Position numbers and translations under genes: made by a program. Under the pieces are notes generated by a model that saw only the letters and a list, made by a program, of their open reading frames with translations, was not told where the DNA came from and made no database searches. A DNA stretch of 39,904 nucleotides from an uncultured Alphaproteobacteria bacterium (GTDB lineage Bacteria; Pseudomonadota; Alphaproteobacteria; Bin95), in assembly GCA_938083135.1 (NCBI GenBank), contig CALLKY010000039.1, forward strand, positions 1 to 39,904. Reading direction: 5' to 3'. Each line of letters opens with the position of its first letter. The first letter of the stretch is position 1. This document shows positions 1-39,904 of this stretch, in pieces.

Positions 1-52
1 CGACTTTCGATTTGAAGGCGGAAGTGTGATTGCGACGAGGGCGTCGGGGCAT
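1..52 (-). CDS. IS3-family transposase OrfA, N-terminal fragment
   Basis: Reading leftward from an ATG at 52-50, the 17 visible codons give MPRRPRRNHTSAFKSKV, which resembles the basic N-terminus of IS3-family OrfA proteins (an arginine-rich start, then RNH.. and an AFK.KVA-type helix of the helix-turn-helix domain). An AGGAG Shine-Dalgarno motif lies seven bases upstream of the ATG on the minus strand (about 60-64), which supports the start. OrfA is the DNA-binding half of the OrfAB transposase made by frameshifting. The gene runs off the window, so whether it is intact is unknown. Identity rests on a short peptide. Confidence 0.6.
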   Translation of the reverse strand, partial: MPRRPRRNHTSAFKSKV

Positions 53-144
53 AGTGATTCTCCTGTGATGGGCAAAGCATGCCGGTTACAGGCTGAAAAT
101 CCACTTATCCCCGTTGTTCAAATTTCCCGAGCCACTTCTAAACA
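1..144 (-). mobile_element. End of an IS3-family insertion sequence (partial, runs off the left edge)
   Basis: The first 52 bases encode, on the minus strand, the N-terminus of an IS3-type OrfA. The bases to its right (53 to about 144) would then be the untranslated leader and terminal repeat of the element. The outer boundary is a guess: IS3-family ends read TG...CA, and a CA lies at 143-144, but the other end is not in the window, so neither the inverted repeat nor a target duplication can be confirmed. The element may also place an outward-facing promoter upstream of the response regulator. Confidence 0.5.
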
Positions 145-213
145 AACGTGCTGCTAGGGTCTCGTCTTAATAATGCCCTTCCCTGTGTTGCGTTTTAAGG
201 AGACTGATCGATC

Positions 214-705
214 ATGTCGCTGGTCGCCCGATCAAAACGCTACAGTGTTCTGTTGGCGGATGATGATGAAGAAGACGCATTCACTGTCCGGCGCGGCTTT
301 ACGAAGTCTGATCTGGATTTTGAGTTTACCCATCTGTCAGATGGGGAAGAATTGCTTGCCTATCTCGAAGAGCTAGAGAACCGAAGTGACGATTCTAATC
401 TCTCTGCAGCGGCCGATGGAGATAGCGGGTTACTGCAGCCAGACTTAATTCTGCTCGACATTAATATGCCGCGCATGAACGGGTTTGAAGTGCTGGACCG
501 CATGCGGAGCAATCCGAAACTGGCCGTGATTCCAGTTGTTATTCTAACGTCGTCGAACAATGACGCAGATGTTTCGGTCTGCTACAGCCTAGGCGCACGC
601 TCATATTTCGTGAAGCCGCTGACGTTATCTGAAATGGCGGCTTTCGTTGAATCGATTGCGAATTATTGGTTCCGGTCCTGCAGGCTACCCACGAAAACCA
701 TGTAA
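214..705 (+). CDS. Stand-alone response regulator (Rcp1-like receiver)
   Basis: This is a single-domain CheY-like receiver of 163 residues with no output domain. The acidic pocket is visible in VLLADDDEEDAF (residues 12-23). The phosphoacceptor is Asp82 in LILLDINMPRMNG, the switch Thr is near 112 (VVILTSS), and the conserved Lys134 lies in YFVKPL. The insertion of about 15 residues before the phosphorylated Asp, and the YWF...LP tail, match the Rcp1 group that pairs with phytochrome-type or hybrid histidine kinases. No kinase is next to it; its left neighbour is an IS end, so a partner may have been separated. The start is ATG with AAGGAG 11 bases upstream, a rather long spacing. The gene is convergent with the DMT transporter, with a 4-base gap. 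Confidence 0.88.
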   Translation: MSLVARSKRYSVLLADDDEEDAFTVRRGFTKSDLDFEFTHLSDGEELLAYLEELENRSDDSNLSAAADGDSGLLQPDLILLDINMPRMNGFEVLDRMRSNPKLAVIPVVILTSSNNDADVSVCYSLGARSYFVKPLTLSEMAAFVESIANYWFRSCRLPTKTM

Positions 706-709
706 ATAT

Positions 710-1594
710 TCACGCCTCGGTCTGGGCTGCTCCAGGCCGCTCAGCCCGCCAAGCGGCAAAGCTGTGGGCAGCTAGGGCTGCAACAATCAAGCCACCGCCA
801 AGTAGAGTCGCTTCACTCGGCGCTTCTTCTAACGCCAGCCATACCCATAGCGGCCCAAGCGCCGTTTCCAACAGCATCAGTAGCCCGACCTCAGCGGCGG
901 GTAAGCGTCGCGGTCCTAGCGTTATCAATGTGAATGCGATGGGTAGGATAAATACGCCAACGGCGATCAAAACAGGCCAGTCACCATCTGCTGGCTGCAG
1001 CGTACCAGCCATGCAGCCGCAAGCGATGGCCGACAGAATGGATGACAATCCAAGCGCCGGCGTCATATCACAATCCCGCCGAATGCGACCAATTGTGAAG
1101 AAGCCTGCGATAGAGATGGCGGCGATTAGGGCCCCCACATTGCCCGCCGATGTGCCGCCCGAAAACCCAGCATCTAGGATGATCGCGATACCAGCAGCGA
1201 TCGCCAGTGCTGCAACCCATGTGCGCAGTGGCGGTCGCTCGCCTAGGAATGCAGCGAAGATCGCAGCGAAGACTGGTGCCGTTGCTAGGATGGTCAATGT
1301 TTCCGCGACGGTGCTGTGGGTTAGCGCATAGACGAAGCCGATATTGCTGATCGCCATACAGATGGATGCCGGTGCGAGCGCCCAGCCAATGGCCCGAATG
1401 TCCCCGATGAGCCTTCTGCGCCGAATGACCATGAGCCCGCCCATAATCGTCAGGCCCATCAGGAGTAGGCGCCAGAATGCCGCTGTCCAAAGGTCTGACT
1501 CAAGCAAGCGAAACAGTAAGGCGTCTGGCGAAAGCACAACTGCGCCTAGGCCTGTCAGGAGAACGCCGATCCAGTAGCTGCGCTTATCGGTCAT
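710..1594 (-). CDS. DMT-superfamily (EamA) transporter
   Basis: This is an inner-membrane protein of 294 residues with about ten hydrophobic helices arranged as two EamA repeats (roughly residues 8-135 and 150-280). That is the standard size and layout of drug/metabolite transporters, which export amino acids, metabolites or drugs. The second repeat contains the glycine/proline-rich helix near ...LGPRRLPAAEVGLL..., typical of EamA proteins. It is the last gene of the long minus-strand operon. Its ATG overlaps the stop of the MFS gene by 4 bases (ATGA), so translation is probably coupled. The substrate cannot be told from sequence. Presence in the HyuAB/PrpD operon suggests transport of the substrate or product of that pathway (inference). 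Confidence 0.85.
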   Translation of the reverse strand: MTDKRSYWIGVLLTGLGAVVLSPDALLFRLLESDLWTAAFWRLLLMGLTIMGGLMVIRRRRLIGDIRAIGWALAPASICMAISNIGFVYALTHSTVAETLTILATAPVFAAIFAAFLGERPPLRTWVAALAIAAGIAIILDAGFSGGTSAGNVGALIAAISIAGFFTIGRIRRDCDMTPALGLSSILSAIACGCMAGTLQPADGDWPVLIAVGVFILPIAFTLITLGPRRLPAAEVGLLMLLETALGPLWVWLALEEAPSEATLLGGGLIVAALAAHSFAAWRAERPGAAQTEA

Positions 1595-2766
1595 CGCCTA
1601 CGGCTTTCAGTTAGGAATCCGACAGCCGATACGGCAGCCAAAATAGCGACAAAGAAAAATCCGGCCTCATACCCGCCAGTCGTCGCCGCTAAAAGTGCGA
1701 ACGCGGCTGGGCCGATAATTGCGCCAGAAAGCGTTAGTGCCATGGCACCGGATGTGGCGAGAGATACACTATCCTTCGGCGCAGCCGTGGCAACGGTCGC
1801 CAGGTAAACGCCGTTCCAACTGGCCGCTGATGCGCCAAACAGAATGGCGATTGCCGTGGCACCTGCGATTCCAAAGCTGGGGTCAAGCAGTGCTGCGGCA
1901 CAAGCGGCGGCGATAATGAACCCGCCGATTATCGCCATGGTCTGTGCAGCACCAATTTTATCCGCACACCAGCCCCAGCCAACACGGGCGAACATACTGG
2001 CGATCAAGGCAAAGGCCAGTGTGCGGCCCGCCGCCAGTGGGTCGATTGCCATGCTCTCAACCAGTACCGTGACATAGCCTGCGGTGAAGCAGAACTGCGC
2101 TGCTGAATAGGCCATGCTCAGTAGGCAGAGCCGCAAAATAGCAGGTGTGCGAATGACAAACAGCAAGGGAGCAATGAGGCTGGACTTTGCGGCAGCACGG
2201 CCATGCCGGTCATCATCCATATCGCTACGCCACGGCTGAAACGCGAGCGCCATGAGCAGAGCGACAACCGCCAACCCAAGCATTGTCGCCTGCCAGCCAT
2301 AGGCGCTAGCCAGCCAGGGCGACGTAAGCCCCGCGCCCGCCACCCCAAGCGGTACGCTGGTCTGCTTCATGGAGAATACACGCCCGCGCATCGCTTCCGG
2401 CGTCAGTTTGGCCAGGAGGTGCGAACTTGCCGGATTGGCGAGGCCATACCCAGCACCTAATGCCAATGCTGCAGGGAGTAGGGCGGGCAGCGCGCCTGTT
2501 GCCAGCAACCCCAGCCCGAATGCGGCGAGACCCAGCATGAATTGGCTGACCCGCATGGCACCATAACGCCTTACAGCCCGGCTCGCCGCCAATGCCGCCA
2601 GAATAGCACCTGCATTGGCAAGGGCCGCGAAATACCCGACGAAATCAGGGTCAACTTGCAGGTCCGGTGCTACGGTGGGTGCCAGCACAGCCATTTGCTG
2701 CGCTGCGAGCACCACCATTGCCTGGATCAGCAACATTGCCACCAGGGCACGCCATACGGCGGCCAT
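1591..2766 (-). CDS. MFS transporter
   Basis: This 391-residue protein has about twelve predicted membrane helices. An MFS-like loop between helices 2 and 3 (SRAVRRYGAMRVSQF, near residues 62-76) and a central hydrophilic loop (FQPWRSDMDDDRHGRAA, near 195) separate two six-helix halves. This fits a major facilitator superfamily permease, perhaps of the cyanate/organic-acid type. It starts at ATG, 24 bases after the HyuA stop, and its 3' end overlaps the DMT gene by 4 bases. Within this operon it is the best candidate for importing the compound handled by HyuA/HyuB and the PrpD-like enzyme, but no substrate-specific residues can be recognised. Confidence 0.85.
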   Translation of the reverse strand: MAAVWRALVAMLLIQAMVVLAAQQMAVLAPTVAPDLQVDPDFVGYFAALANAGAILAALAASRAVRRYGAMRVSQFMLGLAAFGLGLLATGALPALLPAALALGAGYGLANPASSHLLAKLTPEAMRGRVFSMKQTSVPLGVAGAGLTSPWLASAYGWQATMLGLAVVALLMALAFQPWRSDMDDDRHGRAAAKSSLIAPLLFVIRTPAILRLCLLSMAYSAAQFCFTAGYVTVLVESMAIDPLAAGRTLAFALIASMFARVGWGWCADKIGAAQTMAIIGGFIIAAACAAALLDPSFGIAGATAIAILFGASAASWNGVYLATVATAAPKDSVSLATSGAMALTLSGAIIGPAAFALLAATTGGYEAGFFFVAILAAVSAVGFLTESRRR

Positions 2767-2790
2767 CAGATTAGTCCGTTCATGGGGTGA

Positions 2791-4845
2791 TTAGGCCTGC
2801 CGCTCAAGGATGACATTGCCCAAGCTATCGACCCTGGCGGAAAGGTCAGGCTCGACGAAAATCGTGGCGTCTGGTTGTTCAAGGACTGCTGGGCCATTGA
2901 TGACAGCGCCAACCGGAAGGGCGAGGCGGTCGTAAATCGTGGCGTCTGTCCACGCGCCATCGACATAGACGGGACGGCTGCCCGTCCTTGCGGTCGCAAT
3001 ATCGCCGCCGTCTGGTGCCAATTGCGTCAAGTCAAACCGCGGCCGGACACCAATGACAGCCGCGCGCAAATTCATCACGCGGATGACAGGTCCATCCAGC
3101 AGGCGGCCGTACTGGCTGAGATATGCGGCTTCAAATGCGGATTGAACGCTGTCAGCATTGATCTCTAGTCTGGAAACATCATCCGTGGACGCGATGCGGA
3201 CCGGGATTGCATGGGTCTGGCCCTGGTAATGCATATCCAGCTCAATCTCGATCCGTCGGGCGTCCAGTGCGACGCCTGCGTCGTCGAGTGCCGCCGTCCC
3301 ATCACGCCAATATGCAGCGATAGCATCGGTCAGCACTGATGTATCCAGGCTCGGCAATGGCCGGTTTATGGTCTGCACGAAGTCTCGGCGCATATCGGCG
3401 ATAACGCAGCCCAGCGCGGACAAGACGCCCGGATAGCGCGGGCTGATGGCACCCGCGAGGCCGACTTCATTTACCAGCGCACCCGCATGTAAGGCGCCGC
3501 CACCGCCAAACGGCATGGCCAGGAACGATTTCGGGTCATGGCCACGTTCAATTGAGACCAGCCGGATAGCGCCGGTCATGCGTGCATTGGCGACGCGAAT
3601 GACAGCTTCAGCCGCTTGCTCAGGATCAAGCCCCAGCGCATCGCCGATAGTGGCCTGCAGCGCCGCACGCGCGGCCTCTGTATCCAATCGCGAAAGTTCG
3701 CCGCCAATAGGGCGCTCGGGATTAATGCGGCCAAGGACGATATTGGCGTCAGTGACCGTTGGCCGGGTGCCGCCTTTGCCATAGGCAACTGGCCCTGGGT
3801 CCGCGCCAGCTGATTCTGGCCCGATGCGGAGCATGCCGCCTGCGTCCACCCATGCGATCGATCCGCCACCAGCCCCAATCGTCACGATCTCCACCATGGG
3901 CGCGCGCGCAGTCATGCCGAAGTCGATGGAAGTTTCAGCCGCCAGCGCCGTCTGCCCGTCAGCAATCAGGGACACATCGAAGCTGGTGCCGCCCATGTCA
4001 CAGGCGATGATGTTCGGATATCCAGCCGCCACGCCAACGCGTTGCGCCGCAACCACGCCAGCAGCGGGACCGGAAAGGGCAGTGCGGATTGGCGCACGGG
4101 CAGATTCAGCCGCCGTCATCAACCCGCCGTTTGACTGGACGATCAACAGCCCCGCATCACCGCCCGCTGCCAAGGCGTCATGCAGGCGGTTGATATAACG
4201 GCCCATGGTCGGTTGTAGATAGGCGTTTAGGACAGCGGTGGATGTGCGTTCAAATTCCCGGATTTCAGGCAAAATATCTGTCGCTGCCGTGATATGTGCG
4301 TTCGGCCAGACACGGGCGACGGCGGCGCGGGCGCGTTGCTCGTTTTCAGGGTTGGCGTAGGCGTTGACGAAAGCGATGGCGACGGACTCGCATCCGGCGT
4401 CGGCTAAGGCGCGGGCGGCAGCCTCAACGCCTGCTTCATCAACTGCTTGCTCAATTGTTCCATCTGCCAGCGTGCGCTCGCGCACTTCCAGCCGATCCTG
4501 GCGTGCGGCGACAGGTTTGAATGTCCCGCGTAAGCCCCAGGTGTGCGGACGATCACGGCGACGCATCTCCAGGACATCCCGGAAGCCTTCTGTTGCGATG
4601 AGGCCCGTACGGGCACCCTTGCGTTCCAGCAGCGCATTCGTGCCGACCGTTGTACCATGGACGACGGTGCCGATGTCCGCCAGCGGTGCGGCCAGGCCTA
4701 GGCCGCGCACGAATCCGATGGATTGATCTGCAGGTGTTGATGGCGTTTTGGCCGTCAGCACCTGGCCTGTTGCCTGCTCTAGCGCGAACACATCCGTGAA
4801 TGTGCCGCCGACATCAACGCCGATGATCCAACGCGGGCCACTCAT
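2791..4845 (-). CDS. Hydantoinase/oxoprolinase A subunit family (HyuA-like)
   Basis: The 684-residue protein is the ATPase-fold subunit of the HyuA/HyuB hydantoinase, 5-oxoprolinase and acetone carboxylase family. The N-terminus carries the phosphate-binding motif GVDVGGTFTDVF (residues 9-20). This is followed by the HGTTVGTNALLERKGA block (near 64-79), the second ATP motif DMGGTSFDVSLI (near 283-294) and TIGAGGGSIAWVD (near 321-333). The length is normal for HyuA. Family members use ATP to activate and open cyclic amides such as hydantoins, 5-oxoproline or caprolactam, or to carboxylate ketones. The exact substrate cannot be inferred. The gene overlaps hyuB by 4 bases (ATGA), as expected for subunits of one enzyme. 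Confidence 0.93.
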   Translation of the reverse strand: MSGPRWIIGVDVGGTFTDVFALEQATGQVLTAKTPSTPADQSIGFVRGLGLAAPLADIGTVVHGTTVGTNALLERKGARTGLIATEGFRDVLEMRRRDRPHTWGLRGTFKPVAARQDRLEVRERTLADGTIEQAVDEAGVEAAARALADAGCESVAIAFVNAYANPENEQRARAAVARVWPNAHITAATDILPEIREFERTSTAVLNAYLQPTMGRYINRLHDALAAGGDAGLLIVQSNGGLMTAAESARAPIRTALSGPAAGVVAAQRVGVAAGYPNIIACDMGGTSFDVSLIADGQTALAAETSIDFGMTARAPMVEIVTIGAGGGSIAWVDAGGMLRIGPESAGADPGPVAYGKGGTRPTVTDANIVLGRINPERPIGGELSRLDTEAARAALQATIGDALGLDPEQAAEAVIRVANARMTGAIRLVSIERGHDPKSFLAMPFGGGGALHAGALVNEVGLAGAISPRYPGVLSALGCVIADMRRDFVQTINRPLPSLDTSVLTDAIAAYWRDGTAALDDAGVALDARRIEIELDMHYQGQTHAIPVRIASTDDVSRLEINADSVQSAFEAAYLSQYGRLLDGPVIRVMNLRAAVIGVRPRFDLTQLAPDGGDIATARTGSRPVYVDGAWTDATIYDRLALPVGAVINGPAVLEQPDATIFVEPDLSARVDSLGNVILERQA

Positions 4846-6539
4846 GAGCTTGGCTCCACGCCATAGGCACTGCGCGCCGCATCTGCTGAGATATATCCGG
4901 CGTCCAAATCTGCTTGCACCGCAGCCGGATCACGTTCGTTGACGGGGCCGTATCCGCCGCCGCCGGGGGCTTCCAGGCGGACACGCATACCGCGCTCTAG
5001 CTTTACGCCAACGATTTTCGACGCCATGGGAGGGATGCCAGCATTGCGGCCTTCATCTGTATCAAACCGGAACCGATTTCCAGCCGCTGGACCACCGCCG
5101 AGAATGCCGGGAGGGTTGGTTCGACCGCGCTCGCCAAATAGAAATACGTTAGCAGATTTCTCCAGCAGCTCGATTTCATAGATCGCGCCAAGGCCGCCCC
5201 GATGCTTTCCTGGGCCGCCAGAATCAGCGCGAAGCGCCCATTGGCGAAAGGCAACGGGGTATGCGGCTTCCAAAATTTCCAGCGGTGGGATCGTCGCCGT
5301 AGAGATCGGCGCATTGCCATGTTGCAGTCCATCGCTTTCAGCGGACCCACCATGACCGCCACCAAAGAATGAAAACATGACCCAGGGCGCACCCGTATCG
5401 CTGCGGCGCCCGGCAATGGAGAGCGCGTTGATGGTGCCGTAGGCACAGCCGTTTGATCGTTCTGGTGCGACATCAGCCATGGCCTGAAACACAAGGTCGA
5501 TCAGGCGGAGGATGGTTTCGGTGTATCCGCCCACTGGCTTCGGCGCTTCCGCTGCCAAGATTGATCCGTTTGGAATCAATACGTGGATTGGGGCCATTGC
5601 GCCGGCATTGGCGGGAATTTCATCAAACACATGCTTCATCGTCACATAGCAGGCAGCGAATGTTGTCGCGCGGCTGATATTCACTGGCCCCAAGCATCCA
5701 GGTGCGGAACCGGCAAAATCAAGTGTCATCTCATCGCCTGAAATGGTGATTGTCAGCACCAGCTTCAGCGGCTCATCAACCACGCCGTCGTTATCAAGCC
5801 AGTCTTCGGCGCTGTAGACGCCGTCTGGCAGCAGTGCAATTTCTGCCCGCATCAACCGCTCCGCCCGATCCCGGAGTGCTGCCAATGCCGTTTCGATCAC
5901 TTCATCGCCATAGTCGTCGAGCAGTCCGTTCAGGCGCTCCATACCGAGATCAAGCGCGTTGATCTGTGCATTCATGTCGCCGTAGAGGCTGACGGGCAAG
6001 CGCGAATTGGCGCTGAGCATTGCCGTGATATCTGGCTGATATTCGCCTGCCCGATAGAGTTTCACGGGCGGGCAAACGAAACCCTCCTGCCACGCTTCAG
6101 TCGCTGCCGGATTATAGTTGCCCGGCACGGCACCACCGACATCATGCCAATGGCCGACAGATGCGATCCAGCAGAACACGGCACCGTCGCGAAACACTGG
6201 GCGGACCAGCCTGAAATCCGAAAGATGCGTGCCACCGTCCCAAGGGTCGTTGAAGATGTAGACATCGCCATCGGCCAAATCGCCATCTATCGCGGCTTTC
6301 TTGATGACGGTTTTGACCGCGAAGGCCATCGCACCAACAAAGATCGGTAAGCCAGATTTGCCCTGAACGAGCGTCTCGCCCGTCTCCCGATGGTAAATGC
6401 CGTGGGAGGCGTCATGGGCTTCGGCGATGATCGGGTTGAACGCAGACCGGAACAGGGTCGCGTCCATCTCGTCGACTATTTGCTCCAAGCGGCCATTCAG
6501 AACTGCGAGTGTGACGGGATCAAGCGCGGCATCACTCAT
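4842..6539 (-). CDS. Hydantoinase/oxoprolinase B subunit family (HyuB-like)
   Basis: The 565-residue protein matches the HyuB family (PF02538) over its full length. Visible motifs are the N-terminal LAVLNGRLEQIVDEMDATLFRSA-type block, FNDPWDGGTHLSD with its probable metal ligands (near residue 95), the HWHDVGG box (near 130), and the glycine-rich C-terminal RLEAPGGGGYGPVNERDP, a hallmark of this family. It forms a complex with HyuA and supplies the hydrolytic part of the ATP-dependent ring-opening reaction. The start codon overlaps the stop of the PrpD-like gene by 4 bases, and the stop overlaps the hyuA start, so the three genes are translationally coupled. No acetone carboxylase gamma subunit is nearby, which argues for amidohydrolase rather than carboxylase activity. 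Confidence 0.93.
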   Translation of the reverse strand: MSDAALDPVTLAVLNGRLEQIVDEMDATLFRSAFNPIIAEAHDASHGIYHRETGETLVQGKSGLPIFVGAMAFAVKTVIKKAAIDGDLADGDVYIFNDPWDGGTHLSDFRLVRPVFRDGAVFCWIASVGHWHDVGGAVPGNYNPAATEAWQEGFVCPPVKLYRAGEYQPDITAMLSANSRLPVSLYGDMNAQINALDLGMERLNGLLDDYGDEVIETALAALRDRAERLMRAEIALLPDGVYSAEDWLDNDGVVDEPLKLVLTITISGDEMTLDFAGSAPGCLGPVNISRATTFAACYVTMKHVFDEIPANAGAMAPIHVLIPNGSILAAEAPKPVGGYTETILRLIDLVFQAMADVAPERSNGCAYGTINALSIAGRRSDTGAPWVMFSFFGGGHGGSAESDGLQHGNAPISTATIPPLEILEAAYPVAFRQWALRADSGGPGKHRGGLGAIYEIELLEKSANVFLFGERGRTNPPGILGGGPAAGNRFRFDTDEGRNAGIPPMASKIVGVKLERGMRVRLEAPGGGGYGPVNERDPAAVQADLDAGYISADAARSAYGVEPSS

Positions 6540-7918
6540 TCCGCCGCCTCCACTTGGTCGCTAACTGCTGCGCGCCGTGTGAACGCGCTGGCCAGGGAGC
6601 GGATATCCTCCAGCGCTCTTGCATTCATAGCGATTTGGAGTGCTTGGCTGGCAGCGCCCTGACCGAGCAGAGGCGTTGTGAGCCGCAGAAATTTGTCGTC
6701 GAGCAGTGCATCGTCGAACGGCTCTGCTGGGTCGCCGCCGGTGATGTCCCGGCGCTTGGTTAGAACCGCGCCCGATTTCAGGCGGATTGTCAGCTCCGAA
6801 ATCCGGTTGTCGGGCAAAGCCTTGTCCATTTCCGTATCCGCGATCAACGAGACGCGTTTGGCAAGGGCCTGGGTCACGGGGTCGGTCAAGGCATCGCCCC
6901 GGAATGCGTCCAGCCAGGTATCGCCATCCCGGCGGATCGCTGTCGCCAATGCAAAAGGCAGGGAGAACTTGGCGGCGAGCATGTTGGTTGGGGCAGCGTC
7001 ATCAAGCTCCGTTGCCATGGTGTAGGCGCGGACGTCAATTTGCTCGACAGTTTCGGGTGTGATGTCGCCGTGGTTCGCCATGCGCAAATCTTCAAGCGCA
7101 TCCAGGGCTGCGTGATTATAACGACAGCAGGCGTGGCGCTTGAAATAGCCTTCTGCAATCGCCCAGTCCGCTCCAAGGCCAGATGTTAGCGCTGAAGCAT
7201 CCCATGCGGACCCGATGACAGCGCCGAAGACATTTTGAAGTGCGCCCTTGTCCCCCGTAAAGCCTGCTTTGATCAAGCGGCGCGCCTGGATTGCGTGCTG
7301 CGCTGAAAGGCCCGTATAGGCGTTCCGCACCGTAGCGCCTTCAAGCATGGACGGGCGGCTGGTTGCGAGTGCCATTGAGGCCGAAAGGCGGATCGTTTCG
7401 TCGATTTCTTTAGCATCTGCGCCATCGAAAACAGCAAGCGCGGCGGCACCGCCAACGACGCCCCATACCCCATGGGGATGCATTGTTGGACGGAGCGATG
7501 CTCCAGCGCCGGTTCTGGTCGCAACTTCATATCCAAGGGCCAACGCATGAAGGAACCGCGCGCCATCGCCGCCTTCCTGCTCTGCCCAGGCTAGAAGCGG
7601 TGGAACAATATGAATGGCGGGGTGGCCTTTGGATGCAGCAGATCCTTCATCTAACTCCAGGAAAACGCCGGCGCATCCGTTCAGAAAAGCCGCCTGGCCA
7701 GCCTCAATTTGCCGGACATGTCCAAGTGCCGTTGCTGGCCCAGCGCCGCCCGCTATGAGCGTTGCCGCCGCCAGGGACTGCATTTCTGGCTCCTGCGCGC
7801 CCGCGAGGATGGCGGCGCATGTGTCAGCCAGCACCCGAGCGGATTTTGCATAAACAGCGTCTGGCAAGCTGCCGACAGATTGCGCCGCCAAAAAATTACT
7901 GAGTTCGATAGACGCCAT
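6536..7918 (-). CDS. MmgE/PrpD family protein
   Basis: This protein of about 460 residues belongs to the MmgE/PrpD family, which includes 2-methylcitrate dehydratase, cis-aconitate decarboxylase and iminodisuccinate epimerase. Recognisable parts are the N-terminal helical region (ANFLA-like start, DTCAAILAG), the GHP.IHIVPPLLA block near residue 100 and HACCRYNHAALDAL in the middle, matching the conserved H.CC..H.A site region. An in-frame TTG lies 21 bases further upstream (7939), but the ATG at 7918 has AAGGAG eight bases before it, so I prefer the shorter form. The gene overlaps hyuB by 4 bases. In this family the substrate varies widely; context suggests dehydration, epimerisation or decarboxylation of an acid made by or fed to HyuAB. 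Confidence 0.88.
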   Translation of the reverse strand: MASIELSNFLAAQSVGSLPDAVYAKSARVLADTCAAILAGAQEPEMQSLAAATLIAGGAGPATALGHVRQIEAGQAAFLNGCAGVFLELDEGSAASKGHPAIHIVPPLLAWAEQEGGDGARFLHALALGYEVATRTGAGASLRPTMHPHGVWGVVGGAAALAVFDGADAKEIDETIRLSASMALATSRPSMLEGATVRNAYTGLSAQHAIQARRLIKAGFTGDKGALQNVFGAVIGSAWDASALTSGLGADWAIAEGYFKRHACCRYNHAALDALEDLRMANHGDITPETVEQIDVRAYTMATELDDAAPTNMLAAKFSLPFALATAIRRDGDTWLDAFRGDALTDPVTQALAKRVSLIADTEMDKALPDNRISELTIRLKSGAVLTKRRDITGGDPAEPFDDALLDDKFLRLTTPLLGQGAASQALQIAMNARALEDIRSLASAFTRRAAVSDQVEAAE

Positions 7919-7970
7919 CTGGTCCGCTCCTTCATTCAAGAATGCGAGCGTACCTTGGATTCCCGCTGGA

Positions 7971-8867
7971 TCAACGGACTGTTTTCAGGGCCATTAAATC
8001 TGCGAGAGAAATTTTTGCTAACAGCGTGTTCTGCGGCCATTTTTGATTGTCGTCTGAGACCAACCAAATCACTATGCGGCCTTGGTCCTCTGCGATGGCC
8101 AAGCCTTCCCAGTTCTCACTGGCAACAATACCTTTGAGGCTAATGTGGCGTTCAGCAGTGATTGGCTGATCTCTTTCCAAAGTCGCTGCTGCGATATAGG
8201 CGATCCGGGCGGAAAAGAATGGCGGAAGGAAGCCATTGAAGCGCCGTTCCAGAACGAGGAGATCGCCATTGGGCAGTTCAGCGGCGTCAACGGGCTCAAA
8301 CCCGTCGGAGACTGGGTATTCGCGGGCAGCAAGGATTGCATTGTCGATGATCCAGGCTCTACGCAGATCGCCGCTGCCGCCTTCCGAGATCACCAGTAGA
8401 CGCCCGAAGTCGAGAACCGCTAAAGCCTCAATCCCAGCATTCCGAGGCAGTGCCTTGATCGCATGTGGCCGCAATACGCGTGCCGGTCGCATAAGCAGGC
8501 CCTCAGCATCGCCCTCATACCAGGCAATGCCTCCGCCTTGCTCAAAGCTAACGATCCATGTGTCACCGGGGCCACGGCGCAGAGCTTCCGGATCGTTCAG
8601 CCTGCGGGGCAGTTTGATTTGGCCAATCCGGGCCATGGCTTGATCTGCCTGCATCGGCATGCGGTACACATCGCCCCGGTCGCTGAGCGCTATGAGCGTA
8701 TTTGTCTCACGGTGCCATTCCAACCCAGACAGACCACCGGTGAGCCGCCCATCCATATGGCTGCGCGGAAACAGGCGGACTGTCGCCGGACTATCGCCAT
8801 CTGCGATTACGGGTGTCGAGCAGGCAGCTAGCAGCAGCGCCAGGGCCGCGCCTTTTATGCGCTTCAA
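7971..8867 (-). CDS. Phytase-family esterase-like lipoprotein
   Basis: This secreted or membrane-anchored protein of about 298 residues resembles the 'esterase-like activity of phytase' family (PF13449), a beta-propeller-like fold. The sequence shows LSGLEWHRETNTLIALSDRGDVYRM near the start, GIEALAVLDFGRLLVISEGG in the middle and NWEGLAIAEDQGRIVIWLVSDDN near the end, all typical of the family. The reading frame is open far upstream, but that part overlaps the alpha/beta hydrolase and reads as nonsense. The TTG at 8867 overlaps the hydrolase stop (TTGA) and is followed directly by a lipoprotein signal ending LLLAAC, so I place the start there. Enzymatic activity is unproven in most homologues. 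Confidence 0.8.
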   Translation of the reverse strand: MKRIKGAALALLLAACSTPVIADGDSPATVRLFPRSHMDGRLTGGLSGLEWHRETNTLIALSDRGDVYRMPMQADQAMARIGQIKLPRRLNDPEALRRGPGDTWIVSFEQGGGIAWYEGDAEGLLMRPARVLRPHAIKALPRNAGIEALAVLDFGRLLVISEGGSGDLRRAWIIDNAILAAREYPVSDGFEPVDAAELPNGDLLVLERRFNGFLPPFFSARIAYIAAATLERDQPITAERHISLKGIVASENWEGLAIAEDQGRIVIWLVSDDNQKWPQNTLLAKISLADLMALKTVR

Positions 8868-9655
8868 CAATCGTCTGGCACGGGCAGCGATAGCTCGGCT
8901 ACAGCTTGGCAAAGTTGGCGGAGGTCGCTTTCGCGGGATAGCCGATGGTCGCCGTCCTTGATGAGATGGAGGCGCGCATCGGGTGTCGTGGCTTGGCCCA
9001 AAATCTCCAGCGCCAGTTCCCAGGGCACCGAATCGTCCAACATGCCGTGCAGTAACCGGATACGGCCATCGAAATTGAACGTGCCCGTTAGAACAGAACA
9101 ATCGTCACCGTCATCAAGCAGTGCCCGGGTGAACACATAAGGGTGCGGATCATAGGGTGTGGGGCGGCCGATCTGGCCATCACGGGCGAGGGTCGCTTGC
9201 TCCTCGGCAGTAAGTTCATCACGGAAACGGCGGGTGAAATCGGGCGCGGCAGCGATACCAACGAGACCGGCAACCCGGCCTGGGCGGTCTAGGGCAGTGC
9301 GCATCATCAACCAGCCGCCCATGCTGGACCCAACGACGATTTGTGGACCTTTGGTCAGTTGATCAATCACAAGGGCTGCATCATCCGCCCATTCGCTCAA
9401 CACTGTTTCTTCGAATACGCCTGACGATTGGCCATGGCCCCGACAATCGAAGCGCACGAAGCTCTGGTCACGCTCAGCGCAGAATGCATGCAGGCGCTCT
9501 GCTTTGCCGCCGTCCATGTCGGACCTAAGCCCATGGATGAATACCACGCCCGGTAGGCTTTCCGCCTTGCCGACATGGCGGCGGTAGGCGATATATCCGC
9601 CATCAGGCCGATCAAGGCGCTCGGGCGGGGGCAGGGCGGTATCTGCGTCTGTCAT
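8864..9655 (-). CDS. Alpha/beta hydrolase (serine esterase/acyltransferase fold)
   Basis: The 263-residue cytoplasmic protein has the full alpha/beta-hydrolase signature. The oxyanion-hole HG is in VVFIHGLRSD (near residue 38), DCRGHGQSSG follows, the nucleophile elbow is GSSMGG (near 112), the acid is in GMLDDSVPW (near 209) and the histidine is in DGDHRLS (near 239). It most resembles the ABHD10-type and prolyl-oligopeptidase-like esterase groups. The start is ATG with a GAAGAG motif about nine bases upstream. It is the first gene of the minus-strand operon, divergent from the glycosyltransferase. The next gene begins at a TTG overlapping its stop. The natural ester substrate is unknown. 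Confidence 0.88.
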   Translation of the reverse strand: MTDADTALPPPERLDRPDGGYIAYRRHVGKAESLPGVVFIHGLRSDMDGGKAERLHAFCAERDQSFVRFDCRGHGQSSGVFEETVLSEWADDAALVIDQLTKGPQIVVGSSMGGWLMMRTALDRPGRVAGLVGIAAAPDFTRRFRDELTAEEQATLARDGQIGRPTPYDPHPYVFTRALLDDGDDCSVLTGTFNFDGRIRLLHGMLDDSVPWELALEILGQATTPDARLHLIKDGDHRLSRESDLRQLCQAVAELSLPVPDDC

Positions 9656-9788
9656 TATGATCGCTCTTCAAAAGGATTCAGTGGTGTTATTCCGGCCGAA
9701 ACAGCCGCCGCTTCGCTTCGCCCATTCTAGCGGCGCGTTGGCGCTTGACCAAGCGTCCCGGGATGCGATGCGGAGTGTGTTCGATGGC

Positions 9789-10937
9789 ATGGGGCAGCGC
9801 CTGACTGTATTGCAGCTTATGCCGCGTATAGAGGCGGGCGGCGCCGAAATTGCGGCATTAGGTGCAGCGGAAGCCGTGGCACTTGGCGGCGGTCGTTCAA
9901 TTGTGGCAGCGGCGGGCGGGCCGGTTGAGCGCTTGAAGCGTATCGGCGCAGAATTCGCAGAAGCCCCGCTGGATGCACGCGGCCCTGTTGCTATTGGCCG
10001 GAATGGCAGCCGGATAAAGCGGCTCATTGATGAATATCAGGTGGATATCGTTCATGCCCGTACGCGCGAAATCGCCTGGGCCGCACGCCAGGCAACCAAA
10101 GGCTCTCGCGCTATTCTCGTCACCACATGCGGCGGTGACGCGCCTTTCAATGATGCGGGTAAGGATGCCGGCGCGCTTGGCGAAGGCGATCACATTATCG
10201 CTGGTTCCGAGCATGTCCGGGGCTTGCTGATCGACGATGACAGTGCGCGCGATGGCAAAATCTCTGTCATTCCAGACGGCGCTAATCTGGCGGTATATGC
10301 CGCCGAAGCGGTTGGGCCGCAGCGGCTAACAACGCTCGCCCGCGCTTGGGGCATGCTGGAGGAGCCTGCGCCGACAATCTTGGCACCAGGGCCGACAGTG
10401 CCGGAACGCGGCAAGCATGTCCTTGCCCGCGCCCTTGGCGAGATTGCGCATGCGCCGGGACACGCGGATCTCGTCGCGATTATTCCGGGTGAATTAAAGG
10501 CCAAGGACACATACGCGCAGCAACTCGCCTGGATCGCCCGCAAGCGAGGTGCCACGGGCCGGATTTTTCTGGCGGGCGCTTTGACCGATATTCCGGCTGC
10601 AATGATGCTGGCGGATATTGTCGTCTCTGTACCGGTGGAACCCTTGGGGCAGGACCCAATCGCTGCAATGGCGGCGGGGCTGGGCAAGCCCGTGATCGGT
10701 GCGGATATCGGGGCGACCGCGGAAGTGGTTGTCGATGGCGTAACCGGCAGGCTTGTGCCGCCGGATGACCCAGAAGCACTTGGCCGCGCGATTACAGAAA
10801 TTCTGGCTGCTAGCGCTAAGGAGAAGGCTGACCTATCAGCTGCGGCCCGAACCTGGGCGCTCGCCAAATTCTCTGCGACTGGCAGCGCGTTAGCTGTTAT
10901 CCGGCAATATGCGGAGCTGATGAAAGCTGCAAAATGA
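9789..10937 (+). CDS. Glycosyltransferase family 4 protein
   Basis: This is a GT-B fold glycosyltransferase of about 382 residues. The chosen start puts the family's usual N-terminal strand, TVLQLMPRIEAGGAE, right at the beginning. Further on are HARTREIAWAARQA (Rossmann domain 1), SEHVRGLL (linker) and the donor-binding region with PLGQDPIAAMAAGLGKPVIGADIGATAEVV and the G.LVPPDDPEAL loop, equivalent to the E-x7-E zone. The frame is open back to an ATG at 9657, one base from the divergent hydrolase start. The extra 44 residues look non-homologous, so ATG 9789 (or 9768) is preferred. It probably acts in lipopolysaccharide or exopolysaccharide synthesis at the inner membrane. It stands alone rather than in a polysaccharide cluster. 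Confidence 0.87.
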   Translation: MGQRLTVLQLMPRIEAGGAEIAALGAAEAVALGGGRSIVAAAGGPVERLKRIGAEFAEAPLDARGPVAIGRNGSRIKRLIDEYQVDIVHARTREIAWAARQATKGSRAILVTTCGGDAPFNDAGKDAGALGEGDHIIAGSEHVRGLLIDDDSARDGKISVIPDGANLAVYAAEAVGPQRLTTLARAWGMLEEPAPTILAPGPTVPERGKHVLARALGEIAHAPGHADLVAIIPGELKAKDTYAQQLAWIARKRGATGRIFLAGALTDIPAAMMLADIVVSVPVEPLGQDPIAAMAAGLGKPVIGADIGATAEVVVDGVTGRLVPPDDPEALGRAITEILAASAKEKADLSAAARTWALAKFSATGSALAVIRQYAELMKAAK

Positions 10938-11012
10938 ACCTCGCATTAACTATAAATGGCGACTAAGGTCCGATCCGTTAGGTTTTGGGGGCGGAATCGG
11001 TCGTCGCGCGCG

Positions 11013-11040
11013 TTGACAGCTGCGCAGCGAGCGCTAACTT
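11013..11040 (+). promoter_or_regulatory. Probable sigma-70 promoter for thrS
   Basis: A perfect -35 hexamer TTGACA (11013-11018) is followed after 16 bases by TAACTT (11035-11040), a weak -10. The spacer contains the perfect 10-base palindrome GCTGCGCAGC (11019-11028), which might be an operator. It lies 39 bases before the thrS start in the only gap between the glycosyltransferase and thrS. Confidence 0.5.
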
Positions 11041-11078
11041 CCGCGGCTCCCATTGCAATCGTAGTTTAAGAGGACGCC

Positions 11079-13025
11079 ATGGCGAGTGACGCTCAGGCGA
11101 ATGCCGAAATTCATGTGACCCTGCCGGACGGCGCTAAGCGCCCTTTGCCGGCGGGTGCTACAGGTGCCGATCTTGCCGCCAGCATCGCTAAAAGCTTGGC
11201 GAAAAAGGCGATAGCGCTGAAACTTAATGGCAAGGTTGTTGATCTTTCAACGCCGATCAATGCGGATTCAGCCGTTGAAATTGTGACGCCTGATTCCGAA
11301 GATGCGATTGAGCTGTATCGCCATGACTGCGCTCATGTGCTGGCTGAGGCCGTACAGGAATTGTATCCGGACACCCAAGTCACCATCGGCCCGGCAATCG
11401 AAAACGGCTTCTATTATGACTTCGCCCGCGATGAGCCCTTCACGCCGGACGATCTTGCGACCATCGAAGCGAAGATGAAGCAAATCATCCAGCGCAATGA
11501 GGTCTTTGAGCGTGAGGAATGGGACCGGGACGAGGCGATAGCTTTCTTCGAAAAGAAGGGTGAGGCCTATAAGGCTGAACTGATCCGCGACCTGCCTGAG
11601 AGCGAGACCATCTCTGTCTATCGCCAGGGTGAATGGCTGGACCTATGCCGTGGTCCGCATATGCCGTCCACGGGAAAGATCGGGACCGCCTTCAAGCTGA
11701 TGAGCATTGCGGGCGCCTATTGGCGCGGTGATCACCGGAACGCCATGCTGCAACGGATTTACGGCACCGCTTGGCGTACGGACAAAGAACTCAAAGCCCA
11801 CCTCACCATGCTGGAGGAGGCGGAGAAGCGCGACCACCGTAGGCTTGGCCGCGAAATGGGCTTGTTCCATCTGCAGGAAGAAGCCGCTGGCTCTATCTTC
11901 TGGCACGCCAAAGGCTGGACGCTCTATCGCCAGTGCGAAGCCTATGTGCGGCGGCGCTTGGAAGCTGCAGAATATTTCGAGGTGAAAACGCCGCAACTCG
12001 TCGACCGCGCACTCTGGGAGGCATCTGGCCACTGGGAGAAATTCCGGGAGGCCATGTTCACGGCTGAATCGGACGATGACCGCACGCTGGCGCTAAAACC
12101 TATGAACTGCCCGTGCCATGTGCAGATTTTCAAGCAAGGCCTGAAAAGTTACCGTGACCTACCAATGCGGATGGCGGAATTTGGGTCTTGTCACCGCAAT
12201 GAGCCATCTGGCTCGCTACACGGCATCATGCGCGTTCGGGCATTCACCCAGGACGATGCACATATCTTTGCGACCGAAGATCAGATTACGGATGAGTGCA
12301 ACTCCTTCTGTGAGCTATTGCTGTCGATCTACAAGGATTTCGGCTTCACGGATGTGAAAGTGAAATTCTCTGATCGCCCAGATGTTCGCGCTGGCGAAGA
12401 TTCCGTTTGGGATAAGGCAGAGAAGGCACTACTCGACGCCGTTGGCGAAACCGGGCTGGAGATTGAAATGAACCCAGGCGAGGGCGCGTTCTATGGCCCC
12501 AAGCTTGAATTCGTTCTGCGTGACGCGATTGGCCGTGATTGGCAGTGCGGTACATTCCAGGTTGATTTCGTGCTGCCAGATCGCTTAGGCGCCACGTATA
12601 TCGGTGAGGACAGTGCACGGCATACGCCGGTGATGCTGCACCGGGCAATTTTGGGTTCGTTTGAACGCTTTATCGGCATTCTGATAGAGAATTATGCTGG
12701 CCGTTTGCCGCTATGGCTTGCGCCTACACAGATTGCCATTGCGACCATAGTTTCCGATGCAGATGACTATGCATATGAAGTCATGGCGGCCTGTAAGAAG
12801 GCTGGCCTGCGGGTTGAACTCGATCTCAGGAATGAGAAAATCAACTACAAAGTCCGCGAACATAGCTTGGCCAAAACGCCGGTCATGATGGTCGTGGGTA
12901 GACGTGAAGCGGAGGAGGGTAAAGTCGCTCTCCGCAGGCTTGGCGGCAAGAATCAGGAAGTGCTTGCGCTTGACGACGCAATCCGTACCCTGTCAGAAGA
13001 GGCGCAGATGCCGTCATCCGCTTAA
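11079..13025 (+). CDS. thrS: Threonine--tRNA ligase
   Basis: This 648-residue class II aminoacyl-tRNA synthetase charges tRNA-Thr. The domain order is complete. An N-terminal TGS domain (about residues 8-70) is followed by the editing domain with the HxxxH site in [10 protein letters not shown] (near 83), the tRNA-SAD region and the catalytic core. The core shows the zinc-binding cysteine in MNCPCH (near 345), motif 2 in [15 protein letters not shown] and [11 protein letters not shown] as motif 3. The C-terminal anticodon-binding domain covers roughly 545-640. The ATG at 11079 has an AGAGGA Shine-Dalgarno motif. infC follows after about 100 bases, a classic thrS–infC pairing, so the two may be co-transcribed. 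Confidence 0.98.
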
Positions 13026-13040
13026 GGGATGGCAGCGGTC

Positions 13041-13109
13041 TTTAACCAAAATCGCCGGTGTGCCGGAAAGCAGCGTCTCGCTTTTTCAGTATTGCGCACC
13101 GGGGTTAAA
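13041..13109 (+). promoter_or_regulatory. Structured thrS–infC intergenic leader RNA
   Basis: The gap between thrS and infC can fold into one long stem. TTTAACC (13041-13047) pairs with GGTTAAA (13103-13109), and CCGGTGTGC (13055-13063) pairs with GCGCACCGG (13094-13102). That is 16 pairs, one of them G·U, with a 7-base bulge on the 5' side. Inside the loop is a short AGCG/CGCT hairpin followed by five T (13070-13086), which looks like a miniature terminator. The stem ends three bases before the infC Shine-Dalgarno AGGAG (13112-13116), so it could influence readthrough or initiation. No matching Rfam class is claimed. Confidence 0.5.
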
Positions 13110-13124
13110 CTAGGAGCTTGATCA

Positions 13125-13661
13125 ATAGCGCGACCACATCCCCAATCCGCACCCGTCAAAGACGGTCCCCGGATTAACGAAATGATTGACGTCCGCCAAG
13201 TGCGCCTCGTAGGTGCAGATGGTGAGATGATTGGCGTTGTAGCCACTGTCGCAGCGCTCGACGCCGCTGCCGAAGCGGGGCTGGACCTCGTCGAAGTATC
13301 GCCGAACGCGGACCCGCCGGTCTGTAAGCTGCTGGACTATGGCCGCTTCAAATATGAAGCGCAGAAGAAGAAAAACGAGGCCAAGAAAAAGCAGAAGGTC
13401 ATCGAGGTCAAAGAGATCAAGATGCGCCCGGCGATTGAGACGAACGACTACGAGATCAAAATGCGTGCCGCTCGCAAGTTCCTGGATAACGGGGACAAAG
13501 TGAAAGTGACGATGCGTTTCCGTGGCCGTGAGCTTGCGCACCAAGACCTTGGTGCGAATGTGCTTGAGCGTGTCCGGGGTGAACTGGATGAGACCGCGAA
13601 GGTCGAGCAGATGCCGCGCATGGAAGGCCGCCAGATGGTGATGGTTATTGCACCACGCTAA
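13125..13661 (+). CDS. infC: Translation initiation factor IF-3 (ATA start)
   Basis: IF-3 binds the 30S subunit, prevents premature 50S joining and proofreads the start codon. The first ATG in this frame (13182) would remove the conserved N-terminus. Reading back to an ATA at 13125 restores the family's [17 protein letters not shown] block, and the frame closes at a TGA (13119-13121) just before it. AGGAG lies eight bases upstream of the ATA. The protein is then 178 residues: N-domain about 1-80, the lysine-rich linker helix ([13 protein letters not shown]) and the C-domain with [16 protein letters not shown] and [12 protein letters not shown]. An AUN start codon other than AUG is characteristic of infC and allows IF-3 to repress its own translation. 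rpmI and rplT do not follow. Confidence 0.95.
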
Positions 13662-13683
13662 CGGGGCTGAATGAGACGGATTG

Positions 13684-13720
13684 AGCGGCGGCGTGTCCTA
13701 GGGACATTGCCGCCGCTTTT
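13684..13720 (+). terminator. Rho-independent terminator of the thrS–infC unit
   Basis: A perfect 9-bp outer stem AGCGGCGGC / GCCGCCGCT (13684-13692 with 13709-13717) has an inner TGTCC/GGACA stem in its loop. It is followed by TTTTCGTTT. It sits 22 bases after the infC stop. The opposite strand lacks a T tract, so it mainly terminates rightward transcription. Confidence 0.88.
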
Positions 13721-13730
13721 CGTTTGGGCA

Positions 13731-14495
13731 TCACATTGATGCATCGCCATCGGTGATACGGCCAGCGCCCGATGGATGCATCGTCGCCGTCATTCCGGGC
13801 TTCCAAACCCGGTGGAAGCGGTGCGTCATATAAGCGGCAGCGACCATGGGCCCTGCAAGATTAACAATCGGGATCGTGAATAGCAGCGTCAGCACGATAC
13901 CGTCCATGAGATTCCCGCCGAGCTTTTGCTTCCGAAGAACAGCAGCCTGTAAGGGGTCCATACGGCGAAGTGCCAGGAGTTCAAAATACTCCCGTCCCAA
14001 CAGATATCCGTTGACCAGATAGTATGGGATCGGTGCCAGCGGTGTCGCCACAATGAGTAGAATTATCCACACGAACAGCAGCAAGATATTCAAGCCGAGG
14101 ACGACAGCCATAAGCCGCAGCGCCGTCCAGATGATCTCTGACATGCGCTGGCGCCGGGCTTCTGGGAGGTGCGGGTAATGTTTGTTTTCAACAGCTTCTG
14201 CAACAGTATCTAAGAATAAGGATTGCAGTCCGATTGCAGCCGCAGGGAACAGCATTAAAGCGATAATGGTCGCGAGTGCGAACCCGGCCGTGTCGACAAG
14301 CCACTGCAGCGCCATGTCGATGAAGGAAATCCCGAACCAAGACCCGGTTGTTATATCCCAGGCCCCAATCAGATATGCCACACCGAAGATAAGCAGCCCC
14401 ATTAACAGCACCGCGAGTGCTAGGCTGAGCAGCAGAATCTTCAGAAGCTTTGGGTCGCGCAGTTGCGCGATGGCCTTGGAAAGATCGTTTATCAT
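13731..14495 (-). CDS. EI24 domain-containing (CysZ-like) membrane protein
   Basis: This 254-residue inner-membrane protein has the EI24/CysZ architecture. It has an amphipathic N-terminus (LSKAIAQLRDPKLLKILL), two helices, and an AAAIGLQSLFLDTVAEAVE amphipathic stretch. The signature PLAPIPYYLVNGYLLGREYFEL follows near residue 160, and a final hydrophobic pair ends in a YMTHRF tail. CysZ imports sulfate in gammaproteobacteria, but most alphaproteobacterial EI24 proteins have no assigned role and no cysteine biosynthesis gene is nearby. It is convergent with infC and divergent from the adenosine kinase gene. Confidence 0.87.
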   Translation of the reverse strand: MINDLSKAIAQLRDPKLLKILLLSLALAVLLMGLLIFGVAYLIGAWDITTGSWFGISFIDMALQWLVDTAGFALATIIALMLFPAAAIGLQSLFLDTVAEAVENKHYPHLPEARRQRMSEIIWTALRLMAVVLGLNILLLFVWIILLIVATPLAPIPYYLVNGYLLGREYFELLALRRMDPLQAAVLRKQKLGGNLMDGIVLTLLFTIPIVNLAGPMVAAAYMTHRFHRVWKPGMTATMHPSGAGRITDGDASM

Positions 14496-14598
14496 ATGCG
14501 TCTCGCGGGACAGGTGCCTGCCCCATCTCCTATCTCTAGTAGTCTGGCGTCGCGGCGCTATACTCTACGCTTGATTCGGATATGGAGCTTCATAGCGT

Positions 14599-15591
14599 AT
14601 GGCGCAAGCTGGGCTTGATGTAATGGCTCTCGGCAATGCAATTGTCGATGTGATTGCGAAGGTGGACGATGCTTTTCTGGCGTCTCACAACCTTCCCAAA
14701 GGCGGAATGACTTTGATCAACGCTGATCAAGCGACCGCTATTTATGATGCGATGGGACCAGCGCGTGAGGTGTCTGGCGGGTCTGCGGCCAACACGGCAG
14801 CTGGCATTGCCTCATTTGGCGGCAAAGCCGGTTTCATCGGGCGCGTACGCGATGATCAGCTCGGCCAGATTTTCGAGCATGACATTCGCGCTATTGGGGT
14901 TGGGTACGAAACGCCTCATGCAACGTCTGGTCTGCCGACTGCCAGATGTTTCGTGTTTGTGACGCCAGATGCTGAGCGCACGATGATGACATTCCTCGGT
15001 GCTTCGACGGAAATTGCGCCGAATGATGTTTCGGCAGACGCCCTTGGCGGTGCTAAAATTCTATACATTGAAGGCTACCTTTGGGATCAGCCGGCGGCGA
15101 AAGCGGCGGTATTGAAAGCGGCTGATCTTGCCCACGCAGCGGGTGCCAAAGTTGCGTTTTCTCTGTCGGATAGCTTCTGTGTGGAGCGGCATCGCGACGA
15201 ATTCAAATCTCTTTTGCGGGACCAGGCAGACATCGTATTCGCCAATGAAGCGGAAATTATGGCGCTGTATGAGACACAATCATTCGAGGAGGCGGCAGAT
15301 CATGCGGCCCTGGATGTTGGCGTTGCTGTATTGACCCGTGGTGCGGCTGGATCGCTTGCAATCGCTGGGGAAGAGCGCGCTTCGGTGCCCGCTGAAGACG
15401 CTGGTACAGTCATCGACACCACAGGGGCTGGTGACCTCTACGCTGCTGGGTTCCTCTATGGTTGGGCGACGGGACGCGAACTTGAAACTTGCGCCAGACT
15501 TGGCGGTTTAGCTGCAGCTGAAGTGATTTCACATTTGGGCGCGCGCCCGGAGACGTCTCTTGCAGACCTCGCCACCAGACACGGCCTCTAG
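14599..15591 (+). CDS. PfkB-family carbohydrate/adenosine kinase
   Basis: This 330-residue ribokinase-fold kinase is of the type annotated as adenosine kinase in alphaproteobacteria. Visible are the N-terminal GNAIVDVIAKVDD, the substrate-binding GGSAANTAAGIASFGGKAGFIG (PfkB signature 1, near residue 55-76) and the C-terminal catalytic DTTGAGDLYAAGFLYG (signature 2, near 274-289), whose Asp is the base and GAGD forms the anion hole. It would phosphorylate adenosine or another nucleoside/sugar with ATP in the cytosol. Its last 32 bases overlap the start of the cyclase gene, so the two are co-expressed. The link between adenosine salvage and cAMP formation is suggestive but unproven. Confidence 0.9.
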   Translation: MAQAGLDVMALGNAIVDVIAKVDDAFLASHNLPKGGMTLINADQATAIYDAMGPAREVSGGSAANTAAGIASFGGKAGFIGRVRDDQLGQIFEHDIRAIGVGYETPHATSGLPTARCFVFVTPDAERTMMTFLGASTEIAPNDVSADALGGAKILYIEGYLWDQPAAKAAVLKAADLAHAAGAKVAFSLSDSFCVERHRDEFKSLLRDQADIVFANEAEIMALYETQSFEEAADHAALDVGVAVLTRGAAGSLAIAGEERASVPAEDAGTVIDTTGAGDLYAAGFLYGWATGRELETCARLGGLAAAEVISHLGARPETSLADLATRHGL

Positions 15592-17332
15592 CGCCCAACC
15601 TTTGACTGGGGGTGGCGGTGCCAGCAGCGCCCGTAGTCCGCTTGGCGTTGGCCCGAGGGCGCGGCGTATCCGGCTGATTGGTGGTCTCGTGCTGTTCGTC
15701 TACGTGGCGACGCACTATCTGAACCACATGCTTGGCCTGCATTCCCTGGCCCTCATGGAAGCCGGACGTGACTGGTTCCTGGCTGTATGGCGCTTCCCGC
15801 CGCTTGAGATCATTTTGGCGCTGTCGCTCGTCAGCCATGTGGCACTGTCGCTGCTGAAGGCGGCGCAGTCGCGCACATTCAAGATGACCAAGTGGGAATG
15901 GGCGCAGCTTGCCCTGGGTTTAGCGATACCCTTCCTGCTGGCGGGCCATGTCATCGGTACGCGCGGCCTGTCTCTGCGGGATGGGCTGACGGATATGTAC
16001 GCTTGGTCCGTGTGGGCGCTATGGCCGTCAAATGCTCTACTCCAAGGCATCGCGATATTTACCGTATGGGCGCATGGCTGCATCGGCCTGCATTTCTGGC
16101 TGCGCCTACGGACCTGGTACGCGCCACTCGCACCCTGGCTGCTGGGTTTGGCTGTGCTGTGGCCAGTACTGGCCTATGCCGGGTTTGCGGATGCAGGCCA
16201 GGAAATCCAGCGCATGATTGCCGCCAACCGGGACTGGGTTAAAGACCTGTTGAACACAGTCGGCTTTGGCGGAAGCGACTCCTTCAACTGGGTAAAGAGC
16301 ACAACTGAGACCGCCAAAATTGGCGCAGGTGTATCGATTGCCATCGCCGCCATCTGGCGCACGCTGTCATGGTACAGGGCTAAGCGGGCGCAGGGCGTTA
16401 AGGTTCTGTATCCGGACGGAACCAGCATTCAGGTCGCACCCGGCGTGTCTGTGCTGGAAGCGAGCCGTTTGGCCGGCGTGCCCCATGCAAGTGTGTGCAG
16501 CGGGCGTGGGCGCTGCTCGACCTGCCGTGTCCGAATTACCAGCGGATTAGATGATGCACCAGCGCCAGACGAAGGCGAGCTTAAGGTGCTGAAACGGATC
16601 AATGCATCAGATGGCGTTCGATTGGCCTGCCAACTCCGACCCAACAAAAACATCGCCGTAGCGCCGCTACTGCCGCCGAACGCGACCCCGAAGGATGCCC
16701 GGTCCCGCGCTGATCACGAGACTGGGGCGGAGCGTGAGATCGCGATCATGTTCGTAGATATTCGTGCATTTACAAAGATTTCTGAAGATAAGTTACCATT
16801 CGACATCGTCTTCTTGCTCAACCAATATTTCCGCGCAATGGGGGAGGCGATTGAGCAGAATGGTGGGCAGCTCGATAAATTCATCGGTGATGGCATCATG
16901 GCGCTGTTTGGCATCCAGGCCGGGCCGGGCGCTGGGTGTCGACAGGCGCTAGCAGCCACGGCTCAGATGTCGACAGCGCTTGATGAATTGAACCGCACGC
17001 TTGCCAATGATCTTGATGCGCCGCTGCGCATCGGCGTTGGCGTGCATGTGGGGCCAGTGATTGTTGGCGAGATGGGCTACCAGAATGCGACCTCCGTTAC
17101 CGCTATTGGCGATGCTGTGAATGTCGCGAGCCGGTTGGAGCCGATGACGAAAGAGTACGGTGCGGAAGCCATCGTCTCGCAAGAAGTGTTGACGACTGCT
17201 GGCATTCCAGCCGGGTCTTTCCCCGTGACAACCGTCGAAGTGCGTGGCCGCGATGCGCCTTTGGACGTTGTGGTTCTAAAGACAGGCTCCACCATCGCCA
17301 CGGCCCTGGAGGCCGCAGGGGCCGAAGGGTGA
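15560..17332 (+). CDS. Membrane-anchored [2Fe-2S] class III adenylate cyclase (CyaC-like)
   Basis: The 590-residue protein has three parts. Residues about 36-275 hold six hydrophobic helices with several histidines (ATHYLNHMLGLH, LVSHVAL, LAGHVIG, WAHGCIGLHF), a pattern like diheme cytochrome b anchors of fumarate reductase/succinate dehydrogenase. Residues about 283-370 form a plant-type [2Fe-2S] domain with Cys near 312, 318, 321 and 357 (CSGRGRCSTC and LACQ). Residues about 390-575 are a class III cyclase with metal Asp in FVDIRAF and in FIGDG, adenine-type Lys in QLDKFIGDG, and GDAVNVASRLE. The start is TTG with GGAG seven bases upstream, overlapping the kinase gene. It resembles the redox/quinone-responsive CyaC type known from rhizobia, so cAMP may report respiratory state (inference). 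Confidence 0.88.
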   Translation: MQTSPPDTASSAQPLTGGGGASSARSPLGVGPRARRIRLIGGLVLFVYVATHYLNHMLGLHSLALMEAGRDWFLAVWRFPPLEIILALSLVSHVALSLLKAAQSRTFKMTKWEWAQLALGLAIPFLLAGHVIGTRGLSLRDGLTDMYAWSVWALWPSNALLQGIAIFTVWAHGCIGLHFWLRLRTWYAPLAPWLLGLAVLWPVLAYAGFADAGQEIQRMIAANRDWVKDLLNTVGFGGSDSFNWVKSTTETAKIGAGVSIAIAAIWRTLSWYRAKRAQGVKVLYPDGTSIQVAPGVSVLEASRLAGVPHASVCSGRGRCSTCRVRITSGLDDAPAPDEGELKVLKRINASDGVRLACQLRPNKNIAVAPLLPPNATPKDARSRADHETGAEREIAIMFVDIRAFTKISEDKLPFDIVFLLNQYFRAMGEAIEQNGGQLDKFIGDGIMALFGIQAGPGAGCRQALAATAQMSTALDELNRTLANDLDAPLRIGVGVHVGPVIVGEMGYQNATSVTAIGDAVNVASRLEPMTKEYGAEAIVSQEVLTTAGIPAGSFPVTTVEVRGRDAPLDVVVLKTGSTIATALEAAGAEG

Positions 17333-17336
17333 AGGC

Positions 17337-18674
17337 TTGAAAGCCGATTGGCGCCAGCGGCTGAGGATCGCGCTGACGGTCTACATGCGACCGCGTCTCC
17401 TGCTGATTCTCGCACTTGGTTTCGCAAGCGGCCTGCCGTTCCTAATTACCTCATCGACGTTGACGATCCGGCTGAGGGAATCTGGCATTGATTTGGGGGC
17501 CATTGGCCTGTTCTCGCTTGTTGGCATTCCCTATGCCTTTAAGTTCCTGTGGGCACCGCTGCTAGACTTGGTCCGCCCGCCGGGATTTGGCCGAAAGATG
17601 GGGCTTCGCCGGTCGTGGATATTGGTGATCAATCTTCTTCTGATCGGCTTTATCGCCATCCTTGGCTTGATCGAGCCAAATGATGCGTCGATCTATTTGA
17701 TCGCACTCGTGGCGCTCACGGTCTCGTTTCTGTCCGCTACCCAAGACGTTGCCATTGACGCCTATCGCATCGAATTGCTGAAGGTCGAGGAATACGGGGC
17801 CGGTGCAGCGATGGCAGTTTACGGCTTCAGAGTGGGCATGTTGATGGCCACGGCGGGCACGCTTTATCTTGCAGATGGCTTCAATTGGGAAATCGCTTAC
17901 GCCGCGACTGGGGCGACGCTGCTCGTTGGCGTAATCGCGATCTGCTTGGCACCGGAACCGCCGCGACAAGAGGTTGAGCCAAAGAAGGATGTCGCATTTG
18001 GCCGTCTCGTATGGGACGCCTATGTGGAGCCGCTGCAAGAGTTTGTCAGCCGCCGGGGCTGGTTGGTCGTTCTGGCATTCGTGCTTCTGTTCAAGTTCGG
18101 CGATGCGTTGTTGAGCCAGATGGTTGGCGCGCTGTATGTCGATTTGGGTTTTGAGAAATCAACGATTGCGACTGTTAGCAAGCTTTTTGGGTTTGTGGCT
18201 ATTTTGGTCGGCACGTTCATGGGCGGTCTGTTGATTGCCGTGTGGACTATGGGTCGGGTTTTGCTTCTCGCGGGCATTCTGCAGGCGATCTCAAACCTGG
18301 GCTTTTGGCATTTGCATCAAGTCATTGGCGATGGTGGGGCGGCAGGCGGGGATGAGCCATATTTCAATCTCTTGAGCTGGGTTGTCGGCTTCGAAAATTT
18401 CGCATCCGGCCTCAGCCAAACAGCGTTCGTCGCCTTCGTTATGATGCTGTGCGACAAGCGGTTTGCGGCGGCGCATTTCGCATTCATTACTTCGATCATG
18501 GCGTTTTCGCCCAAGGTGATGGTGGCACCCGCTGGGTTCGTCGCAGAATGGCTGGGGTGGAGTGATTTTATCCTGCTAACAGCTTTTGCGGCCTTGCCAG
18601 GGATCGCATTGCTGATATGGATGCGATCAATATACCCGGATGTTTGGCGGGATCAGTATTCCAAGGAGAATTGA
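17337..18674 (+). CDS. AmpG-like MFS permease
   Basis: The 445-residue membrane protein with about twelve helices matches AmpG-type major facilitator proteins. It shows LALGFASGLPFLITSSTLTIRL at the first helix, GIPYAFKFLWAPLLDL near residue 62-77, and SATQDVAIDAYRIELL near 130, which carries the conserved Q-D-[IV]-A-[ILV]-D-[GA] AmpG motif. AmpG imports anhydromuropeptides for peptidoglycan recycling; homologues may carry other substrates. The open frame starts at TTG 17337, four bases after the cyclase stop, with AAGGG upstream; ATG 17385 is the alternative and also gives a full first helix. No ampD/nagZ-type recycling gene is in the window. Confidence 0.87.
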   Translation: MKADWRQRLRIALTVYMRPRLLLILALGFASGLPFLITSSTLTIRLRESGIDLGAIGLFSLVGIPYAFKFLWAPLLDLVRPPGFGRKMGLRRSWILVINLLLIGFIAILGLIEPNDASIYLIALVALTVSFLSATQDVAIDAYRIELLKVEEYGAGAAMAVYGFRVGMLMATAGTLYLADGFNWEIAYAATGATLLVGVIAICLAPEPPRQEVEPKKDVAFGRLVWDAYVEPLQEFVSRRGWLVVLAFVLLFKFGDALLSQMVGALYVDLGFEKSTIATVSKLFGFVAILVGTFMGGLLIAVWTMGRVLLLAGILQAISNLGFWHLHQVIGDGGAAGGDEPYFNLLSWVVGFENFASGLSQTAFVAFVMMLCDKRFAAAHFAFITSIMAFSPKVMVAPAGFVAEWLGWSDFILLTAFAALPGIALLIWMRSIYPDVWRDQYSKEN

Positions 18675-18677
18675 GCA

Positions 18678-19790
18678 ATGCGCGTCGGTGTCCCATCGGA
18701 AATTAAGACCCATGAATATCGCGTCGGCCTAACGCCGATCAGTGTGCGTGAACTGGTCCATCACGGCCATGAGGTACTGCTGCAGGATAACGCGGGCGTT
18801 GGGTCCGGTTATTCGAACGCAGACTATGAGCGCGTTGGCGGCAAGATCGTCGCGACGGCCAAGGATGTGTTCGATGCCGCCGATATGGTCGTGAAGGTGA
18901 AGGAGCCGCTGGCACCTGAGATTGCGATGCTGCGCAAGGGCTAATTGCTATTCACATATCTGCACTTGGCGGCAGACAAGAAACAGACCGAAGGCCTGAT
19001 GGCATCTGGCTGCACGGCAATTGCCTATGAGACCGTGACAGCGGATGACGGCAGCCTGCCGCTTCTGGCACCGATGAGCGAAGTCGCTGGCCGCATGGCG
19101 GTGCAGGTCGGCGCGCACTGCCTTGAGAAAGAGCAGGGCGGGCGTGGCATGTTGCTTGGTGGCATTCCGGGCGTTGGTGTTGCGGACGTTGTGGTTATCG
19201 GCGGCGGGTCCGTTGGTGCGAACGCAGCGCGGATGGCTATGGGCCTGGAAGCGCGCGTTACCGTACTCGATAAATCCATTCCGCGCCTGCGGGAGCTTGA
19301 GCTGCAATACGGCACGACGCTCAACACGATTTATTCCACGGTCGGTGCGTTAGAACAGCTTCTGGCAAAAGCAGACCTGGTGATTGGAGCTGTGCTGGCA
19401 CCGGGTGCCGCGGCACCCAAGGTCGTTAGCCGTGAGATGATCAAACTCATGCCGCAGGGCTCAGTCGTGGTTGATGTTGCGATCGACCAAGGCGGCTGCT
19501 TCGAAACAAGCCGCCCGACCAGCCATGATAACCCGACCTATGTTGAGGAAGGCGTGATCCACTATTGCGTCACCAACATGACGGGTGCGGTGCCGCGCAC
19601 ATCTACCCAAGGCCTTAGCAATGCGACGCTGCCATTTGTACTCGCATTGGCGAACAAGGGGTGGCAACAGGCATGCCGGGATGACAAGCACCTGCTGGAA
19701 GGGCTGAATATTCATGATGGCCACGTGACCTATGAAGCCGTCGCGCGGGATCTGAACCTTGCCTATAAACCGGCGGCGGAAACGCTTTAG
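18678..19790 (+). pseudogene. ald: Alanine dehydrogenase, interrupted by one in-frame TAA
   Basis: Ald interconverts L-alanine and pyruvate with NAD. Two adjacent pieces in the same frame together give the normal length of 370 residues. The first piece (88 codons) holds MRVGVPSEIKTHEYRVGLTP, and the second holds the NAD-binding [26 protein letters not shown] and ends like an intact Ald. They are separated only by a TAA at 18942-18944, in the family's conserved MLRKG-x-LFTYLHLA segment where homologues usually have Gln. A single C-to-T change (CAA to TAA) would explain it. A TTG follows the stop immediately and could allow reinitiation, but the second piece lacks the N-terminal substrate-binding part. 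The alternatives are a recent pseudogene, suppression or a sequencing error. AAGGAG precedes the ATG. Confidence 0.88.
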
Positions 19791-19831
19791 TCGCGGTTAC
19801 ACGCAGCCTAGAATCGGCTTAGGTTGGCACC

Positions 19832-21682
19832 ATGTCTGAACCTGCCATCCTTGCTGAACCTGAGCCCGTCGTCCTGCCCGATGCAGAGCGTGAGAGTTTG
19901 CTTGCAATGCTGCAGGAAGTGTTCGGCTATCCATCGCTTCGCCCTGGCCAGGAGGATGTGATCGGTGCCGTTATGCGCGGCGATAACGTGCTGGCCGTTA
20001 TGCCAACGGGTGCGGGCAAATCCATGTGTTTCCAGCTCCCGGCATTGGCGCGGGGCGGGCTCTGTGTCGTCGTCTCTCCGTTGATCGCATTGATGCGAGA
20101 CCAGGTGGCGGCGTTGCGCGCTGTGGGCGTTGAGGCAGGCAGCCTGAATTCATCGACCACGCCCGAAGAAGCCGACAGAATTTTTGGGGCGCTAGAGGAT
20201 GACCGCTTGCGGCTGCTCTATCTTTCGCCCGAACGCCTGGCCAGCGGCAATGCGCGCTTTCTGGATGACGCAAAGGTCGATCTGCTGGCGATTGATGAAG
20301 CCCATTGCGTTTCTCAATGGGGCCATGATTTTCGGCCAGAATATGCGCAGCTCGGTGATGTGCGCCGACGCTTGGGTGACGTCCAAACAATTGCCTTAAC
20401 CGCGACCGCAGACGCCGCCACCCGGGATGATATCGCTGGACGCTTGTTTGACGCCCCACCCCATACCGTCGTCCATGGTTTTGACCGCCCGAACCTGCGC
20501 CTCGCAATGCAGCCAAAGAACAGTCCGCGCCGCCAAATCGCGGACTTTGTGGCCCGCTACCCTGGCGAAAGCGGCATCGTCTATTGTAATTCCAGGAAGC
20601 AGACGGAGCAGTTGGCGCAAGACCTTTCAGCCAAGGGGCTCAGGGCGCTCTCTTATCATGCCGGCATGATGACAGAGGCGAGGGAGGATGCGCAGGACCG
20701 TTTTTTGAAGGAGGACGGCGTTATCGTTTGCGCGACGGTCGCGTTCGGGATGGGCATTGATAAGCCGGACGTACGCTACGTCGCTCACGCGGGCCTGCCG
20801 AAAAGCATTGAGGCCTATTATCAGGAGATTGGTCGCGCCGGGCGTGATGGCCTGCCAGCCGATACGCTCACCCTTTACGGCATGGATGATATCCGCCTGC
20901 GCCGCATGCAAATCGATGATGGCGACGCGACGGATACGCAGAAGGCTATTGAGCGCCAGCGTCTAAACGCACTGGTATCCCTCGCCGAAGCGCCACAATG
21001 CCGTCGCCAAACGCTGCTGGCCTATTTCGGCGAAGACGCGGAGCCTTGTGGCAATTGTGACCTGTGCACCGGCGATATTGAGCGGTTCGATGGAACGGTC
21101 GACGCACAAAAGGCGCTCTCCGCCATTCTTCGCACGGGGCAGCGCTTTGGTATGGAGCATGTAATCAATGTGCTGCGAGGCGATATGACCGAACGGGTGA
21201 CCAAGTTTGGCCATGACGCGCTGCCAACCTTCGGCGTTGGCAAAGACAGAAGCATGCAACAATGGCGAGCGATTTTCCGCCAACTCTATGCGCTTGGCAT
21301 AGCAACGGTAGAGCTTGGCGAATACGGTGCCTGGGTCGTCGGCCCCAATGGCCGCGCAGCGCTGAAGGGGGAGGCCAAGGTGATGTTGCGCCTGGACCCA
21401 TTGAACACAGCTGGCCGCAAACCACGCCGCGAACGCGGGGCGGCCGCACCGTTGCCTGATAATGTGGACGAAAGCCTACTCTCCGCTTTGAAGGCTCGCC
21501 GCCGTGAATTGGCGACAGAACTATCGGTCCCGGCCTATGTTGTCTTCCCAGACCGCACCCTGATCGAGATCGCGGCCGAACGCCCCAAATCCATGGCCGC
21601 CATGGGCAGCATTCATGGCGTTGGCGCTAAGAAACTAGAGAAGTTTGGCCAGGCCTTCCTCGACGTGGTCAGTGGCGAATAG
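19832..21682 (+). CDS. recQ: ATP-dependent DNA helicase RecQ
   Basis: The 616-residue 3'-5' superfamily 2 helicase acts in recombination and fork repair. It has the RecQ motif 0 region FGYPSLRPGQEDVI (near residue 31), Walker A in MPTGAGKSMCFQLPA (near 58), DEAH in AIDEAHCVSQWGHDFRPEY (near 155), motif V in VIVCATVAFGMGIDKPDVR, and motif VI YYQEIGRAGRDGLP (near 330). The zinc-binding cysteines follow (APQCRR...PCGNCDLC, near 387-407), then a winged-helix domain and a C-terminal HRDC domain (about 535-616). Length and order are standard. It stands 41 bases after ald on the same strand and is convergent with the TauD-like gene, with no clear terminator between them. Confidence 0.97.
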   Translation: MSEPAILAEPEPVVLPDAERESLLAMLQEVFGYPSLRPGQEDVIGAVMRGDNVLAVMPTGAGKSMCFQLPALARGGLCVVVSPLIALMRDQVAALRAVGVEAGSLNSSTTPEEADRIFGALEDDRLRLLYLSPERLASGNARFLDDAKVDLLAIDEAHCVSQWGHDFRPEYAQLGDVRRRLGDVQTIALTATADAATRDDIAGRLFDAPPHTVVHGFDRPNLRLAMQPKNSPRRQIADFVARYPGESGIVYCNSRKQTEQLAQDLSAKGLRALSYHAGMMTEAREDAQDRFLKEDGVIVCATVAFGMGIDKPDVRYVAHAGLPKSIEAYYQEIGRAGRDGLPADTLTLYGMDDIRLRRMQIDDGDATDTQKAIERQRLNALVSLAEAPQCRRQTLLAYFGEDAEPCGNCDLCTGDIERFDGTVDAQKALSAILRTGQRFGMEHVINVLRGDMTERVTKFGHDALPTFGVGKDRSMQQWRAIFRQLYALGIATVELGEYGAWVVGPNGRAALKGEAKVMLRLDPLNTAGRKPRRERGAAAPLPDNVDESLLSALKARRRELATELSVPAYVVFPDRTLIEIAAERPKSMAAMGSIHGVGAKKLEKFGQAFLDVVSGE

Positions 21683-21695
21683 GCTTGCCCGTCCT

Positions 21696-22748
21696 CTAGC
21701 CGTCATAGCCTTCCAGCAGGTGCCCGCGTGTTTTTAGGAAGCGGGAGTGTTCGGGCATGTACCAGTCCATCTTGCCGGGGCCGTTACGCAGTGATGCAGG
21801 GTTGTCGAGCCATAGGCGGATCAGGTGGCGTTGTTGGTCTTGCCCATCTTCAAATGCTGTTCGGGAATGCAGGACCATAAAGTTGTTCAGGATTTGAAGG
21901 TCGCCCCGCTCAAGGGCCATAGAGACCTGGACTTCTGGTCTGGCGATCACGCTATCAACGAAATCGAGGGCTGCGGTTTCTTCAGGGGTGAATTTCACGC
22001 CTTCTGGGCCGCAATAGTCGATGGAGGGGCGGACATAGATGATGTGGAAGTGATCATCATATGCAGCGAACACGGGCGTGCGCCAAGGCGTATATGTGGG
22101 ATCATCCGGATCGCGCTCGTCGCGGCGGTGGTGATGAAATCCGCGTTCCAAAACGGGCAAGTGCTGCGGCGCTTCGGCCAGGACGGCATTATATATCGCC
22201 GGGCCACTTACGATCAGGCTGCGTCCACCCCTGGGCGCTGTCTTCAGGCAGAGCAGGCTAACGGCATTGGCACCGTCCGCATGAAACGGCAATTCTTTGT
22301 TCCCGTAATGACCGCGTGCCTGGGGGCCAAGGCCCCGGCCTTTATCGGATACATCGACCACATACTCGCCAATCCGGTTTTGGATTGCGATATTGCCGAA
22401 ATGCGCCATTAGGCCGGTATAGGCCAGTGCTGTATCTGCATAGTCATACCGCTCCGTCGGAAAGCTAGAGAGCAGTGCGAAGCCGGGCGCTTGATCCACA
22501 TCACGGGCAACCGCTTGGATGAATTCAGCACTTTTCAGCAGTGGAAAATGGTCAGTGCGGATATCGCGTGGGTGCAAATTGGCAGCGCGGAGGGCGGGTA
22601 GGGCGCGGTCAATCTCGTCCACCAGCACGTCTGGTATGGGCCGGACCCAGGATCGGTCGTCCGGATAATCATCCCGGCCCCATACGGATGCGTCCTGGAT
22701 TGCTTGGCCTGGAGCAAATCGTCCGGGAGCAAATACAGCGGTATCCAT
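21696..22748 (-). CDS. TauD/TfdA-family Fe(II)/2-oxoglutarate dioxygenase
   Basis: The protein of about 350 residues carries the 2-His-1-carboxylate iron site. HADG near residue 184 supplies the first His and Asp. LHSRTAFEDG near 301 supplies the distal His, with the 2-oxoglutarate-binding Arg in RHLIRLWLDNP. Family members hydroxylate or oxidatively cleave small organic acids, sulfonates or amines. The frame is open upstream to 22877, but the extra 43 residues run into the divergent gene and look unconserved, so ATG 22748 is taken as the start. It is divergent from the ThDP enzyme gene, which may act in the same pathway. The substrate is not evident. Confidence 0.87.
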   Translation of the reverse strand: MDTAVFAPGRFAPGQAIQDASVWGRDDYPDDRSWVRPIPDVLVDEIDRALPALRAANLHPRDIRTDHFPLLKSAEFIQAVARDVDQAPGFALLSSFPTERYDYADTALAYTGLMAHFGNIAIQNRIGEYVVDVSDKGRGLGPQARGHYGNKELPFHADGANAVSLLCLKTAPRGGRSLIVSGPAIYNAVLAEAPQHLPVLERGFHHHRRDERDPDDPTYTPWRTPVFAAYDDHFHIIYVRPSIDYCGPEGVKFTPEETAALDFVDSVIARPEVQVSMALERGDLQILNNFMVLHSRTAFEDGQDQQRHLIRLWLDNPASLRNGPGKMDWYMPEHSRFLKTRGHLLEGYDG

Positions 22749-22790
22749 GACTGTGCCTCTATGTTCTGACGATAATCTCTCTAAACTATG

Positions 22791-22818
22791 CCTCTCCCAC
22801 CTGTGCCAGCAAGAGAGG
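22791..22818 (+). promoter_or_regulatory. Small hairpin sequestering the ThDP-enzyme ribosome binding site
   Basis: CCTCTC (22791-22796) is perfectly complementary to GAGAGG (22813-22818), which is the Shine-Dalgarno sequence nine bases before the ATG at 22827. The stem is only 6 bp with a 16-base loop, so it may be weak or fortuitous. If formed, it would hide the ribosome binding site. Confidence 0.3.
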
Positions 22819-22826
22819 TTATTCAG

Positions 22827-24503
22827 ATGCCATTCACGCCCCAAACCGCTGCTGAAGCATTGCTCGCGCGTCTCCATGCGAATGGCCTTGATGCACTGTT
22901 CGCGAATGGCGGCACTGATTTTGCCTCAATCATTGAAGCCTATGCGCGGGGTGGGCCAGTGGGGGCCGTCTTTCCAGAACCTGTGATTGCACCCCATGAA
23001 ACGGCTGCGGTTGCCATGGCCCATGGGCGTTATCTGGCGACGGGCAAACCGCAGGCGATCATGGCGCATGTCACGGTTGGCCTCGCCAATTGCGTAATGG
23101 GCGTCGTGAATGCTGCTGCCGATAATGTGCCGCTGATCGTGATGGCCGGGCGCACACCGATTACGGAAGGCGCACGGCCCGGTTCACGGGACGTACCGAT
23201 CCATTGGGGGCAGGACCTGCGGGACTCAGCGTCCATGGTCCGGTCCGCATGCAAGTGGGAATACGAGCTTCGGTATGGTGAGGAAGTGGAGGCAGTGATC
23301 GACCGCGCCGTCGCCGTCGCCATGACGGAGCCTCGAGGTCCAGTCTATCTGGCATTGCCTCGTGAACCGCTTGCGGAAACCCTGCCACCAAGTGCGGTGA
23401 ATACACCGATGCGCGCCGCACCCTCCGGCCCGCTCCGCCCGGCTGTTGCTGATGTCGATGCCGCGGCGGATTTGCTGAAGGCTGCAAAACGTCCGTTGCT
23501 GATTTCCAGCAGGGGCGATGCTGATGGCCGGACTGGTGCAGCTGTGCAGGCGCTCGCAGAGAAATGCGGCTTTCCCGTCGCCGAGTTCTGGCCAACGCAT
23601 AATGTTATGGCGAGCGACCACCCGTTGCATGCAGGTTTTGAAACCGGCCCATTGTTGGCTGAAGCCGATGTTGTTGTCTGTGTAGATGCGCTGGTGCCTT
23701 GGATTATCAAGCGCGTTGACCTGCCTGCGGATTGCAAGGTTATCCAGCTTGGCGCTGATCCGCTGTTCGGTCGTTTCCCTACGCGCGGTTTCCCGGTTGA
23801 CATTGCCCTCGCTGGGGATCCAGCAGAAGCCTTAGGGGCCTTAGCGGCGGCGCTGCCGACAAATACTGATCGCCAGGATACATTGAAGACGACGCTGGCT
23901 GCGGACCGTGAAGCCCGGATGGCGAAGGCGGCAGAAGCCGGAACACCAATGCAGCCAGCCTATGTCAGTGCTGCCGTATCCGCCGCCATTGGGCGGGACG
24001 GCATTATTATGAATGAGCTTGGGGTGCAGCCCGGCTACATCACGACGAATGGGCCAAACCGGTTCTTCGGTCACTCGCTCTCTGCGGGGCTCGGCTGGGG
24101 CTTTCCGTCCGCACTTGGGATGGCGCACGCGAAACGAGATGCGCTGGTTGCCGCCTGTATCGGCGATGGCTCCTATATGTTCGCGAACCCGGTCGCCTGC
24201 GGTCAGATTTCAGAAGCGCTTGGCCTGCCGATCCTGGTCGTGGTGATGCACAACGGCGTATGGAATGCTGTCCGCCGGTCCACTTTGTCGATGTATCCAG
24301 ATGGCGTGGCAGCGAAGGCGAACGCCATGCCGATCACATCTTTGGAGCCTGCCCCAGATTATGCCCTAATCGCCACGGCCAATCGTGGATGGAGCGAGCG
24401 GGTGTCTGACCCCGCGCGTTTGCCTGAAGCGCTCGCGGAAGCCGTCCGCGTCATCCGTGAAGAAAAGCGTATGGCGACGTTGGAGGTGATGGTTGGCTAT
24501 TAG
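22827..24503 (+). CDS. Thiamine diphosphate-dependent enzyme (acetolactate synthase-like)
   Basis: The protein of about 558 residues has the three-domain fold of the ThDP decarboxylase/synthase family. The N-terminal PYR domain contains FANGGTDFASIIEAY and the cofactor-activating Glu in APHETAAVAMAHG (near residue 55). A central Rossmann-like domain follows, and the C-terminal PP domain has the ThDP/Mg motif GDGSYMFANPV through VVVMHNGVWNAV (near 445-480). It is a stand-alone large subunit without a regulatory ilvH-like partner, so valine/isoleucine synthesis is unlikely; benzoylformate- or sulfoacetaldehyde-type chemistry is possible. ATG 22827 is preferred over 22788 because GAGAGG precedes it. 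The next gene begins inside its 3' end. Confidence 0.88.
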   Translation: MPFTPQTAAEALLARLHANGLDALFANGGTDFASIIEAYARGGPVGAVFPEPVIAPHETAAVAMAHGRYLATGKPQAIMAHVTVGLANCVMGVVNAAADNVPLIVMAGRTPITEGARPGSRDVPIHWGQDLRDSASMVRSACKWEYELRYGEEVEAVIDRAVAVAMTEPRGPVYLALPREPLAETLPPSAVNTPMRAAPSGPLRPAVADVDAAADLLKAAKRPLLISSRGDADGRTGAAVQALAEKCGFPVAEFWPTHNVMASDHPLHAGFETGPLLAEADVVVCVDALVPWIIKRVDLPADCKVIQLGADPLFGRFPTRGFPVDIALAGDPAEALGALAAALPTNTDRQDTLKTTLAADREARMAKAAEAGTPMQPAYVSAAVSAAIGRDGIIMNELGVQPGYITTNGPNRFFGHSLSAGLGWGFPSALGMAHAKRDALVAACIGDGSYMFANPVACGQISEALGLPILVVVMHNGVWNAVRRSTLSMYPDGVAAKANAMPITSLEPAPDYALIATANRGWSERVSDPARLPEALAEAVRVIREEKRMATLEVMVGY

Positions 24504-24996
24504 CGTCCGAAAGGCAGGGCCAGATGACGCTGCTGGGTTATTGGCACTCTCAGAGCGTGTTGCCGCCGATGCACCCTACTTTTTGGCCTATGACGTGGAC
24601 CCAGCATCTGGTGCCGACATGCTTCAGGCCAAGCTCGGGGCCGCTGCAAACAGCAGTGATTGCGTGTGGGTGGCTGTGGGTGATGGCAGCGTTCAGGGCG
24701 CTTTGTTGGCTCGCGCACACGCGCATCCAGCGTTCACAGGCGTTATCCAGCTTGGCTTGAGCGTGCACCCGGATCATCGCCGTGAAGGCTTAGGGCGGGC
24801 GCTCATGATGACTGCGATCACTTGGGCGAGGGCGCAAAGCTGTCGCCGACTTCAGCTTGCGGTCGTGGCTTCAAATAGGCCAGCACTCGCACTGTTCGAA
24901 AGCGTAGGGTTTGTGGCTGAAGGCGCATTGCGGGACGCTGCGGAGATTGATGGTGTCCGCCATGATGTCATTCCCATGGGCCTTATTTTGAATTGA
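24493..24996 (+). CDS. GNAT-family N-acetyltransferase
   Basis: The 167-residue protein shows the GNAT fold: an N-terminal VRKAGPDDAAGLLALSE, strand 4 in IQLGLSVHPDHRREGLGRALM with the acetyl-CoA pyrophosphate-binding R-x-x-G-x-G/A loop (near residues 94-105), and the C-terminal VVASNRPALALFESVGFVAEG. The start is a TTG lying 11 bases inside the ThDP gene. GGAGGTGAT stands just upstream (24482-24490), a near-perfect Shine-Dalgarno, so the unusual start codon is well supported. Coupled expression with the ThDP enzyme is likely. The acceptor amine is unknown. Confidence 0.88.
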   Translation: MAISVRKAGPDDAAGLLALSERVAADAPYFLAYDVDPASGADMLQAKLGAAANSSDCVWVAVGDGSVQGALLARAHAHPAFTGVIQLGLSVHPDHRREGLGRALMMTAITWARAQSCRRLQLAVVASNRPALALFESVGFVAEGALRDAAEIDGVRHDVIPMGLILN

Positions 24997-25058
24997 TCTT
25001 GCGCGTCTCAGTTTGCCGCATATGATCCACTCAAATTCTGTATTTAGGAGAGCGCGCG

Positions 25059-25232
25059 ATGGAGCCGCCCGAAATCGTTAAAACTGAACAGTCCCGTGTC
25101 GCGTGTGACGGTGGTGATGGTGCGCTTGGCCATCCGCGTGTGTTCCTGGATATGGGCGCATCAGGCAAGGTCGATTGCCCGTATTGTGGCCGCCGGTTTG
25201 AGTTGGCCGAAGGTGCAGCAGCCGCACACTAA
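25059..25232 (+). CDS. NDUFS6-like zinc-finger microprotein
   Basis: This 57-residue open frame begins at an ATG preceded by TTAGGAG. It encodes a small zinc-binding protein with one Cys near 16 (RVACDG), a His near 25 (LGHPRVFL) and a C-terminal pair CPYCG at 40-43, then RRFEL. The C-x8-H-x14-C-x2-C spacing and the GHPRVFLD...CPYCG sequence match the zf-CHCC domain found in the mitochondrial complex I accessory subunit NDUFS6 and in small alphaproteobacterial homologues. In mitochondria this subunit assists the late steps of complex I assembly; the bacterial role is inferred from that. It stands alone here, away from any nuo cluster. Confidence 0.85.
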   Translation: MEPPEIVKTEQSRVACDGGDGALGHPRVFLDMGASGKVDCPYCGRRFELAEGAAAAH

Positions 25233-25267
25233 GCGACTGCTGCAGGATTCGGGTCAGGACCCTAATA

Positions 25268-25951
25268 TCAGGCTTTCGTCTGGTTGGACGGGAACATGTT
25301 CCGCTGGGCATCTGCGTCCATTTCCGTCTTGAAGGTATGCTTCGCGGCAAGCGCAGTTGCGCGCTCGGCTGCGGGGCGGGCGCTGATTTCATCAATCATC
25401 CGCTTCAGGTGCGGTAGGTCAGCCCACGCATCAGCATCAATCACTATGTGGAGCAAGCGCGCCCAGCCCCATGTCGCCATGTCGACGATGGAATAGTTAT
25501 CGCCCAGGATATAGGGGCGATCAGCAAGACGATCATTCAGGATGCCGTAGTGGCGCTTTGCCTCGAACCGGTAACGGTTGATGGCATACGGCACTTTCTC
25601 TGGCGCATGGTGCTGGAAATGTACGGACTGGCCGGAATACGGCCCAATACCTGTCGCGACGAACATCAGCCAGGACAGCATATCGCCCCGTGCTGCGTCA
25701 CCAATTGCAGGTGCGAACTTGCCCGTTTTGTCTGCGAGATAAAGCAGAATCGCGTTGCTATCGAAAATCGGCGCGCTTCCATCGACCAGGCTTGGCGCTT
25801 TGGCGTTGGGATTGATCGCTTTGTATTCTGGCTTGTGCTGGTCACCTTTGCGGCCATCCACCGGAATCGCTTCGTATTCTAGGCCAGTTTCCTCCAGCAG
25901 CAGCGCTACCTTCATCGGGTTCGGGCCGGTATTGTAATAGAATTGCAGCAT
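25268..25951 (-). CDS. Glutathione S-transferase family protein
   Basis: The 227-residue protein has an N-terminal thioredoxin-like domain (residues 1-80) beginning YYNTGPNPMKVALLLEETGLEYE, with the glutathione-contacting cis-Pro in NAKAPSLVDG and the ES-equivalent DSNAILLYLADK (near 64-75). An all-helical C-terminal domain follows. It is closest to the YfcG/YghU-like (nu-class) enzymes, which reduce disulfides or hydroperoxides rather than conjugate xenobiotics, judging from the TGPNPMKV start and NPNAKAP. It is divergent from the fatty acid desaturase across a 98-base gap. A role in oxidative-stress defence is inferred only from the family. Confidence 0.9.
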   Translation of the reverse strand: MLQFYYNTGPNPMKVALLLEETGLEYEAIPVDGRKGDQHKPEYKAINPNAKAPSLVDGSAPIFDSNAILLYLADKTGKFAPAIGDAARGDMLSWLMFVATGIGPYSGQSVHFQHHAPEKVPYAINRYRFEAKRHYGILNDRLADRPYILGDNYSIVDMATWGWARLLHIVIDADAWADLPHLKRMIDEISARPAAERATALAAKHTFKTEMDADAQRNMFPSNQTKA

Positions 25952-26049
25952 GCGGGCGGTCCTTAGTTCTAACGTGTGTTTCAGTATGACGACGCGTCAT
26001 TCTTCGATAGGGTGACAGCATATACGTTTGAACGATAGCGGTGGATCCA

Positions 26050-27033
26050 ATGACCAAAGTGCAGATCGACCCAGATATGCAGAGCGGCGACGCAGACGTT
26101 ATTGCTGAACCGGATATGGGCACGCTGGCGCTTCCTGGCCGCCACGTGCTGGACCGGGAGACGCTGGCAGACCTCAGCCAGAAATCCGATGCGGCAGGCC
26201 TGAAGCACTTGGCCGGGCATGTGGCCGCTATCCTGGCCGCGGGGATGCTGGTGAATGCCGTCGCTGATATCCTTTGGCTGCGCATTCCAGCCATGGTCCT
26301 GCTGGGTTTCACGCTCACGACACTGTTTGCTCCAATGCATGAATGCGTCCACGGAACGCCATTCGCACGCCGACGCTTGAATCGGGTGGTTGGTTGGATT
26401 ACCGGTGCTGCTGTCGGTTGGAATTCGACGTATTATCGCCGTTTCCACGCGTGGCATCATCGCTACACCCAGGACCCGGACAATGACCCGGAACTGATCG
26501 TGCCAAAACCAACCAATATGTGGGAATACATCAAGCGGCTATCAGGCCTGCTGTATTATCGTGCGCAGATGAAAGATCTCTGGCGTTGCGTGACCGGCCG
26601 GATCGGGCATTTACCTTATATCCCGGAACGGGGAATTGCAGAGATTCAGCGTTCGGCACTATTGCAGGTTGGGCTATATGCGGTGATCGCGGCTGTCAGC
26701 TTAGCGCTGCAAAGCTGGGGTGCTGTGCTGTATTGGATATTGCCAATGATGATGGCGCAGCCGTTCATGCGCATGATCCTGCTGGCAGAGCATACGGGTT
26801 GCTCCGAAGATCGGGATGGCCTGACCAATACACGAACGACCATGGCCTCCATGCCAGTGCGCTTCCTCATGTGGAATATGCCGTTTCATGCGGAGCACCA
26901 TCTCTACCCCTCAACGCCGTTCCATGCCCTGCCGCGCGCGCACACCTTGCTGCGGGACCGACTTGCCTGCATCAGCGAAAGTTATCCAGCGGCGCATAAG
27001 GATATCCAGGCGGACATCCGCCGGACGGCATAA
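26050..27033 (+). CDS. Fatty acid desaturase family membrane protein
   Basis: This integral membrane di-iron protein of about 327 residues has the three histidine boxes of the family. They are HECVHG (near residue 97), HAWHHRYTQ (near 136) and HAEHHLYP (near 280), separated by paired hydrophobic helices. Together they bind the iron centre that inserts a double bond or hydroxyl group into an acyl chain or a related lipid, such as a carotenoid or sterol. ATG 26050 is preceded by GGTGG and is taken as the start; a GTG nine bases earlier is possible. It is followed after 17 bases by the LLM oxidoreductase on the same strand, probably an operon. Confidence 0.9.
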   Translation: MTKVQIDPDMQSGDADVIAEPDMGTLALPGRHVLDRETLADLSQKSDAAGLKHLAGHVAAILAAGMLVNAVADILWLRIPAMVLLGFTLTTLFAPMHECVHGTPFARRRLNRVVGWITGAAVGWNSTYYRRFHAWHHRYTQDPDNDPELIVPKPTNMWEYIKRLSGLLYYRAQMKDLWRCVTGRIGHLPYIPERGIAEIQRSALLQVGLYAVIAAVSLALQSWGAVLYWILPMMMAQPFMRMILLAEHTGCSEDRDGLTNTRTTMASMPVRFLMWNMPFHAEHHLYPSTPFHALPRAHTLLRDRLACISESYPAAHKDIQADIRRTA

Positions 27034-27050
27034 TTCAGGAGTACCAGATC

Positions 27051-28046
27051 ATGGCCCGAGTTGGTATCGCCGTATCTGGCGGCCCCCGGCCGGCAGAAAT
27101 CGTCAACCTGCTGAAATTGGCTGAAGGCCTGGGCTATGAGTCCGGTTGGGTCGCAGAAGGCCATGGTGGAGACCAGTTCGCTGTGCTTTCGGCTGTGGCG
27201 GCAGGCACATCAACCCTCAAACTCGGTACGGCGATCAGCAGCGTTTACGTTCGTACACCGCCGACCATCGCTATGGCGGCGGCGACATTGGACGATATTT
27301 CTGGCGGGCGATTTATTCTAGGCCTCGGTTCCAGTCATAAAGTGCAGGTCGAACCGGAACACGGTGTCCAATACGGCAAGCCGATTACGCGAACCCGAGA
27401 GACGGTGGCTTTCATCCGGCAATTGCTGGATGAAGGCGTGGCTAAAATCGATGGCGACACGATCAGAATCGAGAACTTTGATCTGTGGTTTGAACGTTCT
27501 GGCCGGCATATGCCGATCTATCTAGCCGGCCTATTCCCGAAAATGGTTGAAGCGACGGGCGAAATTGCGGACGGGATTATTCTGACGCGGAGCACGCTCA
27601 AGACCGCTGCTTCGGCGCGCGAAAGCTTGAGAGTTGGCGCTGAGCGGGCAGGGCGTGATCCATCGAAAATTGCCGTCACATCGCTTATGCCACTGGCGGT
27701 ATCTGACGACCGGGCAGAGGCTTTTGACCGGATGCGTCCTGGCCTCGCGTTCTATGTGGGGTTCTTCCCGCGCTACAATCGCTTAATTGCCGAGCACGGC
27801 TTCCCTCATGAGGTCGCGCGTATTCGGGAGGCCTGGCAGAGGGGAGACCAGCGGGAGGCCATCGGCATGGTGACGGACGCCATGATTGACGCCACCGGAA
27901 TCGCTGGCACGCCGGGCGAATGCAAAGAGAAAATTCAGGCCTACCGCGAATCTGGCATTGACCTGCCAATCTTGAGCCCGTTTGCCCGGGGGCCTGCTGC
28001 AAACGCAACATTCGAATTCGCAATCCGCGCCTGTGCGCCAGATTAA
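27051..28046 (+). CDS. LLM-class flavin-dependent oxidoreductase
   Basis: The 331-residue protein has the luciferase-like monooxygenase TIM-barrel. It shows AEGLGYESGWVAEGHGGDQFAVLSAVAAGTSTLKLGTAIS at residues 23-65, then RTPPTIAMAAATLDDISGGRFILGLGSSHKVQ, both hallmarks of the family that includes F420-dependent reductases and FMNH2-dependent monooxygenases. MPIYLAGLFPKMVEATGEIADG follows in the middle. Whether it uses F420 or FMN cannot be settled here. AGGAG lies nine bases upstream of the ATG. It probably shares a transcript with the desaturase. Confidence 0.9.
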   Translation: MARVGIAVSGGPRPAEIVNLLKLAEGLGYESGWVAEGHGGDQFAVLSAVAAGTSTLKLGTAISSVYVRTPPTIAMAAATLDDISGGRFILGLGSSHKVQVEPEHGVQYGKPITRTRETVAFIRQLLDEGVAKIDGDTIRIENFDLWFERSGRHMPIYLAGLFPKMVEATGEIADGIILTRSTLKTAASARESLRVGAERAGRDPSKIAVTSLMPLAVSDDRAEAFDRMRPGLAFYVGFFPRYNRLIAEHGFPHEVARIREAWQRGDQREAIGMVTDAMIDATGIAGTPGECKEKIQAYRESGIDLPILSPFARGPAANATFEFAIRACAPD

Positions 28047-28085
28047 TCCGTAATTCAGTGAAATTTGGCTGAATTTGGCGGATTA
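28044..28085 (+). terminator. Two-part stem-loop at the end of the LLM gene
   Basis: Starting at the stop codon, TAATCCG (28044-28050) pairs with CGGATTA (28079-28085), and the inner AATTCAG (28052-28058) pairs with CTGAATT (28069-28075). No T tract follows, so this is a 3'-end stabilising or factor-dependent terminator candidate rather than a classical intrinsic terminator. Confidence 0.45.
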
Positions 28086-28136
28086 CGCTACCGTCATGAT
28101 TTCGCCACGATTGCAGGCTCTTGTCCCTATTCTGTG

Positions 28137-28192
28137 ATGACCATCACGTGGCTTAGAAAAAAGGCCTTTTCATTTGGCTGGCACGTGGTCAT
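28137..28192. promoter_or_regulatory. Palindrome-rich upstream region of the TPR gene
   Basis: The stretch carries ATGACC..CACGTG (28137-28150) and, inverted, CACGTGGTCAT (28182-28192), each containing the E-box-like CACGTG. Between them is the perfect 12-base palindrome AAAAGGCCTTTT. It sits 70-120 bases before the start of the secreted TPR gene, in a 214-base gap that otherwise holds only the stem-loop after the LLM gene. It may be an operator or promoter region; no -35/-10 pair is convincing. Confidence 0.35.
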
Positions 28193-28260
28193 ATCTTAGA
28201 CGGGACTGGACGCTGCCCAGGGCAAGTACGCCCAGCAGTTTAAAAGTGAGGGAGATTTCC

Positions 28261-28704
28261 ATGCGACGTGTAATTCTGGCGGCCGGAATGGCCGCAATGC
28301 TAGCAGCGCCTGTATCTGTGTATGCAGCAGGTTCTTCAACGTCTTCGGACGTTTCTATCGGTGACGTTAAGCGTTACGTTGATCGTGGCGACTACAGCAA
28401 GGCGATCTCCAAGGCGAAGGAATACTTGGAAGAGAATTCCCGCTCTGCCGACGCGTATAACTATATCGGCTATTCATACCGCCAGATGGGCGATAACGGC
28501 CAAGCCCGAACAGCCTATGACAAAGCGCTCTCCATTGACCCGAGCCATGTCGGCGCCCACGAATATTACGGCGAGCTTGAAATCAAGGTCGGCAACATGG
28601 CTGCTGCTGAAATGCACCTGGCTAAGCTGACGCAGATTTGCGGTTCCTGTGAAGAGCAGCAGATGCTCGCTGGCAAGGTCGCGCGCGCTAAAGCGGGCGG
28701 CTGA
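28261..28704 (+). CDS. Secreted TPR-repeat protein
   Basis: The 147-residue protein starts with a signal peptide (MRRVILAAGMAAMLAAPVSVYA, cleavage after AYA-type residues near 22). Tetratricopeptide repeats follow: DYSKAISKAKEYLEENSRSADAYNYIGYSYRQMGD (about 39-73) and NGQARTAYDKALSIDPSHVGAHEYYGELEIKVGN (about 74-107). A shorter helical segment with a CGSC pair comes near the C-terminus. It is probably periplasmic and mediates protein contacts. The start at 28261 has GAGGGAG nearby; the frame extends upstream to 28174 but would bury the signal peptide. A terminator follows at 28769. Its partner is unknown. Confidence 0.87.
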   Translation: MRRVILAAGMAAMLAAPVSVYAAGSSTSSDVSIGDVKRYVDRGDYSKAISKAKEYLEENSRSADAYNYIGYSYRQMGDNGQARTAYDKALSIDPSHVGAHEYYGELEIKVGNMAAAEMHLAKLTQICGSCEEQQMLAGKVARAKAGG

Positions 28705-28768
28705 TCTCAGCGACGGCCCTTCCGGGATGCCGCAAGGTGCCCGGGCTAGGGTGCTGAACCCCTATAGG

Positions 28769-28804
28769 AACGGCGTGGCGTCTTTGGATGCCGCGCCGTT
28801 TCTG
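28769..28804 (+). terminator. Intrinsic terminator after the TPR gene
   Basis: The arms AACGGCGTGGCG (28769-28780) and TGCCGCGCCGTT (28789-28800) pair over 12 positions with two G·U wobbles around an 8-base loop. They are followed by TTCTG, giving a short T-rich tail. Confidence 0.75.
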
Positions 28805-28825
28805 CGATTAGGTCCTGGCCCTAAG

Positions 28826-29155
28826 TTAAGCCGGGTCCCCTTTGACCTGGGTGGCCCCCTGCAGCATCTCAAAGTTCTGGCCAGATGCGAGCAGGCAGCT
28901 CATGCCATTCGGCATGGTCACGATAATCGTCCAGAAACTGCTGTCTTCATTGGCCGCCAGCACTTCTAACACGCCGCCGTTAGACGCCATGCCAATAGCG
29001 ACAGATGTCTCAGCGTATTTGTTGGCGAGCCGGTCAATGATGGCCTGGCGAGGTGAGCAGGGCGGGTTTGCGCCCGCTGCTTGGGCTGCGGCTGTGCTGG
29101 CGAATATTGCGCAGGCGATCAGGGCGGTGGTTGCCGCGGCGATGCGCTTGGTCAT
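28826..29155 (-). CDS. Small secreted protein of unknown function
   Basis: This 109-residue protein begins with a signal peptide (ITK-like basic start, IAAATTALIACAIFASTAAAQA, likely cleavage near residue 25). The mature part has two cysteines about 60 residues apart (PPCSP and MSCLL) that could form a disulfide, with GVLEVLAANEDSSFWTIIVTMPNGMSCLLASGQNFE in the middle. Alphaproteobacterial periplasmic proteins with a similar W-x-I-x-x-x-x-P-x-G-x-x-C-x-x-x-x-G-x-x-W/F pattern are common but uncharacterised. The start is ATG with AAAGGA eight bases upstream. It is convergent with the TPR gene and divergent from the dehydrogenase gene. Confidence 0.75.
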   Translation of the reverse strand: MTKRIAAATTALIACAIFASTAAAQAAGANPPCSPRQAIIDRLANKYAETSVAIGMASNGGVLEVLAANEDSSFWTIIVTMPNGMSCLLASGQNFEMLQGATQVKGDPA

Positions 29156-29370
29156 GGCTTTATCCTTTCACTTAGGCGTGTGGATCAGCCTCTTGATGCA
29201 GCCTCATCCGCCTAAACTGGCGCTGGGGCATTTCCCTATCACTAAGAAGTGTGCGCCGACGTGTTTAATCAGCGCTGAACTGCCGCGCGAAATTTTTTAG
29301 GTTTCTGGTTCGGTTATAGTTAACTTAGCCCTTCCCAATTGCTTGCCCGATCCTGAAAGAGCGTTTCCTC
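29156..29370. other. Divergent intergenic region
   Basis: The 215-base gap separates the small secreted protein gene (leftward) from the dehydrogenase gene (rightward). It contains a 7-bp inverted repeat, TTAGGCG (29172-29178) with CGCCTAA (29209-29215), in the leader of the leftward gene. It also has a TATAGT -10-like box at 29315-29320, without a convincing -35. No small ORF or RNA gene was recognised. Confidence 0.35.
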
Positions 29371-30432
29371 ATGTCTGATAATGCCCGCCGCGTCGTATTC
29401 TTCGAAGAATGGATGGATACCAAATCCGCCATCGAAACCTTTAATGCGGTGGAGGACGTTCAGGTCCAACGTCTTGAATATGCTGGCGATAAGGCAGAGA
29501 ACGACGCTGCCATGGCCCGCGCGCACGGCTACCAGGTCCAGTCCCGCACGGAACTGCAGGAGCCCTGGTTCCCCAATGATGACCTGTTGGCCCGCGCGCG
29601 CAACCTGGTCGCCGTGTCCTCCACCGGTGCGGGTTATGATTATATCGACGTTGCGGCGATGACGGCTGCAGGCGTTGCGGTCGTCAACCAAACTGGCGCT
29701 AACCGCGAGGCTGTGGCGGAGCATGCGCTTGGCATGATGCTCGCCGTATCGAAGCAGATGATCCAGGCGGACAGGCGCCTCCGCCGTGAGGCCAACGTTA
29801 ACCGGATGGAATACACCGGCGTTGAGATGCAGGGGAAAACGCTGGGCATTGTCGGCATCGGCATGATCGGCTCGCGCACGGCGGAGCTTTGCAATCTGGC
29901 ATTCAACATGAACGTCATTGCCTATGACCCGTATCAGAGTGCAGAAGAAATCGCCGCCAAGGGTGCGACCAAGGTTGAGTTTGATGAACTATTGGCCCAG
30001 TCCGATTTCATCACCGTCCACTGCCCACGCACCGAAGAAACGCTGAACATGTTCGGTGCGGACCAGTTCCGCGCCATGAAGGATACGGCGGTGTTCGTCA
30101 TTACCGCGCGTGGCGGCATAGTGGATGAGGACGCACTGGTCGCAGCGCTAAAGGCGCGTGACATAGTGGGTGCCGGCGTTGATGTGTTCTGGGAAGAACC
30201 AACGCATCCGGACCACCCGCTGATGAAGCTCGACAACGTGCTGCTCACACCCCATCACGCGGGCATCACCCATGAGGCCGCCTATAATATGTCTGCCGGT
30301 GGTGCTGAACAGTTGATTGAGCTGCTGCGCGGCCAGGTTCCGCCGCGCTTGGTCAATCCAGAAGTATGGCCTGCATTCCAGGACCGGTTTGAGCGCATCA
30401 TGGGCTTCCGCCCGGTTGACCTGCCGCAATGA
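29371..30432 (+). CDS. D-isomer 2-hydroxyacid dehydrogenase family protein
   Basis: The 353-residue NAD(P)-dependent oxidoreductase reduces 2-oxo acids or oxidises 2-hydroxy acids. The nucleotide-binding site is in KTLGIVGIGMIGSRTAEL (near residue 150). The catalytic Arg is in VFVITARGGIVDEDALVAAL (near 246), the Glu in GVDVFWEEPTHPDHPL (near 275), and the His in LLTPHHAGITHEAA (near 296). Length is normal for the phosphoglycerate/glyoxylate reductase group; no ACT domain is present, so it is not a classical SerA. The stop overlaps the start of the GNAT gene by 4 bases (ATGA). The substrate is unknown. Confidence 0.9.
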   Translation: MSDNARRVVFFEEWMDTKSAIETFNAVEDVQVQRLEYAGDKAENDAAMARAHGYQVQSRTELQEPWFPNDDLLARARNLVAVSSTGAGYDYIDVAAMTAAGVAVVNQTGANREAVAEHALGMMLAVSKQMIQADRRLRREANVNRMEYTGVEMQGKTLGIVGIGMIGSRTAELCNLAFNMNVIAYDPYQSAEEIAAKGATKVEFDELLAQSDFITVHCPRTEETLNMFGADQFRAMKDTAVFVITARGGIVDEDALVAALKARDIVGAGVDVFWEEPTHPDHPLMKLDNVLLTPHHAGITHEAAYNMSAGGAEQLIELLRGQVPPRLVNPEVWPAFQDRFERIMGFRPVDLPQ

Positions 30433-30920
30433 CAGCGCTTGGGGCGGCGGTCCGGGCGTTTGCGCCTGAGGACCTTGATTGGGCGCATGCCCTGAACCAG
30501 GCGAACGGCCGGGAGCTCTCCTTTATGGAGGCCGCGCATTTCGAGGCCTTGCTGTCCCGCGCCCGTTTCGCCCGCGTGCTGGACCCAGAGGCCGCATTCC
30601 TCCTGGCCTTCGACCAGCCGCCGACAACAGACAGCCCCAACTTCGCCTGGGTCCGCCAGCATTACCCAGAAGCTCTCTACATAGACCGCATAGCTGTCGC
30701 CCCCCACGCCCGCCGCCAAGGCGTCGCACGGCGGTTATATGAGGATCTTTTTCAAGAGGCCGCCGCCCAAGGCTTCCCCCAAATAGCCTGCGAAATAAAC
30801 GCCGACCCACCCAACCCCGCCTCAGACGCCTTCCACACCGCCCTCGGCTTCAAGCCAGTTGGTGAGGCACGGCTTGAGGGGCGCGGGAAGACGGTGCGGT
30901 ATTATTTGTGTGCGTTGTAG
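30429..30920 (+). CDS. GNAT-family N-acetyltransferase
   Basis: The 163-residue protein has the GNAT core, with the acetyl-CoA loop in IAVAPHARRQGVARRLYEDLF (near residues 92-112) and a C-terminal SDAFHTALGFKPVGE. The start overlaps the dehydrogenase stop by four bases, so expression is coupled. Codon use is odd: all four Ile codons are ATA, which is rare in the neighbours, and many positions are C-rich. This may mark a different origin. A related group acetylates small molecules; the substrate is not evident. Confidence 0.87.
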   Translation: MTALGAAVRAFAPEDLDWAHALNQANGRELSFMEAAHFEALLSRARFARVLDPEAAFLLAFDQPPTTDSPNFAWVRQHYPEALYIDRIAVAPHARRQGVARRLYEDLFQEAAAQGFPQIACEINADPPNPASDAFHTALGFKPVGEARLEGRGKTVRYYLCAL

Positions 30921-30939
30921 GTCGGCAGCAGGGCATCAA

Positions 30940-30978
30940 GATGTACGCTTGACGTACATCAGTAATTTTGGCTAATTT
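30940..30978 (+). promoter_or_regulatory. Palindromic operator and promoter of the higBA-like operon
   Basis: GATGTACG (30940-30947) and CGTACATC (30953-30960) form a perfect 8-base inverted repeat with a 5-base spacer. The second arm overlaps a TTGACG -35 box (30949-30954). A -10-like GCTAAT (30971-30976) follows after 16 bases. This arrangement is what is expected for an operator bound by the HigA antitoxin to repress its own operon. The predicted transcript would begin only a few bases before the toxin ATG and has no Shine-Dalgarno, so it may be leaderless (inference). Confidence 0.6.
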
Positions 30979-30986
30979 GCTCTGCG

Positions 30987-31271
30987 ATGATACTAGGTTA
31001 CCGCGACAAGCAGACGGAACGTTTCGCGTCGGGTGCATTCATCCGGGCTTTCCAAGGATTTGACGGTCAGGCCGAAAGGCGGCTCGCCATGCTGAATGCA
31101 GCGACATCGCTTTCTGACCTCAGAAATATGCCGAGCAATCGCTTAGAAGCCTTACGTGGAGACCGGTCCGGGCAGTATTCCATTCGCATCAACCAGCAAT
31201 GGCGCATCTGCTTTATCTGGCCAGAGGGTGCGGTTGGACCAAGCGGTGTTGAGATTGTGGATTACCATTGA
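30987..31271 (+). CDS. higB: Type II toxin, RelE/HigB family
   Basis: The 94-residue protein is a HigB-like ribosome-dependent mRNA endonuclease. It has the compact RelE fold, with KQTERFASG at the N-terminus, RRLAMLNAATSLSDLRNMPSNRLEALRGDRSGQYSIRINQQWRI (split here across residues 36-79) and a final FIW....VEIVDYH strand. The C-terminal RINQQWRICF and DYH motifs are characteristic of the family that cleaves mRNA in the ribosomal A site. The toxin gene precedes the antitoxin, the usual order for hig loci, and its TGA shares an A with the antitoxin's ATG. A palindromic operator lies just upstream. Confidence 0.92.
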   Translation: MILGYRDKQTERFASGAFIRAFQGFDGQAERRLAMLNAATSLSDLRNMPSNRLEALRGDRSGQYSIRINQQWRICFIWPEGAVGPSGVEIVDYH

Positions 31272-31588
31272 TGAAAGGTTCGTCAGCCATGTTCCAAAGA
31301 GCCGTACATCCAGGTGTCATTCTCAAAGACGAGTTGGACGCCTTAGGCGTATCCCAAACAGAGTTCTCGCGGCAGATTGATGTGCCGCCTAACCGTGTAT
31401 CACAAATTATCTCCGGCAAGCGCTCCATTACTGGAGATACCGCACTTCGCTTCGGCCATTGGTTTGGCGTCGACCCTCAATTTTGGACTAATCTTCAAGC
31501 ACAATATGAACTTGCTGTCGCCGACAAGGCTGCGGGGGATGCTATCAGGCTGTTGCCGACTTCAATTCAGCAATCACCGCATCCGTAA
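31271..31588 (+). CDS. higA: HigA-family antitoxin
   Basis: The 105-residue protein has the XRE-type helix-turn-helix seen in HigA. HPGVILKDELDALGVSQTEFSRQIDVPPNRVSQIISGKRSITGDTALRFGHWFG covers residues about 13-65 (described here by position; the turn is at VPPNRVSQI), then DPQFWTNLQAQYEL, which is typical of the HigA C-terminus. It neutralises HigB and should bind the operator at 30940. The ATG at 31271 overlaps the toxin stop by one base; a second in-frame ATG at 31289 is a possible alternative. Its last 44 bases run antisense into the 3' end of the isopropylmalate dehydrogenase-like gene. Confidence 0.92.
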   Translation: MKGSSAMFQRAVHPGVILKDELDALGVSQTEFSRQIDVPPNRVSQIISGKRSITGDTALRFGHWFGVDPQFWTNLQAQYELAVADKAAGDAIRLLPTSIQQSPHP

Positions 31589-32651
31589 TCTCATGGGTCC
31601 CCGTGTTGCCACCCAAATCCGTAGGCCGCACGGTGCCGTTTTCGAACCCGCGGTCTAGCGCCTGCTCGATCGCAGCGCCGGCTTTGGCGAGGGCGGGGGT
31701 GTCGTGTTTTTCGGCTAGCCAGGTGAGCATCATGGCGGCGGAGACGATCATGGCGCTGGGGTTGGCGATGCCTTGGCCAGCGATGTCAGGGGCCGTGCCG
31801 TGGGCCGGTTGGAAGAGGCCGTTTTCGTCACCGATTTCAGCGCACGGTGCCATGCCCATGCCGCCGACGAGGCCTGCCGCTAAGTCCGACAGGATGTCGC
31901 CGAACATGTTCTCCATCACCATCACATCGAATTCCCAGGGCTTGCGCACCAGGTCGAGCGCTGCTGCGTCCACATAGGCGTAGCCGCGCTCCAGATCAGG
32001 AGCTAAATCCATGCGTTCGTCGAACACTTTGCGGAAAAAAGCGTAGGCGGAGAATACGTTGGCTTTGTCGACGCAGGTAACAAGACCTTTGCCACCCTTT
32101 GCCTTCCGCGCGCGGGCGAGGCCGATGGCCTGATCGACCAGCCGTTCAGTTACGCTGCGGGTGATAACAAGTGTCTCTCGCGCTTCCTTATCGTCAATCA
32201 CCTCACCCTTGCCGACAGAGGCGAATAGGCCTTCTGTGGATTCACGCAGAATGATGATGTCGAGGTCCTGGGCGCGCGGGTTCGCCAAGGGCGTCTTCAC
32301 ATTCGGGTATAGCTTCACGGGGCGAACACCGGCATAGAGGCCGAATTCATTGCGCATACGCAGATGGGGCGAAATCTCCGTGCCATCCGGTTTACGAACT
32401 GAAGGCAGGCCGATGGCGCCTAACAGAATGGCGTCTGCATCGCCGCCCGCTTTGAAATCAGCTTCAGATATTTCGATGCCGGTGTCGCGGTAAAGGCCAG
32501 CCCCGCAGGCATATTCCGTCATATCAAGCTCAAACCCACCAAAAAGTGACTGCGCCGCATCCAGCACGCGACGGGTTGCACCCATGATTTCCGTGCCAAT
32601 ACCATCCCCTGGATAGACTGCGACGGTGAAGCGGGCATTGGTGTTTGTCAT
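31545..32651 (-). CDS. Isocitrate/isopropylmalate dehydrogenase family protein
   Basis: The 368-residue NAD-dependent beta-decarboxylating dehydrogenase has VAVYPGDGIGTEI at the N-terminus (near residue 10). The substrate loop is LRMRNEFGLYAGVRPVKLYP (near 95), the catalytic Tyr lies in LRESTEGLFASVG, the Lys in VDKANVF (near 195), and the metal Asp residues in NMFGDILSDLAAGL (near 243-256). HGTAPDIAGQGIANPSAMI follows. Members act on isocitrate, 3-isopropylmalate, tartrate or homoisocitrate. leuCD are not in the window, so a role in leucine synthesis is not supported, and the Arg-rich loop differs from canonical LeuB. It is divergent from the SDR gene. Confidence 0.88.
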   Translation of the reverse strand: MTNTNARFTVAVYPGDGIGTEIMGATRRVLDAAQSLFGGFELDMTEYACGAGLYRDTGIEISEADFKAGGDADAILLGAIGLPSVRKPDGTEISPHLRMRNEFGLYAGVRPVKLYPNVKTPLANPRAQDLDIIILRESTEGLFASVGKGEVIDDKEARETLVITRSVTERLVDQAIGLARARKAKGGKGLVTCVDKANVFSAYAFFRKVFDERMDLAPDLERGYAYVDAAALDLVRKPWEFDVMVMENMFGDILSDLAAGLVGGMGMAPCAEIGDENGLFQPAHGTAPDIAGQGIANPSAMIVSAAMMLTWLAEKHDTPALAKAGAAIEQALDRGFENGTVRPTDLGGNTGTHEITDAVIAELKSATA

Positions 32652-32740
32652 GATACGAGCCTTGAACTACGGATGAATGTCGAAATACCGTCGCAGTGTA
32701 ATAGACTCATTCGATGTGAACATTAAGGGGCAATTGGACA

Positions 32741-33445
32741 ATGGCAGACCTGAAAACGGCGCTGGTGACAGCAGGCGGCAGTGGTATGGGCGCTGATGCG
32801 GCACGGCGGCTTGCCGCAGATGGATTTAACGTTGGTGTGCTTTCGGCATCTGGCAAGGGCGAGGCGCTTGGGAAGGAGCTGGGTGGGCTCGGCCATACAG
32901 GCTCTAATTTGGACCCGGCGGCGCTGCAGGCCTTCTTCGATAAAGCGATGGACGCATGGGGGCGCATAGACGTTGTGGTCAATTCAGCCGGTCATGGGCC
33001 AAAGGGGGCCGTGCTGGATATCAGCGATGACGACTGGCATATGGGCATGGACGTATATTTGCTGAACGCCGTTCGTCCTGCACGACTGGCTGCACCGATT
33101 ATGGCGGCCCAGGGTGGGGGAACCATCATCAACATTTCAACCTTCGCCGTGTTTGAGCCCGATCCGCTATTCCCAACATCGGGCGTATTCCGCGCAGGCT
33201 TAGCCGCATTCACAAAGCTATTCTCGGACAAATATGCAGCAGACAATGTGCGTATGAACAACGTGCTGCCCGGCTTCATCGATAGCCTGCCTGAAACAGA
33301 GGACCGTAAAGACCGCATTCCCATGGGTCGCTACGGTAAAGCGGGCGAAGTTTCAGGCCTGATTTCATATCTGGCGTCTAAGGAAGCGGCTTACGTTACG
33401 GGCCAGAACATTCGCATTGACGGCGGGCTGACACGGGCTGTCTAG
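32741..33445 (+). CDS. SDR-family oxidoreductase with atypical active site
   Basis: The 234-residue Rossmann protein belongs to the short-chain dehydrogenase/reductase superfamily. TAGGSGMGADAA (near residue 10) is the nucleotide-binding TGxxxGxG loop in a divergent form. NSAGHG (near 86) is the NNAG equivalent, and the catalytic Ser is in IINISTF (near 134). Where YxxxK is expected the sequence reads SGVFRAGLAAFTK (near 148-160): the Tyr is replaced by Ser and the Lys by Arg, although the AGL...FTK register is kept. LPGFIDSLP and the C-terminal GQNIRIDGGL are normal. The protein may lack the standard redox chemistry or use another proton donor. Confidence 0.85.
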   Translation: MADLKTALVTAGGSGMGADAARRLAADGFNVGVLSASGKGEALGKELGGLGHTGSNLDPAALQAFFDKAMDAWGRIDVVVNSAGHGPKGAVLDISDDDWHMGMDVYLLNAVRPARLAAPIMAAQGGGTIINISTFAVFEPDPLFPTSGVFRAGLAAFTKLFSDKYAADNVRMNNVLPGFIDSLPETEDRKDRIPMGRYGKAGEVSGLISYLASKEAAYVTGQNIRIDGGLTRAV

Positions 33446-33564
33446 GTGACGACGGTCACTTTCGAGCATCTAACAGAGGATATCTGGACTGAGGACCATC
33501 GTCTGCACTTGACTTGGTGGCCGTTTCTCAGGCTTTTTTTGACTGTCTCAAAACGGAGCAATTT

Positions 33565-34281
33565 ATGCGGTTGGCGATTGTTTTGGTCTTGGCCTCTTTG
33601 TTGATTGGTGCTTCTGGCCCAGCGTCCGCCTAGGGGACCAATGCTTGGGTTATCAGTGCTTATGGAAAGCGCTGCGATATCACACTGACGAAGCAAAGGC
33701 TGAGTGGGGACTGGTACAAGATTCGCGTTGGTCCGCGTTGTGACCATGAAATGGAGGATCTGTACGCTTGGCGGTTCGGTGATAGTAGCGATCAAATGAT
33801 TTTCTATGCTGATAATCGTGAGGTTGCTTCTGTTAACTGGCGCAGTAATACCCGCTGGGAGGGCTGGATTACAGGCGGTGACGAAGCAGTAACACTGACC
33901 AAGCGCAGCGGATTGCAGAATAATCAGCGTGCTGCATCCCCGCCACGACCCCGGTTTGGTGCCAGCGGTGCTGCCAGCAGTGAAGTTGCGCCGTGCAAAC
34001 AGTATTATGGCACCCGTAGATGCGCCCAGGCTCAGGATGTTGGCGATCCGACTTCTGGTGCGCTGCAGCCAGTGGCGAACATGAATGTTCGTTTTCTTGG
34101 CGCGCGCACGTCGTCTGTTGTCGGGCAGCTTCCGCGCGGGCGTTGTGTGGCGACACAACGTTGCTCTTCCTCAATTCTAAGCGGCGAAATTTGGTGTCAA
34201 ATCAAGCTGACTGACATCAAAACAGGTTGGATTTTGAAAGAAGACAAGAAGTCCGTATACGCGAAGAACGGCTGTGGTTGA
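33565..34281 (+). pseudogene. Secreted SH3-domain protein, interrupted by one in-frame TAG
   Basis: The frame starts with an ATG preceded by GGAG and encodes a signal peptide MRLAIVLVLASLLIGASGPASA. A single TAG (33631-33633) follows exactly at the predicted AxA cleavage site. After it the same frame stays open for 215 codons. The mature part has an N-terminal region with a Cys pair (GKRCDITLTKQRL and VGPRCDHEM), WGWITGG-like tryptophan repeats, a disordered middle (SPPRPRFGASGAASS) and a C-terminal bacterial SH3-type domain (MNVRFLGARTSSVVGQLPRG, then GWILKED). One C-to-T change (CAG to TAG) would restore the gene. It could be a new pseudogene, a leaky stop or a sequence error. Confidence 0.75.
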
Positions 34282-34298
34282 TCTCGCTTGAATAGGCG

Positions 34299-35510
34299 CT
34301 AGGCGACGACAGCCGTCGCCCTCAATTGCGCTACTTCATCACTTCCAAGTCCAAGTTCTGCCAGCAATGCATCCGTGTCCTGGCCCAATGTTGGCGCTGG
34401 GCGGCGGATGGCACCGGGGGTTTCGGACAAGCGTGGGATGATGTTGTGCATGGGCATATAGCCGTCTGGGGCCTCTGCTTCCGGCATATTCACCAGCGCC
34501 TCGCGGCCAAGCACGTGCGGGTCCTCTCGCAGTTGGCCGGCATCATAGACGGGGCCTGCGGTCACTTCGGCTTTCTCAAAGAAGGATAGGTTTTCCGCGA
34601 GGGTGCGCGCACCCACCCAATCACCGACGATCTTGTCCACTTCATCGGCGCGGGCAACGCGGGCGGCATTGGTGGCGTAGCGCGGGTCGTCGCACATATC
34701 CTCGCGGCCAATGGCGCGGAACAGGCGCATCGCCATCGCTTGCATGGAGCCAGAGATCGCGAGCCAGCGCCCGTCACTGGTTTGATAGGTGTTGCGGGGG
34801 CTGGCGGTGAGGGAGCGGTTGCCTGTCCGCATCGGCGCTTTGCCGGTGACGTGATGCAAAGCTGCGTCACCACCAAGGATCGAGACCAGTGGTTCCAGCA
34901 AGGACAGGTCAATCACTTGGCCTTTGCCGCCCTTCTGCTCGACTTCACGCAGCGCTGTCATCACTGCAAATGCGCCGTAGAGGCCAGCAACCATATCCGC
35001 CAGCGCCATATTTGGCAGGGTAGGTGGCCTGTCAGGAAAGCCGGTTTTCATGGCGAACCCGCTCATGCCCTCAATCAATGTGCCGAAGCCTGGGCGATTG
35101 GCGTAGGGGCCGGTCTGCCCAAAGCCCGTCACGCGGAGGATGATGAGCCCTGGATTCCGCGCCCACAGCGTCTCAGGCGAAAGGCCCATCTTCTCCAGTC
35201 CGCCGGTGCGGAAGTTTTCAACGAACACTTGCGCGCCTTCGACCATATCCAGCAATAACGCTTTCCCGCGCTCGTCTCGCAGGTTCATGACGATGCTGCG
35301 TTTGTTGCGGGCGTAGATTTTCCATTGAACGCTAATCCCGTCCGCACCCCAATCCCGAAGCGGATCGCCTTTGCCCGGCGGCTCGACTTTGATGACATCG
35401 GCGCCGTGGTCCGCCAGCACATGGGTGGACATATTGCCTGCGACCAGTCGTGATAGATCAAGCACACGCACGCCATCGAGCGGGCATTCGGCGTCAGGGC
35501 GGTAATCCAT
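34299..35510 (-). CDS. CaiB/BaiF CoA-transferase family protein
   Basis: The 403-residue class III CoA transferase moves CoA between carboxylic acids through a covalent aspartyl intermediate. VRVLDLSRLVAGNMSTHVLADHGADVIKVEPPGKGDP spans residues 14-50, the catalytic Asp lies in NMALADMVAGLYGAFAVM (near 168), and YANRPGFGTLIEGMSGF and RNTYQTSDGRWLAISGS follow. Length and motif order are standard. The start is ATG with GGAG seven bases upstream. It is divergent from the M81 peptidase operon across a 98-base gap and may activate acids degraded by those enzymes (inference from context). Confidence 0.9.
   Translation of the reverse strand: MDYRPDAECPLDGVRVLDLSRLVAGNMSTHVLADHGADVIKVEPPGKGDPLRDWGADGISVQWKIYARNKRSIVMNLRDERGKALLLDMVEGAQVFVENFRTGGLEKMGLSPETLWARNPGLIILRVTGFGQTGPYANRPGFGTLIEGMSGFAMKTGFPDRPPTLPNMALADMVAGLYGAFAVMTALREVEQKGGKGQVIDLSLLEPLVSILGGDAALHHVTGKAPMRTGNRSLTASPRNTYQTSDGRWLAISGSMQAMAMRLFRAIGREDMCDDPRYATNAARVARADEVDKIVGDWVGARTLAENLSFFEKAEVTAGPVYDAGQLREDPHVLGREALVNMPEAEAPDGYMPMHNIIPRLSETPGAIRRPAPTLGQDTDALLAELGLGSDEVAQLRATAVVA
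34302..34320. terminator. GC-rich hairpin at the 3' end of the CoA-transferase gene
   Basis: GGCGACG (34302-34308) and CGTCGCC (34314-34320) form a perfect 7-bp stem within the last codons of the CoA-transferase gene, just before its stop. The facing SH3 gene ends 20 bases away. No T tract flanks it on either side, so a termination role is uncertain. Confidence 0.35.
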
Positions 35511-35608
35511 GGGGCAACTCCAATGGGCGGGATGTGAACTATAAGGCCTGGATTGCGCGGAAGGGAACGGCGGCTATGCTCAGGGGATAAGCAACAAGGA
35601 GTCGATGC

Positions 35609-37111
35609 ATGGCGCGGATTGCGGTCGCTGGGTTTCGCCACGAAACCAATACTTTCGCGCCCCATAAGGCGACACTGCCAGAGTTCGAAACTGGCTATAG
35701 CTGGCCGTCGCTTGTGCGCGGCGCAGACCTGCCGGCGGCGGTGAAGGGCTTTAACCTTGGTATTTCTGGATTCATAGACAGGGCCGAAGCACAGGGGCAT
35801 TCGATAGCGCCCCTGGTTTTTGCCTCAGCAGCGCCCTCTGCCCAGGTGACCGAGGATGCCTATGAGACGATTGTCGGCATGCTGTTCGAAGAACTGGCCT
35901 GGGTTGGCACTATCGATGCCATTTTTCTGAACCTGCACGGTGCCATGGTCGCGGAGCATCTGGATGATGGCGAGGGCGAATTGTTACAACGTCTCCGCCA
36001 AAAAGTTGGGCCAGCGCTGCCGATTGTCGTCACGCTGGATTACCATGCGAACATGAGCCGGGATGCTTGCGAGCACGCAACTGCCATCACCGGCTACCGG
36101 GCCTACCCCCATGACGATATGGCGGAGACGGGCGAGCGGATGGCGGTATGGCTCGATAAGCATCTTGCAAGCGGCGCTAAGCGCCCCGCAGTCGCATTCC
36201 GCCAAACGCCATTCCTGATCCCACTTTTCGCCGGGTGCACCATGCGTGCGCCTGCAGATGAGATTGTTGCCGCTGTGGCCGAGATTGAGGCGGAGACAGG
36301 CGTACTGTTGACATTCGCTGGCGGATTTCCAGCCGCCGACATTCCGGATTGCGGGCCAAGTGTCTACGGATATGCAGCGGACCAGAGTGCGGCTGAAGCA
36401 GCCGTCAACCGGCTTGCAGAAATGGTTGAAGCGCGGGAGAAGGACTGGGGCGGTGATGTGCTTGGGCCAGAGGCTGCCGTTGCTGAAGCCAAGGGGCTGG
36501 CAGAAAGTGCCAAGCGGCCCATCGTGCTGGCCGATATCCAGGATAATCCAGGTGCCGGCGGCACGGGCGATACTATGGGTCTGATTAAGGCCATGTTGGA
36601 TGCAGGAATAGAGAACGCTGCCGCGGGCCTCGTCTTCGATCCCCATGTGGCGACCATCGCTGCACGCGCTGGGGAGGGGGCTGAGATATCGGTCGCACTT
36701 GGCGGCAAGCATGATGTGCCTGGCGACTCGCCACTTACCGGAAATTTCAAAGTCATCTGCGCCCCATCTGGGCGGATGATCGCTTCGGGGCCGCTATACA
36801 AGGGCGGGCGCATGGACCTGCATCCAATGGCGCGGTTGCGCATTGGCGGGATAGATATCGTGGTCGTTGGCAAGCGCGTGCAGGCGGCGGACCAGGAATT
36901 CTTCCGCCATGTGGGTATTGAACCCGGTGCCATGCGGTTTCTCGGCATCAAGAGTTCTGCGCATTTTAGGGGCCATTTCCAACCAATCGCAGATGCGGTT
37001 TTGGATGTGGCTGCACCAGGGGCGATGGCGGCGTTTCCAGATGCGCTGCCCTTCACACGTTTACGCGCCGGGGTGCGGGTTATGCCCACTGGCGTCAATT
37101 CAGGAGCATAA
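35609..37111 (+). CDS. M81-family metallopeptidase (MlrC-like)
   Basis: The 500-residue protein belongs to the MlrC/M81 family, named for the microcystin-degrading peptidase but widespread in alphaproteobacteria, where the substrates are unknown. It shows the N-terminal AVAGFRHETNTFAP, ending in the zinc-associated HET, then FLNLHGAMVAEHLDDGEGELL (near 110), TLDYHANMS (near 145) and ITGYRAYPHDDMAETG. The second domain has LADIQDNPGAGGTGDTMGLI (near 310), typical of the C-terminal MlrC domain. AAGGAG lies eight bases upstream of ATG. It is first in a three-gene operon; the next start is only three bases after its stop. Confidence 0.9.
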   Translation: MARIAVAGFRHETNTFAPHKATLPEFETGYSWPSLVRGADLPAAVKGFNLGISGFIDRAEAQGHSIAPLVFASAAPSAQVTEDAYETIVGMLFEELAWVGTIDAIFLNLHGAMVAEHLDDGEGELLQRLRQKVGPALPIVVTLDYHANMSRDACEHATAITGYRAYPHDDMAETGERMAVWLDKHLASGAKRPAVAFRQTPFLIPLFAGCTMRAPADEIVAAVAEIEAETGVLLTFAGGFPAADIPDCGPSVYGYAADQSAAEAAVNRLAEMVEAREKDWGGDVLGPEAAVAEAKGLAESAKRPIVLADIQDNPGAGGTGDTMGLIKAMLDAGIENAAAGLVFDPHVATIAARAGEGAEISVALGGKHDVPGDSPLTGNFKVICAPSGRMIASGPLYKGGRMDLHPMARLRIGGIDIVVVGKRVQAADQEFFRHVGIEPGAMRFLGIKSSAHFRGHFQPIADAVLDVAAPGAMAAFPDALPFTRLRAGVRVMPTGVNSGA

Positions 37112-37114
37112 TCA

Positions 37115-38008
37115 ATGGCTAAACCAATCCAGTCCGTATTGATCGCGGGCTTTGGCGTAATGGGCAAAGGGGTTGCGACATCCTTCCACGACGCCGGGTT
37201 CGATGTAACGATCCTAACGCGGGATCCCGCACGAGTTCTGGCTTCTGCGCCTGAAGGCATGCAGGCCGTTTCTGAATTGCCGGATGAAGCGCCAGACTTC
37301 GTATCTGAAAATTTCCCAGAAGATATTCCGCCAAAGCATGCGCTATATGCGGAAATGGAAGCGAAGTGGGGCGGGGCGACGGTGATCTCCACCAATACGT
37401 CCGGCCTCGACTTGGAAGAGTTGGCAAAGCCACTGCAGCATAAAGAGAACTTTCTTGGCGTGCATTACCTACAACCAGCAGAAGCCTTTGCCTGCGTAGA
37501 AGAAATCCGCATCTCCGCTACGTCTGATGATACTGCTGCCCGCGTTAAAGCGGCACTGGAGCGGACCGGCAAAGAAGTCGTGATGCTCAACCGCCCCATC
37601 GTTGGTGCGCTCTTTAATCGGCTTCAGCATGCGATGCTGCATGAGGCTTACTGGATGGTGCAGGAAGGCTTTTGTTCGGTTGAAGATGTAGACAAATTCG
37701 CCCGCCTCGCCTTCGGTCCGCGCATGTGCGCCGGGGGGCTGATTGAAGTGAAAGACTTGGGCGGGTTGGTTGTTCACGCGAAGTCGCAATCAGAGATTAT
37801 TCCGAACCTGCACCTTGGCCGCAGGGCGGTGCAGTGGGTGCAGGACCTACCGGTTAGCGGCCGCACTGGTGCGGACGCCGGGGAGGGGTTCTATAAATGG
37901 GCGGACAAGGACGTTGCCCAACGCCGTCGTGAGGTCAAAGAAACCACGCGCAAAATCCTAGATATTGTGGAGCCGCAAGTGCGCGGTGGAGGGCGTAACA
38001 ATGGGTGA
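37115..38008 (+). CDS. 3-hydroxyacyl-CoA dehydrogenase family protein
   Basis: The 297-residue protein has the NAD-binding fold LIAGFGVMGKGVATSFHDAGFDV (near residues 9-31), a short acidic region, SNTSG-like TNTSGL (near 92), the substrate motif GVHYLQPAEA (near 113) and the C-terminal HCDH domain with PIVGALFNRLQHAMLHEA (near 160). It probably oxidises 3-hydroxy acids or their CoA esters; related proteins include L-carnitine and 3-hydroxybutyryl-CoA dehydrogenases. The usual HFFNPV box is changed to HYLQPA, so the substrate may not be a plain acyl-CoA. Its 3' end overlaps the M20 gene by 8 bases. Confidence 0.88.
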   Translation: MAKPIQSVLIAGFGVMGKGVATSFHDAGFDVTILTRDPARVLASAPEGMQAVSELPDEAPDFVSENFPEDIPPKHALYAEMEAKWGGATVISTNTSGLDLEELAKPLQHKENFLGVHYLQPAEAFACVEEIRISATSDDTAARVKAALERTGKEVVMLNRPIVGALFNRLQHAMLHEAYWMVQEGFCSVEDVDKFARLAFGPRMCAGGLIEVKDLGGLVVHAKSQSEIIPNLHLGRRAVQWVQDLPVSGRTGADAGEGFYKWADKDVAQRRREVKETTRKILDIVEPQVRGGGRNNG

Positions 38009-39383
38009 TCGTAATGGGGCAATCGCTAGGGTTGAGGACGCCTTCGACACTGGTGCTTTCTTCGATGTTCTGAACGCGCGCATCAAGATTGAGAGCACCA
38101 GCCAGGAGCCAGAACGGGCGTCGGAGCTGGCGCGTTATCTTCATGAAAATATTGGCCCAGCTCTTGAAGCAGACCTTGGCTGCACGTGGGAAGTGTTCCC
38201 GAACCCCGTTGATGCTGGGCCGCTGCTGATTGCCGAACGCCATGAAGGCGATAGCCTTCCCACAGTCCTGGTTTATGGCCACGGCGATACGGTGCGCGGG
38301 CAGGATGAGAGCTGGCGCGATGGCCTGAAGCCTTGGGAAATCACGGTCGAAGGCGATCGCTGGTATGGGCGCGGCACAGCGGATAATAAGGGCCAACACA
38401 CAATCAATTTCGCCGCCCTTGCTGCAGTGCTGCAGGAACGCGGATCGCTCGGCTTTAATCTCCGCGTTCTGGTGGAGACCGGCGAGGAGATGGGGTCGAA
38501 AGGGCTCCGGGAGTTTGCTGCTGCGAATAAGGACAAGCTTCGCGCTGACGTGCTGATTGCATCAGATGGCCCGCGCGTTCAGGCGGACCGCCCGACGATT
38601 TTCCTGGGCAGCCGGGGCAACACCAACTTTTCATTAACCATAAATGCCCGCGATGGCGGCCATCATTCCGGCAATTGGGGTGGGTTGATTTCGAACCCGG
38701 CGGTTCAGCTGGTCAATGCGATTTCGACGCTTGTTGATGGGAAGGGACGCCTGCAACTGGACGCCTTGAAACCACCACCCATTTCGAATGCTGTCCGTGC
38801 GGCGTTGGCGGATCTTGAAGTTGACGGCGGGCCAGGCGCACCGGTCATTGAGCCGGAATGGGGCGCTGCGGGCCTGACAACTAACGAGCGGGTGTTTGCC
38901 TGGAATACGTTGGAAATTCTGGCAATGGAGGCTGGGAATCCAGCTGCACCCGTCAATGCCATCCCACCGTCTGCCATGGCTGTATGCCAGATCCGGTTTG
39001 TTGCGGGATCAGATTATGAGGCGTTTCTGCCAGCGATCCAGGCGCATCTGGTCGCCAATGGCTATGATATGATTGAGGCAGCGCCAACGCGCGGAGCCAT
39101 GGCCGCAACGCGCACGCCGCTGGACGATCCGTGGGTGGAACACGCCTTGGCGTCGCTTGGTAAGACCACAGGCGAACGGCCCGCGCTTCTGCCCAGCCTT
39201 GGAGGGTCGATTCCCAATGATGTGTTCACGGACACACTTGGCATGCCCACGATCTGGGTTCCGCATTCCTATGCTGGCTGCAGCCAGCACGCGCCGGATG
39301 AGCATGCGCTGGGGCCTACACTCCGCAGTGGTTTACGGGTGATGGCAGGGCTGTTTTGGGACGTTGGGGCGTTAAGCCGTTAG
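38001..39383 (+). CDS. M20-family metallopeptidase/amidohydrolase
   Basis: The protein of about 460 residues is a di-zinc hydrolase. VLVYGHGDTVRGQDESW (near residue 85) gives the first His and an Asp, YGRGTADNKGQH (near 120) the bridging Asp, LVETGEEMGSKGL (near 160) the catalytic Glu pair, and the C-terminal PHSYAGCSQHAPDEHAL the last His. The central GNTNFSLTINARDGGHHSGNWGG is the dimerisation lid domain. The family removes or splits N-acyl amino acids, dipeptides and carbamoyl groups. The start at 38001 is preceded by GGAGGG; the frame extends to 37965 but the shorter form fits. It closes the M81–dehydrogenase–M20 operon. Confidence 0.9.
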   Translation: MGDRNGAIARVEDAFDTGAFFDVLNARIKIESTSQEPERASELARYLHENIGPALEADLGCTWEVFPNPVDAGPLLIAERHEGDSLPTVLVYGHGDTVRGQDESWRDGLKPWEITVEGDRWYGRGTADNKGQHTINFAALAAVLQERGSLGFNLRVLVETGEEMGSKGLREFAAANKDKLRADVLIASDGPRVQADRPTIFLGSRGNTNFSLTINARDGGHHSGNWGGLISNPAVQLVNAISTLVDGKGRLQLDALKPPPISNAVRAALADLEVDGGPGAPVIEPEWGAAGLTTNERVFAWNTLEILAMEAGNPAAPVNAIPPSAMAVCQIRFVAGSDYEAFLPAIQAHLVANGYDMIEAAPTRGAMAATRTPLDDPWVEHALASLGKTTGERPALLPSLGGSIPNDVFTDTLGMPTIWVPHSYAGCSQHAPDEHALGPTLRSGLRVMAGLFWDVGALSR

Positions 39384-39509
39384 GTTCCCGCGATTTTGAT
39401 GCTTCGAACGTAGTGTTCTTATTGGATTTTGGGGGGTGCAATTTAACCCTGGTTTAAGGCGTCGCTCGATATGGTGCTGGAAGGTTCCGCATAACCAATC
39501 GAGATCCGT

Positions 39510-39812
39510 TTGCCGCATTTTAACGCCCACCGTCTCGCTCGATCACTGACTGGCCTAACCGCCGCGCTGGTGTTCGCGTGTGTGTCCAAGGCTGTCATCG
39601 CTGCTGATGGTGCAGTTGCGCCAGCGGGCGGGTCTGCACTGCCCTGGCTTGGATTGGTTCTCGTTAGCATGGTTGCGATCGTGCTCGGCTTGCGGATGCA
39701 GAAGCAGCATGGGGAAGTGGCGCAATTAAAGGCTGACCTCGCCGCACCTGCCAAGCCTGATCCACGCCTAGAGCAGATTCCCATCATTCTGGTTCATAGC
39801 CTGCAGCTGTGA
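39510..39812 (+). pseudogene. Membrane protein fragment cut by an IS630-type element
   Basis: The frame starts at TTG (39510; no ATG is available) and encodes a signal-anchor-like segment (LTGLTAALVFACVSKAVIA), a short linker, then a membrane helix (LPWLGLVLVSMVAIVLGL) and the beginning of a charged, possibly coiled-coil region (KQHGEVAQLKADLAAP). Up to about position 39770 it reads as a normal protein. The remaining residues (EQIPIILVHSLQL) come from the end of the insertion sequence, so the gene is truncated. The rest may lie beyond the element. Such a beginning could belong to a signalling protein such as a histidine kinase or cyclase, but this is a guess. Confidence 0.5.
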
Positions 39813-39904
39813 AGTAGCTCCTGCAGTCGTTTGGCGTGAGGTCGTCGATGGCGTCTCGGATGGCGTCCCAGAGATCTGGGAGATTACGGGCGGCGGCTTT
39901 TCTG
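39771..39904 (-). mobile_element. End of an IS630-family insertion sequence (partial)
   Basis: The right edge holds the 3' end of an IS630-like transposase on the minus strand. IS630 elements insert at TA and duplicate it. A TA at 39769-39770, just before GAGCAGATTCCC, is a plausible target, making 39771 the likely outer base of the element. The other end is outside the window, so the terminal inverted repeat cannot be checked. Confidence 0.6.
39784..39904 (-). CDS. IS630-family transposase, C-terminal fragment
   Basis: The minus strand is open from the window edge to a TGA at 39784-39786. The visible 39 codons read RKAAARNLPDLWDAIRDAI, then DDLTPNDCRSYFTAAGYEPE. This resembles the C-terminal end of IS630-family DDE transposases, where an AAR....LW.AI...L..FTP.EC.NYF..AGY pattern is conserved. 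The catalytic DDE residues lie outside the window, so activity is unknown. Confidence 0.75.
   Translation of the reverse strand, partial: RKAAARNLPDLWDAIRDAIDDLTPNDCRSYFTAAGYEPE

Follow-up and report, generated by a model that had tools for sequence, protein, structure and literature searches.

A HyuAB-PrpD gene set in an uncultured alphaproteobacterium and the apparent origin of its HyuAB pair in a larger conserved gene cluster

Gene content and catalytic residues of the locus

An ORF check of the window (the whole 39,904-nt stretch that was analysed, not the gene set alone) confirmed seven minus-strand genes at positions 710-9655. Listed from the downstream to the upstream end, they encode an EamA-type transporter (710-1594; Pfam EamA, 79 bits), an MFS transporter (1591-2766; MFS_1, 116 bits), HyuA of 684 aa (2791-4845; Hydantoinase_A at 312 bits, with Hydant_A_N and Hydant_A_C), HyuB of 565 aa (4842-6539; Hydantoinase_B, 561 bits), an MmgE/PrpD family enzyme of 460 aa (hereafter PrpD; 6536-7918; MmgE_PrpD_N and C), a phytase-like (PF13449) predicted lipoprotein with a TTG start (7971-8867; 105 bits) and an alpha/beta hydrolase (ABH; 8864-9655; Hydrolase_4, 57 bits), and all seven Pfam labels exceed the gathering score. 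HyuA and HyuB are the predicted ATP-binding and the predicted metal-binding, ring-opening subunit of an ATP-dependent cyclic-amide hydrolase, after which PrpD would probably act as a hydratase or dehydratase; the two transporters and the phytase-like protein are regarded as accessory. The PrpD coordinates use an ATG start, and an alternative TTG at 7939 is possible. The N-terminus of the phytase-like protein, LKRIKGAALALLLAACS, is lipobox-like as judged by eye, and the ABH bears GSSMG at residue 109 and DGDH at 234.

The compact layout described in the first-pass annotation, with seven genes on one strand, four 4-nt overlaps and gaps no larger than about 50 nt, agrees with the ORF coordinates: EamA/MFS, HyuA/HyuB, HyuB/PrpD and phytase-like/ABH each overlap by 4 nt, and gaps of 24 and 52 nt separate MFS from HyuA and PrpD from the phytase-like gene. 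It had also been noted that the set contains no regulator, and indeed the nearest one is a response regulator outside it on the plus strand (214-705). The seven genes would form one transcript; because promoter-like sites (3 vs 3.6) and terminator-like sites (8 vs 8.1) in 500-10200 are no commoner than in shuffled sequences, it is the gene spacing that suggests this.

HyuA and HyuB carry the sequence features of the ATP-dependent lactamase family. As reference for the metal tetrad and the ATP-site aspartates, we used the caprolactamase CapAB of Pseudomonas jessenii (6YRA), as described in its report (PMC8453981). The Asp-His-Asp-His tetrad of HyuB (Asp43, His105, Asp108 and His130) aligns with CapB Asp41, His99, Asp102 and His124. 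The phosphate-site residues of HyuA, Asp11 in DVGGTFTD (the DxGGTxTD motif) and Asp283 in DMGGTSFD (DxGGT), align with CapA Asp11 and Asp295, and the adenosine site GxxPGP is present as GADPGP, with PGP at 350. As in CapAB, there are two subunits and the B gene precedes the A gene; however, the best NCBIfam matches, caprolactamase alpha for HyuA (523 bits) and a caprolactamase subunit for HyuB (305 bits), both fall below the equivalog cut-offs of 1000, and HyuAB was not assigned as a caprolactamase proper. The best PDB matches of both subunits are N-methylhydantoinase (7HK5 and others), followed by caprolactamase, ahead of carboxylases. N-methylhydantoinase is one fused chain of 1288 aa, whereas HyuA and HyuB are encoded by separate genes. 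At an E-value threshold of 1e-60, the window genome contains 15 HyuB matches.

It seems improbable that HyuAB is simply a 5-oxoprolinase or hydantoinase of the ordinary kind, unconnected with the genes around it. These enzymes belong to the same superfamily, and caprolactamase chains have been deposited as 5-oxoprolinase and hydantoinase; however, the best models are those of caprolactamase subunits, and no oxoprolinase model was returned among the NCBIfam matches of the window proteins, from a library that may hold no such model. Moreover, the lyase, hydratase and flavoprotein found beside the orthologues in other genomes (see below) have no obvious role in 5-oxoproline metabolism.

Variation of the locus among relatives

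Among the five genomes of the genus, the full seven-gene set is seen only in the window. The order is ABH-HyuB-HyuA-EamA in G010 and G011 and ABH-phytase-HyuB-HyuA in G013; in G012 the contig breaks off within PrpD, and the genome yielded no orthologous HyuB. PrpD is thus present in two of the five genomes, the G012 orthologue being 98% identical, and is missing beside orthologous HyuAB in three of the four other genomes (G010, G011 and G013), and it is therefore dispensable for the role of HyuAB in the genus. G012 and G013 carry the phytase-like gene at the corresponding position, where G010 and G011 lack it; matches to it occur in 4 of 14 family genomes, three of them at this locus. EamA follows HyuA in G010 and G011 (58-59% identity), with no match in G013, and no MFS match (E 1e-8) lies beside HyuAB in G010, G011 or G013. 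Since the locus lacks both the phytase-like gene and PrpD in G010 and G011, and PrpD in G013, conservation of the full set does not extend even to the genus.

The ABH is matched in all 14 family genomes, and 9 of the 13 relatives lack a HyuAB match beside it, so it is probably a bystander, an ancestral neighbour rather than a pathway member. A divergently oriented glycosyltransferase match lies within about 1 kb of the ABH in 11 of the 13 relatives. Ester hydrolysis, which had been proposed as the first step, was dropped as unsupported because the ABH is found throughout the family, in most relatives with no HyuAB match next to it.

These patterns bear on a reading to which we give an appreciable but minor chance, namely that HyuAB, PrpD, the phytase-like gene and the transporters were inserted serially behind the ABH and share transcription without forming a pathway. 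The variable gene content within the genus, the relatives with an ABH and no HyuAB, and the sporadic phytase-like gene are all consistent with such a coincidental stack. Against it, HyuAB and the same PrpD subfamily co-occur in several other alphaproteobacterial lineages, and the reading frames of HyuB and PrpD overlap.

A conserved HyuAB cluster in other Alphaproteobacteria

The window HyuAB belongs to a distinct orthologue group, and the pair appears to derive from a larger, apparently undescribed catabolic cluster that is conserved in many Alphaproteobacteria. In other Alphaproteobacteria this HyuAB is accompanied by a PrpB-like lyase, an isochorismatase-like hydrolase and a TcuA-like flavoprotein, and frequently also by a hydratase of the LeuC or PrpD type. 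Across 78 orthologous loci outside the genus, counting for each ratio those with enough flank, the lyase gene adjoins HyuB in the same orientation in 69 of 74, HyuA is followed by the hydrolase in 67 of 72 when distance and strand are required (68 of 72 downstream without these requirements), and the order HyuA-hydrolase-flavoprotein is kept in 52 of 64. None of the three partners was found in 20 neighbourhoods of paralogous HyuB taken as a control. In the HyuB tree, from which 30 of 86 cluster loci had been dropped beforehand, the genus HyuB is nested inside the cluster clade with seven cluster sequences (SH-aLRT 96).

The hydratase differs among the clusters. Within 3 kb upstream of HyuB in 64 loci, LeuC was found in 47, PrpD in 4 and both in none; anywhere in the 78 loci, 7 have both, 43 LeuC only, 7 PrpD only and 21 neither, so that a strict alternation of the two is suggestive only. 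In the methylcitrate cycle PrpD acts together with PrpB, and nicotinate fermentation employs dimethylmaleate hydratase and dimethylmalate lyase. The big clusters resemble these two modules in combining a PrpD- or LeuCD-type hydratase with a PrpB/ICL-type lyase, but they add HyuAB, the isochorismatase-like hydrolase and the TcuA-like flavoprotein, and the window retains only PrpD and HyuAB. Of 77 copies of the clusters' "cysteine hydrolase", 76 have Gly where the catalytic Cys would be expected (motif VTNGGV, with no motif in the remaining copy; 13 of 69 for a narrower motif allowing only F or Y before GG), and a Cys-amidase step is therefore judged unlikely.

At the window locus, no PrpB-like lyase, isochorismatase-like hydrolase or flavoprotein lies beside HyuAB. 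Elsewhere in the genome, no orthologue-level match was found for the hydrolase (best E 2e-6, vs 2.8e-85 in the independent control G108) or the flavoprotein (best 1.6e-24 at 32% identity, vs 2.2e-123 and 1.6e-121 in controls), and PrpB-like lyases occur at 39-42% identity. We infer that the genus has retained HyuAB alone from the cluster core and lost the remainder, and the function of HyuAB may have changed after this loss.

A salvage or detoxification role, in which HyuAB and PrpD form a short route and EamA and MFS export the opened product, would be a special case overlapping the reading preferred below, and we consider it unlikely. On this view, a ring that is opened with no dedicated lyase to follow would point to the removal of a harmful cyclic amide rather than growth on it. 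It gains from the unmatched hydrolase and flavoprotein, and from EamA trailing HyuA in G010 and G011 as well, in contrast to the uptake-type transporters matched at the 80 loci surveyed (Liv-type at 38, TRAP at 14 and His-type at 6). However, the direction of transport by EamA and MFS cannot be read from sequence, and the genomic PrpB-like lyases could act in trans.

The PrpD enzyme and the proposed route

PrpD passes both Pfam gathering scores (PF03972 at 120.7 and PF19305 at 100.5 bits; cut-offs 32.1). Its score of 29 bits against a cut-off of 950 for the one NCBIfam PrpD equivalog matched speaks against a standard 2-methylcitrate dehydratase. For the PrpD tree, sequences with fewer than 280 aligned or 350 total residues were dropped and five duplicates removed. 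The clade of the window PrpD (SH-aLRT 84) includes the G012 orthologue, 14 of 17 other HyuAB-linked sequences and 9 of 13 unlinked ones, whereas 21 of 22 sequences from its own family fall outside and the paralogues of the window genome stand apart. The window PrpD thus belongs to a subfamily used by some of the big clusters. An AU test (30 sequences dropped beforehand) rejected, at p 0.015, a grouping of the window PrpD with PrpDs of the Thalassobaculum type, which accompany HyuB proteins of the sister group, and with it vertical co-inheritance of PrpD and HyuAB from a Thalassobaculum-type cluster; because of a long branch, this rejection is not final. The PrpD of the window and G012 appears to have been recruited separately from HyuAB.

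The best PDB match of PrpD is iminodisuccinate epimerase (E 3.7e-26), which belongs, like cis-aconitate decarboxylase, to the MmgE/PrpD family. Where these two enzymes have a Lys in TKPxH-like motifs, the alignment places the Arg of TVRN in the window PrpD. TVRN is found in 15 of 19 HyuAB-linked sequences, with the window sequence and a duplicate pair counted, in 10 of 15 that are unlinked and in 2 of 24 from its own family; FKRHACCRYNH, present in only 7 of the 19 linked sequences, was dropped as a signature. Between the dehydration and epimerisation proposed at first pass, (de)hydration is favoured since this type of PrpD occurs in some clusters where others have a LeuC-type hydratase; epimerisation is possible in view of the PDB match.

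The reading we prefer, with somewhat better than even confidence and from sequence comparison, is that HyuAB, a reduced and relocated derivative of the cluster, opens a small cyclic amide with ATP and that (de)hydration follows. HyuA would use ATP to activate the amide of a lactam, imide or hydantoin, HyuB would hydrolyse the activated amide at its metal site, and PrpD would add water to, or remove it from, the opened acid. In the genus, the stripped-down HyuAB pair lies beside the old ABH gene, accompanied by EamA or MFS transporters, and a separately recruited PrpD would have joined it in the window and G012. Several points speak against this reading: PrpD is lacking next to the orthologous HyuAB in three other genus genomes, the grouping with Thalassobaculum-type PrpDs was rejected, the window PrpD clade includes nine unlinked PrpDs, and HyuAB may have changed function once its partners were lost. 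The search of other genomes proposed at first pass showed HyuAB with PrpD in Thalassobaculum, Neorhizobium and Roseomonas; this recurrence supports part of the earlier pathway reading, whereas its ester hydrolysis was not upheld. That reading had called the combination unfamiliar as a described pathway, and our literature search, with mostly non-subscription coverage and slash spellings that may escape it, likewise found nothing on hydantoinase with PrpD, with isocitrate lyase and isochorismatase, or with tricarballylate that describes the set. The single paper matching hydantoinase and PrpD mentions PrpD only in the title of a cited work, and it compares acetophenone carboxylase genes with hydantoinases.

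A bolder reading, which we offer as speculation with a slim chance of being right, is that a widespread undescribed alphaproteobacterial pathway degrades small five-membered nitrogen rings from pigments, for example tetrapyrrole-derived maleimides, succinimides or pyrrolinones, among them hematinic acid, methyl-ethyl-maleimide and BOX compounds. HyuAB would open the ring with ATP, the Cys-less isochorismatase-type enzyme would remove nitrogen, the TcuA-like flavoprotein would desaturate, PrpD or LeuCD would hydrate and the PrpB-like lyase would release pyruvate, the window being a minimal HyuAB and PrpD offshoot. For the window locus itself the meaning is more modest, that of a reduced derivative of the cluster. 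HyuA and HyuB proteins are widespread and difficult to annotate. One orthologue group can now be set apart by its tight gene context, which can be tested and from which a complete catabolic route is predicted, including a supposed "cysteine hydrolase" that lacks the catalytic cysteine. Should the substrate prove to be a ring compound that is abundant in nature, a part of carbon and nitrogen turnover that is so far unassigned could be put to the test.

Gene array and its relatives in the family

The seven minus-strand ORFs at positions 710–9655, encoding EamA and MFS transporters, HyuA, HyuB, MmgE/PrpD (PrpD), a phytase-like protein and an alpha/beta hydrolase (ABH), are closely packed: neighbours overlap by 4 nt at four junctions and are separated by a short gap at the other two. 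All seven labels are backed by Pfam. The window is a complete contig (C39) of a 4.15 Mb genome (163 contigs, completeness 99.99), and the region is a real operon-like array. For PrpD, the ATG at 7918 with AAGGAG upstream looks a better start than the TTG at 7939, itself a possible start, and the phytase-like gene starts at TTG 8867 or 8870 on the minus strand, overlapping the stop of ABH. The listed ATG (9657) of the glycosyltransferase at 9657–10937 would sit 1 bp from the divergent ABH. Because alignments to glycosyltransferases of relatives outside the genus begin only at residue 28 or 50, a later ATG, for example 9768 or 9789, is more likely and would leave room for promoters.

We searched 14 genomes of the family, the window's own included. 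Among these, a PrpD orthologue (98% identity) is found only in G012, and HyuB orthologues (79–84%) in G010, G011 and G013, all four being other genomes of the genus; the best HyuB match in G012 is 43%. The G012 assembly (83% complete, 660 contigs) shows the glycosyltransferase, ABH, phytase and PrpD in order, and its contig ends inside PrpD, so that any adjacent HyuAB would lie off the contig. A short inverted repeat at the beginning of G012 contig C448 (L081:1-60) is possibly an assembly artefact. The order is ABH-HyuB-HyuA-EamA in G010 and G011, where ABH and HyuB stand about 65 and 300 bases apart. In G013 it is ABH-phytase-HyuB-HyuA; the next ORF has no match to the window MFS and, judged by eye, resembles a different MFS carrier.

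ABH matches are present in 14/14 family genomes, and in 11 of the 13 relatives a divergent glycosyltransferase match lies within about 1 kb of ABH. No HyuAB match was found beside ABH in the nine relatives outside the genus, some of whose stretches have only 1.7–2.5 kb downstream of ABH. This distribution does not support the ester-hydrolysis step that the first-pass annotation had suggested. The simplest history would start from a long-standing pairing of ABH with the glycosyltransferase; HyuAB was then placed behind this pair, followed by further genes.

A conserved cluster outside the family

Through relatives of PrpD, a Roseomonas plasmid was found to carry PrpD, a PrpB-like lyase, HyuB, HyuA, a "cysteine hydrolase" and an FAD enzyme in series. 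Similar HyuB surroundings occur in Neorhizobium (with PrpD), in Azospirillum ramasamyi and Sulfitobacter (with LeuCD), and in Paraburkholderia (with LeuCD and no flavoprotein match). Searching species genomes with a HyuB profile confirmed at least 498 relatives, of which the best 80, biased toward close relatives of the query, were used; the counts leave out L101 and L102, from the window's genus, and include only loci with enough flank. Among these best 80 of at least 498, the lyase adjoins HyuB at 69/74 loci, the hydrolase follows HyuA at 67/72, and HyuA, hydrolase and flavoprotein lie in series at 52/64, with LeuC (47/64) or PrpD (4/64) within 3 kb upstream of HyuB. Thirteen of these loci have no match for the lyase or for the hydrolase; contig ends account for some of them, and L126, L135 and L163 are genuine exceptions within the sequence examined. 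As a control, no lyase, hydrolase or flavoprotein match was found in 20 paralogous HyuB neighbourhoods (30–45% identity), hand-picked from family HyuB matches in four genomes of the genus, some cut by contig ends and from organisms other than those of the 78 loci. A LeuD match turned up in one of the 20, Liv-type transporter matches in one and acyl-CoA dehydrogenase matches in two.

Several variants were also seen. In Tistrella mobilis the cluster is split between two plasmids and may be CoA-based: pTM1 (L029) bears PrpD, lyase, tautomerase, flavoprotein and racemase genes, and pTM2 (L182) bears HyuBA and hydrolase with acyl-CoA dehydrogenase, CoA-transferase and LeuCD. Some HyuAB clusters contain or adjoin a gene of PuuE type (polysaccharide deacetylase family), as at L091:17035-17949 (over the allantoinase cut-off), L103, L104, L110, L128 and L158; in most of these cases a His-type ABC transporter is present too. 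The annotation divides HyuA into two ORFs at L186:10680-12745 (Sulfitobacter pontiacus BL28 plasmid p2), and the gene is intact in Sulfitobacter sp. SK025.

A hydrolase query from G389, which recovered G389 itself at 1.7e-135 and the independent control genome G108 at 2.8e-85, found no orthologue-level hydrolase in the window genome (best 2e-6); the match in G013 is 34% identical (5.4e-24). Nor was an orthologue-level flavoprotein found there (best 1.6e-24 at 32%; controls 2.2e-123 and 1.6e-121). Cluster lyases are 54–93% identical to one lyase query (72 loci with a match, best 80 of at least 498), and the window genome has three lyase matches at 39–42%. At orthologue level the window genome does not encode the full route, though distant homologues could stand in, and the array is apparently a reduced derivative of a conserved, apparently undescribed cluster.

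Conserved residues and possible chemistry

Aligned to caprolactamase, HyuB keeps the Asp-His-Asp-His metal ligands and HyuA both phosphate-site aspartates, and both subunits look functional; a caprolactamase study reports that mutating these metal ligands abolished activity (PMC8453981). The core of the earlier proposal, HyuAB and PrpD acting on a substrate left unnamed, is supported. For each subunit, N-methylhydantoinase and caprolactamase are closer matches than the acetone or acetophenone carboxylases. None of the matched models reaches its curated equivalog cut-off, so the substrate cannot be named by homology. At a threshold of E 1e-60, HyuB is matched 15 times in the 4.15 Mb window genome and 4 to 15 times in each of the 13 relatives.

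Annotation makes the cluster hydrolase a cysteine hydrolase, and its Neorhizobium copy weakly matches RutB and biuret hydrolase models. The cluster hydrolase has Gly at the nucleophile position of 3kl2 and 6xix, with VTNGGV in 76/77 copies (L101-L186, L031, L091), as in those beside HyuA at L110:13821, L134:13977 and L185:12809-13417; the Asp motif is kept in 76/77 and the Lys motif in 73/77. The same Cys is missing from true isochorismatases such as EntB and PhzD, which use acid catalysis to cleave a vinyl ether. For these reasons, a Cys-type amidase step is unlikely and enol-ether or enamine cleavage more likely. K[KR]CGH is conserved in 68/68 copies of the lyase, and the Neorhizobium lyase reaches 297 bits against the methylisocitrate lyase model (cut-off 354); the Neorhizobium flavoprotein is similar to flavocytochrome c and TcuA, under the cut-off of both.

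In the proposed route, HyuA would activate an amide with ATP, HyuB would hydrolyse it, and PrpD would hydrate or dehydrate the opened product. The flavoprotein, hydratase and lyase of complete clusters recall, in modified form, the chemistry of the tricarballylate-to-aconitate step or of methylcitrate, by which likeness the opened product would be a substituted succinate or maleate. Such a product makes five-membered imides and pyrrolinones attractive as HyuAB substrates, which is a chemical guess. Hematinic acid and related products are present in leaves and herbivore samples, and maleimides themselves went undetected, in one study (PMC7318184).

Origins of HyuAB and PrpD

The HyuB tree (80 rows: 56/86 cluster loci, 4 genus rows and 20 paralogues) was built by quick search under LG+G4, in which paralogues drew long-branch warnings. 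The genus rows form a single clade nested in the cluster group, where they share an 11-row set (SH-aLRT 96) with Thalassobaculum, SAR116 and Rhodospirillaceae MAG loci; by this nesting, the window HyuAB derives from the cluster type. In the PrpD tree (53/58 rows, 5 duplicates removed), a 25-row group (SH-aLRT 84, not strong) unites the window PrpD with the G012 orthologue, 14/17 other linked rows and 9/13 unlinked rows; it excludes 21/22 own-family rows and 3 linked rows. A clade of the window PrpD, whose branch is long, with Thalassobaculum-type PrpDs was rejected (p 0.015, careful tree of 28 rows); PrpD was thus probably recruited separately from HyuAB. If this is right, the pairing of HyuAB with PrpD would be one that has recurred, not simply a remnant.
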